Shown here: positions 1 through 64,000 of the stretch, one piece after another
How positions within the stretch are numbered: position 1 is the first letter of the stretch
Layout of the letters: every line of letters begins with the position of its first letter
Made by a program: the position numbers and the translations under genes
Notes under the pieces: model-generated
Database searches by the model: none
What the model was told of the DNA's origin: nothing
What the model saw: only the letters and a program-made list of their open reading frames with translations
Source: Actinomadura craniellae
Lineage (GTDB): Bacteria > Actinomycetota > Actinomycetes > Streptosporangiales > Streptosporangiaceae
Assembly: GCF_003289645.1 (NCBI RefSeq)
Contig: NZ_QLYX01000007.1
Span: forward strand, 62,001 to 126,000
DNA: 64,000 nucleotides
Reading direction: 5' to 3'

Positions 1-579
1 GCCAGTGAGCAGCGGATGACCGGCCTCCGCCGCGAGCGCGGCCAGCGGGCCGTCCGGCTCGGCCACGACCACGAACCGTTCGGCGATCTCCTCCGGCGGC
101 AGGCCGAGCCCCTGGAACATCCGCACGAAGACGCGGCGCAGCGCGTCGGTGCCCGGGTCGTCGGCCGTCAGCACGATGACCGTGCGGAGCAGCCGCTCGT
201 GGTCGATGCCCAACCGGAACAGCGGGTCCGGGTCGGGGGCGTCCAGCACGGCCAGCGGGGCGCGCTCGGACCGGGCGACGACGTCGGCGGCCAGGGCGGG
301 CACGGCGGAGCCCAGCAGGACGACCTCCGTCAGCCCCCGCGCCCGAATCCGCGTGGTGAGCTCGGAGATCCGGGGGAGCAGCGCCCGGGCCGGACCCGGC
401 TGCCCGGGCCAGCACGCCCCCTCGGGGATCCCCTCCCACAGGGAGGGGTCCTCGGAGGCGAGCCGGACCGGCACCTGGTCGATCCACAGCCGTCCCAGCA
501 CCCGCTCCGCGGCCTCCCGCACCGGGTGCCGGGCAGTGATCGAGACCTCCGCAGCGGAGACCCGGGTGAAGGCGTTCAC
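1..579 (-). CDS. Degenerate glucose-6-phosphate isomerase-like protein 3 (3' end outside window)
   Basis: The visible 193 residues align along their length with the N-terminal part of the PGI encoded at 2417-4066: a 'DQVPVRLASEDPSLW' segment matches '[15 protein letters not shown]', and 'EEIAERFVVVAEPDGPL' matches the PGI '[10 protein letters not shown]' region. The two phosphate-binding motifs of the SIS fold are gone: PGI GMGGSSL is replaced by GSAVPAL (residues 90-96) and SSKSGGT by TADDPGT (138-144). I infer a non-catalytic paralog. The GTG start at 579 overlaps the stop of the upstream gene in a GTGA, so the two are translationally coupled. The gene continues off the left edge. In other actinobacteria zwf, opcA and pgl would be expected next, but they are not visible here. 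Confidence 0.72.
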   Translation of the reverse strand, partial: MNAFTRVSAAEVSITARHPVREAAERVLGRLWIDQVPVRLASEDPSLWEGIPEGACWPGQPGPARALLPRISELTTRIRARGLTEVVLLGSAVPALAADVVARSERAPLAVLDAPDPDPLFRLGIDHERLLRTVIVLTADDPGTDALRRVFVRMFQGLGLPPEEIAERFVVVAEPDGPLAALAAEAGHPLLTG

Positions 580-2249
580 CGCGGCTCCCGCACCAGGTCG
601 ATGAGCCGGGCGGCGCCCGCCACCGGATCGCGCAGGTGCAGCCAGAGCGCCGGCAGCCCGCGCCGGCGCAGCGACCGCAGGTCGGCCAGTGCCCGGGCGA
701 GTTGGAGCTTGCCGAGGGAGTAGGGCCGGCCGGGCACCGGATGGTCGGCGAGGACCCCGCCGGTGATCACCAGGAACGCGCCGGTGCCCGGCCCGTCCTT
801 GTGGAACGACCCGGTCGCGTGCAACAGCCCCGGCCCGGGCCCGTACGTCACCGGACGGCCCGCCCGCCGGGCCAGGCCCGGTGCCAGGTAGCGCCCGGAG
901 AAGTCGCCGGACAGGTACGTCACGATCGAGAGGTACCCGGTCGGCGGCACGCTGTGCAGCAGCGCGTCGATGGTTCCCGACAGGTCCCGCCGATGCCGGA
1001 GCACCGGCTCCAGCGCCGAGTGCGGGGCGGGCAGGCCGGCCAGGCCGTAGCTGCCGGGATCGGCGTAGACGTCGATGTCGCCGTCGCTGAAGGTGGGGAT
1101 CCCGGTGGGCAGCGGCCCGTTCTCGGCCGCCAGCAGCATGGCCGCCGTGTCGTCCTCGGCCTCCTGGGCCAGCGCCGCACCGGACTCGAACGGGTTGACC
1201 CCGAGCAGCCAGCCGGCCACCGTGGTGGCGTACTCCCAGACCAGGAACTGCGCGCCGGGCGAGGCCCACAGCGAGGTCTCCGAATCGCCCGGCATGGGCT
1301 GCCGAGGGTTGATCACGAGTGCGTGCACGTCCGGGCACTCCGCGCCCGCGGGATGCCCGGGCGGTTCCAGCGGCAGGATGCCCCGGCCGTGCCGGCCGGT
1401 GCCGGTGGCCAGCAGCTGGGAGATCCAGCCGGTGAGCTCGGCGGCGCCGGAGGCGTCGCGCAGCACCAGCTTGTCGCGGGCCGGCCCGGCCGGTGACTGC
1501 TGCGCGCAGCCGCCGAGCACCGCGCCGAGCAGCAGACCCGGGTTGTCCTCCTCCTTGGCCAGCGCGGGGGCCACCGCGGCGGCCTGGTCGAGCAGCGGGG
1601 CCACGTCCGCCCCGGTGAGCAGCGCGGGCACCAGCCCGTACGCCGACAGCGCGCCGAAGTGGCCGGGCAGGTCGGGGTCGGTCAGCCCCACCCGGTAGCC
1701 GCAGCGGCGGGCGAAGTCGTCCAGCGGGCTGCCGTGGTCGGTGATGACCAGGAACCGGCCGGCGATCTCGCGGTCGGACAGGCCGTGCTTGCGGAACGCC
1801 TCGACGAAGATGCGCCGGTAGGCGTCGCCCTCGATCGAGACACCGACCTTGCTGGACAAGACGATCACGGTGCGGTCGAGCCGGTCGAGCGCCAGGTTCA
1901 GGGCCGCCGAGTCGCCCCCGTCGAGGATGGTCAGCGGGTCGTGCTCGCCCGCCGCCGCGGCCACCGCCTGGGCCGCCAGGCTCTCGGCGCCCAGGCCGAT
2001 GAGCACGACGTGGTCGAGCCCGGAATAGCGCAGCTCGCCGACCACGCCGTCGAGCCGTTCGAGTAGTTCCCGCGAGGCGAACGGCAGGTCCAGCCAGCCC
2101 AGCCGGCCGTGGTCGACCGACCGCCGGCCCCACAGTCTGGGGTCCTTGGCGGACAGGGCTGCGGGCACACCGCAGGTGATGAGGTAATCGCGGGCCTGCA
2201 ACGCCGAGTCGAGCGCGTCACCCCGCGTCAGCACGTCGAATCCGGCCAC
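576..2249 (-). CDS. Glucose-6-phosphate isomerase-like paralog 2, probable pseudoenzyme
   Basis: This 557-residue protein is colinear with the 549-residue PGI upstream and ends in the same way ('GRPYSLGKLQLARALADLR' versus '[19 protein letters not shown]'). It keeps some core features: the WEYAT segment, and an HK pair in 'GSFHKDGPG' matching 'GQYHKGGPQ'. However GMGGSSL has become GLGAESL (residues 85-91), SSKSGGT has become SSKVGVS (132-138), the signature GRYSALS has become GHFGALS, and the [12 protein letters not shown] segment has lost QP and the lysine. These residues bind sugar phosphate in the family, so isomerase activity is doubtful. A role as regulator, scaffold or divergent sugar-phosphate sensor is inference. 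It lies 167 bp downstream of pgi, separated by a strong hairpin, and overlaps the next paralog by GTGA. Confidence 0.8.
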   Translation of the reverse strand: MAGFDVLTRGDALDSALQARDYLITCGVPAALSAKDPRLWGRRSVDHGRLGWLDLPFASRELLERLDGVVGELRYSGLDHVVLIGLGAESLAAQAVAAAAGEHDPLTILDGGDSAALNLALDRLDRTVIVLSSKVGVSIEGDAYRRIFVEAFRKHGLSDREIAGRFLVITDHGSPLDDFARRCGYRVGLTDPDLPGHFGALSAYGLVPALLTGADVAPLLDQAAAVAPALAKEEDNPGLLLGAVLGGCAQQSPAGPARDKLVLRDASGAAELTGWISQLLATGTGRHGRGILPLEPPGHPAGAECPDVHALVINPRQPMPGDSETSLWASPGAQFLVWEYATTVAGWLLGVNPFESGAALAQEAEDDTAAMLLAAENGPLPTGIPTFSDGDIDVYADPGSYGLAGLPAPHSALEPVLRHRRDLSGTIDALLHSVPPTGYLSIVTYLSGDFSGRYLAPGLARRAGRPVTYGPGPGLLHATGSFHKDGPGTGAFLVITGGVLADHPVPGRPYSLGKLQLARALADLRSLRRRGLPALWLHLRDPVAGAARLIDLVREPR

Positions 2250-2340
2250 CGGGTCCTCCTCCCCGGCATCGTTTCAGGAGGGGGCCGCATGCGCGACTCA
2301 CTTGCCGATCTTTCGGGATTTCCCGGCGGCTTTCCCGGGT

Positions 2341-2376
2341 GCCGTGGCCGTTCCGGCGGTCCGGAACGGCCACGGC
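2341..2376. terminator. Strong inverted repeat between pgi and its first paralog
   Basis: Perfect 16-bp stem (2341-2356 with 2361-2376) and 4-base loop. It lies in the 167-bp gap after the pgi stop and before the paralog start. There is no clear U-tract. It could terminate or attenuate transcription between pgi and the two PGI-like genes, or stabilise the upstream mRNA 3' end. Confidence 0.6.
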
Positions 2377-2416
2377 GGCGGAGCACTACCGAGGCGGGGA
2401 CCCTGTCACGACAGGG

Positions 2417-4066
2417 TCACGACAGGGCCGCCAGCAGTTCGGCGATCCCGGCGGCCCGGTCGCGCAGATGCAGCCGCACCGCCGGCCGGCCGCGCGAGCG
2501 CAGCGCCCGCAGGTCACCGAACGCCTGGGCGAGCTGAAGCTGCCCGAGCGAGTACGGCCGGCCCGCCACCGGGACGTCTTCGGCCACCGCGCCGGTGATC
2601 TGCAGGAACACCCCGTTCTGCGGGCCGCCCTTGTGGTACTGGCCGGTGGAGTGCAGGAACCGCGGCCCCCAGCCGAAGGTGACCGGGACGGGCGACTTGC
2701 GGATCCGGCCCGCCCGGACGGCCAGCAGCGGGCGCAGCCCCGCCACGTCCGCGTCGGCCGACCGGTCCAGGTAGGCCAGGAGCGCGAGGTACCCCCGGTC
2801 GGGCACCGCGGCGAGGACGGCCTCCAGCGCGCCGGTCAGATCACCGGCGCCCCCCAGCAGCTCAGCGGGCCCGTGCACCTCGACCGCGCCGACGGTCAGC
2901 ACCGGCTCGCCGGAGACGACCGTGGGCTCCGCGCCCTCCTCGGTGCCGCGCAGCAGCGCCGCGGTGTTGTCCTTGGACTCCTGGACGTTGGGCTGGTCGA
3001 ACGGGTTGATGCCGAGGACCCGGCCCGCCACCGCGGTGGCGTACTCCCAGAGCAGGAACTGCGCGCCCAGCGGCCCGGACACGCTCATCTCGGCCGCGTC
3101 GGGGCCGCCGGGGGAGGCGCCGAGCACCACCCGGCGCACATCGTCGGCGGGTTCGAAACCGGGGGCTTCCGGCCCCTCGACCACCACCGGCAGGATGCCC
3201 TTGCCCTCCTTGCCGGTGGACTCGGCGATGAGCTGCTCGGCCCAGTCGCCGAAGCCCACGATGCCCGAGCCGGCGTCGGCGATGACGAGCTTGTCGTGCC
3301 CGCCCAGCGCCGCCGCGCCGAGCGCCGCGCCCAGCGTCAGCCCCGGGTTGTCGTAGGGCTGGGCGAGCATGGGCGACAGCGCCGCGGCCTCGTCCAGCAG
3401 TGTCGCCACGTCGGCCCCGGCCAGCGCGGCGGGCACCAGCCCGAACGCGCTCAGCGCGCTGTACCGGCCGCCCACCTCCGGGTCGGCCAGGAACACCCGG
3501 TACCCGGCCTCGGTGGCGGCGGCCTCCAGCGGCGACCCGGGGTCGGTGACCACCACGATGCGGCCGGCCGGGTCGATCGCGGCGTCCCGGAAGGCCTGCT
3601 CGAAGATCCGCCGGTGGCTGTCGGTCTCGATGGTGCCGCCGCTCTTGCTCGACACCACCAGGACGGTCCGCTCCAGCCGGTCCGACACCACCGCCCGCAC
3701 CTGCTGCGGGTCGGTGGTGTCGAGGACCGTCAGCTCCACCCCGGCGGTCCGGGTGATCACCTCGGGGGCGAGCGACGAGCCGCCCATCCCCGCGAGCACC
3801 ACCCGGTCGAGGCCGGCGGCGCGCGTCTCGGCCACCAGCGCGGCCAGGTCGGGCAGCAGCGCCCGCGACGACTCGGGCAGGTCGAGCCAGCCGAGCCGTC
3901 TGGCCGCCTCCGCGGTGGCGTCCGGCCCCCACAGCTGGGCGTTCTTGGCCGTCAGCGCGGCCGGCACCCCGTCGCTGACCAGCCGGCCGGAGACCGCCTC
4001 GGCCTCGGCGACGACCTCGCCGCGCAGGGTCACCGAGACCCCGCCCGCGGTGACCACCGACGTCAC
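2417..4066 (-). CDS. pgi: Glucose-6-phosphate isomerase
   Basis: The protein interconverts glucose-6-phosphate and fructose-6-phosphate in the cytoplasm, linking glycolysis and the pentose phosphate pathway. The 549-residue length fits the actinobacterial PGI family. Phosphate-binding motifs GMGGSSL (residues 93-99) and [10 protein letters not shown] (139-148) are intact, followed by the GGRYSALS signature, the WEYATAVAG segment, [12 protein letters not shown] and the C-terminal [14 protein letters not shown] segment. The GTG start at 4066 forms a GTGA overlap with the tal stop; a much longer upstream reading frame exists but runs through tal in another frame and is not coding. The operon order is tkt-tal-pgi followed by two degenerate PGI copies. 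Confidence 0.93.
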
Positions 4067-5178
4067 TGGGCGCCCCCCTTGTCCGCGAGCTCGCGGCCCA
4101 CCGTGGCCAGCAGCTCGCCCCAGGACGCCTCGAACTTCTCGACGCCCTCCTCCTCGAGCACGCGCACCACGTCGTCGTAGTCGACGCCGACCCGCTTGAG
4201 CGCGGCCATGTGGTTCCAGGCGTCCTCGTAGCGGCCGCGCACGGTGTCGCCGCGCACCTGGCCGTGGTCGGCCACGGCGTCCAGGGTGGCCTCGGGCATG
4301 GTGTTGACGATGCCCGGCGCGACCAGTTCGTCGACGTAGAGGGTGTCGGGCAGCGCGGGGTCCTTCACCCCGGTCGAGGCCCACAGCGGCCGCTGCGGAC
4401 GGGCGCCGGCGTCGGCCAGCGCCCGCCACCGGTCGGTGGCCGACTTCTCCTCGAACAGCGCGTACGCCAGCCGGGCGTTGGCGACCCCGGCCTTGCTCCG
4501 CAGGTCCGCGGCCTCCGGAGCATCGCTCTTGTCGAGCCGCTTGTCGATCTCGGTGTCGACGCGGCTGACGAAGAACGAGGCCACCGAGGAGATCTTCGAC
4601 AGGTCGTGCCCGTTGGCCCGGGCCCGCTCCAGGCCCTCGAAGTAGGCGTCGATGACCTGGCCGTAGCGCTGCAGCGAGAAGATCAGCGTCACGTTCACGC
4701 TGATGCCCTCGGACAGCGCCTGGCTGATCGCGGGCAGCCCCTCGACCGTTGCCGGGATCTTGATGTAGAGGTTCGGGCGGTCGACCATCCACCACAGCGC
4801 GCGGGCCTCGGCCACGGTCTTTTCGGTCTCGCGGGCCAGCCGCGGGTCGACCTCGATCGACACCCGCCCGTCCAGGCCGCCGGTGCGGTCGTGGACCGGG
4901 CGCAGCACGTCGCACGCCCAGCGGATGTCGTGGGTGGTGATGGCCCGGGCGGCCTCCTCGACGTCGACGCCGCGGATCGCCAGGTCCCGGACCTGGTCGT
5001 CGTAGGCGGAACCCTGGCCGAGCGCCTTGGCGAAGATCGTCGGGTTGGAGGTCACCCCCACGACGTGCTTGTCACGGACCAGTTCCGTCAGGTTGCCCGA
5101 CCGCAGCCGCTCCCGGCTGATGTCGTCGAGCCAGATCGATACGCCCTCATCCGAGAGCTTTTTCAGAATCGCGCTCAT
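4063..5178 (-). CDS. tal: Transaldolase
   Basis: This 371-residue enzyme transfers a dihydroxyacetone unit between sedoheptulose-7-phosphate and glyceraldehyde-3-phosphate in the non-oxidative pentose phosphate pathway. The N-terminal [12 protein letters not shown] motif (about residues 41-52) and the YIKIPAT motif with the Schiff-base lysine at about residue 140 are characteristic. Length matches the mycobacterial/streptomycete Tal subfamily. The ATG at 5178 is preceded by an AAGGAGAG ribosome binding site. It lies 67 bp downstream of tkt, with a strong hairpin between them, and overlaps pgi by four bases. Confidence 0.95.
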
Positions 5179-5207
5179 CGGTCTCTCCTTAGGGTCTGCG
5201 GTCCACC

Positions 5208-5239
5208 GGCCCGGCGCCGGGCGTTCCCGGCGCCGGGCC
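5208..5239. terminator. Strong inverted repeat between tkt and tal
   Basis: Perfect 14-bp GC stem (5208-5221 with 5226-5239) and 4-base loop. It begins 6 bp after the tkt stop on the minus strand and ends 29 bp before the tal start. It probably acts as a partial terminator or processing element setting tkt versus tal expression. Confidence 0.6.
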
Positions 5240-5245
5240 GAGAGG

Positions 5246-7363
5246 TCAGTTGCCGGTCGTCTCGCCGCGACCGGCCAGGCCCGCCTTGATCAGGCTGGCG
5301 TGGGCGGCGGCGACGACCCGGTCGGGGGTGAAGCCGAACTGCTGGAACAGGGTCCTGTAGTCGGCCGAGGCGCCGAAGTGCTCCAGGCTGACCGACTCGC
5401 CGTGGTCGCCGACGTACCGGCGCCAGCCCAGCGCGATCCCGGCCTCCACCGACACCCGGGCATGCACCCCGGGCGGCAGCACCTGCTGCTTGTACGCGTC
5501 GTCCTGCGCCTCGAACCACTCCACGCACGGCATGGACACGACCCGGGTGGCGGTGCCTTCGGCCTCCAGCGCCGCGCGGGCCTCCAGCGCGGTGGCGACC
5601 TCGCTGCCGGTGGCGATGATCACCACGGCGGGCTGCCCGTTGGCCGCGTCGGCCAGCACGTACCCGCCCCGCGCCACGCCCTCGGCCGAGCCCAGCGCGG
5701 ACCGGTCGAGCACCGGCAGCTTCTGCCGGGTGAGGCAGAGCCCGGCCGGGCGGTCGGTGTGCTCCAGGACCGTCCGCCACGCCACCACGGTCTCGCTCGC
5801 GTCGGCCGGCCGGACCACGTCGAGCCCGGGAATGGCGCGCAGCGCCCACAGGTGCTCGACCGGCTGGTGCGTCGGGCCGTCCTCGCCCAGGCCGATCGAG
5901 TCGTGCGTCCAGACGTAGGTCACCGGCAGCTTCATCAGGGCCGCCAGCCGGACGGCCGGCCGCATGTAGTCGCTGAACACCAGGAAGGTGCCGCCGTACG
6001 GGCGGGTGCCGCCGTGCAGCGCGATGCCGTTGCAGATCGCGCCCATCGCGTGCTCGCGCACCCCGAAGTGCAGGGTGCGGCCGTACCGGTGGCCGGGGAA
6101 GTCCTTGGTCTGGAACTCCTCGGGGATGAAGGACGGCTCGCCCTTCATGGTGGTGTTGTTGCTCTCGGCCAGGTCGGCCGAACCGCCCCACAGCTCCGGC
6201 AGCACCCCGGCCAGCGCGGTCAGCACCTCGCCGGACGCGGCCCGGGTCGCGATCTCCTTGCCCGCCGGGAACTCCGGCAGCGCCTTCGCCCAGCCGTTGG
6301 GCAGCCGGCGCGCGGAGATCCGGTCGAACTCGGCGGCCCGGGCGGGGTCGGTCTCGCGCCAGGCCAGGTAGTGCCGCTCCCACTCGGCGTGCAGCGCACG
6401 GCCCCGCTCGACCACCTCCCGCGAGTGCGCCAGGACGTCGGCCGGGACGTCGAAGGTGCGGGCCGGGTCCAGGCCCAGCACCTCCTTGGTGGCGGCGACC
6501 TCGTCGGCACCCAGCGCCGAGCCGTGGATCTTGCCGGTGTTCTTCTTGTTCGGGGCGGGCCAGCCGATGATGGTGCGCAGCGCGATGAACGAGGGCCGGG
6601 CGGTCTCGGCCCGGGCCGCCTCCAGCGCCGCGGCCAGCGCGGCCACGTTCTCCGCGTAGCCGCCGTCGGCCGTCCAGTCGACGTAGTGGACGTCCCAGCC
6701 GTAGGCCGCGTACCGGGCCAGCACGTCCTCGGAGAAGGCGATCGCGGTGTCGTCCTCGATCGAGATGTGGTTGTCGTCCCACAGCACCGTCAGGTTGCCC
6801 AGCCGCTGGTGGGCGGCGAGCGCGGAGGCCTCGTGGCTGATGCCCTCCTGGACGTCGCCGTCGGAGGCGAACACCCAGATGTCGTGGTCGAAGGGGCTGG
6901 TGCCGGGCTCGGCGTCGGGGTCGAACAGGCCGCGCTCGCGGCGGGCCGCCATCGCCATGCCGACCGCGTTGGCGATGCCCTGGCCGAGCGGCCCGGTGGT
7001 GGTCTCCACTCCCGAGGTGTGACCGTGCTCGGGGTGCCCGGGGGTGAGGCTGCCCCACTTGCGCAGCGCCTTGAGGTCGTCCAGCGTGAGCCCGTAGCCC
7101 GACAGGTACAGCTGGATGTAGAGGGTCAGGCTGGAGTGCCCGCACGACAGTACGAACCGGTCGCGGCCCGGCCAGTTGGGGTCGGTCGGATCATGCCGCA
7201 GGAAGCGCTGGAAGAGCAGGTAGGCGGCCGGCGCGAGGCTCATCGCGGTGCCCGGATGCCCCGAGCCCGCCTCCTCGACCGCGTCCATGGCAAGGGCGCG
7301 GACCGTGTCCACGGCCCGCCGGTCCAGGTCGGACCACTCGAACGTGCTGATGTCCCCAGTCAC
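5246..7363 (-). CDS. tkt: Transketolase
   Basis: This 705-residue thiamine-diphosphate enzyme moves two-carbon units between sugar phosphates in the pentose phosphate pathway. Visible family features include the N-terminal [13 protein letters not shown] segment with the substrate-contacting histidine (about residues 33-45), [30 protein letters not shown], the ThDP/Mg motif beginning [13 protein letters not shown], and the pyrimidine-domain [16 protein letters not shown] with the catalytic glutamate. The start is GTG at 7363. It is the first gene of the minus-strand tkt-tal-pgi operon and is divergent from ctaB across 512 bp. Confidence 0.96.
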
Positions 7364-7875
7364 CGGAACGCCAGGCTCCTCTCGAACCGAAAGTTCATTC
7401 GCACGGCTCGAACGGCGATTCGAGCCGCGTCTCTGTCAGGCCGATGTGGCCAAGGCCGGTCCCTCGCGGTTCGAATGCATCACCCCAGGGTGATCGGGCC
7501 TTGTCCATGCCGAGCCTATCCAAGAAAGCGGGCCCACCGGCGTGCGGAGCGCCCGGCCGAAACGGCGCACGCCCGTCCGTGGCCGCGTAGCCGACCATTG
7601 CCCGAAGGCCGCGTCCGCTAACCCCCCGCGCGGGGGAACCTGTGGGGGAGCCCCGGCTCCCTCCGCGGCTCGCCCGGCGTCTTCGTGACCGCCCGCGACT
7701 CCCCGATGGCGACCCGATGCACGACCCTGCACAGGGGCGCATTACAGTGAGGACGCGGTTGACACCACCGGCCGCGGCAGGATCTCAGCAGCCAGGCGCG
7801 GGCCAGTGTGTCGATGGGGGCACCGACGGGGCCGCCCGAGGCCCCCCAATACACGTAGTTGGACTTGGACCGATC
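7364..7875. other. 512-bp divergent intergenic region between tkt and ctaB
   Basis: No convincing gene is seen. The tkt-proximal part contains several TCGAA-type elements (7381-7387, 7405-7426, about 7470) that could be regulatory. The ctaB-proximal part holds a -10-like TACAGT at 7743-7748 and a TTGACA at about 7760. Either could drive ctaB, whose 5' boundary is uncertain. The open frame at 7747-7875 is in frame with ctaB but looks unlike that family. Confidence 0.5.
7405..7426. promoter_or_regulatory. Palindrome upstream of tkt, possible operator
   Basis: GGCTCGAA and TTCGAGCC form a perfect 8-bp inverted repeat around a 6-bp spacer, 42 bp upstream of the tkt start. Related TTCGAA/TCGAAC half-sites lie at about 7380 and 7470. 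This looks like a dimeric regulator site. The regulator is unknown. Confidence 0.35.
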
Positions 7876-8853
7876 GTGACGGTGCTCAGTAACAGGCTCG
7901 ACGTCGAGCTCGCCCAGGAGGCGCCGCCGGCGCCCGCTCCGGCCACCGGCGACATCTCCGGACACCGGCCGTTCGGCGCGCTGCTGCGCGCGTATGTCGC
8001 GCTCACCAAGCCGCGCGTCATCGAACTGCTGTTGATCACCACGCTGCCGGTGATGTTCCTCGCCGCGGGCGGGTTGCCCCCGCTGGGCACCTCGCTGCTC
8101 ACGCTGCTGTTCGGCACGCTGTCGGCAGGTGCAGCGAACGCGATCAACTGTTACATCGACCGGGACATCGACGCCAAGATGCGGCGCACCCGGCGCCGCC
8201 CGCTGGCCCGTGCCCAGGTCACCCCGGTGGAGGCGCTGACCTTCGGGATCACGCTGGCGGTTCTGTCCACGGTCGGCTTCGCGCTGACGGTGAACCTCCT
8301 GTCGGCCGCGCTGTCGACGGGCGCGATCCTCTTCTACATCTTCGTCTACTCCCTGCTGCTCAAGCGCCGCACGTCGCAGAACGTGGTCTGGGGCGGGATC
8401 GCGGGCTGCATGCCCGTCCTGATCGGCTGGACGGCCGTCACCGGAGAGCTGGCGTGGACCCCGTTCGTCCTGTTCGGCGTGGTGTTCCTGTGGACGCCGC
8501 CGCACACCTGGACGCTGGCCATGCGCTACCGCGAGGACTACGCGGTGGCGAAGGTCCCGATGCTGCCGGTGGTCGCCACCGAGCGCCGGGTGGTCACCGA
8601 GAGCCTGGCCTACACCTGGGCCACCGTGCTCTGCTCGCTGCTGCTGTGGCCGGTGGCCGGGATGGGGCCGCTGTACGGGGCGGCCGCCCTGGTGCTGGGC
8701 GGGGTGCTCCTGGCCGAGGGGCACCGGTTGCTGCACCGGGCGCGCTCCGGGGTGAGTGGGCTCATGCTGCGCCCGATGCGCTTCTTCCACCTGTCGAACG
8801 TCTACCTGGCGCTGCTGTTCACCGCCGTGGCGGTCGACCCGCTGCTGCGCTGA
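7876..8853 (+). CDS. ctaB: Protoheme IX farnesyltransferase (heme O synthase)
   Basis: This membrane prenyltransferase adds a farnesyl group to heme b, giving heme O for aa3-type cytochrome oxidase. The 325 residues include the [17 protein letters not shown] segment and the prenyl-diphosphate-binding region '[24 protein letters not shown]', here read as the aspartate-rich motif DRDID plus conserved arginines, then a second loop '[18 protein letters not shown]'. About eight or nine hydrophobic helices are visible. The GTG at 7876 was chosen because family similarity begins shortly after it; in-frame starts further upstream (for example GTG 7747) cannot be excluded. Together with ctaA at 10135 it supplies the two steps to heme A. 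Confidence 0.92.
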
Positions 8854-8894
8854 AGCCCTGGGGCGAGGCGTAGGGCATCTCGTAGGGCATCGAC

Positions 8895-8906
8895 TACGCT
8901 CGCGAC
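8895..8906 (+). promoter_or_regulatory. Leaderless promoter -10 for the PrsW-like gene
   Basis: TACGCT at 8895-8900 lies exactly 6 nt before the ATG at 8907, and there is no ribosome binding site. This predicts transcription starting at or next to the start codon. No good -35 is visible. Confidence 0.45.
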
Positions 8907-10088
8907 ATGGCGGACCTTGATCCCAAGGCGGTACTCGAGGGGCGGATTCCCGGTCGTCCCCCGATCGCGTTGATCGCGGGGCTCACCGTCTCGTCGCTCT
9001 GCGCCCTGCTGGTGCTGGGCCTGACCGCGGTGTTCGGTGGTGCCGGGTTCGAGATCGGGGTGGTCCTGGCCATCCTCCCCGTGCCGCTGCTCATCGCGCT
9101 GGTGCTGGCCCTCGACCGGCTGGAGCCCGAGCCGCCGCGCAACCTGGCCTTCGCGTTCATGTGGGGGGCCGGGGTGGCCGTGCTGGGCGCCCTGATCCTC
9201 AACACCGCGGGGTTGCTGTACGTCACCGTGCCGATCTTCGGCGAGGACGAGGGGCACGCCGTCAGCGCCACGCTGGGCGCGCCGCTGATCGAGGAGACGC
9301 TCAAGGGCCTCGTGCTGTTCGGCCTGCTGTGGTACCGCCGCAACGAGATCGACGGGTTCGTCGACGGCATCATCTACGCGGCGATGGTCGGCCTGGGCTT
9401 CGCCATGATGGAGAACGTCACGTACTACATGCGCGCCTACGAGGAGGGCGGCGCCCAGCAGCTCCAGGCGGTGTTCGTGCTGCGCGGCGTGATCGCTCCG
9501 CTCAGCCACCCGCTGTTCACCTCGATGATCGGCCTGGGCGTCGCGTACGCGGCCACCCACCGGCGCGGCCGGGTGATCGCCCCGGTGCTGGGCCTGCTGG
9601 GCGCGATGGTGCTGCACGGCCTCTGGAACGGTGCGGCCACCCTGGGCGGGGGCGGGCTGCTGATCGTCTACCTGCTCGACTTCTGCATCCTCGTCGTGCT
9701 GGTCGCCCTGGTCTTCTTCGAGCGGCGGCGGACGGTCGCGCTGATCGGGCGCTACCTGCCGGGATACACCCACACCGGGCTGGTGACCCCGCAGGACCTG
9801 CACATGCTGGGCCGCATCCCGGCCCGCCGGGAGGCCCGCCGGTGGGCTCGGGGGGTCGGCGGGAAGGGCGCGGCCCGGGCGATGACCGACTACCAGCTCG
9901 CCGCCACCGAACTCGCCCTGGTGCACAAACGGGCCGAGCGCGGTGTCGCCGACCCGGCCTGGTTCGCGTACCGCCGGGACGCGCTGCTGGCCCTCATGGC
10001 GACGGCCCGGCAGGCCTTCCTGCGCGTTCCGCCGGCCGCCCCGCCGTGGGCTCCGCAGGGGCCGTCCGGCCTGTTCCCGCCGCGTTAG
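8907..10088 (+). CDS. PrsW-family intramembrane metalloprotease
   Basis: This 393-residue multi-pass membrane protein carries the PrsW/CPBP-like signatures: EETLK (EExxK, residues 129-133), the following helix with the glutamate of MMENVTYY (about 167-174), and HPLFTS (about 201-206), all in predicted membrane helices. A later LHGLWNG segment is also typical. Relatives cleave membrane-anchored substrates such as anti-sigma factors. The C-terminal roughly 110 residues after the last helix are cytosolic and charged. It sits between the two heme-A biosynthesis genes ctaB and ctaA on the same strand, but has its own leaderless promoter, so a functional link to oxidase biogenesis is only a suggestion. 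Confidence 0.85.
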   Translation: MADLDPKAVLEGRIPGRPPIALIAGLTVSSLCALLVLGLTAVFGGAGFEIGVVLAILPVPLLIALVLALDRLEPEPPRNLAFAFMWGAGVAVLGALILNTAGLLYVTVPIFGEDEGHAVSATLGAPLIEETLKGLVLFGLLWYRRNEIDGFVDGIIYAAMVGLGFAMMENVTYYMRAYEEGGAQQLQAVFVLRGVIAPLSHPLFTSMIGLGVAYAATHRRGRVIAPVLGLLGAMVLHGLWNGAATLGGGGLLIVYLLDFCILVVLVALVFFERRRTVALIGRYLPGYTHTGLVTPQDLHMLGRIPARREARRWARGVGGKGAARAMTDYQLAATELALVHKRAERGVADPAWFAYRRDALLALMATARQAFLRVPPAAPPWAPQGPSGLFPPR

Positions 10089-10122
10089 CGGGGGTCGGGG
10101 ACGGGGTGCGGCACGGCGCCCT

Positions 10123-10134
10123 TACGATGAAGCC
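10123..10134 (+). promoter_or_regulatory. Leaderless promoter -10 for ctaA
   Basis: TACGAT at 10123-10128 is followed by 6 nt and the GTG start at 10135, with no Shine-Dalgarno. It has the same geometry as the promoters of several other genes in this window. Confidence 0.5.
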
Positions 10135-11106
10135 GTGCCCTCCCCGAACCCGCTGTCCAGGCTCCGTGACGCCGTGTGGCGTCCCACTCCCGCGTCGCTG
10201 CGGCTGCTCGCGTTGCTCGGCGTGATCGCCAACGCGGGCATCATCGTCACCGGCGGGTCGGTACGGGTGACCAAGTCGGGGCTGGGCTGCCCGACCTGGC
10301 CCAAGTGCACCGGAGACAGCCTGGTCCCCACGGCTTCCGGAGAGCACTCCACGATCCACATGGCGATCGAGTTCGGCAACCGGACGCTGACGTTCCTCGT
10401 GCTCGCCGTGGGCGTCGCGGTCTTCGTCGCGGCGGTGCGCCTGACGCCGCGCCGCCGCGACCTGGTCCGGCTGGCGGCGGCCCAGCCGCTGAGCGTCGTC
10501 GCCCAGGCCGTGATCGGCGGCATCGTGGTACTGACCAAGCTGCACCCGGCCTCGGTCGCCGTGCACTACCTGATCTCGCCCGCCCTACTCGTCTTCGCCG
10601 TGGCGCTGTGGGTGCGGGCCGGTGAGGGCGACGGGCCCGCCCGGCCGCTGGTCGGCCCGGCGACGCGGCGGCTGGCCTTCGCCCTGGCCGGCGCCGCCGC
10701 CGCCGTGCTGGCCGCCGGGACCGTGGTCACCGGCACCGGCCCGCACTCCGGCGACGCGGACTCCCGCCGCTTCGGCTTCGCCATCGAGGCGGTCACCCGG
10801 GTGCACAGCCTGCTCGCCTGGGTCACCGTGGTGCTGGCCGTGGCGCTCCTGGTGATCCTGTTCCGCACCGGCGCGCCCGCCGTGCTGCGCCGCCGCGCGA
10901 CGGAACTGGTGGCGGTCATCCTGGCCCAGGGCGCCGTCGGGTACGTGCAGTACTTCCTTGGGGTTCCGGAGGCGCTGGTGGTACTGCACCTGCTGGGCTC
11001 GGCGGTGCTGTGGATCGCGACCCTGCGAGTGCTCTTCGCCACCCGCGAGCGTCCCGTGGTCGCGGCGCGGCCGGACACTCCTGCCGCGGCCCGTCAGCCT
11101 GCCTGA
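10135..11106 (+). CDS. ctaA: Heme A synthase (COX15/CtaA family)
   Basis: This protein oxidises heme O to heme A in the membrane for cytochrome c oxidase. It has 323 residues with eight hydrophobic segments. Conserved features are GGSVRVTKSGLGCPTWPKC near the N terminus (a cysteine pair after the first helix) and histidines in helices (TIHMAIEFGNR, AVHYLISPALL, TRVHSLLAW, VVLHLLGSAVLW) that would ligate heme. The GTG start at 10135 fits the leaderless -10 just upstream. Its last 13 bp overlap the convergent phosphatase gene, leaving no room for a terminator. Confidence 0.93.
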   Translation: MPSPNPLSRLRDAVWRPTPASLRLLALLGVIANAGIIVTGGSVRVTKSGLGCPTWPKCTGDSLVPTASGEHSTIHMAIEFGNRTLTFLVLAVGVAVFVAAVRLTPRRRDLVRLAAAQPLSVVAQAVIGGIVVLTKLHPASVAVHYLISPALLVFAVALWVRAGEGDGPARPLVGPATRRLAFALAGAAAAVLAAGTVVTGTGPHSGDADSRRFGFAIEAVTRVHSLLAWVTVVLAVALLVILFRTGAPAVLRRRATELVAVILAQGAVGYVQYFLGVPEALVVLHLLGSAVLWIATLRVLFATRERPVVAARPDTPAAARQPA

Positions 11107-12785
11107 GCCCGTACCGGGCCGGCGAGTTCGATCTCGGTGATCTGCTTGATCCGGGGTGGCGCGCCGTCACGGACGACCGCGCCGGTGGCGGCCTCCCAGC
11201 GCACCGCGGACCACATCCCGTCGATCTTCAAGGTGGCCAGGGCGTTGGGGAACCACGGCCCGTGCTTCACCTTCCAGCGCAGCGGCGGGCGCCGCACCCC
11301 GGCCAGCCGGGCCAGCCCGCCACCGATCGCCTTGGCCAGGCCGAATGAGGCGGCGCCGTTGAGCAACCGGACGGCCCGCGGTAGCGGGTTGCGGACCGGC
11401 GAGCAGACGGCCTGGTAGATCCGGCTGCCGCCGTTCTGGCCGGGGACGTGGGCCGGGGCCAGGTAGGAGTAGTGCACGTCGCCGGAGAGGAAGACGATGG
11501 TCTCCGGTGCCCGGCCGCGCTCCCCGCGGGCCACGGCCCGGACCAGGCCGGCCATCGCGGTGAAGGAGTTCTGGAAGGCGGCCCAGTGCTCCAGGTCGAC
11601 CGCCTGGCGGATCGCCTCGGCCGCCCGGGCCGCCAGGCCGCCCCACGCGCCGTCGCACACCGCCTCGTTCCACGCCTCCAGGTCGTGCAGGCCGGGGGTG
11701 AGCAGGTAGGGGAGCGAGGTGCCGATCAGCAGATGGTCGACGTCGCCGCGCATCCGCTCGTCGAACCAGCGCCACTCGTCGGCGTCGAGGACGGCGCGCC
11801 CACCGGGGTCGAGCACCCGGCTGCACCGGGAGTCCACCATGATCAGCCGGGTGTCGCCCAGTTCCCGCGCATAGCTCCACCGGTAACTCTCGGGGTGTCG
11901 GTCGGCCCGCCGGGCGAATTCGTCGACCAGTGCGCCGCCATCGCCCTCGTGCTTGAGCAGCGCGCGCAGCAGCGGTTCGTCCGCCCGCTCGGCGGGGGAG
12001 AGGTTGCCCAGGTGCTGGTAGATCCAGTAGGCGCCGAGCCCGCTGGTGATCCGCCGCCGCCACCAGGGCTTGGTGTTCATCTTGTCGCGCCACGGGCGTG
12101 AGGTGTTCCAGTCGTCCCGGATGTCGTGGTCATCGAAGATCATCAGTGCCGGGACGGTGGACAGCAGCCAGCGGTTGACGGGGTCGCTCCAGGCCAGCCG
12201 GTACAACTCGGCGTACTCGTCGAAGTCGGCGATCTCGTCGCCCGGAGGCTCGCCGGTGTCCCGGCGCGCCTCGATGAACTCCCGCATGGCCGGCGAGGTC
12301 TCGTCGGCGTAGACCTGGTCGCCGAGCAGGAGCAGCAGGTCGGGCCAGCCGGTCTCCTCCCGGGTCTGGTCCGCCGCGGCCGCCACCTCCGGGTCGCCGG
12401 CCAGCCGCAGCGCGTACGCCCGCAGCATGTCGACGCCGTGGGTGCGGTTGTCGGTGGCGGTGTGGCCCACGCTGCTCCGGCACGAGCCGAAGGCCAGTTC
12501 GAGCCGGCGGCCGCCACGCAGGGTACGGATCTTGCTGGGCGGCAGTTCCGAGCCGGGCTCGGGCCAGACGACCTCGCCGTCGAGCCGCACCTGGTAGGGG
12601 GTGCGGGAGCCGGGCTCCAGCCCGGTGACGTCGCACAGCGCGTAGTGATGGCCGTGCACGGTGAACGTCGGGGTCTTCGTGTCCAGGACCTCGACCTCGC
12701 ATGGCCGGTCGGTCTCCACCCAGATCGTGGCGCTGGTCTCGTCGACGTACCGCAGCAGCGGTCCCAGGGTCAGCCTCGCCGTCAC
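11094..12785 (-). CDS. PhoD-like alkaline phosphatase / metallophosphatase
   Basis: This 563-residue protein belongs to the PhoD-like metallophosphatase group. Metal-binding motifs visible are the N-terminal FGSCR, LLLLGDQVYADE, FDDHDIRDDWNTS and FLSGDVHYSYLA, spread over residues about 100-450 after an N-terminal beta-rich domain. Members hydrolyse phosphomonoesters or diesters. No signal peptide or twin-arginine motif is visible, so this copy is probably cytoplasmic, unlike secreted PhoD. It is tail-to-tail with ctaA with a 13-bp overlap, and follows polX on the same strand after 172 bp. Confidence 0.85.
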   Translation of the reverse strand: MTARLTLGPLLRYVDETSATIWVETDRPCEVEVLDTKTPTFTVHGHHYALCDVTGLEPGSRTPYQVRLDGEVVWPEPGSELPPSKIRTLRGGRRLELAFGSCRSSVGHTATDNRTHGVDMLRAYALRLAGDPEVAAAADQTREETGWPDLLLLLGDQVYADETSPAMREFIEARRDTGEPPGDEIADFDEYAELYRLAWSDPVNRWLLSTVPALMIFDDHDIRDDWNTSRPWRDKMNTKPWWRRRITSGLGAYWIYQHLGNLSPAERADEPLLRALLKHEGDGGALVDEFARRADRHPESYRWSYARELGDTRLIMVDSRCSRVLDPGGRAVLDADEWRWFDERMRGDVDHLLIGTSLPYLLTPGLHDLEAWNEAVCDGAWGGLAARAAEAIRQAVDLEHWAAFQNSFTAMAGLVRAVARGERGRAPETIVFLSGDVHYSYLAPAHVPGQNGGSRIYQAVCSPVRNPLPRAVRLLNGAASFGLAKAIGGGLARLAGVRRPPLRWKVKHGPWFPNALATLKIDGMWSAVRWEAATGAVVRDGAPPRIKQITEIELAGPVRAQAG

Positions 12786-12957
12786 GCTCGCTCCTTCCGG
12801 CCGGACCGCGCATCCCGAACCTCGGGGCGGGCGTCAGGGGCGCTCCGCCACCAGAGGGAACGGACGGATCCCCACGACCCTCGGCCGTACCGCCCGGCAT
12901 CTCCCCGCAGTGAAATCGGACAAACCCGGATGACGCCGTGAGCAGAGTCGCATGAGT

Positions 12958-14679
12958 TCAGTCTTTCCGGCCCAGGAAATCCCGCAACCGGTCCAGCGGC
13001 CAGGTGTTGATCACCTCGTCGGGGGTGAGCCAGCCGCGCTGCGCGGTGCCCACGCCGTAGCGGACGTTGCGGAAGTGGCCCACGGCGTGGGCGTCGCTGT
13101 CGACGGAGAAGCGCACCCCGTACCGCCGGGCCCGGCGGATCAGGTCGGCGGGCAGGTCCAGCCGGTCGGGAAAGGAGTCGATCTCCAGTGCGGTGCCGGT
13201 ACGGGCGCACGCCGCGAACACCTCGTCCCAGTCGGCGTCGACCGGCGCCCGCCGGCCGATCGACCGGGCGGTGGGGTGGCCGATGACGTGGACGTGCGGG
13301 TTCTCGCAGGCCCGGACGAGCCGCCGCGTCATCGTCGCCCGGTCCTGGGTGAAGTGGGAGTGCACCGAGGCGACGCAGATGTCGAAGCCGGCCAGGAACT
13401 CCGCCGGCCAGTCGACCTCGCCGTCGGGACCGATGTTGAGCTCGGTGCCGTGCAGCAGCACCAGATCCGGATACTCCCGCTGCAACTCGCGCAGTTCGGC
13501 CCGCTGGGCGAGCGCCTTCTCGTCGGTCATCCGCTGCATGACCAGGTCGGGTGCGTGGTCGGTGATCGCGTAGTACTCCAGCCCGCGCGCCGCCGCGGCG
13601 GCGACCATGGTCGCCAGCGGCTCCACCCCGTCGGTGAGGTCGGTGTGGGTGTGCAGGTCGCCGCGCAGGTCATCCTCGGTGACCAGCCGGGGCAGCGCGC
13701 CCTCCAGGGCGGCCTGCACCTCGCCGCCGTCCTCGCGCAGCGGCGGCGGGATCCACGGCAGCCCCAGCCGCGCGTAGACCTCCTCCTCGGTGGCCGAGAC
13801 GATCAGCGCGCCGGATTCGGCGTCGAAGAGGCCGTACTCCGACAGCTTGAGCCCGGCCCGCACTGCCCGCTCGCGGATGCGGACGTTGTGCTCCTTGCTG
13901 CCGGTGAAGTACTGCATCGCGGCGCCCCACGACTCGGCCGGGACCACCCGCAGATCGACCTGCAGGCCCTGCCGGGTGCGCACGGAGGTCTTCTTGTCGC
14001 CGCCGGCGATCACCTCGGTGACCGCGGGAAGCGCGACGAACGCGGCCATCAGGGCCGCGGGATCGGCCGCAGTGGCCAGCACGTCGACGTCGCCGATCGT
14101 CTCGCGCATCCGGCGCAGCGACCCGGCGTACGCGCACCGCCCGCAGCCGGGCACCCGGGACAGCTCGGCGACGATCTCCTCGGCGAGCTCCATGGCGGTG
14201 TCGATCGACACCCGTTCGGCGGCGTGCTCCAGCAGTTCGATGCCGTGCCGCAGGTTCTCCTCGCTCTTCTCGCCGAACCCCTTCAGCCCGCGGACCTTTC
14301 CCTCGTCGATCGCCGCGGCCAATTCGGCCACCGAGGACACCCCGAGCTCTTCATAGAGGGTCAGGGCCTTGCGCGGCCCGAGCGTGGGAATGGCGGTCAG
14401 CGCCCGGACTCCGGCGGGAATGCGCGCGCGCAGCTCCTCGACCTGCCGGATGGTGCCGTTCTCGGTGTAGTCGGCCAGCTTCTTGGCGATGGCCTGCCCC
14501 ACTCCGGGGATCTTTTTCAGATCGGCGAGCCCGAGCCCGGAGATGTCGCCGGGATGCCCGGCGACCGCCCGCGCGGCCTTCTCATAGGAGCGGATCTTGA
14601 ACGCCTCGCCCCCGGTGATCGCCAGCAGGTCCGCCAGTTCCTGGAGAAGGGCCGCAGCCTCGTCGTTCGCCCGTGCCAT
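12958..14679 (-). CDS. polX: DNA polymerase X family / PHP domain protein
   Basis: This 573-residue protein has an N-terminal helix-hairpin-helix part (IPGVGQAIAKKLADY, IPTLGPRKALTLYEELG), a nucleotidyltransferase palm with YAGSLRRMRETIGDVDVL supplying the catalytic aspartates (residues about 190-208), and a C-terminal PHP domain with DLHTHTDLTDG, YYAITDHAPD, VASVHSHF and VIGHPTARSIG metal ligands. Bacterial PolX fills short gaps in base-excision repair and has 3'-5' exonuclease activity from the PHP domain. All key residues appear present. The ATG at 14679 starts the recognised family sequence. Confidence 0.92.
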   Translation of the reverse strand: MARANDEAAALLQELADLLAITGGEAFKIRSYEKAARAVAGHPGDISGLGLADLKKIPGVGQAIAKKLADYTENGTIRQVEELRARIPAGVRALTAIPTLGPRKALTLYEELGVSSVAELAAAIDEGKVRGLKGFGEKSEENLRHGIELLEHAAERVSIDTAMELAEEIVAELSRVPGCGRCAYAGSLRRMRETIGDVDVLATAADPAALMAAFVALPAVTEVIAGGDKKTSVRTRQGLQVDLRVVPAESWGAAMQYFTGSKEHNVRIRERAVRAGLKLSEYGLFDAESGALIVSATEEEVYARLGLPWIPPPLREDGGEVQAALEGALPRLVTEDDLRGDLHTHTDLTDGVEPLATMVAAAAARGLEYYAITDHAPDLVMQRMTDEKALAQRAELRELQREYPDLVLLHGTELNIGPDGEVDWPAEFLAGFDICVASVHSHFTQDRATMTRRLVRACENPHVHVIGHPTARSIGRRAPVDADWDEVFAACARTGTALEIDSFPDRLDLPADLIRRARRYGVRFSVDSDAHAVGHFRNVRYGVGTAQRGWLTPDEVINTWPLDRLRDFLGRKD

Positions 14680-14770
14680 AGGGGGAGTCTACGAGCGGCC
14701 ACCGACGTTTCCCGGCCGGAGAACTCCCGGCCGCCGGGGCCGTGCGGGCGGCGGTTCCGGACCGAGGTCC

Positions 14771-15724
14771 TCACCCGCCGACGGGCTCCACCGGCGGGGA
14801 GCGCCGCTCCCGGGTGGCGCCCGCGCAGGCGACGATCACCAGCCCGATGGCCACCCACTCGCGCAGGTGCAGGATCTCGCCGAGCACCACCAGCCCGACC
14901 AGGGCGGCCACGGCCGGCTCCAGGCTCATCAGGATGCCGAAGACCCGCGGCGGCATCCGGCGCAGCGCCTCCATCTCCAGCGAATAGGGGATGACCGAGG
15001 AGAGCAGCCCCACCGCCGCACCGATCGCCAGCAGCTCCGGGTCGAGCAGGGCGGCGCCGCCGGAGACGGTCCCCGCCGGGAGCATGGCCAGCGTGCCCAC
15101 CACGCTGGCCAGGGCCAGCCCGGTCGTCCCGCTGAACCGGCGCCCGGTGGCCGCGCCCAGCAGGATGTACCCGGCCCACCCGACGCCGGCCAGCAGCGCG
15201 AACCCCACACCGACGAGGTCGACGCCGCCGTCGCCGCCCCGGGCGAGCAACAGCACCCCGGCACCGGCCAGCCCGGCCCACACCAGGTCGAGCGCCCGCC
15301 GCGACGCCAGGACCGCCACCAGCAGCGGGCCCAGGAACTCGATCGTCACCGCGACGCCCAGCGGGATCCGGGCGAACGACTGGTAGATCGAGAAGTTCAT
15401 CAGCGCGAGCGTGAGCCCGAATCCCGCCGCGACGGCCAGGTCGCGGCGGGTGCTGTCGCGCAGCACCGCGCGCAGCGCCCGGCGGGCCAGGAACGTCAGC
15501 ACGATCGCCGAGGTGAGCAGCCGCAGCAGGACGACCGCGCTCGGCGGCAGCCGGTCGAACAGGTGCTTGGCCACCCCGGCTCCGACCTGCACCGAGACGA
15601 TGCCGAGCAGGACCAGCGCGGGCGGCGGCACGGCGGCGGGGGAGAGCGCCCGGGCGAGCCCGGCGAGAGAGCCGGACAGCCGGCCGTACGCCCGTGGAGC
15701 CTCCGCGCGGGCGGTCACTCCCAT
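14771..15724 (-). CDS. EamA/DMT-family transporter (RhtA-like)
   Basis: This is a 317-residue inner-membrane protein with ten hydrophobic segments arranged as two EamA repeats (about residues 35-160 and 170-300). Family members export amino acids or small metabolites such as homoserine and threonine; the substrate here is unknown. The LEPAVAALVGLVVLGE segment near the C terminus is typical of the family. The start is ATG 15724 (10-bp overlap with the ABC permease) or GTG 15718 (a GTGA overlap as used elsewhere in the window). It is probably co-transcribed with the ABC pair upstream. Confidence 0.86.
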   Translation of the reverse strand: MGVTARAEAPRAYGRLSGSLAGLARALSPAAVPPPALVLLGIVSVQVGAGVAKHLFDRLPPSAVVLLRLLTSAIVLTFLARRALRAVLRDSTRRDLAVAAGFGLTLALMNFSIYQSFARIPLGVAVTIEFLGPLLVAVLASRRALDLVWAGLAGAGVLLLARGGDGGVDLVGVGFALLAGVGWAGYILLGAATGRRFSGTTGLALASVVGTLAMLPAGTVSGGAALLDPELLAIGAAVGLLSSVIPYSLEMEALRRMPPRVFGILMSLEPAVAALVGLVVLGEILHLREWVAIGLVIVACAGATRERRSPPVEPVGG

Positions 15725-16500
15725 CGGAAGAACCGGGCGGCCAGCGCGCAGCCGGCCACGGCCCAGATCGCGAGCACCAGCAGCGGTCCGGCGGGAAGCG
15801 CGGCGCCGTGCTGGAGGACCTGCCGCAGCCCGTCCGACAGCGCCGTGATCGGCAGCAGTTCCAGCACCGCCCGGACCCCGTCGGGGAACCTTGCCAGCGG
15901 GAACACCACCCCGCCCAGCGCGAGGAGCAGCAGGTAGACCAGGTTGGCGGCGGCCAGGGTGGCCTCCGCGCGCAGCGTCCCGGCCATCAGCAGGCCGAGG
16001 CCGCTGAAGGCCGCCGTGCCCAGCAGCAGGAGCAGCGCCACGCTCAGCGGGTCGCCCTGCGGCCGCCAGCCCAGCCCGAACGCGACCCCGCAGATCACCA
16101 GCGTCTGGAGCACTTCCACCAGCAGCACGGTGAGGGTCTTGGCGGCGATCAGCCCGGTGCGCGACAGGGGGGTGGCGCCCAGCCGCTTGAGCACCCCGTA
16201 CCGGCGCTCGAAACCGGTGCCGATGGCCTGCCCGGTGAAGGCCGTCGACATCACCGCCAGGGCCAGGACGCCCGGGGCCAGGAAGTCGACCCGGCGGTCG
16301 GTGCCCAGGTCGAGCAGGGAGGTCGCGCCGAACAGCACCAGCAGCAGGACCGGGATGATCAGGGTGAGCAGCAGCTGCTCGCCGTTGCGCAGCAGTGCCC
16401 GCAGCTCGTGGCCGGTCTGCGCGGTGATCTTCCGCAGTGGCGGGGCGGCGCCGGGGGCCGGCGAGAGGTCCAGCACCGCCGGCTCTGTCGATCCGGTCAC
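15715..16500 (-). CDS. ABC-2 type transporter permease
   Basis: This 261-residue protein has six membrane helices and belongs to the ABC-2 (DrrB/NodJ-like) permease type. The segment 'FERRYGVLKRLGATPLSR' (about residues 97-114) is the characteristic cytoplasmic loop that contacts the ATPase. The GTG start at 16500 overlaps the ATPase stop as GTGA; a longer in-frame extension upstream lies over the ATPase and is not favoured. From memory, a similar ABC pair sits next to suf in mycobacteria (Rv1457c-Rv1458c). Substrate unknown; drug, lipid or heme-related export are all possible. Confidence 0.88.
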   Translation of the reverse strand: MTGSTEPAVLDLSPAPGAAPPLRKITAQTGHELRALLRNGEQLLLTLIIPVLLLVLFGATSLLDLGTDRRVDFLAPGVLALAVMSTAFTGQAIGTGFERRYGVLKRLGATPLSRTGLIAAKTLTVLLVEVLQTLVICGVAFGLGWRPQGDPLSVALLLLLGTAAFSGLGLLMAGTLRAEATLAAANLVYLLLLALGGVVFPLARFPDGVRAVLELLPITALSDGLRQVLQHGAALPAGPLLVLAIWAVAGCALAARFFRWE

Positions 16501-17423
16501 GAACGCAGCTCCCGTCCGGTCAGTTCGAGGAAGACGTCCTCCAGCGTGCGGCGCTCGATCCGCAGGTCCTCGGTCAGCACCCCGTGCGAGGCGCACCAGG
16601 TGGTGACGGTGGCCAGGAACTCGGGCTGCACGTCGCCCTCGACGAGGTAGTGCCCGGCCGGGGACTCCTTGGCGGCGCTGCCCAGCGGCAGGGCGGCCAG
16701 CAGCTCGTCGAGGCCGAGCCCGGCCCGGGCCCGGAAGCGCAGCTGGCGCTCGGCCCCGGTGAGCTCGGTCGGGGATCCGGCCGCGACCACCCGGCCGTGG
16801 TCGACGATGACGACGTGGTCGGCCAGCCGTTCGGCCTCCTCCATGTGGTGCGTGGTGAGCACCACCGCGACCCCCGAGGCCCGCAGCTCCGCCACCAGCT
16901 CCCAGGTGGCGTGCCGGGCCTGCGGGTCGAGCCCGGCGGTGGGCTCGTCGAGGAAGACCAGCTCGGGCCGGCCGACGACGGCGGCGGCGAGTGAGAGGCG
17001 CTGCCGCTGGCCGCCGGACAGCCGCCGGCAGGGCGTCCGGGCGTGTTCGGTCAGCCCCAGGCGGGCCAGCAGCGCCGCGGGTGGCAGCGGGTTCGCGTGC
17101 AGCGCGGCCATCAGCCGCAGGAACTCTCCGGCACGGGCCTGCGCGGGCACCCCGCCGGACTGGAGCATCACCCCCACCCGGGGCCGGAGCAGCCGCGCGT
17201 CGCGTACCGGGTCGAACCCGAGCACCCGGACGGTGCCGCCGTCAGGCTGCCGGTACCCCTCGCAGATTTCGACGGCGGTGGTCTTGCCCGCGCCGTTGGG
17301 GCCGAGCAGCGCCGTCACGGCGCCGCGCTCGGCGCGCAGGGACAACCCGTCCACGGCGGCCACCGAGCCGTACCGTTTGACCAGGCCGTCCAGCTCCACG
17401 GCGGCGTTGCCAGGGGGTGTCAT
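16497..17423 (-). CDS. ABC transporter ATP-binding protein
   Basis: This 308-residue ATPase pairs with the adjacent permease. Walker A GPNGAGKT (about residues 38-45), Q-loop 'VGVMLQSGG', signature LSGGQRQR, Walker B LVFLDEPTAGLDP and the H-loop 'TTHH' are all present. The C-terminal about 90 residues form the regulatory region usual in DrrA-like ATPases. A TAAACT hexamer lies 7 nt before the ATG, so the transcript may be leaderless. It is divergent from sufR, and an iron-box-like sequence lies in the shared intergenic region. Confidence 0.92.
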   Translation of the reverse strand: MTPPGNAAVELDGLVKRYGSVAAVDGLSLRAERGAVTALLGPNGAGKTTAVEICEGYRQPDGGTVRVLGFDPVRDARLLRPRVGVMLQSGGVPAQARAGEFLRLMAALHANPLPPAALLARLGLTEHARTPCRRLSGGQRQRLSLAAAVVGRPELVFLDEPTAGLDPQARHATWELVAELRASGVAVVLTTHHMEEAERLADHVVIVDHGRVVAAGSPTELTGAERQLRFRARAGLGLDELLAALPLGSAAKESPAGHYLVEGDVQPEFLATVTTWCASHGVLTEDLRIERRTLEDVFLELTGRELRS

Positions 17424-17436
17424 GCCACCGAGTTTA
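17424..17436 (-). promoter_or_regulatory. Leaderless promoter -10 for the ABC ATPase gene
   Basis: On the minus strand TAAACT (17436-17431) is followed by 7 nt and the ATG at 17423, with no ribosome binding site. It is one of the better matches to TAnnnT in the window. Confidence 0.5.
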
Positions 17437-17490
17437 GGTCCGGGCCGCGACGGGCTCGGCCCAGGCCCGCCAAGACCGCGTTTGTCCAGG

Positions 17491-17509
17491 TTAGGTAAGG
17501 CTTGCCTGG
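17491..17509. promoter_or_regulatory. Iron-box-like (IdeR/DmdR/DtxR) site between the ABC operon and sufR
   Basis: The 19-mer at 17491-17509 (starts TTAGGTAAGGC, ends TTGCCTGG) matches the DtxR-family consensus TTAGGTTAGGCTAACCTAA at about 14 of 19 positions, compared by eye against the consensus from memory. It lies upstream of the sufR -35 (17534) and 55 bp upstream of the divergent ABC -10. Iron control of suf is biologically sensible, but binding is inferred. Confidence 0.5.
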
Positions 17510-17533
17510 GTGAGCGATGCCACCGTGATCGGT

Positions 17534-17573
17534 TTGTCTGCGGGGAAGGAATTACGCCACACTGATGTTGTGA
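17534..17573 (+). promoter_or_regulatory. sufR promoter with SufR-type operator
   Basis: TTGTCT (17534-17539), an 18-bp spacer and CACACT (17558-17563) form a promoter whose predicted start is the GTG at 17570. The inverted repeat ACACT-N5-TGTGA at 17559-17573 covers the -10, the transcription start and the start codon. It is identical to the operator I recall for mycobacterial SufR, so autorepression of the whole suf operon is likely. Confidence 0.65.
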
Positions 17574-18379
17574 AAAACGTGCCCGAGATCTCGACCGCCG
17601 CAGCCGCGCCCGCGCGGCCCGTCGGCGTGCCGCCGATCAAGGGCCGTGAGCAGGCGTCCCGTTCCCCGGGCAGCGAGCGCGACACCCGGGCCAGGGTAGC
17701 GCGGCTCATCCTGGAGCACGGGCCCGTCACCGCCTCGGCGCTGGGCGAGCGGGTCGGGCTCACCCCGGCGGCGGTCCGCCGGCACCTGGACGCGCTTCTC
17801 GCCGAGGGCATGATCGAGGTCCGCCGGGCCCGCCCGCAGGCGCGCCGGGGGCGCGGCCGGCCGGCCAAGTGGTTCGCCATCACCGACGCCGGGCGCAGCG
17901 CCTTCGTGCACGCCTACGACGACCTGGCGACCAGCGCCCTGCGTTACCTCGCCGAGACGGTGGGGGAGGAGGCGGTGGCCGGGTTCGCGCGACGTCAGAT
18001 CGGCGACCTGGAGCGCCGCTACCGTCCCGTGGTGCACGCGGCGCCCGCCCCCCAGCGGGTCCGCAAGCTCGCGGAGGCGCTGTCGGCCGACGGCTACGCC
18101 GCCTCGGCCGGCCGGTCACCGGCCGGCGGCGGCGAACAGCTGTGCCAGCACCACTGCCCGGTCGCGCACGTCGCGGCGGAGTTCCCGCAGCTGTGCGAGG
18201 CCGAGACCGAGGCGTTCAGCCGGCTGCTGGGCACCCCTGTGCAGCGGCTGGCCACCATCGCGCACGGCGACGGCGTCTGCACCACGCACGTCAGCCCGCG
18301 CTCCCTCGCCGGGAGCCGGGGCGCCACCCCTGAAGTGACAGAGACACATCACGAGGAGTCCGGGAGGACCTCCCTATGA
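17570..18379 (+). CDS. sufR: SufR-family Fe-S-sensing transcriptional repressor
   Basis: The 269 residues include an N-terminal winged helix (about 38-110, with [21 protein letters not shown] as the recognition region, here spanning about 53-73) and C-terminal cysteines at about 192, 196, 209 and 237, consistent with a [4Fe-4S] sensor. It should repress the downstream suf genes when clusters are plentiful and release on cluster loss. I prefer the leaderless GTG at 17570, which lies inside the operator, over the in-frame GTG at 17510 that abuts the iron-box-like sequence. The stop overlaps the sufB start as ATGA. Confidence 0.9.
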
Positions 18380-19788
18380 CTATCGAAGCCCACCCCGAGC
18401 TGGCGGGACTCGACAAGTACAAGTTCGGCTGGGCCGATTCGGACGCGGCCGGAGCCGCGGCGCGCCGCGGCCTGTCCGACGAGGTCGTCCGCGACATCTC
18501 GGGCAAGAAGGACGAGCCGGAGTGGATGCTCGACCTCCGGCTGAAGGGCCTGCGCCTGTTCGGTCGCAAGCCGATGCCCACCTGGGGCTCGGACCTGTCG
18601 GGCATCGACTTCGACAACATCAAGTACTTCGTCCGCTCCACCGAGAAGCAGGCGGCCTCCTGGGAGGACCTCCCGGAGGACATCAAGAACACCTACGACA
18701 AGCTGGGCATCCCCGAGGCCGAGAAGCAGCGGCTGATCGCCGGGGTCGCGGCCCAGTACGAGTCCGAGGTGGTCTACCACAAGATCCGTGAGGATCTTGA
18801 GGAGAAGGGTGTCATCTTCGTCGACACCGACACCGGCCTGCGCGAGCACCCGGAGCTGTTCCAGGAGTACTTCGGCACGGTGATCCCGGTCGGCGACAAC
18901 AAGTTCGCCGCGCTGAACACGGCCGTGTGGTCGGGCGGGTCGTTCATCTACGTGCCGCCGGGCGTGCACGTCGAGATCCCGCTGCAGGCCTACTTCCGGA
19001 TCAACACCGAGAACATGGGCCAGTTCGAGCGGACCCTGATCATCGTCGACGAGGGCGCCTACGTGCACTACGTCGAGGGCTGCACCGCGCCGATCTACAA
19101 GTCCGACTCGCTGCACTCCGCGGTGGTCGAGATCATCGTGAAGAAGAACGCGCGCTGCCGCTACACGACCATCCAGAACTGGTCCAACAACGTCTACAAC
19201 CTGGTGACCAAGCGCGCCGTCGCCTACGAGGGCGCGACCATGGAGTGGGTCGACGGCAACATCGGCTCCAAGGTCACCATGAAGTACCCGGCCATCTACC
19301 TGCTGGGCGAGCACGCCAAGGGCGAGACCCTGTCGATCGCCTTCGCCGGCGAGGGCCAGCACCAGGACGCCGGCGCCAAGATGGTCCACGCCGCGCCGCA
19401 CACCTCCAGCACCATCGTGTCCAAGTCGGTGGCCCGCGGCGGCGGCCGCACCTCCTACCGGGGCCTGGTCCAGGTCCAGGAGGGCGCCGAGCACGCCAAG
19501 TCCACGGTCAAGTGCGACGCCCTGCTGGTCGACCAGATCAGCCGGTCCGACACCTACCCCTACGTCGACGTCCGCGAGGACGACGTGGAGATGGGCCACG
19601 AGGCCACCGTCTCCAAGGTCTCGGAGAACCAGCTGTTCTACCTGATGAGCCGCGGCCTCACCGAGGACGAGGCGATGGCGATGATCGTGCGCGGCTTCGT
19701 CGAGCCGATCGCCCGCGAACTGCCCATGGAGTACGCGCTGGAGCTGAACCGCCTGATCGAGCTGCAGATGGAAGGAGCGGTGGGCTGA
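18376..19788 (+). CDS. sufB: Fe-S cluster assembly scaffold protein SufB
   Basis: This 470-residue SufB joins SufD and SufC in the SufBC2D scaffold that builds Fe-S clusters in the cytoplasm. The sequence has the conserved [18 protein letters not shown]-type segment, the beta-helix core, and C-terminal '[20 protein letters not shown]'. There is a conserved cysteine in the KCDALL segment near residue 380. Unlike M. tuberculosis SufB (known to carry an intein) no intein is present. It starts at the ATGA overlap with sufR and its stop shares one base with the sufD start. Confidence 0.96.
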
Positions 19789-20942
19789 TGGGCCTGGAGA
19801 CAGCGTCCGCCGAGCGGCCTCTCTCGACCCTGCACGAGAAGGCGTCCTACGACGTCGCCGACTTCGAGGTGCCCAAGGGCCGCGAGGAGAAGTGGCGGTT
19901 CACCCCGCTGCGCCGGCTGCGCGGGCTGCACGACGGCACCGCCGCCGAAGGCAGCGCGGCCGACGCGACCGACCCGGTCCTGGTCGAGGTCGAGGCGGCG
20001 CCCGACGTCAAGGTCGAGCGGGTGGGCCGCGACGACCCGCGGGTGGGTCGTGCCTACGTCCCGACCGACCGGGTGAGCGCGCAGGCCTATGCCTCGTTCA
20101 CCCAGGCCACCGTGATCACGGTGCCCCGGGAGACGGTCGCGACGACGCCCACCGTGGTGCGGCTGCGCGGCGAGGACGCCGGCCACGCCGCCTTCGGGCA
20201 CACCACGGTCATCGTCGAGCCGCTGGCCAAGGCCACCGTGGTCCTCGACCACCGGGGCTCGGCCACCTACGCCGACAACGTCGAGTTCGTCGTCGGGGAC
20301 GGCGCCGCCCTGTCGGTGATCAGCATGCACGACTGGGCCGACGACTCCGTGCACCTGTCGCACCAGCACGCGCGGCTGGCCAAGGACGCCCGGTTCACCG
20401 GTTTCGTGATCTCGCTCGGCGGCGACGTGGTGCGGATCGCGCCGTCGGTGTCGTACCACGGGCCCGGCGGCGACGCCGAGCTGTACGGGGTCTACTTCGC
20501 CGACGCCGGGCAGCACCTGGAGCACCGGCTGCTCGTGGACCACACCGTCCCGAACTGCCGCAGCCGGGTCGACTACCGTGGCGCGCTCCAGGGCGACGCC
20601 GCGCACGCCGTCTGGATCGGCGACGTGATCATCCGAGCCGAGGCCGAGGGCACCGACACCTACGAGCTCAACCGCAACCTGGTGCTCACCGACGGCACCC
20701 GGGTCGACTCGGTGCCGAACCTGGAGATCCTGACCGGCGAGGTCGCCGGCGCCGGGCACGCCAGCGCCAGCGGCCGGCTCGACGACCAGCACCTGTTCTA
20801 CCTGCAGGCGCGCGGCATCCCCCGGGACCAGGCCCGCCGCATGGTGGTCCGCGGCTTCCTCGGCCAGCTCATCGAGCGGATCGAGGTACCCGAGGTGCGC
20901 GAGCAGGTCGCCGCCGCGATCGAGGCGGAGCTGGACCGATGA
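19788..20942 (+). CDS. sufD: Fe-S cluster assembly protein SufD
   Basis: This 384-residue partner of SufB shows the same beta-helix architecture and the conserved C-terminal region 'YLQARGIPRDQARRMVVRGF', parallel to that of SufB. A histidine-rich 'VDHTVPNCRSRVDYRG' segment is present. The N-terminal 'GREEKWRFTPL' helps fix the start. TGATG links the sufB stop and sufD start at 19786-19790, and the stop overlaps the Rieske gene as ATGA. Confidence 0.95.
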   Translation: MGLETASAERPLSTLHEKASYDVADFEVPKGREEKWRFTPLRRLRGLHDGTAAEGSAADATDPVLVEVEAAPDVKVERVGRDDPRVGRAYVPTDRVSAQAYASFTQATVITVPRETVATTPTVVRLRGEDAGHAAFGHTTVIVEPLAKATVVLDHRGSATYADNVEFVVGDGAALSVISMHDWADDSVHLSHQHARLAKDARFTGFVISLGGDVVRIAPSVSYHGPGGDAELYGVYFADAGQHLEHRLLVDHTVPNCRSRVDYRGALQGDAAHAVWIGDVIIRAEAEGTDTYELNRNLVLTDGTRVDSVPNLEILTGEVAGAGHASASGRLDDQHLFYLQARGIPRDQARRMVVRGFLGQLIERIEVPEVREQVAAAIEAELDR

Positions 20943-21265
20943 GCGAGAACGGCTTCGTGAAGGTCTGCTCGGTGACCGACATCCCCGCCGACGGGGCGCT
21001 CGCGGTCGAGATCGACGACGTCCCCGTGGCGCTGGTGCGCACCGGCGCGGAGATCTACGCGCTGAACGACACCTGCTCGCACGCCGAGGTCTCCCTGTCC
21101 GAGGGCGAGGTCTACGACGGCACGATCGAGTGCTGGCTGCACGGGTCCTGTTTCGACCTGCGGACCGGCAAGCCCACCAACCCGCCGGCCACCCGGCCGG
21201 TCCCCACCTACCGCGTGAAGGTCGTCGGTGACGAGGTGCACGTCTCGCTCACCGCCGCCGACTGA
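20939..21265 (+). CDS. Rieske [2Fe-2S] ferredoxin in the suf operon
   Basis: This 108-residue single-domain Rieske protein resembles the ferredoxin subunits of non-heme iron oxygenases. The two ligand pairs are visible as CSH (about residues 46-48) and CWLHGS (about 66-71). It may deliver electrons during cluster assembly or be an early client. Its position between sufD and sufC is, to my knowledge, a common actinobacterial arrangement. Starts with an ATGA overlap with sufD. Confidence 0.92.
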   Translation: MSENGFVKVCSVTDIPADGALAVEIDDVPVALVRTGAEIYALNDTCSHAEVSLSEGEVYDGTIECWLHGSCFDLRTGKPTNPPATRPVPTYRVKVVGDEVHVSLTAAD

Positions 21266-21299
21266 CCTCCGACGAACCGACAGAGAGCTCTGAGAACCT

Positions 21300-23353
<2,054 letters not shown>

Positions 23354-23413
23354 GCCGGCCGCCGGTTATGCACGGAACACGGATGTGAGAGAACCCGGTC
23401 GAAGGAAGGGCCC

Positions 23414-23872
23414 ATGCAGCTCGAGTCCATGTACCAGGAGGTCATCCTGGACCACTACCGCAACCCCCAGCACAAGGGGCTGCGGGAGCCGTACGAGGCC
23501 GAGGTGCATCACGTCAACCCGACCTGCGGCGACGAGGTGACGCTGCGGGTGCATCTGGCCGGCTCCGGCGACGAGACGCTGGTCCAGGACGTGTCCTACG
23601 ACTCGATGGGCTGTTCGATCAGCCAGGCGAGCGCTTCGGTGATGGCCGACCTGATCATCGGTAAGACGGTCAAGGAGGCCATGGTCGTCGGGGACGAGTT
23701 CCTGGCCCTGATGCAGTCGCGCGGCCAGGCCGAGCCCGACGAGGACCTCCTGGAGGACGCGGTGGCCTTCGCCGGCGTCTCCAAGTATCCCGCCCGCATC
23801 AAGTGCGCCCTGCTCGCCTGGATGGCGTGGAAGGACGCGACCGCCCGAGCACTGGAGGCTGACCCCCGATGA
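23414..23872 (+). CDS. sufU: SufU-type sulfur-transfer protein
   Basis: This 152-residue zinc-binding sulfur acceptor accepts persulfide sulfur from SufS. Three cysteines occur in NPTCGD (about residue 40), MGCSISQAS (about 66) and IKCALLAW (about 134), the arrangement typical of SufU. There is an insertion after the second cysteine relative to IscU, as in Gram-positive SufU. The ATG at 23414 has a GAAGGAAGG ribosome binding site. The stop overlaps the next gene as ATGA. Confidence 0.93.
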   Translation: MQLESMYQEVILDHYRNPQHKGLREPYEAEVHHVNPTCGDEVTLRVHLAGSGDETLVQDVSYDSMGCSISQASASVMADLIIGKTVKEAMVVGDEFLALMQSRGQAEPDEDLLEDAVAFAGVSKYPARIKCALLAWMAWKDATARALEADPR

Positions 23873-24216
23873 GCGAGACCGACAACCAGGCTCCCGAGAC
23901 CGGCGCCGCGACGGTCCCCGACGAGGAGATCATGGAGGCGCTGAAGGACGTCGTCGACCCCGAACTGGGCATCAACGTCGTCGACCTTGGCCTGGTCTAC
24001 GGCGTCGACACCACCGATGGCATCGCCACTCTCGACATGACGCTGACCAGCGCGGCCTGCCCCCTCACCGACGTGATCGAGGACCAGGCGCACAGCGCGC
24101 TGGACGGGCTGGTCAAGGACGTCAAGATCAACTGGGTCTGGCTGCCGCCGTGGGGCCCCGACAAGATCAGCGAGGAGGGGCGCGAGCAACTGCGCGCCCT
24201 CGGCTTCAACGTCTGA
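23869..24216 (+). CDS. sufT: MIP18/DUF59-family Fe-S assembly factor (SufT-like)
   Basis: This 115-residue MIP18-type protein is the usual last gene of actinobacterial suf operons and assists cluster maturation or transfer. The sequence shows the family motifs ALKDVVDPELGINVVDLGLVYG, here abbreviated as DPELGINVVDLGLVY (about residues 25-40), TSAACPLTD with the conserved cysteine, and the terminal VWLPPWGPDKIS. It begins at the ATGA overlap with sufU and is followed closely by a strong terminator. Confidence 0.92.
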   Translation: MSETDNQAPETGAATVPDEEIMEALKDVVDPELGINVVDLGLVYGVDTTDGIATLDMTLTSAACPLTDVIEDQAHSALDGLVKDVKINWVWLPPWGPDKISEEGREQLRALGFNV

Positions 24217-24220
24217 GCTC

Positions 24221-24256
24221 CGCCCGGCGGCGGGCCGCGCGGCCCGCCGCCGGGCG
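24221..24256. terminator. Bidirectional terminator after the suf operon
   Basis: Perfect 16-bp GC stem (24221-24236 with 24241-24256) and GCGC loop, directly after the sufT stop and before the stop of the convergent membrane-protein gene. It suits both transcripts. Confidence 0.75.
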
Positions 24257-24269
24257 ATGCTCGGGTCTT

Positions 24270-24824
24270 TCAGGACTCGACGTGCTCCGGCCGCTTCGGC
24301 CGCTTCGGCCAGATCGTGTAGGTGATCGGCCACAGCGACCAGATGCCCAGGACCACCGACAGCCGGACCAGCCACCAGTTCAGCGCCTCGGTTCGGTCGC
24401 CGTCGCCGACCATCGCGATCGCGCCGAGCAGCAGGGCGCAGCTCACCGCCCACGCGATCGCCGCCTTGCCGAACTCCCGCCACTCGTACCGGGCCCGGGC
24501 CATCCCGTACTTCGGCGGCCGGGGCGGCACCGGCCCGCCCGCGAAGCGGTGCGCGAACCGGGCGTCCGCCCACGTGATCACGCTGTGCCCGAACGCCACC
24601 GAGAAGCCGATGTAAGCGGCGGCGAGCCCGTGCGCGAACCCGGCCGTGGTGCCGCCGCGCAGGTCGATCACCGAAGCGGCGAGCAGGACGAGGTCGACCA
24701 GCGGAACGCAGACCAGCAGGACGTTGCTGGTCCGGCGCCAGCGCAGCAGGTACCGGGCGGCCAGCCCGGCGAGCAGCACCACCCAGAAACCGATCTCACA
24801 TCCGACGATCACCGCGAGCAGCAT
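24270..24824 (-). CDS. Uncharacterised membrane protein
   Basis: This 184-residue protein has about five hydrophobic helices ([82 protein letters not shown]) and a basic C-terminal tail rich in KRP. I do not recognise a functional family. I chose ATG 24824 because a strong GGGGAGGTGG ribosome binding site precedes it; an in-frame ATG at 24872 would add 16 residues that look non-membrane. It is convergent with suf and shares the terminator at 24221-24256. Confidence 0.75.
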
Positions 24825-24982
24825 CCCCGCCCACCTCCCCGGTCCGGGCCTTCCGTCATGCGATATGTCCATCCTCGGGCGCCGCCAGCGGGTTCTCCTC
24901 GGCGGAGGTGATGAACCCTCGGGTCTTCCGATGGATGTACGGGGTCCGCTTCCAGGCGGGTCCGGATCCGCCGGGAAGGTGC

Positions 24983-24994
24983 TGAGATGGTGCC
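24983..24994 (+). promoter_or_regulatory. Possible leaderless -10 for the histidine kinase gene
   Basis: TGAGAT at 24983-24988 is followed by 6 nt and the GTG at 24995. The hexamer is a weaker match (G at the second position) but the spacing is the one seen elsewhere in this window. Confidence 0.35.
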
Positions 24995-26185
24995 GTGCGA
25001 TTCACCACCCGCCAGGACGCGCTGCTGGCCGGCGCCGCGCTGGCCGGCGCGCTGACGCTGCTCGCGTCGCGCGGGTACGCGATCTGGGACTCCGAGTGGG
25101 ACCCCGGCCGGGGCTGGCGGGCGCTGCCGCTGCTCGGGCTGTCGGCGGCCCTGCTCTTCCGGCGGACCGCCCCGCTGCTCGGCCTGGCGATCGCCGTGCC
25201 CGCCGGCCTCGCCGACCTGTTCATGGGGCCGAACTACGCCAGCTTGGTGATCTTCCCCGACGCGCTCTACGCCACCGCCCTGTACGGCCCGCGGCGGGCG
25301 GCCGAGGTGCTGCTGGGCGTGACGGTGTCGGTGAGCGCACTGCTGCTCGGCGGGGCCGCGCTGCTGGCGGGCGACCTGGCGGCGGGCGTCATCACGGCCG
25401 CGCTGGCCGGGATCCTGTGGGTGACGCCGGTGCTGACGGCCATGGTGGTCCGGGAGCACCGGAACCGGGCCGAGGCCGAACGGCAGCGGGCCGAACAGGT
25501 GGCCCGGCTGGCCGAACTCGACCGCCTCGCCGCGATCACCGCCGAGCGCGCCCGGATGGCCCGCGAACTGCACGACGTCGTGGCCAACCATCTCAGCGCC
25601 GTGGCGTTGCACTCGTCGGCGGTGCTCAAGCTGCCGGATCTGGCCGCGGCCGACGTCCGGCGCTCCCTGGCCGTGATCAGGGAGAACAGCGTGCAGGGAC
25701 TGACCGAGATGCGCCGCATGATCGGCCTGCTCCGCGAGGGCGGCACGGACGATCCCGCGACCCCCCGGCTGGCGGACCTCGGCCGGTTGGTCGAGCAGGC
25801 CGTCCGGCCCGACCTGCCGGTCACGCTGGCGCCCCGCGGAGATCCGCTGGAACTCCCGATCGCGGTGGAGCTGGCGGCCTACCGGATCGTGCAGGAGTCG
25901 CTGACCAACATGCTCAAGCACGCCGGCCCCGGCCGGGCCGAGGTGGCGCTGGAGTACCGGCCGGACGGGGTGGCGATCGAGGTGCACAGCCCGCTCGCGG
26001 CGGACGGGGCGGGTGGCTCCGGCCTGCCGGGCTCCGGCAGCGGGCTGATCGGTATGCGGGAGCGGGCCACCCTGCTCGGCGGCGACTTCACCGCCGGCCC
26101 GGACGGGCGGATCTGGCGGGTGACGGCGTGGCTGCCACTGGACGGTGCGGCCGGCGGGGACGGCGGGAAGGGACAGGACTTGTGA
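24995..26185 (+). CDS. NarL-type sensor histidine kinase
   Basis: This 396-residue kinase has an N-terminal membrane domain with about five helices (residues about 8-165), a coiled-coil rich in EAERQRAEQ, the dimerisation/phosphoacceptor region [17 protein letters not shown] with the phospho-histidine at about residue 192, and an HATPase region with the N-box [10 protein letters not shown] and a '[16 protein letters not shown]' G-box. This is the HisKA_3 architecture. The signal is unknown. It overlaps its response regulator by GTGA. Confidence 0.93.
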
Positions 26186-26838
26186 TCAGGGTGCTGGTGG
26201 CCGACGACCAGTCCGCGGTGCGGGCGGGGCTGGTGCTCATCCTCGGGGCGGCACCCGGGATCGAGGTGGCCGGCGAGGCCGCCGACGGCGTCCAGGCGGT
26301 CGCGCTGGCCCGGGACCTGCGCCCCGACGTGGTGCTGATGGACGTCCGGATGCCCCGGCTGGACGGGATCTCCGCCACCCGTGAACTCGCCGGCGTCGCC
26401 GACGTGCTCGTCCTGACGACGTTCGACACCGACGAGTACGTGTTCGGCGCGCTGCGGGCCGGAGCCGCGGGATTCCTGCTCAAGGACGTGGACGCGGACC
26501 GGCTGATCGAGGCGGTGCGGACGGTGGCCGCCGGAGAGGGGATCATCGCGCCCGCGGTGACCCGGCGGCTGATCGACGCGTTCGCCGCCGGCCCGCGGGA
26601 GCCGGCCGGGCCGCCGCCGGATCCGGGGGAGCTCACTCCCCGCGAGCGCCAGGTGTTCGCCTGCCTCGGCGAGGGTCTGTCCAACGGTGAGATCGCGGCC
26701 CGGCTGGACATGGCCGAGACCACCGCGAAGACCCATGTCAGCCGCATCCTGGCCAAGCTGGGGCTGCGCAGCCGGGTGCAGGCGGCCATCCTGGCGCGGG
26801 AACTGGGCGCGACCGGCCCGCGGGAGACGCGGCCCTGA
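26182..26838 (+). CDS. LuxR/NarL-family response regulator
   Basis: This 218-residue regulator has a receiver domain (acidic DD at about residues 8-9, phospho-aspartate in VVLMDVRMP at about 54, KD lysine in FLLKDVD at about 103) and a C-terminal LuxR helix-turn-helix ([22 protein letters not shown]..., about 150-210). It is the cognate partner of the kinase encoded immediately upstream, with which it shares a GTGA overlap. Targets are unknown; no flanking effector gene is obvious. Confidence 0.93.
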
Positions 26839-26870
26839 GGCCCTGGGAGGCGCAGGGAGACCAGGAGAAG

Positions 26871-26920
26871 GCCCGGGGAGGGGGAGGTGTCCGGGGAGGC
26901 CCGGGGAGGCCCGGGGAGGC
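26871..26920. repeat. G-rich tandem 10-bp repeat between convergent genes
   Basis: CCGGGGAGGC occurs as three perfect tandem copies at 26891-26920, preceded by a near-copy at about 26871. The whole 26838-26920 gap is G-rich on the plus strand, with many GGGG/GGG runs that could fold into quadruplexes. It may replace a conventional terminator between the response regulator and the EAL-CBS gene. Confidence 0.6.
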
Positions 26921-28090
26921 TCAGCGCGCCAGGCTGCGGATGAGGTCGCCGACCCGGACGACGCCGATGCAACGCCCGATCTCGTCGGTCACCACCAGGT
27001 CGTCGTAGACGCGCTCGTGCTCCCGCCCGGCGGCGCGCAGCGCCGCGATGGCCGGCACCGTCTTGGGCACCAGCCGGGGCGGGTCGGCCAGCCGCGCGGC
27101 GGGCTTGTGCGCGTGCAGCGCGTGCCCGTACGCCCCCGACAGGCGCAGCAGGAACCGGGTGCGGTCGACGCTGTACCGGGGCCGCTGGTGGTCGTCGACC
27201 AGCACCACGCTGCTGGTGCCGGTCTCGGTGTTGAACACGGTGAGGACGTCGTCGGCGGTGGCCTGCAGCGGCAGCGTGACGGCCGGCAGCGTGAATTCGG
27301 TGACCCGCGGGCCCAGGTTGTCCTCGCGCCGGGCCTGCGGGGCGTCGGCCTCGGCGACGACGGGTACGGTCACCCGCATGCCCGGACGCCATTCCGGCGG
27401 AGCCAGCGCCCGTCCCTGTACCAGTCGCACGCCCAGTCCGCGCAGGTGGAGCACCTGCTCCTCGGTGGCGAGGCCGGGGGCGAGCACGTGGGTGCCGATG
27501 CGCCGGGTGAGCCCGACCAGCGCCTCGACCAGCGCCGAGCAGCGTGGGTCGGTCGCGGCCCGGCGGGCGAGTTCCGGGTCGAGCTTCACCAGGTACGGCG
27601 TTCCCTCGATCAGCAGGTCGAGGGGCGCGTGCGCGGCGCCCAGCCCGGCGAAACCGACCAGGTAGCCCGCACCGCGCAGCCCGTGCAGGGCGGCGCGGAC
27701 CGCGGGCCGTAGCGCCGGTGGGAAGCCGCCGGTCACGCAGACGATGACCTCGCCCGGCCGGCGGCCCACCCCGACCAGCCCGTGATGCAGGCGGGTGAGG
27801 ACGTCCTGCCCTTGGGCCGCGGTCTCGGCGCGCAACGTGATCTGCAGCGGAAGTGGTGTTTTCGCGGCGGCGGTGGCTTCGGCGGCGGCCAGTGCCCGCC
27901 GCACGTCTTCGGCCGCCGGGTCGACGCGCACCCGTACGTCCCCGTCGACCGGGGGCCCCGAGTGCGTCTCGACCGCCACGACCGTCCCGGTGTCGAGGTC
28001 GACCACCGGGTGGAACATCGCCTGCGCGGGGAGCAGGGCGTCAAGGACGGACACGACGGCATCATCGCGCCCTGACCTCGACGAATCCAT
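26921..28090 (-). CDS. Degenerate EAL domain plus CBS-like region protein
   Basis: This 389-residue protein has an N-terminal EAL-like domain (about residues 15-250: 'QAMFHPVVDLDTGTVVAVE', 'GFAGLGAAHAPLDLL', 'PYLVKLDPELAR', 'VLAPGLATEEQVLHLRGLG', 'LVQGRAL') and a C-terminal CBS-like pair (about 265-389). The EAL signature reads ETH (41-43), the DDFGTG loop reads AGLGAAH, and several metal ligands are absent, so phosphodiesterase activity is unlikely. A c-di-GMP or nucleotide sensor role is inference. Start could be ATG 28090 or GTG 28054; the domain begins just after either. Convergent with the response regulator. Confidence 0.75.
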   Translation of the reverse strand: MDSSRSGRDDAVVSVLDALLPAQAMFHPVVDLDTGTVVAVETHSGPPVDGDVRVRVDPAAEDVRRALAAAEATAAAKTPLPLQITLRAETAAQGQDVLTRLHHGLVGVGRRPGEVIVCVTGGFPPALRPAVRAALHGLRGAGYLVGFAGLGAAHAPLDLLIEGTPYLVKLDPELARRAATDPRCSALVEALVGLTRRIGTHVLAPGLATEEQVLHLRGLGVRLVQGRALAPPEWRPGMRVTVPVVAEADAPQARREDNLGPRVTEFTLPAVTLPLQATADDVLTVFNTETGTSSVVLVDDHQRPRYSVDRTRFLLRLSGAYGHALHAHKPAARLADPPRLVPKTVPAIAALRAAGREHERVYDDLVVTDEIGRCIGVVRVGDLIRSLAR

Positions 28091-28149
28091 TGATGTCAGG
28101 ACAAGTTCACAGACAGTTTGCCAAGCTCATGCGGGGTGTCGCCGCCGGA

Positions 28150-28551
28150 TCACGGTCCGTCCGGTGACAGGGCCGATGACAGGACGTAAGCGAGCGCGGC
28201 CACCCCGAGCGGCCACGCGTACGGCAGTATCTCGGCTCCGCGCAGCCCCTGGACGACGACGGCCGCCACCAGCGCCCCGATCACCGCGTCACCGGCCACC
28301 GCGGCGGCGCGCACCTGGGTGCGTGACCGGCCGCCGCCGAAGGAGTCGCCGTACGACGAGCCCCCTTCGGTCCGCCGGAAGGCGAGGTGCAGGGCGTACC
28401 CGGCGAGGACGGCCAGGCAGACCAGCCCGGTGGTGCCCTGGCCGCGCATGGTCAGCAGTACCGCGGCGGCCACGCCGGCGGTGAGAGCGAGGGCGGGTAC
28501 GGCCCAGCGCGTGGCACTGCGGCGTTCCGGCGCGATCCACATGCTCCCCAT
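28150..28551 (-). CDS. Small uncharacterised membrane protein
   Basis: This 133-residue protein has four hydrophobic stretches (about residues 16-34, 40-56, 84-102 and 108-125) with a Gly/Ser-rich cytoplasmic loop between the second and third. No family recognised. ATG at 28551 is used; an ATG three codons later is also possible. It is divergent from the AIM24 gene cluster across 157 bp and lies 59 bp upstream of the EAL-CBS gene on the same strand. Confidence 0.65.
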   Translation of the reverse strand: MGSMWIAPERRSATRWAVPALALTAGVAAAVLLTMRGQGTTGLVCLAVLAGYALHLAFRRTEGGSSYGDSFGGGRSRTQVRAAAVAGDAVIGALVAAVVVQGLRGAEILPYAWPLGVAALAYVLSSALSPDGP

Positions 28552-28708
28552 CTTGTCCGATCAGGCCCCGCCGAATCACTACCATGCACTCCGTACGGCG
28601 AAATACGGTCAGGCGTTTACCCGCGGCGGCGGCAACGGAGCACGGCTGTGGGCCGTTCATGTCCGTTTGATCGACTACCGAGCCCGCGGACCAGTATCTT
28701 GACGGCTT

Positions 28709-29347
28709 GTGGCTCAGTTTCGGATGAACGGCTCGAAGATGCTCGCGGTCGATATGGCCGGCGAGACCATCCGCGCGCTGAACGGATCCATGGTCGCCTA
28801 CGAGGGCCAGATGACCTTCAAACGCCAGGGCATGACCGGTGGCGAGGGGTTGCGCGGTGCGATCCGGCGCAGGGTCGCCGGCGAGAGCATCACCCTGATG
28901 GAGGTCACCGGGCACGGCACGGTCTACCTCGCCCAGGAGGCCACCGAGGTGACCCTCGTCCAGTTGGCCGGCGACACCCTCTTCGTGGAGTCCGACAGCC
29001 TGCTGGCCCTCGACGGCCAGTTGCAGACCGGCGTGCAGTTCATCGGGCTGCGCGGCATGGGCACCGGGCAGGGGCTGGCGACCACCAAGGTGGAGGGGTA
29101 CGGCACGGTTGCGCTCCTCTCCGACGGGCCGGCCATCGCCCTGGAGGTCACGCCCGGCGTGCCGCTGTGCGTCGACCCGCACGCCTACGTGGGCCACCGC
29201 GGGCAGCTCCAGCAGGACATCGTGACCGACGTCAACTGGCGGACGGTCATGGGGCAGGGCTCCGGCGAGAGCGTGCAGTTCCGGTACCAGGGCCATGGGC
29301 TGGTGTACGTCCAGCCGGCCGAGCGCGGCGGGATGTTGGAGATCTGA
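28709..29347 (+). CDS. AIM24-family protein, copy 1
   Basis: This 212-residue protein is built of beta-rich repeats of the AIM24/TIGR00266 family (phrases such as GSMVAYEGQMTF, VTGHGTVYLA, LAGDTLFVESDSLLAL, HAYVGHRGQLQ, GSGESVQFRYQGHGLVYVQ). The molecular role in bacteria is not established. It is the first of three tandem paralogs. The GTG start is 8 nt after a TATCTT hexamer, so this cluster may also be transcribed nearly leaderless. Its stop shares a base with the next start (TGATG at 29345-29349). Confidence 0.88.
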   Translation: MAQFRMNGSKMLAVDMAGETIRALNGSMVAYEGQMTFKRQGMTGGEGLRGAIRRRVAGESITLMEVTGHGTVYLAQEATEVTLVQLAGDTLFVESDSLLALDGQLQTGVQFIGLRGMGTGQGLATTKVEGYGTVALLSDGPAIALEVTPGVPLCVDPHAYVGHRGQLQQDIVTDVNWRTVMGQGSGESVQFRYQGHGLVYVQPAERGGMLEI

Positions 29348-29997
29348 TGCCGGGATACAGCCCCATCAACAAGAAGATGATCCAGGTGCCGGTCGGGCCC
29401 GGCAGCGAGGTGTTCAGCAAGCGCGGCGCCATGCTCGCCTATGTCGGCCGGGTCTCCTTCGAGCCCACCGCGACCGCGGGCCAGGGCATCGGCGGCGCCC
29501 TCGGCCGGGCCATGGCGGGCGAGCACGCGCCGATGATGCGCGTTACCGGGCAGGGCAGCGTCATGTTCGGGCACGGCGGCATGGAGGTCTCCGTCGTCGA
29601 CCTCGCCGGCGACCAGCTGTTCGTCGAGGCCGACCGGTTGCTCGTCCACGACGCGAGCCTGCAGGTCGGCACGATGTTCATGGGCGAGCAGGGCGGCCTG
29701 AGCGGGATGGTCCGCGGCCAGGTGACCGGGCAGGGCCTGTTCACCTCCACGCTCAGCGGACACGGCTCGGTGGCCCTGCTGTCACACGGCGGCGTCATCG
29801 AGCTGCCGATCAGCCCGCAGCGCCCCGTGCACGTCGATCCGCAGGCGTACGTGGCGCACCGCGGCCAGGTGCAGAACAAGCTGAGCACCGCGCTGGGCTG
29901 GCGCGACATGATGGGCCGGGGCTCCGGCGAGGCCTTCCAGCTCGAACTGAGCGGCAGCGGCGTCGTCTACGTCCAGGCCAGCGAGAGGAAGATCTGA
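29347..29997 (+). CDS. AIM24-family protein, copy 2
   Basis: This 216-residue paralog of the preceding protein has the same order of motifs (GAMLAYVGRVSF, VTGQGSVMFGHGG, LAGDQLFVEADRLLVHD, QAYVAHRGQVQ, GSGEAFQLELSGSGVVYVQ). The two are colinear throughout, indicating tandem duplication and divergence. No signal peptide or membrane segment. Probably translated coupled to copy 1. Confidence 0.88.
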   Translation: MPGYSPINKKMIQVPVGPGSEVFSKRGAMLAYVGRVSFEPTATAGQGIGGALGRAMAGEHAPMMRVTGQGSVMFGHGGMEVSVVDLAGDQLFVEADRLLVHDASLQVGTMFMGEQGGLSGMVRGQVTGQGLFTSTLSGHGSVALLSHGGVIELPISPQRPVHVDPQAYVAHRGQVQNKLSTALGWRDMMGRGSGEAFQLELSGSGVVYVQASERKI

Positions 29998-30001
29998 GGC
30001 C

Positions 30002-30751
30002 GTGAGCATGCAGACGTTCAACCCGGCGACCCTTCCGGCCAACGACAACGTGAACCCCTACGCCTTCTGCGTGGACCTCAACGGCCAGTGGTTCACCCAG
30101 AAGGGCAAGATGATCGCCTACTACGGGCAGATCAGGTTCGAGGCGCTGTCGGCCGGCCCGCTGGACCAGCTGGTCGCGGCCAGCTTCCACTCGCCGCTGT
30201 ACGCGCACGACTGGATCGTGGCCCAGGGGCAGGGCAAGCTGCTGTTGGCCGACCGGGCCTTCGACGTCAACTCCTACGACCTCGACGCGGGCAACCTCAC
30301 CATCCGGGCGGCCAACCTGCTGGCCTTCGAGCCCGGTCTGGAGCTCAAGCAGTCGATCATCCCCGGGTTCCTCACGCTGATCGGCACGGGCCGGTTCGTG
30401 GCCGCCTCCAACGGCCCGGTGCACTTCGTCGAGCCGCCGATCCGGGTGGACCCGCAGGCGCTGCTGGGCTGGGCCGACTGCCCCTCGCCCTGCCACCACT
30501 ACGACCACTCGTACATGCGGGGGGTGCTCGGCGCCGCCCGCATGCTGTTCGGCGTCGGCGGCTCGTCGGGCGAGGAGCACCAGTTCGACTTCACCGGGCA
30601 GGGGACGGTGCTCCTGCAGTCCTCCGAGGTGGTCGCCGACTCCGACACGATGCTGCGGGATCTGGAGGGGCAGATCTCCTCGCTCGGCGCGCCCGGCCTG
30701 ACCCGCCTGCAGAGCGTGATCAGCCAGCGGCTCGCCGCGGAGCGGAGCTAG
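30002..30751 (+). CDS. AIM24-family protein, copy 3
   Basis: This 249-residue, more divergent copy retains KGKMIAYYGQIRFEA, VAQGQGKLLLAD, NLTIRAANLLAFEPG, RVDPQALLGW and GQGTVLLQSS. It differs by an insertion with two Cys and His residues (WADCPSPCHHYDH, about residues 158-170) and a helical C-terminal tail. GTG start at 30002 lies 4 bp after copy 2 with GAGAGGAAG upstream. Its TAG stop overlaps the TAG of the convergent VOC gene in a CTAG tetramer (30748-30751), so no terminator separates them. Confidence 0.85.
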   Translation: MSMQTFNPATLPANDNVNPYAFCVDLNGQWFTQKGKMIAYYGQIRFEALSAGPLDQLVAASFHSPLYAHDWIVAQGQGKLLLADRAFDVNSYDLDAGNLTIRAANLLAFEPGLELKQSIIPGFLTLIGTGRFVAASNGPVHFVEPPIRVDPQALLGWADCPSPCHHYDHSYMRGVLGAARMLFGVGGSSGEEHQFDFTGQGTVLLQSSEVVADSDTMLRDLEGQISSLGAPGLTRLQSVISQRLAAERS

Positions 30752-31560
30752 CGCGGCGGCATGCCGTGCAGGTGCTGGACGACCGAGAAGTTCGCGTCGA
30801 ACGGGTCGGACAGGACGGCCAGCCGGCCGTACGGGCTGTCCCACGGCCCGCGCACCACCGCCCCGTCGCGCTCGACGGCGATGCGCATCGCGGCGTCGAG
30901 GTCGGTGACCTCGAAGTAGATCGTCCAGCGGGACTGGACGGTGTCCGGGACGAGGTGCAGTCCGGCGACGGGAACCCCTCCGTCGAGAAACGTCCAATAG
31001 TCCAGGTCGAGGGCGCCCGCCGGCAGTTCCAGCGGCGTGGTGACGTAGCCGAACACGGAGGTGTAGAACCCGCGTGCGGCGGCGGTGTCGTGGATGAGCA
31101 GCTCGAACCAGGAGGCGGTGCCCGGGCCGGCCCCGGTCTGCACGCCGAGGCGGGTGCGGCCCTGCCACAGCCCGAATTCCGCCCCGACGGAGTCGACCAG
31201 GATCGCCGACCGGCCCAGGTCGGCCAGGTCCGCCGGCTCCGCGGCGACGAGGCCGCCCGCCCGGACGGTGCGCTCGACGGTCCGGTCGCACTCCTCGACG
31301 GCGAAGTACACGTTCCACCAGCCCTCGGTGACGTCCGGTTCGGGATGCTGGGTGATGCTCGCCACCCACTGCCCGCGGTTCAGGAACGACCCGTGTACGC
31401 CCAGGTGCACATCGTGCAGGATCTTGAGCTCCTCGTACTCCCAGCCGAACAGCGCGCCGTAGAACTCCTGGCCGAGCGACAGGTCGGGCACGGTGAGCTT
31501 CGGCCAGTTGGGCCGTCCGCGCACGGCTCCCAGACGCAGCCGTCCCCCGCCTTCGGTCAT
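30748..31560 (-). CDS. VOC (glyoxalase/bleomycin-resistance) superfamily protein
   Basis: This 270-residue protein contains two VOC modules (about residues 18-130 and 140-265), each with the 'FYGALFGWEYEE' or 'FYTSVFGYVTTP' opening typical of the fold and 'WNVYFAVEECDRTVERTVRAGG' / 'WTIYFEVTDLDAAM' closings. Substrate unknown; catalytic metal ligands were not confirmed. The ATG at 31560 has a GGGGAGAAGG ribosome binding site and is preferred to the longer frame. It is convergent with the AIM24 cluster and divergent from the ABC-F gene. Confidence 0.82.
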   Translation of the reverse strand: MTEGGGRLRLGAVRGRPNWPKLTVPDLSLGQEFYGALFGWEYEELKILHDVHLGVHGSFLNRGQWVASITQHPEPDVTEGWWNVYFAVEECDRTVERTVRAGGLVAAEPADLADLGRSAILVDSVGAEFGLWQGRTRLGVQTGAGPGTASWFELLIHDTAAARGFYTSVFGYVTTPLELPAGALDLDYWTFLDGGVPVAGLHLVPDTVQSRWTIYFEVTDLDAAMRIAVERDGAVVRGPWDSPYGRLAVLSDPFDANFSVVQHLHGMPPR

Positions 31561-31650
31561 GGCCCTTCTCCCCGTCCCCGTCGTCCCCTTTTTGGTGTCC
31601 TGCCCGGGTACGCCCGCTCCACGCATGCCGGCCCGCCCGCCGCGGGCCCG

Positions 31651-31677
31651 TACACTGATCGCATGCTCCCGGACTGA
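31651..31677 (+). promoter_or_regulatory. Leaderless promoter with a 4-codon leader ORF upstream of the ABC-F gene
   Basis: TACACT (31651-31656) is followed by 6 nt and an ATG that opens a four-codon frame (Met-Leu-Pro-Asp, then TGA at 31675). The ABC-F start lies 89 bp further on, with a possible GGCGC/GCGCC hairpin between. This could be translational attenuation or a chance ATG at the transcription start. Confidence 0.35.
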
Positions 31678-31766
31678 CAGGCGCCCACAGCGCCCTGCGG
31701 CGGCCCCGCCCGACGCGCCTCGCCTGTCCGGACCGACGAACCCCTCCTCCCGTGGAGCCCGCCACC

Positions 31767-33365
31767 GTGATCATTGCCACTGACGTAGAGCTGCGCGCCG
31801 GTTCCCGGCTGCTGATCGAGGGAGCCGCCTTCCGGGTCAACCCCGGCGACCGGGTCGGCCTCGTCGGCCGTAACGGGGCGGGCAAGACCACCCTGACCAA
31901 GGTGCTGGCCGGTGAGGCCCAGCCGACGGCCGGTGCCGTGACCCGCTCGGGCACCATCGGCTACCTGCCGCAGGACCCGCGGACCGGGGACCTGGAGGTG
32001 CTGGCCCGCGACCGCATCCTGTCGGCCCGCGGGCTGGACGAGGTCATGCGCGACCTGCGCGCCGCCGAGGAGCTGATGGCCACCGCCACCGGTGACCGGC
32101 GAGACCGGGCGGTGCGCCGCTACGGCACCCTGGAGGACCGGTTGCACGTCCTCGGCGGCTATGCGGCCGAGGCGGAGGCCGCGTCGATCGCCTCCAGCCT
32201 GGGCCTGCCGGACCGGGTGCTGGGCCAGCCCCTGGCGACCCTGTCGGGCGGGCAGCGGCGCCGGGTGGAACTCGCCCGCATCCTGTTCTCAAGGGCCGAC
32301 ACGCTGCTGCTGGACGAGCCGACCAACCACCTCGACGCCGACTCCATCACCTGGTTGCGCGACTTCCTGCGCTCGCACCAGGGCGGCCTGGTGGTGATCA
32401 GCCACGATGTGGAGCTGCTGGACGCCGTGGTGAACCGGGTCTTCCACCTGGACGCCAACCGGTGCGTCATCGACCTCTACAACGTCGGCTGGAAGACCTA
32501 CCTGGGCCAGCGTGAGACCGACGAGCGCCGTCGCAAGCGGGAGCACGCCAACGCACAGCGCCAGGCCGCCGCGCTGCTGTCACAGGCCGACAAGATGCGC
32601 GCCAAGGCCACCAAGGCGAAGGCCGCGCAGCAGATGGACCGCCGGGCCAGGCAACTGCTGGCCGGTGCCGAGGGAGCCCGGCAGGCCGACCGGGTGGCCA
32701 AGATCCGGTTCCCCGACCCGGCGCCGTGCGGCCGTACTCCGCTCACCGCAGAGGGTTTGTCGAAATCGTACGGATCTTTGGAGATTTTCACGGATGTCGA
32801 CCTTGCGATCGACCGGGGCAGCCGGGTGGTTGTTTTGGGACTGAACGGCGCGGGGAAGACGACGCTCCTGCGCCTGCTGGGCGGCATCGACAAGCCCGAC
32901 ACGGGTGCGGTCGTGGCGGGACACGGACTGCGGTTGGGCTACTACGCCCAGGAGCACGAGACGCTCGACGTCGGCCGCACCGTGCTGGAGAACATGCGCT
33001 CGGCGGCCCCCGACCTGCCCGAGGTCGAGGTACGCAAGATCCTCGGCTCGTTCCTGTTCTCCGGCGACGACGTCGACAAGCCCGCGGGCGTGCTGTCGGG
33101 CGGGGAGAAGACCCGGCTGGCACTGGCCGCGCTGGTGGTCTCCAGCGCCAACGTGCTGCTGCTGGACGAGCCCACCAACAACCTCGACCCGGCCAGCCGT
33201 GAGGAGATCCTGGCGGCCCTGCGGACCTTCGCCGGAGCCATCGTTCTGGTGACGCACGATGAGGGTGCGGTGCAGGCGCTGCAACCGGAAAGAGTGATTT
33301 TGCTGCCGGATGGTGTTGAAGACATCTGGAGTGACGAGTTTGCCGATCTAGTGGCACTTGCGTGA
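31767..33365 (+). CDS. ABC-F family ATPase
   Basis: This 532-residue protein with two ABC domains and no membrane part acts on ribosomes (translation factor or antibiotic-protection type; which one cannot be told from sequence). Domain 1 has VGRNGAGKTT and LSGGQRRR, LLLDEPTNHLD; domain 2 has GLNGAGKTT, LSGGEKTRLAL and LLLDEPTNNLD. The linker contains an arginine/lysine-rich helix (ERRRKREHANAQRQAA). I chose GTG 31767 because family similarity begins there (VIIATDVELRAG); GTG 31752 adds five residues. Expressed from the leaderless-type promoter with a short uORF at 31651. Confidence 0.92.
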   Translation: MIIATDVELRAGSRLLIEGAAFRVNPGDRVGLVGRNGAGKTTLTKVLAGEAQPTAGAVTRSGTIGYLPQDPRTGDLEVLARDRILSARGLDEVMRDLRAAEELMATATGDRRDRAVRRYGTLEDRLHVLGGYAAEAEAASIASSLGLPDRVLGQPLATLSGGQRRRVELARILFSRADTLLLDEPTNHLDADSITWLRDFLRSHQGGLVVISHDVELLDAVVNRVFHLDANRCVIDLYNVGWKTYLGQRETDERRRKREHANAQRQAAALLSQADKMRAKATKAKAAQQMDRRARQLLAGAEGARQADRVAKIRFPDPAPCGRTPLTAEGLSKSYGSLEIFTDVDLAIDRGSRVVVLGLNGAGKTTLLRLLGGIDKPDTGAVVAGHGLRLGYYAQEHETLDVGRTVLENMRSAAPDLPEVEVRKILGSFLFSGDDVDKPAGVLSGGEKTRLALAALVVSSANVLLLDEPTNNLDPASREEILAALRTFAGAIVLVTHDEGAVQALQPERVILLPDGVEDIWSDEFADLVALA

Positions 33366-33480
33366 CCTGGCGGCCAAGGAAGCAGATCTTTTCTGGTGTA
33401 GTGGGTAGCCGATCCGGCGCGAATGACTGATCATGGGCGGGGATAACGCAGCGGTCACCACATCACTACGGGAGGTACTC

Positions 33481-33693
33481 GTGGCCGAGACCCTCAAGAA
33501 GGGCACCCGCGTGACCGGTGCCGAGCGCGACAAGCTGGCGGCGGAACTCAAGAAGAGGTACGACGACGGCGAGAGCATCCGCGCGCTGGCTGCCGCCACC
33601 GGACGTTCGTACGGCTTCATTCACCGCATCCTCACCGAGTCCGGCGTCAACCTGCGCGGGCGCGGCGGAGCGACCCGCGGCAAGAAGTCCTGA
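33481..33693 (+). CDS. Small helix-turn-helix protein
   Basis: This 70-residue DNA-binding-type protein starts at GTG 33481 after a GGGAGG site; the longer frame starting at 33433 is disfavoured. After a charged N-terminal helix (TGAERDKLAAELKKRYDDG) comes a helix-turn-helix (SIRALAAATGRSYGFIHRIL) and a basic C-terminal tail (NLRGRGGATRGKKS). Very similar small HTH proteins are widespread in actinobacteria; their function is unknown to me. Highly basic with a conserved look, so possibly nucleoid- or cell-differentiation-related. Confidence 0.85.
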   Translation: MAETLKKGTRVTGAERDKLAAELKKRYDDGESIRALAAATGRSYGFIHRILTESGVNLRGRGGATRGKKS

Positions 33694-33821
33694 CCGCCCC
33701 CGCCTGAGCGAAGCACCGCCCGGTTCGTCGGCGCGGCCGGCTCGGTAGGGTCGGGCGCGGCGGCGGGCCGGGCATATCGCCCAGGTCCGCGATGACGCCT
33801 GCGTAGCAGAGGAGGAGCGTC

Positions 33822-34607
33822 ATGGCGGTGGAAGTGGCAGGGGATCTCGCGGCGGAACTCGCCGAGGGCGGGTTGCGGCTGGACGTCGACGGTGCCGTGG
33901 CGACGATCACGCTCGACCGGGCGGAGCGGCGTAACGCCATGACCTTCGCCACCTGGCGAGGGCTGGCCAGGATCGGCGCCGCCCTGCCCGGCGAGGTGCG
34001 CGTGGTGGTCGTGCGCGGTGCCGGGCCGAGCTTTTCGGCCGGCATCGACCTCAGCATGTTCCAGGGCGGCGGTACGGTCGGCCGCGGCGGAGACCGGGCG
34101 GAGACCGAGCGGTCCATCGCGGAGTTCCAGGAGGGCTACACCTGGCTGCGGCGGCCCGAGATCGTGTCGATCGCGGCCGTGCACGGGCATGCCATCGGGG
34201 CGGGTTTCCAACTCGCGCTCTCCTGCGACCTGCGGGTGATCGCCGACGACACGAAGTTCTGTATGAAGGAGCCGGCCCTCGGGCTGGTTCCCGACCTCAC
34301 TGGCACCAAGCCGCTGGTCGACATCGTGGGCCTGCCGCGGGCCATCGAGATCTGCCTGACCGCGCGGACCGTGCACGCCGAGGAGGCGGCCCGGCTGGGG
34401 CTGGCCGAGACGGTCGTGCCGGCCGACCGGCTGGACGCCGCGGTGGCCGAGCTGACCACGGCGCTGCTGGCCGTGAACGCCGATGCCGCGGTGGCCACCA
34501 AACGGCTGCTGTGCGAGGCCCCCGGCAACACGCTGGAGCAGCAGATCGCGGCCGAGCGGCGCGAGCAGGTGGACCGGCTGCGGGCCCTGTTCGGCGCCGG
34601 CGGGTGA
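33822..34607 (+). CDS. Enoyl-CoA hydratase/isomerase family protein
   Basis: This is a 261-residue crotonase-fold protein. The GPSFSAGIDLSMF segment (oxyanion hole, about residues 65-77) and the GHAIGAGFQLALSCDLRV second oxyanion region (about 125-142) are clear. In place of the catalytic glutamate region it has 'KFCMKEPALGLVPDLTG'. Substrate unknown; it is probably a beta-oxidation-type or related isomerase. ATG at 33822 has a GAGGAGGAG site. No partner fatty-acid gene is adjacent. Confidence 0.88.
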   Translation: MAVEVAGDLAAELAEGGLRLDVDGAVATITLDRAERRNAMTFATWRGLARIGAALPGEVRVVVVRGAGPSFSAGIDLSMFQGGGTVGRGGDRAETERSIAEFQEGYTWLRRPEIVSIAAVHGHAIGAGFQLALSCDLRVIADDTKFCMKEPALGLVPDLTGTKPLVDIVGLPRAIEICLTARTVHAEEAARLGLAETVVPADRLDAAVAELTTALLAVNADAAVATKRLLCEAPGNTLEQQIAAERREQVDRLRALFGAGG

Positions 34608-34710
34608 GCGGGTCCGTGCGCTGCCGGTGACCCGGCCTCCTCGTGCGGAATAACCCGCCCGCTTACATGATTACAGTTATGGAGCGGTTCGAGAGCGCGA
34701 GGAGGCCTCC

Positions 34711-36678
34711 GTGGCGATGCCGGGCATGCCGGGCAACGGCTGGCAGGTGATGGCGTCGTTCCGCCGCGACAGCTCCGTCACCCAGCAGAAGCTCAAGCCG
34801 GGGACGGCTCGGCGGATCGCCGGTTACGCCCGCCCGTACGTCCGCGAGCTGGTGCTGTTCCTCGGGCTGAACGCGCTCGCCGCGGCCATCGTCGTCGCCG
34901 GCCCGCTGCTGCTCAAGGCGATCATCGACCGGGGCGTACTGCCGGGCAGCGGCCGGGTGGTGGTCTGGCTGGCGCTCGCCGTGGCCGGCCTGGCGCTGGT
35001 GGAGGCCGTGCTGTCGCTGTTCCAGCGCTGGTACTCCGCCCGGATCGGCGAGGGGCTGATCTACGACCTGCGCACCCAGGTTTTCGACCACGTGCAGCGG
35101 ATGCCGGTGGCGTTCTTCATGCGGGCGCAGACCGGCTCGCTCATCAGCCGGTTGAACAGCGACGTGATCGGGGCACAGCGTGCCCTCACCACCACGCTGT
35201 CCTCGGTGGTCTCCAACGTGATCAGCCTGATCCTGGTGCTCGTCGCGATGATCTGGCTGTCCTGGCAGGTCACGCTCATCGCCCTGGTGCTGCTGCCCAT
35301 CTTCATCATCCCGGCCAAGTGGGTGGGCAAGCGGCTGCAGCGGGTCAGCCGCGAGCAGATGCAGCTCGACGCCGAGATGAGCTCGCTGATGACCGAGCGG
35401 TTCAACGTGGCCGGGGCGATGCTGGCCAAGCTCTACGGGCGGCCGCACGAGGAGTCGCGGGTCTTCTCCGACCGGGCCGGCCGGGTCCGCGACATCGGCG
35501 TGGTGGCCGCCATGTACGGCCGGGTCTTCTTCACCGCGCTGACCCTGGTGGCCGCGCTGGCCACCGCCATGGTCTACGGCGTCGGCGGCCTGCTGGTGGT
35601 GAACGGGAACTTCGAACTGGGCACGCTGGTGGCGCTGGCGGCCCTGCTCACCCGGATGTACGGGCCGCTGACGGCGCTGTCCAACGTGCAGGTGGACGTG
35701 ATGACCGCGCTGGTGAGCTTCGACCGGGTCTTCGAGGTCCTCGACCTGAAGCCGATGGTCGCCGAGCGGCCGGGCGCCGAGCGGCTGCGCGGGACCGGCG
35801 GCGCGCCCGCGATCGAGTTCGACGACGTGACGTTCCGCTACCCGGCCGCCGAGGAGGTGTCGCTGGCGTCGCTGGAGTCGATCGCGCGCACCGACACCGC
35901 CCCGGCGCGCGAAGTGCTGCACGGGGTGGACTTCACCGTGGCCCCCGGCGAGATGGTCGCTCTGGTGGGGCCCTCCGGTGCGGGAAAGTCGACCATTACG
36001 CACCTGGTCTCGCGGCTCTACGACGTCACCGGGGGGACGGTCCGGATCGGCGGCCGGGACGTCCGGGACGTGACGCTCGCGTCGCTGCGGGACGAGGTCG
36101 GCGTGGTCACCCAGGACGCCCACCTCTACCACGACACGATCCGGGCGAACATGCTGTACGCCCGGCCCGACGCCACCGATGAGGAGATCCGCGCCGCGCT
36201 GCGGGCCGCCCAGATCGGGGACCTGGTGGACGCCATGCCCGACGGTCTCGACACGGTGGTGGGCGACCGCGGCTACCGGCTGTCCGGCGGCGAGAAGCAG
36301 CGGCTGGCGCTGGCCAGGCTGCTGCTCAAGGCGCCGTCGGTGGTCGTCCTGGACGAGGCCACGGCCCACCTGGACTCCGAGTCCGAGGCGGCCGTCCAGC
36401 ACGCGCTGCGGACCGCGCTGGCCGGCCGGACCTCGCTGATCATCGCGCACCGGCTGTCCACCGTCCGGGAGGCCGACCAGATCCTGGTGGTGGCCGGCGG
36501 GCGGATCGTGGAGCGCGGCCGGCACGAGGACCTGCTGCTGGCCGGCGGGCTGTACGCGGAGCTGTACCGGACGCAGTTCGCCCCCCAGGCCGGCCGCGGG
36601 CGCGGCGGCTCCATGAACGTCGCGAACGGAGACGGGCCCGGCCAGGCGGCCGAGCCGCTGGGGGCCGACCGGCGCTGA
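34711..36678 (+). CDS. ABC exporter with fused permease and ATPase domains
   Basis: The 655 residues comprise an N-terminal six-helix permease domain (about 40-325) and a C-terminal ATPase (about 370-630) with Walker A GPSGAGKST, LSGGEKQRLALARLLL, VVLDEATAHLD and IIAHRLSTV. This half-transporter type usually dimerises and exports lipids, peptides or drugs. GTG 34711 was chosen after AGGAGG at about 34699; ATG at 34717 is the alternative. The acidic/Gly-rich C-terminal tail is unusual. Substrate unknown. Confidence 0.93.
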   Translation: MAMPGMPGNGWQVMASFRRDSSVTQQKLKPGTARRIAGYARPYVRELVLFLGLNALAAAIVVAGPLLLKAIIDRGVLPGSGRVVVWLALAVAGLALVEAVLSLFQRWYSARIGEGLIYDLRTQVFDHVQRMPVAFFMRAQTGSLISRLNSDVIGAQRALTTTLSSVVSNVISLILVLVAMIWLSWQVTLIALVLLPIFIIPAKWVGKRLQRVSREQMQLDAEMSSLMTERFNVAGAMLAKLYGRPHEESRVFSDRAGRVRDIGVVAAMYGRVFFTALTLVAALATAMVYGVGGLLVVNGNFELGTLVALAALLTRMYGPLTALSNVQVDVMTALVSFDRVFEVLDLKPMVAERPGAERLRGTGGAPAIEFDDVTFRYPAAEEVSLASLESIARTDTAPAREVLHGVDFTVAPGEMVALVGPSGAGKSTITHLVSRLYDVTGGTVRIGGRDVRDVTLASLRDEVGVVTQDAHLYHDTIRANMLYARPDATDEEIRAALRAAQIGDLVDAMPDGLDTVVGDRGYRLSGGEKQRLALARLLLKAPSVVVLDEATAHLDSESEAAVQHALRTALAGRTSLIIAHRLSTVREADQILVVAGGRIVERGRHEDLLLAGGLYAELYRTQFAPQAGRGRGGSMNVANGDGPGQAAEPLGADRR

Positions 36679-36826
36679 CCGGTTCGCCCGAAGATCCGCG
36701 GTTTTGCGGTGGGGGCCCGCCCGATGCGCTTTGCTTGGTGGCGCTCCGGCGGCAACCTGACGGCCACTCGCCGGCGTCACAGTGATCGTGGAGAGGACAC
36801 GATTCCGGCGGGAGAGGTGAACGATC

Positions 36827-36967
36827 GTGCGTATGACCGTCAAGGGCGGGGTGGGCCGCTACACGATGATGTTCCTGGGAATCGGCGCGGCGGGCGTCGC
36901 CATCGGCTGGCTGAGCCCGGAGATGACGGCGATGACGGGAACGTTCCGCCGGCGCGCCGGCTCCTGA
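36827..36967 (+). CDS. Putative small membrane protein (46 aa)
   Basis: A 46-residue frame starting at GTG 36827 (ATG 36833 also in frame) follows a GGGAGAGGTG ribosome-binding-like site. It encodes one hydrophobic segment (about residues 12-27, MMFLGIGAAGVAIGWL) flanked by basic residues and ends in 'RRRAGS'. It is too short for normal gene finders. The hydrophobic helix and RBS support it, but conservation is unknown. It lies between the ABC exporter and the convergent sulfotransferase-like gene. Confidence 0.5.
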   Translation: MRMTVKGGVGRYTMMFLGIGAAGVAIGWLSPEMTAMTGTFRRRAGS

Positions 36968-36985
36968 CCCGGCGCGCGGGGCGGC

Positions 36986-37936
36986 TCAGCCGGAACCGCT
37001 GAGCTCGTAGCCCAGCCGGCGCAGTTCCGTCCCCGCGACTTTCTCGACCTGCCGGACCTGCCGGTGGGTCAGACGGTTGCGCCAGGCGCCCACCGGGCGC
37101 TCCCGGAGCTGTGGTCCACCGGCCCGCACCAGCCCGGTCAGCGCGGTTTTGGACAGGGACGTCCCCAGGTAGGCCGACACGTCGTCGATCACCTGGCGTG
37201 GCCGGGCGATCAGATCCTCGTAGCGCACCGTGTACAGCTGCTCGTCGGGGATCTGGGCGCGCAGCCGGGCGCTCAGCCGGACCGATCCGCGCCAGCGCAG
37301 CGCGCACTTGACCGCCGGCCCCGCGGCCGGCCAGCGGTTCCGCTCGGTGTGGTCCTCGACGCCGAAGAAGGGGTTGGGGAACACCTCGTCCAGGTTGGCG
37401 AACCCGGGCTTGAACCAGGCCAGGCAGCGTTCGTCCGCCAGCATGTCGGAGACCACGTCCCGCCCGTCGCGGATGACCTGGAGCAACTGGGCGTCGGGGA
37501 AGGCGTCCAGCAGCACGTCGGCGCTGTAGAGCAGGTCGGGGGAGGCGTCGGCGTACCGCAGGTCCCCGGTGGCGGTCTCGTCGGGTCCGGCGCAGGGGGC
37601 GGGGTCGGCGCCGGGCACCGGCTCCAGCCCGCCGGCCGTCCGGCACTCGGCGGGACATTCGGCGCAGCCGCGTGCGGTGATCTGCCAGGCCGAGGCGTAG
37701 GCGTCGCGCAGCACCCGGGCCGCCCCGCGCTCACGCTCCGTGGCGATCGAGGGGCGCCGGGCGAAGGCGTACGTCACCCGCAGCAGTCCGGGACGGCCCA
37801 TCGTCAGATGGAATCCGGCGGACCGTTTGACGAGGCGGGCGAGCAGGTCCGTGCCGGAGTGGGGGGCTCCCAGGAGGAACACCGGCCGGCGGACCTTGGC
37901 GCCATTGATCACCAGGATGTGCGGCTTGGAACTCAT
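36986..37936 (-). CDS. Sulfotransferase-like protein with a Cys cluster
   Basis: This 316-residue protein has the N-terminal nucleotide-binding loop of PAPS-dependent sulfotransferases (LLGAPHSGTDLLARL, about residues 21-35) and family segments 'AQLLQVIRDGRDVVSDMLAD', 'YTVRYEDLIARPRQVI' and 'GAWRNRL', typical of the 3'-phosphate-binding and dimer regions. Unusually, an insertion with cysteines at about residues 91, 94, 98 and 115 (CAECPAEC...C) suggests a metal or Fe-S site or disulfides. Substrate unknown. ATG 37936 with a GGGGAG site is favoured over the longer frame starting at 38014. Divergent from the sirtuin gene. Confidence 0.78.
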   Translation of the reverse strand: MSSKPHILVINGAKVRRPVFLLGAPHSGTDLLARLVKRSAGFHLTMGRPGLLRVTYAFARRPSIATERERGAARVLRDAYASAWQITARGCAECPAECRTAGGLEPVPGADPAPCAGPDETATGDLRYADASPDLLYSADVLLDAFPDAQLLQVIRDGRDVVSDMLADERCLAWFKPGFANLDEVFPNPFFGVEDHTERNRWPAAGPAVKCALRWRGSVRLSARLRAQIPDEQLYTVRYEDLIARPRQVIDDVSAYLGTSLSKTALTGLVRAGGPQLRERPVGAWRNRLTHRQVRQVEKVAGTELRRLGYELSGSG

Positions 37937-38055
37937 AGATCTCCCCAGTGTGGCACCAGGCGCGGGGTGCCGGTGGCCGGGGCGCTCTCCGGTGATCAGG
38001 TGGTTATCAAGCAAAAAGCAGTGGATATGTCCGGGCGAAACAGGCGCGGATTGCC

Positions 38056-38067
38056 TAGCCTGAACCC
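38056..38067 (+). promoter_or_regulatory. Leaderless promoter -10 for the sirtuin gene
   Basis: TAGCCT at 38056-38061, 6 nt, then ATG at 38068. No ribosome binding site. Same geometry as the prsW-like, ctaA and selD genes. Confidence 0.5.
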
Positions 38068-38847
38068 ATGGACGCGCCTCTGACGTTGAACGGGTGGCTG
38101 CCTCAGGCCGAGACGGTCACGGTCCTTACCGGGGCGGGCATCAGCACCGACAGCGGCATTCCGGACTTCCGTGGCCCGCAGGGCGTCTGGACCAAGGATC
38201 CGGCCGCCGCCGCGCTGTCGTCCATCGACTCCTACCTGGCCGATCCGGAGGTCCGGCGGCGCTCCTGGCGGGCCCGTCTCGACCACCCGGGGTGGGCCGC
38301 CGAGCCCAACCGGGGCCATGCCGCGTTGGTGGAACTGGAGCGGGCCGGCCGGCTGCGCGCGATCATCACCCAGAACATCGACGGGTTGCACCAGAGCGCC
38401 GGCTCGTCGCCTTCGGCGGTGATCGAGATCCATGGCACCATGCGCGACGCGATCTGCCTGTCCTGCGGGCTGCGCACGCCCATGCCCGAGGTGCTGGCCC
38501 GGGTCGGCGCGGGCGAGGAGGACCCGCCGTGCGTCTCCTGCGGCGGAATCCAGAAGTCCGCGACGATCTCGTTCGGGCAGGCGCTCGACCCCGACGTGCT
38601 CGCCGCCGCGATCGCCGCCGCCCGCTCGTGCGACCTGTTCCTGGCCGTGGGCACTTCGTTGACCGTGCAGCCCGCTGCGGGGCTGTGCCTGGAGGCGGTG
38701 GAGCACGGCGCCCGGCTGGTGATCATCAATGCCCAGCCGACGCCCTACGATCGGGTGGCCGACGCCGTGCTGCGCACGCCCATCGGCGAGGCTCTGCCCC
38801 GGCTGGTGAGCAGGGTGTGCGAGAAGACGGGCGGGGGAGCGCGCTGA
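38068..38847 (+). CDS. Sirtuin (NAD-dependent protein deacylase)
   Basis: This 259-residue sirtuin has GAGISTDSGIPDFRG (NAD-binding loop, about residues 25-39), TQNIDGLHQSAG, the catalytic histidine in IEIHGTM, and a zinc module with two CxxC pairs (CLSCG, CVSCGG). It removes acyl groups from lysines using NAD. The leaderless -10 upstream fixes the ATG at 38068. Divergent from the sulfotransferase-like gene. Confidence 0.93.
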   Translation: MDAPLTLNGWLPQAETVTVLTGAGISTDSGIPDFRGPQGVWTKDPAAAALSSIDSYLADPEVRRRSWRARLDHPGWAAEPNRGHAALVELERAGRLRAIITQNIDGLHQSAGSSPSAVIEIHGTMRDAICLSCGLRTPMPEVLARVGAGEEDPPCVSCGGIQKSATISFGQALDPDVLAAAIAAARSCDLFLAVGTSLTVQPAAGLCLEAVEHGARLVIINAQPTPYDRVADAVLRTPIGEALPRLVSRVCEKTGGGAR

Positions 38848-38994
38848 GCCATCGGCCAAGTTACAAGCAGGGCCACGAGCAGGGTCACCGATGCGCATGT
38901 TGCAAAGCACACATGGCGGGGTCGCGGGCGGCAAGGTCTTCCGTTGGACGGGGAGTCCTGACAAGCTCTATCCGTTGCTAACGAGGAGGGGTGG

Positions 38995-39981
38995 ATGAGC
39001 GGGGGCGCTCGGCACGCGGCCGGGGAGGGGCCGCGTGGTCCTGACGAGCCGGCGGGACGGGGGACGCGTCCGGTCCGTCCCAGACCCGGTGACCGGGTGG
39101 CGGTGGTCGCGCCCAGCGGCCCTGTCGATCCGGACCGGCTGGAGACCGGCTGCACGCTGCTTCGAGACCTGGGATTCGAGGTGGCCCTGGGGGAGCATGT
39201 TTTCGACCGGGCCGGCCTGGACGACGTCCCGGCGGACCAGGGCCGGCTGGCCGGGGCCGACACCGACCGCGCGGCGGACCTGCGGGCCGCCTGGTGCGAT
39301 CCGGAGATCCGCGCCGTGGTCTGCGCCCGGGGCGGCTACGGCGCCACCCGGGTCCTCGCGCACCTCGACTGGGCGGCGCTCGCCGCGGCCGAGCCGAAGA
39401 TCCTGCACGGTTCCAGCGACATCACCGCCCTGCACGCGGCCTTCGGAACGCGGCTGGGCGTCACGACCTCGTTCGGCCCCATGGTCGCCACCCCGTTCGC
39501 CGCCGACGACCCCGAGCGGGCCCGTGCGGCGCTGGCCGCCGCACTCCTGGGCGGCTCGGGGCCACTGCGCGGCACCCGGGCGATCCGCTCCGGCCGAGCC
39601 CGGGGGCCGCTCACCGGAGGCACGCTCTCGTTGCTGACGGCCCTGCTCGGCACTCCTTACGCGCCGGCCCCGGCCACCGGGGCCATCGCCGTCCTGGAGG
39701 ACGTCGGCGAGGCGCCCTACCGGGTCGACCGGATGCTCGTCCAACTGCTCCAGGCCGGCTGGTTCGACGGGGTGGCCGGGGTGGCGCTGGGCACCTGGTC
39801 CGGCTGCGGCGACCAGGCCGAGCTCGACGCCGTCCTCGCCGCCCGGCTGGGCGGGCTGGGCGTACCGGTCCTGGCCGGGCTGCCGGTCGGGCACGGGTCC
39901 CGCCAGTCGACCGTGGAGCTGGGCGCCCCGGCCGAGCTCGACGCCGGCGCCGGAACGCTGACCCCGGGCGGTGCCGGATGA
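38995..39981 (+). CDS. LD-carboxypeptidase (peptidase S66 family)
   Basis: This 328-residue S66 enzyme trims the terminal D-Ala from L,D-linked peptidoglycan peptides or relates to microcin self-immunity proteins. Visible features: RVAVVAPSGPV N-terminus, ARGGYGATRVL, the catalytic serine in LHGSSDITALH (about residue 142), the glutamate in LEDVGEAPYR, and histidine in 'LPVGHGSRQ'. ATG at 38995 has a GAGGAGGGG site. The stop overlaps the next gene as ATGA. Confidence 0.9.
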   Translation: MSGGARHAAGEGPRGPDEPAGRGTRPVRPRPGDRVAVVAPSGPVDPDRLETGCTLLRDLGFEVALGEHVFDRAGLDDVPADQGRLAGADTDRAADLRAAWCDPEIRAVVCARGGYGATRVLAHLDWAALAAAEPKILHGSSDITALHAAFGTRLGVTTSFGPMVATPFAADDPERARAALAAALLGGSGPLRGTRAIRSGRARGPLTGGTLSLLTALLGTPYAPAPATGAIAVLEDVGEAPYRVDRMLVQLLQAGWFDGVAGVALGTWSGCGDQAELDAVLAARLGGLGVPVLAGLPVGHGSRQSTVELGAPAELDAGAGTLTPGGAG

Positions 39982-40844
39982 GCCGCGGTGACGACGGCGC
40001 GCTGGACTCGCTGGTGGTCCTGGTGGCCGAGAGCCTGGGGTACACCTGCCGGCGGGTGCCCGGCGACGTCATGCTGCTGGAAGGCATCACCCGGCTGCAC
40101 GTGAGCATGCGCAACCTGCGGCAGCTCGCCCGGATGGTGCCGCGCGACGACTGGCCCGCCCTGGTCGCCGACCATGTGACCACCATCGTCACCGCGATCG
40201 AGGAGCCCCTCGATCTGAGCGACTTCGAGCTGGCGCAGCACCTGCTGCGCACCCGGATCTACCCCGCCGAGGCCGACAACGGGATCCTCGCGGCCCGGCC
40301 CTTCGCGCCCGGGCTGATCGAGGTCGTGGTGGTCGACACCCCCACCACCGTCCGTACCGTCACCGTCGACGAGATGGAGGACTGGCCGGTCTCGGGCGAC
40401 GCGCTGTTCATCCTCGGCCGGGCGAACGTCCGGGCGGACGGGCCGCTCCAGGTCGAGGAGCAGGATCTCGGCGGCGTGCCGGTGGCGGTCCTGCACGGCT
40501 GGACCTTCTACGCGGTGACGCACCTGGCCTGGCTGGGGGAGTACCTCAACCTCGGCCCGGGCGGCGCGCTGGTGATCGCCCCCAGCCGCAGCCTCGTCGT
40601 CGCGTACCCGCTGCACGCCGGGACGCCCCGGCGGGAGGCGGCCCTCGCCGCCCGCGAGCTGCAGACCCAGGCGCGGTACGCCTACGAGGAGGGGCCGGGC
40701 TCGCTCAGCCCGCACCTGTTCTGGTGGCGGGGCGGCGAACTGGAGCTGCTGGAGATCGGCGTCGACGGCGACGCGACGGTGCTGCCCCGGGAGTTCGAGC
40801 GGGCCCTCACCGCGCTGGCGGCCGGCTCCTGGGACACTCCCTGA
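39978..40844 (+). CDS. Hypothetical protein resembling DUF1444/YtpQ
   Basis: This 288-residue soluble protein is coupled to the LD-carboxypeptidase by an ATGA overlap. The pattern 'RTRIYPAEADNGILAARPFAPGLIEVV' followed by a 'GDALFILGRANV'-like segment resembles DUF1444 proteins, but I could not verify this. No signal peptide, membrane helix or obvious catalytic motif. A peptidoglycan or cell-envelope role is only suggested by the operon. Four bp separate its stop from the convergent GH15 gene. Confidence 0.7.
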   Translation: MSRGDDGALDSLVVLVAESLGYTCRRVPGDVMLLEGITRLHVSMRNLRQLARMVPRDDWPALVADHVTTIVTAIEEPLDLSDFELAQHLLRTRIYPAEADNGILAARPFAPGLIEVVVVDTPTTVRTVTVDEMEDWPVSGDALFILGRANVRADGPLQVEEQDLGGVPVAVLHGWTFYAVTHLAWLGEYLNLGPGGALVIAPSRSLVVAYPLHAGTPRREAALAARELQTQARYAYEEGPGSLSPHLFWWRGGELELLEIGVDGDATVLPREFERALTALAAGSWDTP

Positions 40845-40848
40845 GCCG

Positions 40849-42639
40849 TCAGCCCCGGCGCCCCCAGGTCTGGTGCCCTTCGAGGTCGTAGGCGGTGTGG
40901 ATGAGGGGGACGTGGCTGAACGCCTGCGGGAAGTTGCCGACCTGGCGCCCGGCCCGCAGGTCGTACTGCTCGGCGAGCAGCCCGACGTCGTTGCGCAGCG
41001 CCAGCACCCGCTCGAACAGCTCCTCGGCCTCGTCCCGGCGCCCGATCATGCGCAGCCCATCGGCCAGCCAGAAGGTGCAGGCCAGGAACGCGCCCTCCTC
41101 ACCGGGCAGCCCGTCGGGGGTGACGCTCTGGTGGGTGGGATAGCGGCGGACGAGCCCGTCGAGGCACAGCTCCCGCTGGACCGCCTCGACGGTGCCCACC
41201 ACCCGGGGGTCGGTGGGCGGCAGGAAGCCGACCTGCGGGATGAGCAGCAGCGCGGCGTCGAGCTCCTGCGACCCGTAGGACTGGGTGAACGTGCCGCGGA
41301 CGGGGTCGAACCCCCGGTCGCACACCTCGCGGTGGATCCGGTTGCGGATCCGCTCCCAGTGGCCGACGGGCCCGGGCAGGTCGAACTCCCGCACCGTGCG
41401 GATCGCCCGGTCGAAGGCCACCCAGCACATCACCTTGGAGTGGACGAAGTGCCGGGAACCGCCGCGGACCTCCCACAGCCCCTCGTCGGGCTCGGCCCAG
41501 TGCCGCTCGACGAACCGCAGCAGCGCGTAGGACATCGACCAGACCTGCGGGGTGGGCCGCAGCCCGGCCCGGCGCGCCAGATAGAGGGAGTCGATGACCT
41601 CGCCGGGGACGTCGAGCTGGAGCTGCTCGGCGGCGGCGTTGCCGACCCGCACCGGCCGGGAGCCCTCGTACCCGGAGAGCCAGCTCACCTCCCACTCGGG
41701 CAGCCGCCGCTCCCCGGCGACCCCGTACATGATCTGGACGTCCTCGGGGTCACCGGCCACCGCGCGCACCAGCCACTGCCGCCACGCCTCGGCCTCGTCG
41801 GTGTACCCGCTGCGCAGCATCGCCTCCAGGGTCATCGTGGCGTCGCGCAGCCAGCAGTAGCGGTAGTCCCAGTTGCGTAGCCCGCCCAGTTCCTCCGGCA
41901 GCGAGGTGGTGGGGGCGGCCACGATGCCGCCGGTGGGGGCGTAGGTGAGCGCCTTCAGCGTGATCAGGGAGCGCCGTACGGCGTCGCCGTGCCGGCCGGT
42001 GTAGGTGCACGGCCGCATCCAGTCGTGCCACAGCCGCTCGGTCTCCTCCAGCGCCGCCATGGCGTCGACCGGGTCGGGCTCGGGCAGGTGGGAGGGGTGC
42101 CAGGTCAGCACGAACGGCACCCGCTCGCCCGCCCGCACGGTGAACTCGGAGACGTGCGCGAAGTCGCGGCCCTCGATCGGGGCGCCGCCGCGCAGCCAGA
42201 TCGACTCGGGCCCGGCGATGCCGGCCACCTGGCCGTCGGACCGGCTCATCCAGGGGACGACGTTGCCGTAGTCGAACCGCGCCCGCAGTTCGAAGCACAT
42301 CGGGACCTCACCGGACAGCCCCTCGACGATCCGCACCACGTCGGGCGCCTCGCCGCGGTGCGGCATGAAGTCCACCAGCCGGACGGTGCCGGCGGAGGTC
42401 TCCCACTCGGTCTCCAGGATCAGCGTGTCGCCGCGGTAGCGGCGCCGGGTGGCCCGGGGGTCGCCGATCCGCGGGCGGATCTGCCACCGGCCGTTGCTCT
42501 CGTCGCCGAGCAGGGCGGCGAAGAACGCCGGGGAGTCGAAGCGCGGAAAGCACAGCCAGTCGATGGAGCCGTCGAAGCCGACCAGCGCCGCGCTCTGCAG
42601 GTCGCCGATCAGCGCGTAGTCCTCGATGCGTCCTGGCAT
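40849..42639 (-). CDS. Glycoside hydrolase family 15 (glucoamylase/trehalase-like)
   Basis: This 596-residue protein starts with IEDYALIGDLQSAALVGFDGSIDWLCFPRFDSP, typical of actinobacterial GH15 proteins (trehalases or glucoamylase-like). The catalytic barrel includes 'EELGGLRNWDYRYCWLRDATMTLEA' and the conserved 'FTQSYGSQELDAALLLIPQVGFLP' region near the C terminus. Mycobacterial members hydrolyse trehalose. No signal peptide, so it is probably cytoplasmic. ATG at 42639 is clear. Convergent with the DUF1444-like gene with a 4-bp gap. Confidence 0.92.
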   Translation of the reverse strand: MPGRIEDYALIGDLQSAALVGFDGSIDWLCFPRFDSPAFFAALLGDESNGRWQIRPRIGDPRATRRRYRGDTLILETEWETSAGTVRLVDFMPHRGEAPDVVRIVEGLSGEVPMCFELRARFDYGNVVPWMSRSDGQVAGIAGPESIWLRGGAPIEGRDFAHVSEFTVRAGERVPFVLTWHPSHLPEPDPVDAMAALEETERLWHDWMRPCTYTGRHGDAVRRSLITLKALTYAPTGGIVAAPTTSLPEELGGLRNWDYRYCWLRDATMTLEAMLRSGYTDEAEAWRQWLVRAVAGDPEDVQIMYGVAGERRLPEWEVSWLSGYEGSRPVRVGNAAAEQLQLDVPGEVIDSLYLARRAGLRPTPQVWSMSYALLRFVERHWAEPDEGLWEVRGGSRHFVHSKVMCWVAFDRAIRTVREFDLPGPVGHWERIRNRIHREVCDRGFDPVRGTFTQSYGSQELDAALLLIPQVGFLPPTDPRVVGTVEAVQRELCLDGLVRRYPTHQSVTPDGLPGEEGAFLACTFWLADGLRMIGRRDEAEELFERVLALRNDVGLLAEQYDLRAGRQVGNFPQAFSHVPLIHTAYDLEGHQTWGRRG

Positions 42640-42880
42640 GTCTCTCCCCGCTCGTCGCCGATCCTACGTCGCGTCCGTGGGCGTGGCCGTGGTCCGGCGG
42701 ATGGCGCTGTGGATGTACCCGCCTACGGCGGTCACCGCCGGCATGACATGCGGTGCGGTGTTCCCGATCTACGCTTTTTATGCCTTCGGTTGGGACAACG
42801 GATACGGTCGAGCTCTTTTCCGGGCAGGGCAAACGTGCGACTTTGGCAGGACACCCTTCCCCCGGATCGGAGCGTGATCC
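42640..42880. other. 241-bp divergent region between GH15 and CBS genes
   Basis: It should hold promoters for both genes. A GGATC-N7-GATCC inverted repeat (about 42863-42879) directly precedes the CBS-gene ATG. An open frame at 42626-42877 overlaps the GH15 N terminus and lacks coding character. Nothing else stands out. Confidence 0.4.
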
Positions 42881-43309
42881 ATGCGGATAAGCGACATACT
42901 GCGGAACAAGGGAAACACCGTGGCGACGGTGCGGCCTGATTCGACCGTACGCGACCTGCTTGCCACCCTGGCCGAGCACAACATCGGAGCCGTCGTCGTC
43001 TCTCCGGACGGCGCGGTGATCGCCGGCATCGCCTCCGAGCGGGACGTGGTGCGCCGGCTGCACGAGCGGGGCGCCGGGCTGCTCGACAGCCCCGTCTCGG
43101 AGATCATGACGGTCGAGGTCCGCACCGGTGGGCTCGACGACAAGGTCGACGGCTTGCGCCGCACCATGACCGAGCACCGGATCCGGCACCTGCCCATCCT
43201 GGCGGATGGCCGGCTGGCCGGCATCGTCAGCATCGGCGACGTGGTCAAGAGCGCGATCGACGAGCTGGAGACCGAACGCGAACACCTGGTCGGTTACCTG
43301 CACGGCTGA
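42881..43309 (+). CDS. CBS-domain protein
   Basis: This 142-residue protein is two CBS domains in tandem (about residues 1-65 and 70-138), with the paired 'GIASERDVVRRLHE' and 'GIVSIGDVVKSAIDEL' motifs. CBS pairs bind adenosine nucleotides or related ligands and usually regulate a partner. The start ATG 42881 follows GGAGCG. There is no adjacent enzyme on the same strand; the ligand and partner are unknown. Confidence 0.9.
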   Translation: MRISDILRNKGNTVATVRPDSTVRDLLATLAEHNIGAVVVSPDGAVIAGIASERDVVRRLHERGAGLLDSPVSEIMTVEVRTGGLDDKVDGLRRTMTEHRIRHLPILADGRLAGIVSIGDVVKSAIDELETEREHLVGYLHG

Positions 43310-43316
43310 CCGCGGA

Positions 43317-43338
43317 CGCCCGACACCGGCGTCGGGCG
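43317..43338. terminator. Bidirectional terminator between CBS and MocR genes
   Basis: 8-bp stem CGCCCGAC/GTCGGGCG with a 6-base loop lies between the CBS stop (43309) and the convergent MocR stop (43343). Confidence 0.55.
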
Positions 43339-43342
43339 ACCG

Positions 43343-44773
43343 TTACACGTAGGCGGGCAGCGGGCGTGCCGCCGGCGCCGACTCCACCTCCCGGTAGGCG
43401 GCGGCCAGCCGTTCGACCGCGGTGCGCAGTGTCTCCGGTGGCAGCACGAACGGCAGCCGGAGGCGGTCCTCCAGCACGCCCTCGGTGCCGAACACCGGCC
43501 CCGGCATCACCCGGACTCCGTGCCGTAGTGCCGCCGCCGCCAGGTCGGTGGCCACCGGGGCGGGCAGCCGGACCCACAGGGACATCCCGCCCGCCGGGGC
43601 GGTGAACGTCCAGTCGGGCAGCAGCTCGCCCAGGGCCGCGGTCAGGGCGTCCCGGCCGCGGGTGAGCCACTCGACCCGCTCGGCGCGCACCTCGTCGATC
43701 CGGTGCAGCAACTCGTCGGTGATCAGCTGGTCGAGCACCGAGCTCGCGATGTCGAAGGACTCCCGGGCCAGGACCAGCCGCCGGACCAGCGGGGCGGTGG
43801 TCCGGATCCAGCCGATCCGCAGCCCGCCCCACAGCAGCTTGGCCGCCGAGCCCACGCAGATCACCCGGGCCGGGTCGTGGACCGCGAGCGGCCGGGGCAC
43901 GCTCCCGGCCAGCGGGAGTTCGGTGAAGGTTTCGTCGGCGACGAGCAGGGCGTCGGCGTCCTGCGCGGCGGCCACCAGCGCGGCGCGCCCGGCGTCGTCC
44001 AGCAGCCGCCCGGTCGGGTTCTGGAAGTCGGGGATCACGTAGGCCACCCGGGCTGCGGCCTGACGCAGGCCGCTGCCGATCAGCTCGATGTCCCACCCGG
44101 CGTCGACGCCCACCGGGACCACCCGCGCCCCGCGCCGCCGCAGGGCGTCGAGCGCGTGCGGGTAGGTCGGCCGCTCGGCCAGCACGGCGTCGCCGGACTC
44201 CACCAGGACCTGGAACAGCAGCGTGCAGGCCTGCTGTGCCCCGCTGGTGATCACGATCTGGTCGGGCCGGGTGGGCAGCCCGCGCTCGGTGTAGCGGGCG
44301 GCGACGGTCGCGCGCAGCACGGCCAGCCCGGCGGGCTCGTAGCCGGGCCCCGCCTCGTACTCCGGCAGCCGGGCGACGGCCGCCGCGACCGCTTCGGGGA
44401 AGATCCGGGGCGCGCTGGGGGCGGCGCAGCCCAGGTCGATGACCTCCGACCCCGGCCAGGCGTGCGACATGCCGAACCGCGCGCCGGGGGGCACGGTTCC
44501 GGAGGGCAGGGCGGTCCAGCTGCCCGCGCCCTGCCGGCTCTCCACGAAGCCCTGGTCGCGCAGCCGGTCGTAGGCGGCGGTCACCGTGGTGCGGCTGACC
44601 CCCAGCGCCGCGGCGAGATCGCGCTCGGCCGGCAGCCGGACCCGTGCGGGCAGCCGGCCGTCGAGGACCAGCCGCCGGATCTCCCGGGCCAGCGCCGCGT
44701 AGTAGGGCCGCTCGTCCGGCGGGCCCGCCAGCAGGCGGGCGAGGTGCAGACCGCTGACGTACTGGGTGTTCAT
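43343..44773 (-). CDS. MocR-family transcriptional regulator (GntR DNA-binding plus aminotransferase domain)
   Basis: The 476 residues comprise an N-terminal GntR winged helix (YYAALAREIRRLVLDGRLPA, LGVSRTTVTAAYDRLRDQG, about 24-85) joined to a fold-type I aminotransferase-like domain with the PLP lysine in GSAAKLLWGGLRIGW (about residue 311). MocR proteins bind PLP and regulate nearby genes. It is divergent from a YczE membrane gene, the known arrangement of YczR/YczE pairs. An operator-like inverted repeat lies in the 59-bp shared region. It probably controls yczE. Confidence 0.9.
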   Translation of the reverse strand: MNTQYVSGLHLARLLAGPPDERPYYAALAREIRRLVLDGRLPARVRLPAERDLAAALGVSRTTVTAAYDRLRDQGFVESRQGAGSWTALPSGTVPPGARFGMSHAWPGSEVIDLGCAAPSAPRIFPEAVAAAVARLPEYEAGPGYEPAGLAVLRATVAARYTERGLPTRPDQIVITSGAQQACTLLFQVLVESGDAVLAERPTYPHALDALRRRGARVVPVGVDAGWDIELIGSGLRQAAARVAYVIPDFQNPTGRLLDDAGRAALVAAAQDADALLVADETFTELPLAGSVPRPLAVHDPARVICVGSAAKLLWGGLRIGWIRTTAPLVRRLVLARESFDIASSVLDQLITDELLHRIDEVRAERVEWLTRGRDALTAALGELLPDWTFTAPAGGMSLWVRLPAPVATDLAAAALRHGVRVMPGPVFGTEGVLEDRLRLPFVLPPETLRTAVERLAAAYREVESAPAARPLPAYV

Positions 44774-44789
44774 AAAGCCACTTTCTCCG

Positions 44790-44814
44790 ATTGGTCCTTC
44801 TTTATCAAGCCAAT
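44790..44814. promoter_or_regulatory. Operator-like inverted repeat between mocR and yczE
   Basis: ATTGG (44790-44794) and CCAAT (44810-44814), centres 20 bp apart (two helical turns), in the 59-bp divergent gap. It overlaps the expected -35 of yczE. Likely MocR binding site, by inference. Confidence 0.45.
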
Positions 44815-44820
44815 GCTCTC

Positions 44821-44832
44821 CAGGATGGGGAT
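44821..44832 (+). promoter_or_regulatory. Leaderless -10 for yczE
   Basis: CAGGAT (44821-44826), 6 nt, ATG at 44833. It places the transcription start at the start codon and the MocR-type repeat just upstream. Confidence 0.4.
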
Positions 44833-45576
44833 ATGACTCATCGCAAGCGGGCCATGGCTCTCGTCGTGCGCCGGCTGGTTCAGCTCTATGCCGGATTGGC
44901 CTTGTACGGGCTGGGCATCGCCCTGCAGATCACCTCCGGGCTGGGGAACGACCCCTGGGACGTCCTGCACCAGGGCCTGGCGCTGCGGTTCGGGCTGTCC
45001 ATCGGCGCCTGGATCATCATCATGGGCGCCCTGGTCATGGTGCTGTGGATCCCGCTGCGGCAGCGGCCGGGGCTCGGCACGATCAGCAACGTCGTTCTGG
45101 TGGGCGTGTTCGCCGACCTGTTCCTGCACCTGCTGCCCGTCCCGGACGAGACGGCCGTCCGCTGGGGCTACCTGATCGGTGCGATCGTGGTGGGCGGGTT
45201 CGCCACCGGCTGCTACATCGGGGCGAACCACGGGCCGGGCCCCCGGGACGGCCTGATGACCGGCCTGGCGGCGCGCGGCCACTCGATCCGGGTGGTCCGC
45301 ACCGCGATCGAACTCGGCGTGCTCGCGGTGGGGTGGCTGCTCGGCGGCACCGTGGGCGTCGGCACGGCGCTGTACGCGGTCGCGATCGGCCCGCTGGCGC
45401 ACGTGTTCCTGCGCCTGCTGCACACCGATCCGGCCGAGGTCGAGCGGCTGTACGGCTCCGGCCGGGCGGCGGAACCCGCGCTACCGGCCGGCGCGGGCGG
45501 CGTGCTCGGCGATCCAGCCGGCAATGGGACCGGGACGGGTGCGCGGCGCCCAGTGCCCGACGTCGAGCCGGCGTAG
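44833..45576 (+). CDS. yczE: YczE/YyaS/YitT-like membrane protein
   Basis: This 247-residue protein has five or six membrane helices and begins after an MTHRKRAM-type basic tail (start ATG 44833; the longer frame 44791 is disfavoured). Segments 'GLGNDPWDVLHQGLA', 'IGANHGPGPRDGLMTGLA' are typical of YczE-like proteins encoded next to MocR/YczR regulators. Function unknown; a role in vitamin B6 or related transport has been speculated for such pairs. The last 40 residues are low-complexity and overlap the convergent hydrolase gene by 96 bp. Confidence 0.85.
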   Translation: MTHRKRAMALVVRRLVQLYAGLALYGLGIALQITSGLGNDPWDVLHQGLALRFGLSIGAWIIIMGALVMVLWIPLRQRPGLGTISNVVLVGVFADLFLHLLPVPDETAVRWGYLIGAIVVGGFATGCYIGANHGPGPRDGLMTGLAARGHSIRVVRTAIELGVLAVGWLLGGTVGVGTALYAVAIGPLAHVFLRLLHTDPAEVERLYGSGRAAEPALPAGAGGVLGDPAGNGTGTGARRPVPDVEPA

Positions 45577-46329
45577 CGTCAGGTCGGGGGCCCACTCGCG
45601 CAACCCGGTGACCAGGCGCGGCGAGACGAAGGCGTCCCGGAGCGGCACGATCACCTGGGTGGGCACCGCGGTGCGGCGCTCGCGCGGCGCCCCCAGCCGG
45701 TCGGCCATGTTCGCCCGGTAGAGGCCGAGACCGGCGACGGCGTCCCGGGCCAGGGCGGGGCCCCGGCCCGGCCGCAGCACCGGGGCGCACGCGCGGGCCA
45801 GCCCGCCCCGCCACAGCGCCTCGGGCAGGACCGGGATCCGGAAGAGGGGGATGTACCAGGACCGCACGAGCTGCCCGGCGGCCACCCGCGGGTCGCGCCG
45901 GTTCAGCCGCCCCACGTGGTCCAGGCAGGGGCCCGAGATCGAGGTGAACGAGGCGAACCGGTCCGGCATGGTGCAGACCGCCTCCCACGCCTGGATCGAG
46001 CCCCAGTCGTGCCCGGCCAGATGCACCGGGCCCGCCGCCACGGCGTCGAGCACCGCGCGCAGGTCGGCCATCAGGTGCTCGAAGGCGTAGGCCCGGGTGC
46101 CGGGCGGGTGCGCGGAGTCCCCCGCGCCCCGCACGTCGTAGCGCACCACGTGATGGTCGCGGGCCAGCAGACCGGCGACACCGTCCCAGACCGCGTGGGT
46201 GTCGGGGTAGCCGTGGACGAGCAGCACGGTGGGCCGGGCGGGGTCGCCCTGCTCGAAGACGGCCAGGTCGACGCCGTCACCGCGGACCCGACGGGGCCGC
46301 ACCGCCACCTCGCTGGACGCTTCGGACAT
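45481..46329 (-). CDS. Alpha/beta-hydrolase (epoxide-hydrolase/dehalogenase-like)
   Basis: This 282-residue hydrolase has HGYPDTHAVWDGV (oxyanion region), the nucleophile elbow GHDWGSIQAWEA with an aspartate (as in epoxide hydrolases, about residue 110), and 'RLDVGHWAPRTRP' containing the catalytic histidine. Family type suggests cofactor-free hydrolysis of an epoxide, ester or haloalkane. ATG 46329 is preferred over the longer frame; a TTGACA lies 31 bp upstream on the minus strand. Its 3' end overlaps yczE by 96 bp. Confidence 0.88.
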   Translation of the reverse strand: MSEASSEVAVRPRRVRGDGVDLAVFEQGDPARPTVLLVHGYPDTHAVWDGVAGLLARDHHVVRYDVRGAGDSAHPPGTRAYAFEHLMADLRAVLDAVAAGPVHLAGHDWGSIQAWEAVCTMPDRFASFTSISGPCLDHVGRLNRRDPRVAAGQLVRSWYIPLFRIPVLPEALWRGGLARACAPVLRPGRGPALARDAVAGLGLYRANMADRLGAPRERRTAVPTQVIVPLRDAFVSPRLVTGLREWAPDLTLRRLDVGHWAPRTRPGPIAGWIAEHAARAGR

Positions 46330-46394
46330 CCGGCCAACCAACCGCGCGGACGGGTCCAGTGTCAAGGCGCCGCAAGCCGGCCGGGCCCGGCCGG

Positions 46395-47330
46395 TCAGTA
46401 CGGGTCGTAACCCGCGGCCAGCGCGGCCGGCGAGCGCGTCAGGTACGCCAGGGCCTGCGGGGTGGAGCACACCCGCGAGGGGTGGTGCCAGGGCCGCAGG
46501 TACACCAGCGCCTCGACGACCAGCAGCCGGAAGATCCCCGGGATGTGCCCCGCGCGCACCGACCGGCGGTAGGCCCGGTAGATCCGCCACGGCGCCATCC
46601 GCCCGCCGAGCGTCGGGTCCCGGCGGACCAGGTAGACGCTGCCGCCGACCAGCGCGTAGTACAGGAACGCCAGCGAGACCGCCCAGGCGGCCACCCGCAT
46701 CAGGTACCCGCCACCGAGGTGCCGGTAGACGTCGAACACCACCGAGCGGTGCTCGACCTCCTCGGCGCCGTGCCAGCGCAGCAGGTCGAGCATGGTCGGG
46801 TCGGCCCCCGCCGCGTCCAGCCGGTCGTTGTCCAGGATCCACTGGCCCAGCACCGCGGTGTAGTGCTCGATCGCGGCCACCGCCCCGAGCTCGAACCGCA
46901 GCCGCCGCCGGTACTTGCGGGGCGCCCGGCAGGCCAGTTCGAGCATCGCCGCAGGCCGCTCCTCGTTGCCCCTGTCCGCGGCCCGGGTGATCGGCCTGAC
47001 GTCGATGCCGTGCCGGTCCAGGAGCTCGTCGAGCACGCCCTGGTGCGAGCGGGCGTGCACCATCTCCTGGCCGATGAAACCCTGGATCTCCGCGCGCAGC
47101 CGGGCGTCCAGGACCTGGGGCAGTGCGTCCTTGACGCACTGGACGAACCAGCGCTCGCCGGCCGGCAGCACGGTGTGGAACGAGTTGACGACGTGGGTTC
47201 CGACGGGATCGCCCGGGATCCAGTGCAGCGGGGTCTTCTCCCAGTCGAACGAGACCCGGCGGGTCCTGATCGGGGGATGCCGTTCATCGATGTCGAACGC
47301 CCGGGCCGCACCGGCCTGCTGAGCCGCCAT
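46395..47330 (-). CDS. Predicted metal-dependent hydrolase (PF10118-like)
   Basis: This 311-residue protein resembles the PF10118 'metal-dependent hydrolase' group. Candidate diiron ligands lie in GQEMVHARSHQG, AAIEHYTAVLGQW and HGAEEVEHRSVVFD, spaced as in ferritin-like four-helix bundles. A C-terminal hydrophobic stretch (VAAWAVSLAFLYYALVGGSVYL) may be a membrane anchor. Substrate unknown. ATG 47330 has a GGGAAGGG site; the longer frame from 47468 lacks similarity. It lies 65 bp upstream of the hydrolase gene on the same strand, so co-expression is possible. Confidence 0.8.
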   Translation of the reverse strand: MAAQQAGAARAFDIDERHPPIRTRRVSFDWEKTPLHWIPGDPVGTHVVNSFHTVLPAGERWFVQCVKDALPQVLDARLRAEIQGFIGQEMVHARSHQGVLDELLDRHGIDVRPITRAADRGNEERPAAMLELACRAPRKYRRRLRFELGAVAAIEHYTAVLGQWILDNDRLDAAGADPTMLDLLRWHGAEEVEHRSVVFDVYRHLGGGYLMRVAAWAVSLAFLYYALVGGSVYLVRRDPTLGGRMAPWRIYRAYRRSVRAGHIPGIFRLLVVEALVYLRPWHHPSRVCSTPQALAYLTRSPAALAAGYDPY

Positions 47331-47470
47331 CGCCGTTCCCTTCCCGCAAGCGCGTTCTCCTCGGGTGGTGACCGGTCCTCCGTGCGCGACCGTCAGCCCC
47401 GTAGTGAAGCCCGGTACCGCGGGTACCGTCTTTGCGGCTTTCCCACAACCGGGAGAAACGGAATTCATCG

Positions 47471-47486
47471 CCGGGTGACAACCCGG
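47471..47486. terminator. Short hairpin downstream of fdhD
   Basis: 6-bp stem CCGGGT/ACCCGG with a 4-base loop, 10 bp past the fdhD stop on the minus strand. A weak terminator candidate. Confidence 0.4.
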
Positions 47487-47496
47487 GCGCGGCGGC

Positions 47497-48309
47497 TCAG
47501 GCCAGGAGGCGGTGGGCGCCCGCGTACACGTTCATCGAGTCGCCGCGCAGGAACCCGATCAGGGTGAGGCCCGCGGCCTCGGCCAGTTCGGCGGCCAGGG
47601 AGGAGGGCGCCGACACCGCGGCGAGCACGGGCACACCGGCCTGCACGGCCTTCTGGACCAGTTCGAACGAGGCCCGTCCGCTCACCATCAGCACCGTGCC
47701 GGCCAGCGGCAGCCGGTCCTCGCGCAGCGCCCAGCCCACGACCTTGTCCACCGCGTTGTGCCGGCCCACGTCCTCGCGGACCGCCAGCGCCCGGCCGGTG
47801 CCGTCGAACAGCCCGGCGGCGTGCAGCCCGCCGGTGCGGTCGAACGCCCGCTGCGCCGCCCGCAACGCGCCGGGCAGCCCGATCACCGTGCGCGGGTCGA
47901 GCCGTACGGGGTCGGCGCCCACGTCGAAGCGGGCGCGCCGCCGCAGCGCCTCGATGCTCTCCGTCCCGCACACCCCGCAGGCGCTGGTGACGGGGAAGGC
48001 GCGGGCCGGCACGGGTTCGGGCACGCCCTCGGCCAGCCGGACGTCGACCACGTTGTAGGTGTTCTCACCGCCGTCCGCGCAGTGGCGCATGGCGGCGAGG
48101 TCGGCGGGCCCGCCGATCGCGCCCTCGGCCGACAGGAAGCCCGCGACCAGGTCGAAGTCGTCGCCCGGGGTGCGCATGGTCACGGTCAGCGGCCGCCCGC
48201 CGATCCGGATCTCCAGTGGCTCCTCGACGGCCAGGGCGTCCGGCCGCCGGTCCGGCGCCCGGCCGGCCCGCAGCCGGAGCACCGGCCTGCGCACGGTGAT
48301 CCGCCCCAT
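47497..48309 (-). CDS. fdhD: FdhD sulfurtransferase for formate dehydrogenase
   Basis: This 270-residue protein supplies sulfur to the molybdenum/tungsten bis-MGD cofactor of formate dehydrogenase. The family CxxC motif is in TSACGVCGTES (about residues 107-117). Other features: MRTPGDDFDLVAGFL and VLMVSGRASFELVQKA. The ATG at 48309 is 7 nt downstream of TAACGT, consistent with a leaderless transcript. It is divergent from fdhA, across a 103-bp gap, and completes the fdh cluster. Confidence 0.94.
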   Translation of the reverse strand: MGRITVRRPVLRLRAGRAPDRRPDALAVEEPLEIRIGGRPLTVTMRTPGDDFDLVAGFLSAEGAIGGPADLAAMRHCADGGENTYNVVDVRLAEGVPEPVPARAFPVTSACGVCGTESIEALRRRARFDVGADPVRLDPRTVIGLPGALRAAQRAFDRTGGLHAAGLFDGTGRALAVREDVGRHNAVDKVVGWALREDRLPLAGTVLMVSGRASFELVQKAVQAGVPVLAAVSAPSSLAAELAEAAGLTLIGFLRGDSMNVYAGAHRLLA

Positions 48310-48322
48310 GCCGCCGACGTTA
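48310..48322 (-). promoter_or_regulatory. Leaderless promoter -10 for fdhD
   Basis: On the minus strand TAACGT (48322-48317) precedes the ATG at 48309 by 7 nt. No ribosome binding site. Fits the class described in the findings. Confidence 0.45.
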
Positions 48323-48412
48323 CCCCGCGGACTCCCCGGCAGGAATGATCGGCTACCGGTCGGGGTAGAAGAGGCGTGTTCGCGACGATCAGGGAGAATC
48401 GGGCCAAGGATT

Positions 48413-51400
48413 ATGACCTTCCTGCCCTGGCCGGTGCTGCGGCAGCTCACCGGCCCGGACCGCACGGGCCGTGGCGCCGCCGCCCGCTCGGCGCGCACCG
48501 ACGCCCTCGCGCCGCGCACCGAGCGCGCCGACAAGGTGGTCCCGTCGGTCTGCCCGTACTGCGCGGTGGGCTGCGGGCAGCAGGTCTTCGTCGCCGACGG
48601 GAAGGTCACCCAGATCGAGGGCGACCCGGCCTCGCCGATCTCCCGCGGCCGGCTGTGCCCCAAGGGTTCCGCGAGCAAGCAACTCGTCACCGGTCCCCAC
48701 CGGCAGACCAGGGTCCTGTACCGGCGGCCGCACGGCACCGAATGGGAGCCGCTGGAGCTGGACCGGGCGATGGACATGATCGCCGACCGGGTGGTCGCGG
48801 CCCGCCGGGAGAGCTGGCAGGACACCGTCGAGGGCAAGGCCGTCAACCGCTGCATGGGCATCGCGGCGCTGGGCGGGGCCACCCTCGACAACGAGGAGAA
48901 CTACCTCATCAAGAAGCTCTGGACCGCTCTCGGCGCCGTCCAGATCGAGAACCAGGCCCGTATTTGACACTCCTCCACCGTCCCCGGTCTGGGGACCTCG
49001 TACGGCCGTGGCGGCGCCACGACGTTCCAGCAGGACCTGGTCAACTCCGACTGCATCGTCATCCAGGGCTCCAACATGGCCGAGTGCCATCCGGTCGGGT
49101 TCCAGTGGGTGGTCGAGGCCAGGCAGCGCGGCGCGAAGGTGTTCCACATCGACCCGCGGTTCACCCGCACGAGCGCGCTGGCCGACCGGCACCTGCCGAT
49201 CCGGGCGGGCTCCGACGTGGTCTTCCTGGGCGCGCTGATCAACCACGTGCTGGCGGGCGGCCATGACTTCCGCGAGTACGTGGTCGCCTACACCAACGCG
49301 GCCACGATCCTGAGCGACGACTTCCGGGACACCGAGGACCTGGACGGGCTGTTCTCCGGCTACGACCCGGAGAGCCGCAGCTACGACCCCGCGAGCTGGG
49401 CGTACCGGGGCGTCGCCGCGGAACCGGCGGCGGGCGCCCGCGAGGAGGAGGACGTCCGGCACGAGCACGGTCCGGAGGCCCAGTACGAGGCGACCCCCGC
49501 GCAGACCGGCCCGGCGCCCGAACGCGACGAGACGCTGCAGCACCCGCGCTGCGTCTACCAGGTGCTCAAGCGGCACTTCGCCCGCTACACCCCGGAGCTG
49601 GTCGAGGAGCTGTGCGGCATCCCGCCCGAGGCGTTCGCCGAGGTCGCCGACGCCGTCGTGCGCTGCTCGGGGCGCGACCGCACCACGGCATGGGTGTACA
49701 GCGTCGGCTGGACCCAGCACACCGTCGGCGTCCAGTACATCCGCACCGCCGCCATCCTCCAACTGTTGCTCGGCAACATCGGGCGGCCCGGCGGCGGGAT
49801 CCTGGCACTGCGCGGCCACGCCTCGATCCAGGGCTCGACCGACATCCCGACGCTCTACAACCTGCTGCCCGGCTACCTGCCGATGCCGTTCGCCCACGAG
49901 CACGAGGACCTGGACTCCTACCTGGCGGGGGCGGCCGGCGACACCGGGTTCTGGGGCCGCAAGCGGTCGTACATGGTCAGCCTGCTCAAGGCCTGGTGGG
50001 GCGACGCGGCCACCGCCGACAACGACTTCCGGTTCGGCCACCTGCCCCGGCTGACCGGCGACCACGGCACCTACCGGACGGTCATGGACCAGATCGACGG
50101 CAAGGTCAAGGGGTACTTCCTGACCGGCGAGAACCCGGCCGTGGGCTCGGCCGGCGGCAAGATGCAGCGGCTCGGGCTGGCCGCCCTCGACTGGCTGGTG
50201 GTGCGCGACCTCACCCTGATCGAGAGCGCCACGTTCTGGAAGGAGGGCCCGGAGATCGAGACCGGTGAGCTGAGCACGCCGGAGATCGGCACCGAGGTGT
50301 TCTTCCTGCCCGCCGCCGCGCACACCGAGAAGGACGGCACCTTCACCAACACCCAGCGGCTGCTGCAGTGGCACCACAAGGCGGTCGAGCCGCCCGGCGA
50401 CGCCCGCAGCGACCTGTGGTTCTTCTACCACCTGGGCCGCCGCATCCGGGCGCGGCTGGCCGGCTCCGACGACCCTCGCGACCTGCCGTTGCAGGAGCTG
50501 ACCTGGGACTACCCGACCGAGGGCGAGCACGAGGAGCCGTCCGCCACGGCGGTGCTGCGCGAGATCAACGGGGTCGGCCCGGACGGTGCCGCGCTGTCGT
50601 CGTTCACCGAACTGGAGGACGATGGCTCCACTGCCGCCGGCTGCTGGATCTACACCGGCGCCTTCGCCGGCGAGGTCAACCAGACCGCCCGCCGCCGCCC
50701 GGGAACCGAGCAGTCGTGGGTGGCCCCCGAATGGGGCTGGGCCTGGCCCGCCAACCGGCGCATCCTCTACAACCGGGCGTCGGCCGACCCGGACGGCCGG
50801 CCGTGGAGCGAACGCAAGCGTTACGTCTGGTGGGACCCCGACCGGGGCGACCAGGGGGAGTGGACCGGCCACGACGTCCCCGACTTCGAGCGGGCCAAGC
50901 CGCCCGGCCACCGCCCGGAACCCGGCGCCACCGCCGAGCACGCGCTGGCGGGCGACGACCCGTTCATCATGCAGACCGACGGCAAGGGCTGGCTGTACGT
51001 GCCCAAGGGGCTGGTCGACGGCCCGCTGCCGGCGCACTACGAGCCGCAGGAGTCGCCGGTCGTCAACCCGCTGTACGGGCAGCAGAGCAACCCCGCGCGG
51101 CGGGTCTTCCGGCGCCGCCGCAACCGCTACCATCCGGTCGGTGGCGAGGTATACCCGTACGCGGTGACCACCTACCGGCTCACCGAGCACCACACGGCGG
51201 GCGGCATGAGCCGCACCCTGGCCTACCTGTCGGAGCTGCAGCCCGAGCTGTTCTGCGAGGTCTCGCCCGAGCTGGCCGCCGAGCGGGGGCTGGTCAACGG
51301 CGGCTGGGCGACGATCATCACTGCGCGCACCGCCATCGAGGCCAGGGTGCTGGTGACCCGGCGGATCGCACCGCTGCGGATCCGGGGGCGGACCGTCCAC

Positions 51401-51628
51401 CAGGTCGGGCTGCCCTACCACTGGGGGCACGCGGGGTCGGTCACCGGCGACGCGGTCAACGACCTGCTGCCGATCGTCCTGGACCCCAATGTGGGCATCC
51501 AGGAGAGCAAGGCGGCCACCTGCGACGTCCGCGCCGGCCGGCGGCCGCGCGGGCCCGCGCTGACGGCCCTGGTCCGCGGCCACCGGCGGGCGGCGGGGCT
51601 GGAGAACGAAGGGGACGACGAACCTTGA
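48413..51628 (+). CDS. fdhA: Formate dehydrogenase catalytic subunit, selenocysteine-containing
   Basis: This 1071-residue molybdopterin oxidoreductase oxidises formate to CO2. An N-terminal [4Fe-4S] motif has cysteines at about residues 47, 50, 54 and 82. An in-frame TGA at 48965-48967 (codon 185) sits in 'ENQARI-U-HSSTVPGLG', precisely where Sec is found in FdnG/FdhF-type enzymes, and the frame continues uninterrupted for another 887 codons with normal MGD-binding features (GSNMAECHP..., 'VYSVGWTQHTVG', 'IGRPGGGI'). Reading it as a stop would give two truncated halves. ATG 48413 is preferred (AAGGA just upstream). A SECIS hairpin follows at 48980. Confidence 0.95.
48980..48996 (+). promoter_or_regulatory. 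Bacterial SECIS element of fdhA
   Basis: GTCCCC (48980-48985) pairs with GGGGAC (48991-48996) around a GGTCT loop. The GGUCU loop begins 18 nt after the UGA, the same distance and loop sequence as I recall for E. coli fdhF. It would recruit SelB with Sec-tRNA. Confidence 0.85.
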
Positions 51629-52461
51629 CCTACGACCCGGCACGATCCTCCGGTTACCCCGACCCCCCGCAGCGGGTCGGGTTCTTCACCGACACCTCGA
51701 TCTGCATCGGCTGCAAGGCCTGCGAGGTCGCCTGCAAGGAGTGGAACGGCCTGCCCGCCGACGGGCCGCTGCCCGAGGACGCGTCGGTCCTGGAACTGAC
51801 CGGGATGTCCTACGACAACACCGGGGCGCTCGGCGCGAGCACCTGGCGGCACGTCGCCTTCGTCGAGAAGCAGAACGACGCCGGCGGCCTGAACTGGCTG
51901 ATGGCCTCCGACGTGTGCAAGCACTGCACCCACGCCGCCTGCCTGGACGTGTGCCCGACCGGGGCGCTGTTCCGCACCGAGTTCTCCAGCGTGGTCGTCC
52001 AGCAGGACGTCTGCAACGGGTGCGCCTACTGCGTCTCGGCGTGCCCCTACGGCGTCATCGACCGCCGTGAGGGCGACGGGCGGGCCTGGAAGTGCACGCT
52101 GTGCTACGACCGGCTGCGCGGTGGCCTGGAGCCCGCCTGCGCCAAGGCCTGCCCCACCGACTCGATCCAGTTCGGCCCCCTGGACGAGCTGCGCGAGCGC
52201 GCCGACCAGCGGCTGGCCCGGCTGCATTCCGACGGCGTCACCGAGGCCCGGCTGTACGGCGAGGACCCGGCGGACGGCGTCGGCGGGGCGGGCGCGTTCT
52301 TCCTGCTGCTGGACGAGCCGGAGACCTACGGGCTGCCGCCCGACCCGGTGGCCACCACCCGGGATCTGCCGGCCATGTGGCGCTGGGCCGCGGGAGCGGC
52401 GCTCGGGCTGGCCGGCGGGGTCGCCGTGGCGTTCCTCGGCGCCCGGGGGCGGGGCCGGTGA
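51625..52461 (+). CDS. fdhB: Formate dehydrogenase iron-sulfur subunit
   Basis: This 278-residue electron-transfer subunit carries four ferredoxin-like cysteine clusters ([47 protein letters not shown] and CTLCYDRL...[10 protein letters not shown]), so four [4Fe-4S] centres, and a C-terminal hydrophobic helix (about 250-272, [21 protein letters not shown]) that anchors it to the membrane. It links FdhA to the NrfD-type subunit. The start is TTG 51625 in a TTGA overlap with the fdhA stop. Stop overlaps the next gene as GTGA. Confidence 0.92.
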
Positions 52462-53399
52462 ACGCGCCCGAGCAGGTGGACCCGGTCCAGTTCACCGACT
52501 ACTACGGCCGTCCGGTACTCAAGGTCACCCGCTGGAAGTCGCCGCACATGCCCGGCTACCTGTTCCTGGGCGGGCTGTCGGGCGCCGCCTCCACCATGGC
52601 CGCCGCCGCCGAGGCGACGGGACGGCCCCGGCTGGCCCGCCAGGGCCGCCTCACCGCGGCCGTGGCCGCCGTGGGCGGTGCCGGGCTGCTGGTCGCCGAG
52701 CTGGGCCGGCCCGAGCGGTTCCTCAACATGCTGCGCGTCTTCAAGCCCAGCTCGCCGATGAGCGTGGGCTCGTGGATCCTGGCCGCGCACGGCGGGGTGA
52801 CCACCGCGGCGGCGGCCTCGACCGTCACCGGCGTGGCGCCGCGGGCGGGCCGGGCCGCGGTGGCGGTCTCGGCGGTCACCGGACCGCTGGTGGCCACCTA
52901 CACCGGTGTCCTGCTGGCCGACACCGCGGTACCGGCCTGGCACGCCGCCCACCGCCACCTGCCGCCGCTGTTCGCGGGCAGCGCGCTGGCGGCGGCCGGC
53001 GGAGCCGCCATGGTCATGGTGCCGGTCGCGGCGGCGGGCCCGGCCCGGCGGGCGGCCCTGCTGGGCGCCCTGGCCGAGCTGGCGGTCACCGCGTCCCTGG
53101 AACGCGGCCAGGGATTCGGCGAGGAGCCCCGGCTGGTCTCCGAGCCCTACCGGATCGGCCGGGCCGGCACGCTGCTGCGCGCGGCCCGGCTGCTGGCGGT
53201 GGCGGGGGCCGCGGGAACGGCACTGGCGGCGGGACGGCACCGCGCCGCCGCCGTGGCGGCCGGCGCGGCGCTGCTCGCCGGGTCGGCCTGCACCCGCTTC
53301 GGCGTCTACCACGCCGGGGTGCTCGCCGGCCGCGACCCGAAGTACACGGTGGTTCCGCAGCGGGCCCGCCCCCGGGTGCAGGAGTCCCGCCCCGGATGA
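52458..53399 (+). CDS. NrfD-type membrane subunit of formate dehydrogenase
   Basis: This 313-residue membrane protein has eight or nine hydrophobic helices with the layout of NrfD/PsrC subunits, including '[16 protein letters not shown]' and '[26 protein letters not shown]'. In this arrangement electrons from FdhB would be passed to a quinone pool. No heme-binding His pairs as in the FdnI cytochrome b are apparent. GTG at 52458 overlaps fdhB. Third gene of the fdh operon; catalase follows after 167 bp with its own promoter. Confidence 0.9.
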
Positions 53400-53484
53400 C
53401 GCCACGGGGCACCGCGGTCGACGGCTCACGGGAAGACCGTCCGACCAGGCGTTCCGGACGGTACGGCGGGCCTCGCGGCAGGCC

Positions 53485-53511
53485 GTCTTTAGCCGGTCGG
53501 CCGGCGGGTAG
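53485..53511 (+). promoter_or_regulatory. Candidate stress-sigma (SigB-type) promoter of the catalase gene
   Basis: GTCTTT (53485-53490), 15 bp, GGGTAG (53506-53511). It resembles the actinobacterial SigB pattern GTTT-N15-GGGTA, recalled from memory. It lies 56 bp before the catalase ATG. Confidence 0.4.
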
Positions 53512-53566
53512 GGGGCACCCCGGCGCACACCGCGGCGCGCCGGGACCACCGCAGGAAGGAACGGTC

Positions 53567-55225
53567 ATGACCGACACATCGCCCGCCGCGCGGGGCTCGC
53601 AGGACGGCCGGGAGGTGCTCACCAACCGCCAGGGCCATCCGGTCCACGACAACCAGAACCAGCGCACCGTGGGGGCGCGCGGCCCCGCCACGCTGGAGAA
53701 CTACCAGTTCCTGGAGAAGATCAGCCACTTCGACCGGGAGCGCGTCCCGGAGCGGGTGGTGCACGCCCGGGGCACCACGTCCTACGGCTTCTTCGAGTCC
53801 TACGGGACGTGGGGCGACGAGCCCATCTCCACCTACACCCGGGCCAGGCTCTTCCAGGAGCCCGGCAAGCGCACCGACGTCGCGCTGCGCTTCTCCACGG
53901 TCATCGGGGGGCGCGACTCCGCCGAGACCGCCCGGGACCCTCGCGGCTTCGCGATCAAGTTCTACACCGAGGACGGCAACTGGGACCTGGTGGGCAACAA
54001 CCTCGCGGTCTTCTTCATCCGGGACGCGATCAAGTTCCCGGACGTGATCCACGCCCTCAAGCCGGACCCGGTCACCTTCCGGCAGGAGCCCAACCGGATC
54101 TTCGACTTCATGTCGCAGACCCCCGAGAGCATGCACATGCTCGTCAACCTGTTCAGCCCGCGCGGAATCCCCGCCGACTACCGGCACATGCAGGGGTTCG
54201 GCGTCAACACCTACAAGTGGGTCAACGAGGAAGGGGTGACGCACCTGGTCAAGTACCACTGGATGCCCAAGCAGGGCGTGCGGAGCATGACCGAGGAGGA
54301 CGCCGCCGTGGTGCAGGCCCGGGACCTCGGCCACGCCACCCGGGACCTGCGCGACGCCATCGACCGCAGCGACTACCCCGAGTGGGAACTGCTGGTCCAG
54401 ATGATGACCGACGACGAGCACCCGGAGCTGGACTTCGACCCGCTCGACGACACCAAGGTGTGGCCGGAGAACGAGTTCCCCGCCAAGCCGGTCGGCCGGA
54501 TCGTCCTCGACTCCAACGTCCGCAACTTCTTCGCCGAGAACGAGCAGATCGCCTTCGGCACCGGGGTACTGGTGGACGGTCTGGACTTCTCCGACGACAA
54601 GATGCTGGTGGGACGCACGTTCTCCTACAGCGACACCCAGCGGCACCGGGTCGGCCCCAACTACCTGCAGCTTCCGGTGAACCAGGCCAGGAACGCCGAG
54701 GTGCGCACCAACCAGCGCGACGGCGAGATGACCTACTACGTCGACGACGGGGGCCAGAGCCCGCACGTCAACTACGAACCCTCGATCACCGGCGGGCTGC
54801 GCGAGGCCAGGGAGCCGAGCCACGACGAGCAGGGCCCGCTGATCAGCGGGCGGCTCACCCGTAAGCGCCTGCCGCGCACCAACGACTACGCCCAGGCGGG
54901 CCAGCGCTACCTGCTGATGCACGACTGGGAGCGGGACGACCTGGTCAAGAACCTCATCACCCAGCTGTCGCAGTGCGTCCGGCCGGTCCAGGAGCGGATG
55001 GTCTGGCACTTCCTCATGGTGGAGGACGACCTGGGCCTGCGCGTCGGCGGCGGCCTGGGCATCGCCCCCGAGGACGTCGTCCACCTGGAGCCACTGCCGG
55101 ACCAGAACCTCACCGACGAGGACCGCGAGCGGCTGGCCACCCTGGGTAAGAACGGCCCCCGCGACGTCGCGGGCCTGCAGATGACGCACTGCGTCCCCGA
55201 CGAACGGGCCGCGATGGCGGGCTGA
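53567..55225 (+). CDS. katA: Heme catalase
   Basis: This 552-residue monofunctional catalase dismutates H2O2 in the cytoplasm. The distal histidine region is [16 protein letters not shown] (about residue 67), with [12 protein letters not shown] and '[19 protein letters not shown]', and the proximal heme tyrosine in [12 protein letters not shown] (about residue 354). The C-terminal region is slightly extended compared with short catalases. ATG 53567 has a GAAGGAAC site. It is transcribed in the same direction as the fdh operon but from a candidate stress-sigma promoter. Confidence 0.95.
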
Positions 55226-55243
55226 CCCGCGACGTCCGGGACG

Positions 55244-55269
55244 GCGGTCCCGGCTCCGGCCGGGACCGC
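55244..55269. terminator. Bidirectional terminator between catalase and amidase genes
   Basis: 10-bp stem GCGGTCCCGG/CCGGGACCGC with a 6-base loop, between the catalase stop (55225) and the convergent amidase stop (55278). Confidence 0.7.
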
Positions 55270-55277
55270 GGCGGCGG

Positions 55278-56234
55278 TCAGTGGGCGATGAGCATGTACG
55301 CCTCGCGCACCGTGACGTCGACGCCGGAGTTGTTGACCAGGTCGACCCGGTACTTGTGCTTGTCGCTCATCCGGACGTTGGAGTGCAGGACGTCCCGCGC
55401 GGTGGCCAGTTCCTTGCCCCGGATGTCCCGCTCGAAGTCGTCGGTGCTCCGCCCGTACGACGCCACGGTGACCTCGACGCCCGGCCCCGGCCGCTCGGTC
55501 AGGATCACCTCCACCGACACGGCGTAGGGGGCGTCGGCGCCCTTGATGAGGACGCTCGGATGCCGGACGCCGCCCGACGCGTCCGGGTGGATCTTCCCCG
55601 GGTCCTGCCATTCGATCTCGAACGGGATCGACGCGCGGGCGCCGGCGGGAACGGTGACCGGCTGGCGCATGCCGAGGTCGACGACGGTCTTCATGGTTTC
55701 CTCTTCTTCTTTTTCCGGTTCGGCGGCCGGGCGCGGCGCGCCCTTGCGGACCCAGGCGTACAGCGGGCCGCCGGGGCAGTCGGTGGCGTAACCGTCGCGG
55801 TGGCCCTTGATCTCGCCGCCGGCGCCGCCCCGGGAACGCAGGTACTCGATGGCGTCCCGGATCCCGTGCAGCATCGCGTCCGTGGGCTGGGTCGTCCCCT
55901 TGTTGCCCACCAGACCGCACACCGCGTAGTGCCCGGTGTTCAGCCCCGGCCCGTTGGCCGCCGGCAGCCGGTGCGCTCCCCGCCCCACGAACACGTGCCC
56001 GTGCGCGCACACCACCATCGAATATCCGATGTCGGCCCACCCGTTACCGTCCATGTGGCCGTTCTGGATCGCCCGCACCCGTGCCGCGCATCGCCCGTGG
56101 TCGGCGGCGATCCGCGGGTCCATGGAGTCCCCGGTGTAGTGCACCTTCACCCCGCGCGTGGAGGCCAGGTACGTCGCGGTGCTCCGTGCTGATCGCGCAC
56201 CCCAGGCAGCACGGGACACGAGCTTGATGGCCAT
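55278..56234 (-). CDS. N-acetylmuramoyl-L-alanine amidase (PGRP/amidase_2), endolysin-like
   Basis: This 318-residue protein has an N-terminal PGRP/amidase_2 domain (about 1-170: KLVSRAAWGAR, VHYTGDSMD, GYSMVVCAHGHVFVGRG, GHRDGYATDCPGG with zinc His/Cys) that cleaves the muramoyl-alanine bond, then an acidic linker (EPEKEEEET) and a beta-sandwich-like C-terminal domain (about 190-318). There is no signal peptide, as in phage endolysins. It lies just 3' of the tRNA-Sec gene. It could be a phage-derived leftover or a domesticated lysin. ATG 56234 has a GGAGGACGGAG site. Confidence 0.88.
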   Translation of the reverse strand: MAIKLVSRAAWGARSARSTATYLASTRGVKVHYTGDSMDPRIAADHGRCAARVRAIQNGHMDGNGWADIGYSMVVCAHGHVFVGRGAHRLPAANGPGLNTGHYAVCGLVGNKGTTQPTDAMLHGIRDAIEYLRSRGGAGGEIKGHRDGYATDCPGGPLYAWVRKGAPRPAAEPEKEEEETMKTVVDLGMRQPVTVPAGARASIPFEIEWQDPGKIHPDASGGVRHPSVLIKGADAPYAVSVEVILTERPGPGVEVTVASYGRSTDDFERDIRGKELATARDVLHSNVRMSDKHKYRVDLVNNSGVDVTVREAYMLIAH

Positions 56235-56458
56235 CCGGTTTCTCCGTCCTCCGTGCGTGCGGTGATCGGCCGTGGGCCGTTCGCCGTCTGCACCGTTTCG
56301 CCGGACGCCTGCGGCCCGGCCCGCCACCCCCAGCGAGCCAGTCTTCCCGACAGATCGGATCTACACCGACAAAACCCCACGATCGCCGGTTAATTACTCC
56401 GAACAAGTGCGTTGCGGTGAGTCACTGACGACTCGAACCGTCATGATCCGCGGTGCGG

Positions 56459-56554
56459 TGGCGGAGGCGTACGGGAATCGAACCCGCCGACCCGAGATCC
56501 TCGGGTCCATCGGTTTTGAAGACCGGGAAGCCCACCAGGCGCTCGCACGCCTCC
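56459..56554 (-). tRNA. selC: tRNA-Sec (anticodon UCA)
   Basis: A 96-nt tRNA with an 8-bp acceptor stem (GGAGGCGT/ACGCCTCC), long variable arm with a 7-bp stem (ACCCGAG/CTCGGGT), CUUCAAA anticodon loop with UCA at 56517-56519, a 5-bp T stem with a UUCGAUU loop, and an encoded CCA (56461-56459). These are the hallmarks of selenocysteine tRNA. It reads the UGA in fdhA. TAGGGT lies 7 nt before the 5' end. D-stem pairing is imperfect in my by-eye fold. Confidence 0.95.
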
Positions 56555-56567
56555 GGCACCGACCCTA
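56555..56567 (-). promoter_or_regulatory. -10 element directly before tRNA-Sec
   Basis: Minus-strand TAGGGT (56567-56562) with 7 nt to the mature 5' G. Transcription may start at, or one nucleotide before, the mature end. The -35 position falls in the acyl-CoA ligase terminator stem. Confidence 0.4.
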
Positions 56568-56581
56568 GCCGCAGGTGGGCG

Positions 56582-56608
56582 GCTCCCCGCCCAGGGCGGG
56601 CGGGGAGC
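56582..56608 (-). terminator. Terminator of the acyl-CoA ligase gene
   Basis: 11-bp stem GCTCCCCGCCC/GGGCGGGGAGC with a 5-base loop, 12 bp after the ligase stop on the minus strand and before the tRNA-Sec 5' end. It should insulate selC from the upstream gene. Confidence 0.7.
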
Positions 56609-56619
56609 GCGGCGTGTCG

Positions 56620-58473
56620 TCAGGAGCCGTAGAGGGTGGCGATCACGTCGGTGTACTTGGTGTGCACCACCCGGCGGCGGAGCTTCAGCGACGGGGTGAG
56701 CTCGTCGCTCTCGGCGGTCCACTCGGCGGGCAGCAGCCGCCAGCTCTTGACCTGCTGGACGCGGGCCAGCCGCCGGTTGGCGTCCTCAACGGCCCGGCCG
56801 ACCTCTTCCAGGACGAGTGGGTGCTCGGCCAGGGCGGCCAGATCGGTGGTCTCGAGGCCGCGGGCGGCGGCCCAGACCGGCGCGACCTCGCCGTCCAGCG
56901 TGATCAGCGCGACGACGTAGGGCCGCCGGTCGCCGTAGGCCAGGGCCTGCCCGACGAGCGGGTGCTCCTTGAGGTAGTTCTCGATCATCGAGGGGGCGAT
57001 GTTCTCGCCGCCCGCGGTGATGATGATCTCCTTCTTGCGGTCGACCAGCCGCAGGAAGCCGTCCTCGTCGAGGACCCCGAGGTCGCCGGTGCGCACCCAG
57101 CCGTCCTCGTCGAGCAGTTCGGCGGTGGCCTCGGGCCGGTCCAGGTAGCCGGGGGTGTTGGTGGCGGACCTGACCAGGATCTCGCCGTCCTCGGCCAGTT
57201 TCAGGTCCACCCCGGGGAAGGGGCGGCCGACGGTGCCGAGCTTGAAGGCGTCGGAGACGTTGGCGGTGACCGCGCCGGTGGTCTCGGTCATGCCGTACAC
57301 GTCGAGGATCTCGATGCCCAGCCCGGCGAAGAACCGCTGCACCTCCTCCGGCAGCGGCGCGGAGGCGCTCATCGCGTGCACCACCCGGTCGAGGCCGAGC
57401 AGCCCGCGCATCGTCGACAGCACGGCCGCGTCGGCCTGCTGGAAGGCCGCCGACAGCTCGGCCGAGGTGGTGTTGCCGAACTCGCGGCTGGCGACGTAGC
57501 GCCGGCCGGCCTCCATGGCCTGGGCGATCGCGGCCTTCTTGGCCTCGTCCTGCTCGGCTCCCAGCAGCGCCTGGATACCGGCCATGATCTTCTCCCAGAC
57601 GCGCGGCACGCCGAAGAAGGCGTTGGGCCGCACCTCCCGCAGGACGGTGGTCAGATCCTTGGGGTCGGGGCAGAAGTGGACGTGCGCGGCCCGGGCGACC
57701 GGCAGGTACATGCTGAGCACCCGGTCGGCGATGTGCGCGAACGGCAGGTAGGACACTCCCACGTTGTGCTCGGGCAGCCCGGAGGTGGCCTCGGAGACCG
57801 CGGCCTCGTAGAGCGCCATGGCGTGCGTGATGATCACGCCCTTGGGGTCGCCGGTCGTCCCGGAGGTGTAGAGGACGGTCAGCGTGTCCGTGGGCCGGAC
57901 CGCCTGCCACCGCCGGTCGATCTCCGCGGTGTCCGCGGCCAGCCGCTCGCGGCCCAGCGCGACGAAGTCGTCCCAGGTCAGGTAGAGGTCACCGGGCGGG
58001 CAGGCGGCCGGGTCCAGCACGATGATCCGGCGCAGGGCGGGCAGTCGTTCGAGCACCGGCTCCCAGCGGTCGAGCTGGTCCCGGCCCTCCAGGACGGCGA
58101 ACTTCGCCGCGCAGTGGCCGACCACGTAGGCCACCTGGTCCGGGGCCAGCGTCGCGTAGATCGTGCTGGGGGTGCCGCCGGCGTGCACCGCGCCGTAGTC
58201 GGCGAGCACGTGCTCGGAGCGGTTCGGCATCATCAGGGCCACCACGTCGCCCGGCTCCAGGCCCAGGGCGACGTACCCGGCCGCCAGTTCGAGCGCCCGC
58301 TGCCGTGTCTCACCCCAGGTGAGCGTCCGCCAGGTCCCGCCTGGGGTACGGTCGGAGTACGCTGGCAGGTCCGCATGCCGCTCAGCGGTGTCCGCCAGCC
58401 GGGCGGGCAGCGTCTGGCCCGCGATCCGTGCTTCGAACTGCGCCCGCTCCGCAGCGATGCCGGCCTCTGTCAT
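56620..58473 (-). CDS. Long-chain acyl-CoA synthetase (AMP-forming)
   Basis: This 617-residue adenylate-forming enzyme activates fatty acids to acyl-CoA. The AMP-binding P-loop is TVLYTSGTTGDPKG (about 180-195), followed by VYGMTETTG, and the C-terminal GWVRTGDLGVLDEDGFLRLVDRKKEIIITAGGENIAP region, here split by its motifs TGDLG, DRKKEIIITAGG. The ATG at 58473 has a GGAAAGGGG site; the longer frame from 58536 is disfavoured. A palindrome at 58507 upstream may be a regulator site. Confidence 0.92.
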   Translation of the reverse strand: MTEAGIAAERAQFEARIAGQTLPARLADTAERHADLPAYSDRTPGGTWRTLTWGETRQRALELAAGYVALGLEPGDVVALMMPNRSEHVLADYGAVHAGGTPSTIYATLAPDQVAYVVGHCAAKFAVLEGRDQLDRWEPVLERLPALRRIIVLDPAACPPGDLYLTWDDFVALGRERLAADTAEIDRRWQAVRPTDTLTVLYTSGTTGDPKGVIITHAMALYEAAVSEATSGLPEHNVGVSYLPFAHIADRVLSMYLPVARAAHVHFCPDPKDLTTVLREVRPNAFFGVPRVWEKIMAGIQALLGAEQDEAKKAAIAQAMEAGRRYVASREFGNTTSAELSAAFQQADAAVLSTMRGLLGLDRVVHAMSASAPLPEEVQRFFAGLGIEILDVYGMTETTGAVTANVSDAFKLGTVGRPFPGVDLKLAEDGEILVRSATNTPGYLDRPEATAELLDEDGWVRTGDLGVLDEDGFLRLVDRKKEIIITAGGENIAPSMIENYLKEHPLVGQALAYGDRRPYVVALITLDGEVAPVWAAARGLETTDLAALAEHPLVLEEVGRAVEDANRRLARVQQVKSWRLLPAEWTAESDELTPSLKLRRRVVHTKYTDVIATLYGS

Positions 58474-58506
58474 ATCGCGCCCCTTTCCTGCGGCCCCCGA
58501 GCTGAT

Positions 58507-58518
58507 GTAAGTACTTGC
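58507..58518. promoter_or_regulatory. Palindromic operator candidate upstream of the acyl-CoA synthetase gene
   Basis: GTAAGTACTTGC is an imperfect 12-bp palindrome with a perfect 8-bp AAGTACTT core, in the 155-bp region between the synthetase and selD genes. It resembles TetR-family sites seen near fatty-acid genes. The binding protein is unknown. Confidence 0.35.
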
Positions 58519-58592
58519 TTGCGTAGTGGGGATCACATCATGCGGAACGGTGTTCGAGCAAGGCGCGTCCTGGGTTTTTGTGGTGTCGTACC

Positions 58593-58628
58593 TTGTTGCC
58601 GGGCTCGCCGCGTGGGTACGTTGCGCTG
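58593..58628 (+). promoter_or_regulatory. selD promoter (leaderless)
   Basis: TTGTTG (58593-58598), 18 bp, TACGTT (58617-58622), 6 nt, GTG at 58629. Geometry is identical to sufR. It fixes the selD start. Confidence 0.55.
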
Positions 58629-59621
58629 GTGACCCGGTCCGGTGTTCGGCTGACCGCCTATGCTCGCGGCGGCGGCTGCGCCTGCAAGATCCCGCCGGGC
58701 GAGCTCGAGTCCATCGTGTCCGGGCTGCTGGGGCCCGCCGTCCGCGACGACCTGCTGATCGGCGCAGACGACGGCGACGACGCGGCCGTGCTGCGGATCG
58801 AGGGCGGCCGGGCGATCGTCTCCACCACCGACTTCTTCACGCCCGTCGTCGACGACGCCTACGACTGGGGCCGGATCGCCGCGGTCAACGCGCTGTCCGA
58901 CGTCTACGCGGTGGGCGGCGAGCCGCTGATGGCGCTGAACCTGCTGTGCTGGCCGCGCGACACGCTCCCGCTGGAACTGGCCGGGGAGGTGCTGCGCGGT
59001 GGGCTCGACATGGTGGCCCTGGCCGGTGCGCACCTGGCGGGCGGTCACAGCGTCGACGACGCGGAGCCCAAGTACGGGCTGGCGGTCACCGGCGTCGCCG
59101 ACCCCGGCAGGCTGCTCCGGCTGGACGCCGGCCGGCCCGGACTGCCGCTGTCGCTGACCAAGCCGCTGGGCGTCGGGGTGCTCAACACCCGGCACAAGTC
59201 GACCGGCGAGGCCTTCCCGCAGGCCGTCGAGGTGATGACCACGCTGAACGCCGAGGCCTCCCGGATCGCGCTGGGGCGCGGGGTCCGGTGCGCGACCGAC
59301 GTCACCGGATTCGGGCTGCTGGGGCACCTGTACAAGCTGGCCCGCGCCAGCGGCGTCACCGCCGTCGTCGACTCCGCGGCGGTGCCGTACCTGGACGGGG
59401 CCCGGGAGGCCGTCCGGGACGGGTTCGTCTCCGGCGGCACCCGGCGCAACCTGGCGTGGGCCGGCCGGGAGACCGACTTCGGCCGGGTCGGCGAGGCCGA
59501 CCGGCTGCTGCTGGCCGACGCCCAGACCTCGGGCGGGCTGCTGGTGGCGGGGGACGTCCCGGGCGCTCCGGTGATCGGCGAGCTCGTTCCCCGCGGCGAC
59601 CGCCCCCTCGTGGTCCGCTGA
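58629..59621 (+). CDS. selD: Selenophosphate synthetase
   Basis: This 330-residue enzyme makes selenophosphate from selenide and ATP, the selenium donor for Sec-tRNA. The catalytic loop reads GGGCACKIPPGE (about residues 13-24), so the active-site residue is Cys, not Sec. It also has GADDGDDAAVL, DFFTPVVDD, and the C-terminal 'TDVTGFGLLGHL' and 'ADAQTSGGLLVA'. GTG 58629 is set by the leaderless promoter. It lies near selC, divergent from the acyl-CoA synthetase gene. Confidence 0.95.
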   Translation: MTRSGVRLTAYARGGGCACKIPPGELESIVSGLLGPAVRDDLLIGADDGDDAAVLRIEGGRAIVSTTDFFTPVVDDAYDWGRIAAVNALSDVYAVGGEPLMALNLLCWPRDTLPLELAGEVLRGGLDMVALAGAHLAGGHSVDDAEPKYGLAVTGVADPGRLLRLDAGRPGLPLSLTKPLGVGVLNTRHKSTGEAFPQAVEVMTTLNAEASRIALGRGVRCATDVTGFGLLGHLYKLARASGVTAVVDSAAVPYLDGAREAVRDGFVSGGTRRNLAWAGRETDFGRVGEADRLLLADAQTSGGLLVAGDVPGAPVIGELVPRGDRPLVVR

Positions 59622-59658
59622 CCCGCACGGGCACGCCGACCTGCGGTTCTCGCCTTCC

Positions 59659-59683
59659 GTGTCAGGCCCCTGACCAGGGGTAG
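59659..59683 (+). promoter_or_regulatory. Candidate stress-sigma promoter of the GlsB-like gene
   Basis: GTGT (59659-59662), 15 bp, GGGTAG (59678-59683). It resembles the SigB pattern also seen upstream of the catalase gene. GlsB/YeaQ proteins are stress-induced. Confidence 0.4.
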
Positions 59684-59743
59684 GCGGTAGGTGACCCGCC
59701 TCGCCGCATCCGTGCGCAGGCCTGGAGAAGGAAAGGAGCCGCC

Positions 59744-60019
59744 ATGACCATCGGAGGGATCATCACTGCGATCATCTTCGGAGCGATCATCGGCGCGCTC
59801 GGCCGGCTCATCGTGCCGGGCAAGCAGAGTATGCCGATGTGGCTCACCGTCCTGGTCGGCATCGTGGCGGCCCTGATCGGCAGCGCCCTGGCCCGGATGC
59901 TCGACCTCTCCACCAAGGGCTTCAACTTCTGGGAGTTCCTGTTCCAGATCGGCCTGGCCGTCATCGGGGTGCTCCTGGTGGCGTCCTTCTGGCCGAAGAC
60001 GGGCGCCAGGCCACGGTAG
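59744..60019 (+). CDS. GlsB/YeaQ/YmgE family stress-response membrane protein
   Basis: This 91-residue protein has three hydrophobic helices (about 5-22, 32-48 and 66-83) and the family features GAIIGALGRLIVPGKQ, here shown as GALGRLIVPG, and a central 'LVGIVAALIGS'. Such proteins respond to envelope or acid stress. ATG has an AAGGAAAGGAG site. It lies between selD and the MFS gene. Confidence 0.9.
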   Translation: MTIGGIITAIIFGAIIGALGRLIVPGKQSMPMWLTVLVGIVAALIGSALARMLDLSTKGFNFWEFLFQIGLAVIGVLLVASFWPKTGARPR

Positions 60020-60036
60020 GCCGGACCGCACCGGGA

Positions 60037-60063
60037 CCGCGCGGGCCGGGCCGGCCCGCGCGG
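60037..60063. terminator. Bidirectional terminator between GlsB-like and MFS genes
   Basis: 11-bp stem CCGCGCGGGCC/GGCCCGCGCGG with a 5-base loop, between the GlsB-like stop (60019) and the convergent MFS stop (60078). Confidence 0.65.
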
Positions 60064-60077
60064 CCCTCCGGAACGGA

Positions 60078-61541
60078 TCAGGAGGTCTCCAGCGCCTCGA
60101 TCGGATGGGTGCCGCGCGGCGGCCGGTGCCGGACGCCGTGTACGGCGGCGACGACCGCGGCCAGCGCCGCCGCGAGGGCCACCAGGGCGAAGCACACGAT
60201 GTAAGCGTGCCGGGTCGGCAGGCCGGAGCCGGCCAGGGTGTCGGAGGCGAGCACCGCGGCCGTGGCGGCTCCGGCCACGCTGCCGCCCGAGGTCCGCACC
60301 AGCGAGTTGATGCCGCTGGCGATGCCGCTCTGGTCCATCGGCACGTGCTGGACGGCGAGGGTGCCGAGCGCCGCGTATCCGACTCCCAGCCCGAGGCCCT
60401 GCAGCGCGCTGAAGGCGAGGAAGTCGGTGGCGTGCGCGTTCGAGACCACCAGCCACACGTTGCTCAGCGCCGTGACGGCCGAGCCGATGGCCAGGGTGAA
60501 CGCGGCCCCGATGCGCAGCGAGATCCGGCCGGCCAGGGCGGAGGCCACCAGCATGGTGGCACAGCTAGGCAGGTTGAGCAGGCCCACGTCGAGCACGGAC
60601 CCGCTCAGGCCGTAGCCGGTGGCCGCCTCGTCGGTCTGCACGAACGTGGAGACGAGGGTGAAGGCCGCGAACATCGAGAAGCCCAGCAGCGCCGAGGCGG
60701 CGTTGGCCGACAGCGACTGGCGGCCGACCAGCAGCCGCAGGCGCACCAGCGGCTCGCGCACCCGTAGCTCGACGGCCACCCAGAGCGCGCACAGCGCCGC
60801 CGCCGTGGCGAACAGGCCGAGTACGCGGGCCGAGCCCCAGCCCCAGGCGTTGCCCTGGCTGATGGCGAGCAGCAGGCAGATCAGCCAGCCGCCCAGGACC
60901 AGCGCTCCGGGCACGTCGGGCCGGCCGCCGCTGGAGGGCGCGGAGTCCCGTGCGGTGAGCGCGATGAACACCAGCGCGGCGGTGGCCAGCCCGGCCGCGA
61001 TCCAGAAGGCGGGCCGGTGGCTGGTGGTGCGGTCGGCGATGAGACCGGTGACGATCATGCCGAGCGCTCCGCCGATGCCCATGGTCGCGCTGACGATGCC
61101 GATGGCCGTCGTCACCCGCTCCCGCGGGAACCCGTCCCGGATCATGCCGATGGCCAGCGGGATCATCGCCGCGGAGGTGCCCTGCAGGAAGCGGCCGACC
61201 AGCAGCGGGCCGATCGAGCCGGCCAGCGCGCAGATGACCGAGCCGGCGAGCATCAGGCTCATCGCGACGAGGATCATCCGCTTCTTGCCGTACATGTCGC
61301 CGAACCGCGACAGCAGCGGGGTGGCGACCGCCCCGGCGAGCAGCGAGATGGTGAACACCCACGTCACCGTCGTGACGGAGACGTCGAACGCGACCATCAT
61401 CGCCGGCAGCAGGGGGATCACCAGCGTCTGCTGGAGGGCGACGGCCAGGCCCGCGACGCCGAGGGCCGGGAGGGTCGCCCGGGAGTGGGGGGTGCCGGCC
61501 GGGGCCGGCCCTCCTCGTGCCACGGTCGTGCTGGATGCCAC
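60078..61541 (-). CDS. MFS drug-resistance-type transporter
   Basis: This 487-residue protein has about 14 helices (DHA2 type). Signature-like segments are 'LLSRFGDMYGKKRMILVAM' (motif A, about residues 72-90), 'GRFLQGTSAAMIPLAIGMI', and 'GLGVGYAALGTLAVQHVP'. Substrate unknown; family members export drugs or small organics. GTG 61541 has an AGGAGG site. AT-rich repeats of TACTT precede it (about 61577-61600) and may bind a regulator. Divergent from selA. Confidence 0.9.
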   Translation of the reverse strand: MASSTTVARGGPAPAGTPHSRATLPALGVAGLAVALQQTLVIPLLPAMMVAFDVSVTTVTWVFTISLLAGAVATPLLSRFGDMYGKKRMILVAMSLMLAGSVICALAGSIGPLLVGRFLQGTSAAMIPLAIGMIRDGFPRERVTTAIGIVSATMGIGGALGMIVTGLIADRTTSHRPAFWIAAGLATAALVFIALTARDSAPSSGGRPDVPGALVLGGWLICLLLAISQGNAWGWGSARVLGLFATAAALCALWVAVELRVREPLVRLRLLVGRQSLSANAASALLGFSMFAAFTLVSTFVQTDEAATGYGLSGSVLDVGLLNLPSCATMLVASALAGRISLRIGAAFTLAIGSAVTALSNVWLVVSNAHATDFLAFSALQGLGLGVGYAALGTLAVQHVPMDQSGIASGINSLVRTSGGSVAGAATAAVLASDTLAGSGLPTRHAYIVCFALVALAAALAAVVAAVHGVRHRPPRGTHPIEALETS

Positions 61542-61672
61542 GGGGGGACCTCCTGGGGAAGAGTGCCGCAGCAGAATACTTCTTTACTTGTACTATGCAG
61601 GTACCTGGCCTGCCCAGAGAATGATCGTGATGTCCCCCCGGGGTGCGCTTTCCCTCACGGGCCCGGCCTCCA

Positions 61673-61685
61673 TAGGGTGATGTCG
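61673..61685 (+). promoter_or_regulatory. Leaderless -10 for selA
   Basis: TAGGGT (61673-61678), 7 nt, ATG at 61686. Supports this start over the ATG at 61680, which would be only 1 nt away. Confidence 0.4.
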
Positions 61686-62999
61686 ATGGACATCCGGCGG
61701 CACGTGCCCCGCACCGACGTCGTGCTGGCCGACCCGCGGCTGGCCGCGGCGATCGACCGGCTCGGGCGGACGATGGTGAAGTCGGCCGTGGCCGACGCGC
61801 AACAGCGGGCCCGGGCGGGTGAGATCGAACCCGCGCGGGTCGCCGACGCGGCCGTGGCCGCGCTGCCCGCCGGCGCCGCCACCCTGCGCCCCGTGATCAA
61901 CGCCACCGGCGTGCTGCTCCACACCAACCTCGGCCGGGCGCCCCTGTCAGCCGCCGCGCGCACCGCCATGACCGACGCCGCGGGCTGCACCGACGTCGAG
62001 TACGACCTGGCCACCGGAACCCGCGGCCCGCGCGGCCGGGGCGCCGTCCAGGCCCTCCTGGCCGCCTGCCCGCCCGCCGCGGCGGCGCACGTGGTCAACA
62101 ACAACGCCGCGGCCCTGGTCCTCGCCGCCACCGCGCTCGCCGCCGGCCGCGAGATCGTGATCAGCCGGGGCGAGATGGTCGAGATCGGCGACGGCTTCCG
62201 GATCCCCGACCTGCTGGTCTCCACCGGGGCCCGGCTGCGCGAGGTCGGCACCACCAACCGGACCACCCGCGCCGACTACGCCGCGGCGCTCGGGCCCGAG
62301 ACGGGATTCGTCCTCAAGGTGCACCCGTCGAACTTCCGGATCGAGGGGTTCACCGCCGAGGCCGGCGTGGCGGAACTGGCCGGGCTCGGAGTGCCCGTGG
62401 TGGCCGACCTCGGCTCCGGGCTGCTGGCCCCCGAACCGCTGCTGCCCGACGAACCCGACGCCGCCACCACCCTGTCGGCCGGGGCCGCGCTCGTCACGGC
62501 CAGCGGGGACAAGCTCCTGGGCGGCCCCCAGGCCGGCCTGCTGCTGGGCGAGGAAGAGATCGTGACCCGGCTGCGCAGGCACCCGCTGGCCCGCGCGCTG
62601 CGGGTGGACAAGACCGCGCTGGCCGCGCTGGAGGCCACCCTGCGCGGCCCGGAACCGCCGGTGACCCGGGCGCTGCGGGCCGGGGCCGACGGGCTGCGGC
62701 ACCGCGCCGAACAACTCGCCAAGGAGTTGACCGCGCGCGGCGTCGACGTTCCGGTGGTCGACGCCGCCGCGACCGTCGGCGGCGGGGGAGCGCCGGGCGT
62801 CACGCTGCCCAGCGCGGCGCTGGCCCTGCCGGCCGAGCACGCCGGGCCGCTGCGCGCACACGGCGTCGTGGGCCGCGTCGACCACGGCCGGCTGCTGCTC
62901 GACCTGCGCGCCGTCGACCCGGCCGACGACCACCTCCTCCGGGAGGCGGTGCTCGCGGTGACCCGCGACGCCGCCCCCGACCTCCGGAAAGGGCGCTGA
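61686..62999 (+). CDS. selA: L-seryl-tRNA(Sec) selenium transferase
   Basis: This 437-residue PLP enzyme converts seryl-tRNA-Sec to selenocysteyl-tRNA using selenophosphate. Features: INATGVLLHTNLGRAPL, NNNAAALVLA, SRGEMVEIGDGFRIPD and the PLP lysine in SGDKLLGGPQAG (about residue 276). ATG 61686 (alternative 61680). Its stop shares one base with the selB start (TGATG at 62997), so the two are coupled. Confidence 0.95.
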   Translation: MDIRRHVPRTDVVLADPRLAAAIDRLGRTMVKSAVADAQQRARAGEIEPARVADAAVAALPAGAATLRPVINATGVLLHTNLGRAPLSAAARTAMTDAAGCTDVEYDLATGTRGPRGRGAVQALLAACPPAAAAHVVNNNAAALVLAATALAAGREIVISRGEMVEIGDGFRIPDLLVSTGARLREVGTTNRTTRADYAAALGPETGFVLKVHPSNFRIEGFTAEAGVAELAGLGVPVVADLGSGLLAPEPLLPDEPDAATTLSAGAALVTASGDKLLGGPQAGLLLGEEEIVTRLRRHPLARALRVDKTALAALEATLRGPEPPVTRALRAGADGLRHRAEQLAKELTARGVDVPVVDAAATVGGGGAPGVTLPSAALALPAEHAGPLRAHGVVGRVDHGRLLLDLRAVDPADDHLLREAVLAVTRDAAPDLRKGR

Positions 63000-64000
63000 T
63001 GCAGGTCGTCGCTACGGCGGGCCACGTCGACCACGGGAAATCCACCCTGGTCCGGGCGCTCACCGGGATGGAGCCCGACCGCTGGGCCGAGGAGCGCCGC
63101 CGCGGGCTGACCATCGACCTGGGGTTCGCCTGGACCACCCTGCCGTCAGGACGGCGGCTCGCGCTGGTCGACGTCCCCGGGCACGAACGCTTTGTCACCA
63201 ACATGCTCGCCGGGGTCGGGCCGGTGCCGGCCGTCCTGCTGGTGGTCGCGGCGGACGAGGGCTGGATGCCCCAGTCGGAGGAGCATCTGGCGGCCATCGA
63301 CGCGCTGGGCGTCCGGCACGGGGTGCTCGCGGTCACCCGCTCCGACCTGGCCGACCCCACGCACGCGCTGCGCCAGGCCCGCACCCGGCTGGAGAGCACC
63401 GGGCTGCGGGGCGCCGAGGCGGTCGCCGTCGGCCAGGGCGAGGACACCGGGCTCGACGACCTGATCTCCGCCCTGGACCGGCTGGCGGCCCGGCTGCCCG
63501 TCCCCGATCCGGCGGCGCCGGTCCGGCTGTGGATCGACCGGGCCTTCACCGTCCGGGGCAGCGGCACCGTGGTCACCGGCACGTTGGCCGAGGGCACCGT
63601 CCGGGCCGGTGACGAGCTGCTGCTCACCCCCGCCGGTGAGACCGTCCGGGTCCGTGCCGTCGAGGCGCTGAAGGAACCGGCCGACGAGGTCAGCGGGGTG
63701 GCCCGGGTGGCGCTCAACCTGCGCGGCGTCGACCGGGACGAGGTGGCGCGCGGCATGGCGCTGGTCACCCCCGGGAGCTGGGCCCTGACCACCTGTATCG
63801 ACGTGCGCATCGGCTTCAACGAGTCCTCCGGCCGGCTGCCCCGTCAGATGATCATGCACCTGGGGTCCACGGCGGTGCCGGTCCGGCTCCGCCCGCTGGG
63901 TCCCGACACCGCGCGGCTCACCATCAACGCCCGGCTGCCCCTGCACGTCGGCGACCGGGCGTTGCTGCGCGACCCCGGCCGGCGAGCCGTGGCCGGGGCG
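62999..64000 (+). CDS. selB: Selenocysteine-specific elongation factor SelB (3' end outside window)
   Basis: The visible 334 residues include a GTPase domain with GHVDHGKST (about 8-16), 'RRGLTIDLGF', DVPGHERFV and 'VTRSDLAD' (in place of NKxD), then EF-Tu-like domains II and III. SelB delivers Sec-tRNA to UGA by binding the SECIS hairpin through its C-terminal winged helices, which are outside the window. It follows selA directly. Confidence 0.95.
   Translation, partial: MQVVATAGHVDHGKSTLVRALTGMEPDRWAEERRRGLTIDLGFAWTTLPSGRRLALVDVPGHERFVTNMLAGVGPVPAVLLVVAADEGWMPQSEEHLAAIDALGVRHGVLAVTRSDLADPTHALRQARTRLESTGLRGAEAVAVGQGEDTGLDDLISALDRLAARLPVPDPAAPVRLWIDRAFTVRGSGTVVTGTLAEGTVRAGDELLLTPAGETVRVRAVEALKEPADEVSGVARVALNLRGVDRDEVARGMALVTPGSWALTTCIDVRIGFNESSGRLPRQMIMHLGSTAVPVRLRPLGPDTARLTINARLPLHVGDRALLRDPGRRAVAGA

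Follow-up and report, generated by a model that had tools for sequence, protein, structure and literature searches.

An in-frame UGA in a formate dehydrogenase gene of Actinomadura craniellae is almost certainly read as selenocysteine (Sec), as is indicated by the position of the codon, solved Sec-containing homologues, a covarying hairpin, the loss of that hairpin in cysteine (Cys) forms, and linked selA, selB, selC, and selD genes. Judging from its sequence, we assign the locus with very high confidence to the molybdenum- or tungsten-dependent, FDH-N/O-like formate dehydrogenases (FDHs) of actinobacteria, with Sec 185 as the expected metal ligand and with insertion presumably driven by SelB and the hairpin. 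The gene is contained in a 64-kb stretch of DNA (here termed the window), and the window itself requires no new mechanism.

The gene, fdhA (formate dehydrogenase alpha subunit), occupies positions 48413..51628 of the forward strand, its limits being drawn from the translation with TGA read through, Pfam, the NCBIfam model NF041513, alignment to the structures 1h0h and 1kqf, and the N-termini of relatives. The frame runs from an ATG at 48413 to a terminal TGA at 51626-51628 and contains one internal TGA only, at 48965-48967 on the same strand (context ENQARI-TGA-HSST). With this codon read through, the product has 1071 residues, and the predicted Sec is residue 185. An earlier note on this DNA had located the interrupting TGA exactly at the Sec position, and this is borne out: the frame is open, and the TGA falls on the Sec (printed X) of both the Desulfovibrio gigas FDH (1h0h) and Escherichia coli FdnG (1kqf), which in alignment to these solved structures is the Mo/W ligand position. 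The 887 codons that the same note counted after the TGA are indeed intact, but this figure includes the terminal stop, and the sense codons number 886. Pfam recognizes Fe4S4, molybdopterin, and MoCo-binding domains in FdhA, NF041513 (‘formate_DH_Act’) matches residues 3-1059 with 1950.2 bits (cut-off 1400), and TIGR01553 (FDH-N alpha) matches with 915 bits (curated cut-off 814.2). An antisense open reading frame (ORF) at 48389-51643 (1084 aa) was regarded as mirroring a gene of high GC content and left aside, and several long ORFs on both strands of the window had no family match.

Automated annotation had been expected to divide fdhA into two genes. This holds for a plain ORF caller, which reports 48059-48967 and 49076-51628, but not for RefSeq, in which a UGA-containing Arthrobacter orthologue is kept whole as one CDS (589-3921 of locus L151) spanning the TGA at 1153; moreover, NF041513 is a dedicated NCBIfam model typed ‘exception’.

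Directly after the UGA lies a bacterial SECIS-type hairpin (48980..48996, forward strand), proposed from its fold, from compensatory third-position changes, and from its loss in Cys homologues. The 6-bp stem is formed by GUCCCC (48980-48985) and GGGGAC (48991-48996), which enclose a GGUCU loop (48986-48990). The distance of 18 nt from the UGA that had been claimed for the hairpin is that of the loop, whereas the stem begins after 12 nt. E. coli fdhF has the same GGUCU at the same distance from its UGA. Folding of a 41-nt stretch predicts this hairpin as the structure of lowest energy; as a single sequence, its stability does not exceed that of shuffles (z = +0.73), and folding energy was therefore left out as evidence for it. 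A scan of the 64-kb window for UGA followed by a hairpin returned one further match, at 12275, where a TGA is followed, at the appropriate spacing, by a 7-bp stem that closes an AGGUCU loop; its frame is not gene-like, and it is probably due to chance. Given an unexceptional thermodynamic stability and a second scan match, the case against chance rests on comparative evidence.

For this comparison, we assembled 81 genes, namely the window fdhA and 80 loci from named actinobacterial genomes. FdhA relatives occur in Actinoallomurus, Streptosporangium, Streptomyces, Amycolatopsis, Actinomadura, and others, the nearest named relative being 77% identical over the best segment. A stop occupies the Sec codon in 81/81 genes (67 TGA, 14 TAG), and all six stem pairs are kept in 81/81. 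The loop is GGUCU in 70 genes, AGUCU in nine, and AGUUU in two. The hairpin is likewise intact in the 14 genes with TAG, the record titles of which are mostly Blastococcus, Modestobacter, Geodermatophilus, or Klenkia. The earlier note had suggested a covariance search of the SECIS, and covariation was found, in the form of compensatory synonymous changes at the third positions of a Val and a Gly codon. This Val3-Gly3 pair, both members of which are silent in the protein, is C-G in 38 of the 81 genes, U-A in 23, U-G in nine, G-U in six, and G-C in five. Pairing was seen in 64/64 distinct sequences against 39.4 expected, and 0/20,000 shuffles reached 64, in a test that ignores the kinship of the sequences; the five pair types, together with the contrast to Cys forms described below, extend support for the predicted hairpin beyond the shuffle test.

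The same comparison bears on the notion that the TGA stems from faulty sequencing, or that the gene is a pseudogene with a nonsense mutation at this codon. A single lesion would indeed leave one stop in a frame that is whole elsewhere, but it would not place a stop at this exact codon in every gene compared, across many genera and with a conserved downstream hairpin. As the entire frame also matches NF041513 over 3-1059 and intact sel genes are nearby, we consider error or decay extremely improbable. Separately, a second, more distant FDH (~45% identical) likewise carries a TGA in frame at its Sec codon (L139, G050:C1:947397; L140, G186:C3:470603); its downstream sequence differs, with an AGUUU loop and a stem that appears weaker by eye.

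Homologues without a stop provide a control. A protein search of 60 relatives yielded 10 such homologues (65-70% identical to the query), and 10/10 have TGC (Cys) at the Sec site. Only 3-5/6 stem pairs are present in these, GGUCU is absent, and Ala, Val, Thr, or Ser stands where the Sec forms have Pro. By comparison, nine Sec forms from other genomes, fetched in the same way, have 6/6 pairs; some genomes (G013, G035) contain both a Sec and a Cys form. Thus, the hairpin tracks the stop codon and not the protein family. In converted genes, remnants of SECIS-like structures have been described 3' of the Cys codons (PMC1794560).

Alternatively, near-cognate suppression might insert another residue (Trp or Cys) at the UGA, or translation might yield two distinct polypeptides, the ATG at 49076 opening a frame of 850 residues. 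A downstream product of this kind would be devoid of the N-terminal Fe4S4 domain and of the active-site ligand, the non-stop homologues use TGC at the site, and both versions leave the hairpin and the sel genes unexplained; we give them hardly any credence and retain decoding as Sec.

The machinery for such decoding is encoded within 16 kb downstream of fdhA. The tRNA-Sec gene selC (56463..56554, reverse strand) has a UCA anticodon, was identified with Rfam RF01852 (71.4 bits) and ARAGORN, and is the only tRNA-Sec above the Rfam cut-off genome-wide. Between selC and selA is selD (58629..59621, forward strand, start inferred), which encodes a selenophosphate synthetase of the cysteine form (GGGCACK; TIGR00476, 378 bits, cut-off 125). 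The selenocysteine synthase gene selA (61686..62999, forward strand, start likewise inferred) matches TIGR00474 (417 bits, cut-off 267.9) and PF03841, and its stop is overlapped by one base by the start of selB, the gene of the Sec-specific elongation factor. The latter (62999..64000, forward strand) leaves the window by ~0.8 kb, continuing to 64798, and is complete in the genome at ~599 aa (TIGR00475, 300.6 bits for both pieces together, cut-off 242.25). The claim that a complete Sec machinery lies nearby is therefore upheld, with selB crossing the window end; the absence of a functional selB downstream, which had been named as a finding that would count against Sec, is not what we observe, as the selB frame is open, complete, and above the curated cut-off. 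By eye, genome frames downstream of selB look like RtcB, MoaA, and MobA, the latter two being molybdenum cofactor genes. In the proposed mechanism, SelA and selenophosphate from SelD would generate Sec-tRNA(UCA), and SelB carrying this tRNA would bind the hairpin just after the UGA, so that Sec would be delivered without termination.

Several genomes of the family (G050, G186, G135, and G184; loci L123-L131) contain two or three tRNA-Sec genes; the two in G135 are ~1.2 kb apart on opposite strands. In addition to two UCA tRNA-Sec genes, G050 has a tRNA-Sec-like gene directly downstream of selB (L124:2487-2580; G050:C1:2356486-2356577; 68 bits to RF01852). The anticodon of this gene, ACA, would pair with UGU, a Cys codon. 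In the 18 kb examined near it, no TGT followed by a comparable hairpin was found.

Divergent from fdhA is fdhD (47500..48342, reverse strand, start approximate), encoding the formate dehydrogenase accessory sulfurtransferase (NF001943, 350 bits; PF02634). On the forward strand, the start of fdhB (51625..52461, TTG start) overlaps the fdhA stop; it encodes the 4Fe-4S electron-transfer subunit (Pfam Fer4_11) and scores 185 bits with TIGR01582, under the cut-off of 334.7. Its stop is overlapped in turn by an fdhC-like gene (52458..53399, GTG start) for an NrfD-type membrane subunit, assigned from PF03916 (E=1.4e-14) and its sequence. Over 20 kb, 61 related loci gave FdhB and FdhC matches in 53, SelA in 36, SelD in 35, and SelB in 32. 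A large catalase gene (Pfam PF00199, 53567-55225) lies just downstream of the FDH operon. FdhD would sulfurate the cofactor, and FdhA would take electrons from formate and hand them via FdhB to the membrane subunit of NrfD type, from which they would probably enter the quinone pool.

Among known systems, E. coli FdnG (FDH-N, 1kqf) is like FdhA in its Sec ligand position and in homology over the whole length. In contrast to FdnG, FdhA shows no twin-arginine leader (RR motif) by eye, either in the window or at the N-termini of 14 relatives, and its membrane partner, the third subunit, matches NrfD (PF03916) and is not an FdnI-type cytochrome b; for both reasons, the label is kept at ‘FDH-N/O-like’. 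The lack of a visible leader also leads us to infer that FdhA faces the cytoplasm. It is possible, though we hold this only tentatively, that the actinobacterial branch as a whole is a cytoplasm-facing, NrfD-anchored Sec FDH, the acceptor and energetics of which may differ from those of periplasmic FDH-N.

FdhA does not differ materially from the actinobacterial Sec FDH of NF041513, which it matches at full length. Similarly, FDH1 of Actinomycetospora chiangmaiensis DSM 45062 is clustered as in the window, with a Sec FdhA (1078 aa there), FdhB, FdhC, SelA, and SelB, but SelD, the gene for which lies between selC and selA in the window, is not in the cluster listing (PMC7176365). In that organism, Sec FDHs occur with FdhB, FdhC, SelA, and SelB, formate removal is Se-dependent with proteomic detection, and FDH and SelABD are expressed (PMC7176365). 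The FDH of Geodermatophilaceae has the same gene and hairpin, but its Sec codon is TAG, in place of the TGA and UCA tRNA of the window; UAG-encoded Sec in this family, FDHs included, has already been published (PMC5330540). The genome paper on Streptomyces incarnatus describes a Sec FDH-O and selABCD (PMC4498112). FdhA is the commonest bacterial selenoprotein, and sel genes often adjoin its gene (PMC1794560).

The window fdhA is thus unremarkable within a family already known, hundreds of related soil bacteria are catalogued with the same arrangement, and the enzyme type, the recoding, and the UAG variant were all published before. Within the family, the contrast between Sec and Cys forms, with matching loss of the hairpin, serves as a clear case study in SECIS evolution. 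For Actinomadura craniellae, the locus marks the genome as Sec-decoding, and formate probably serves this bacterium as an energy or redox substrate.
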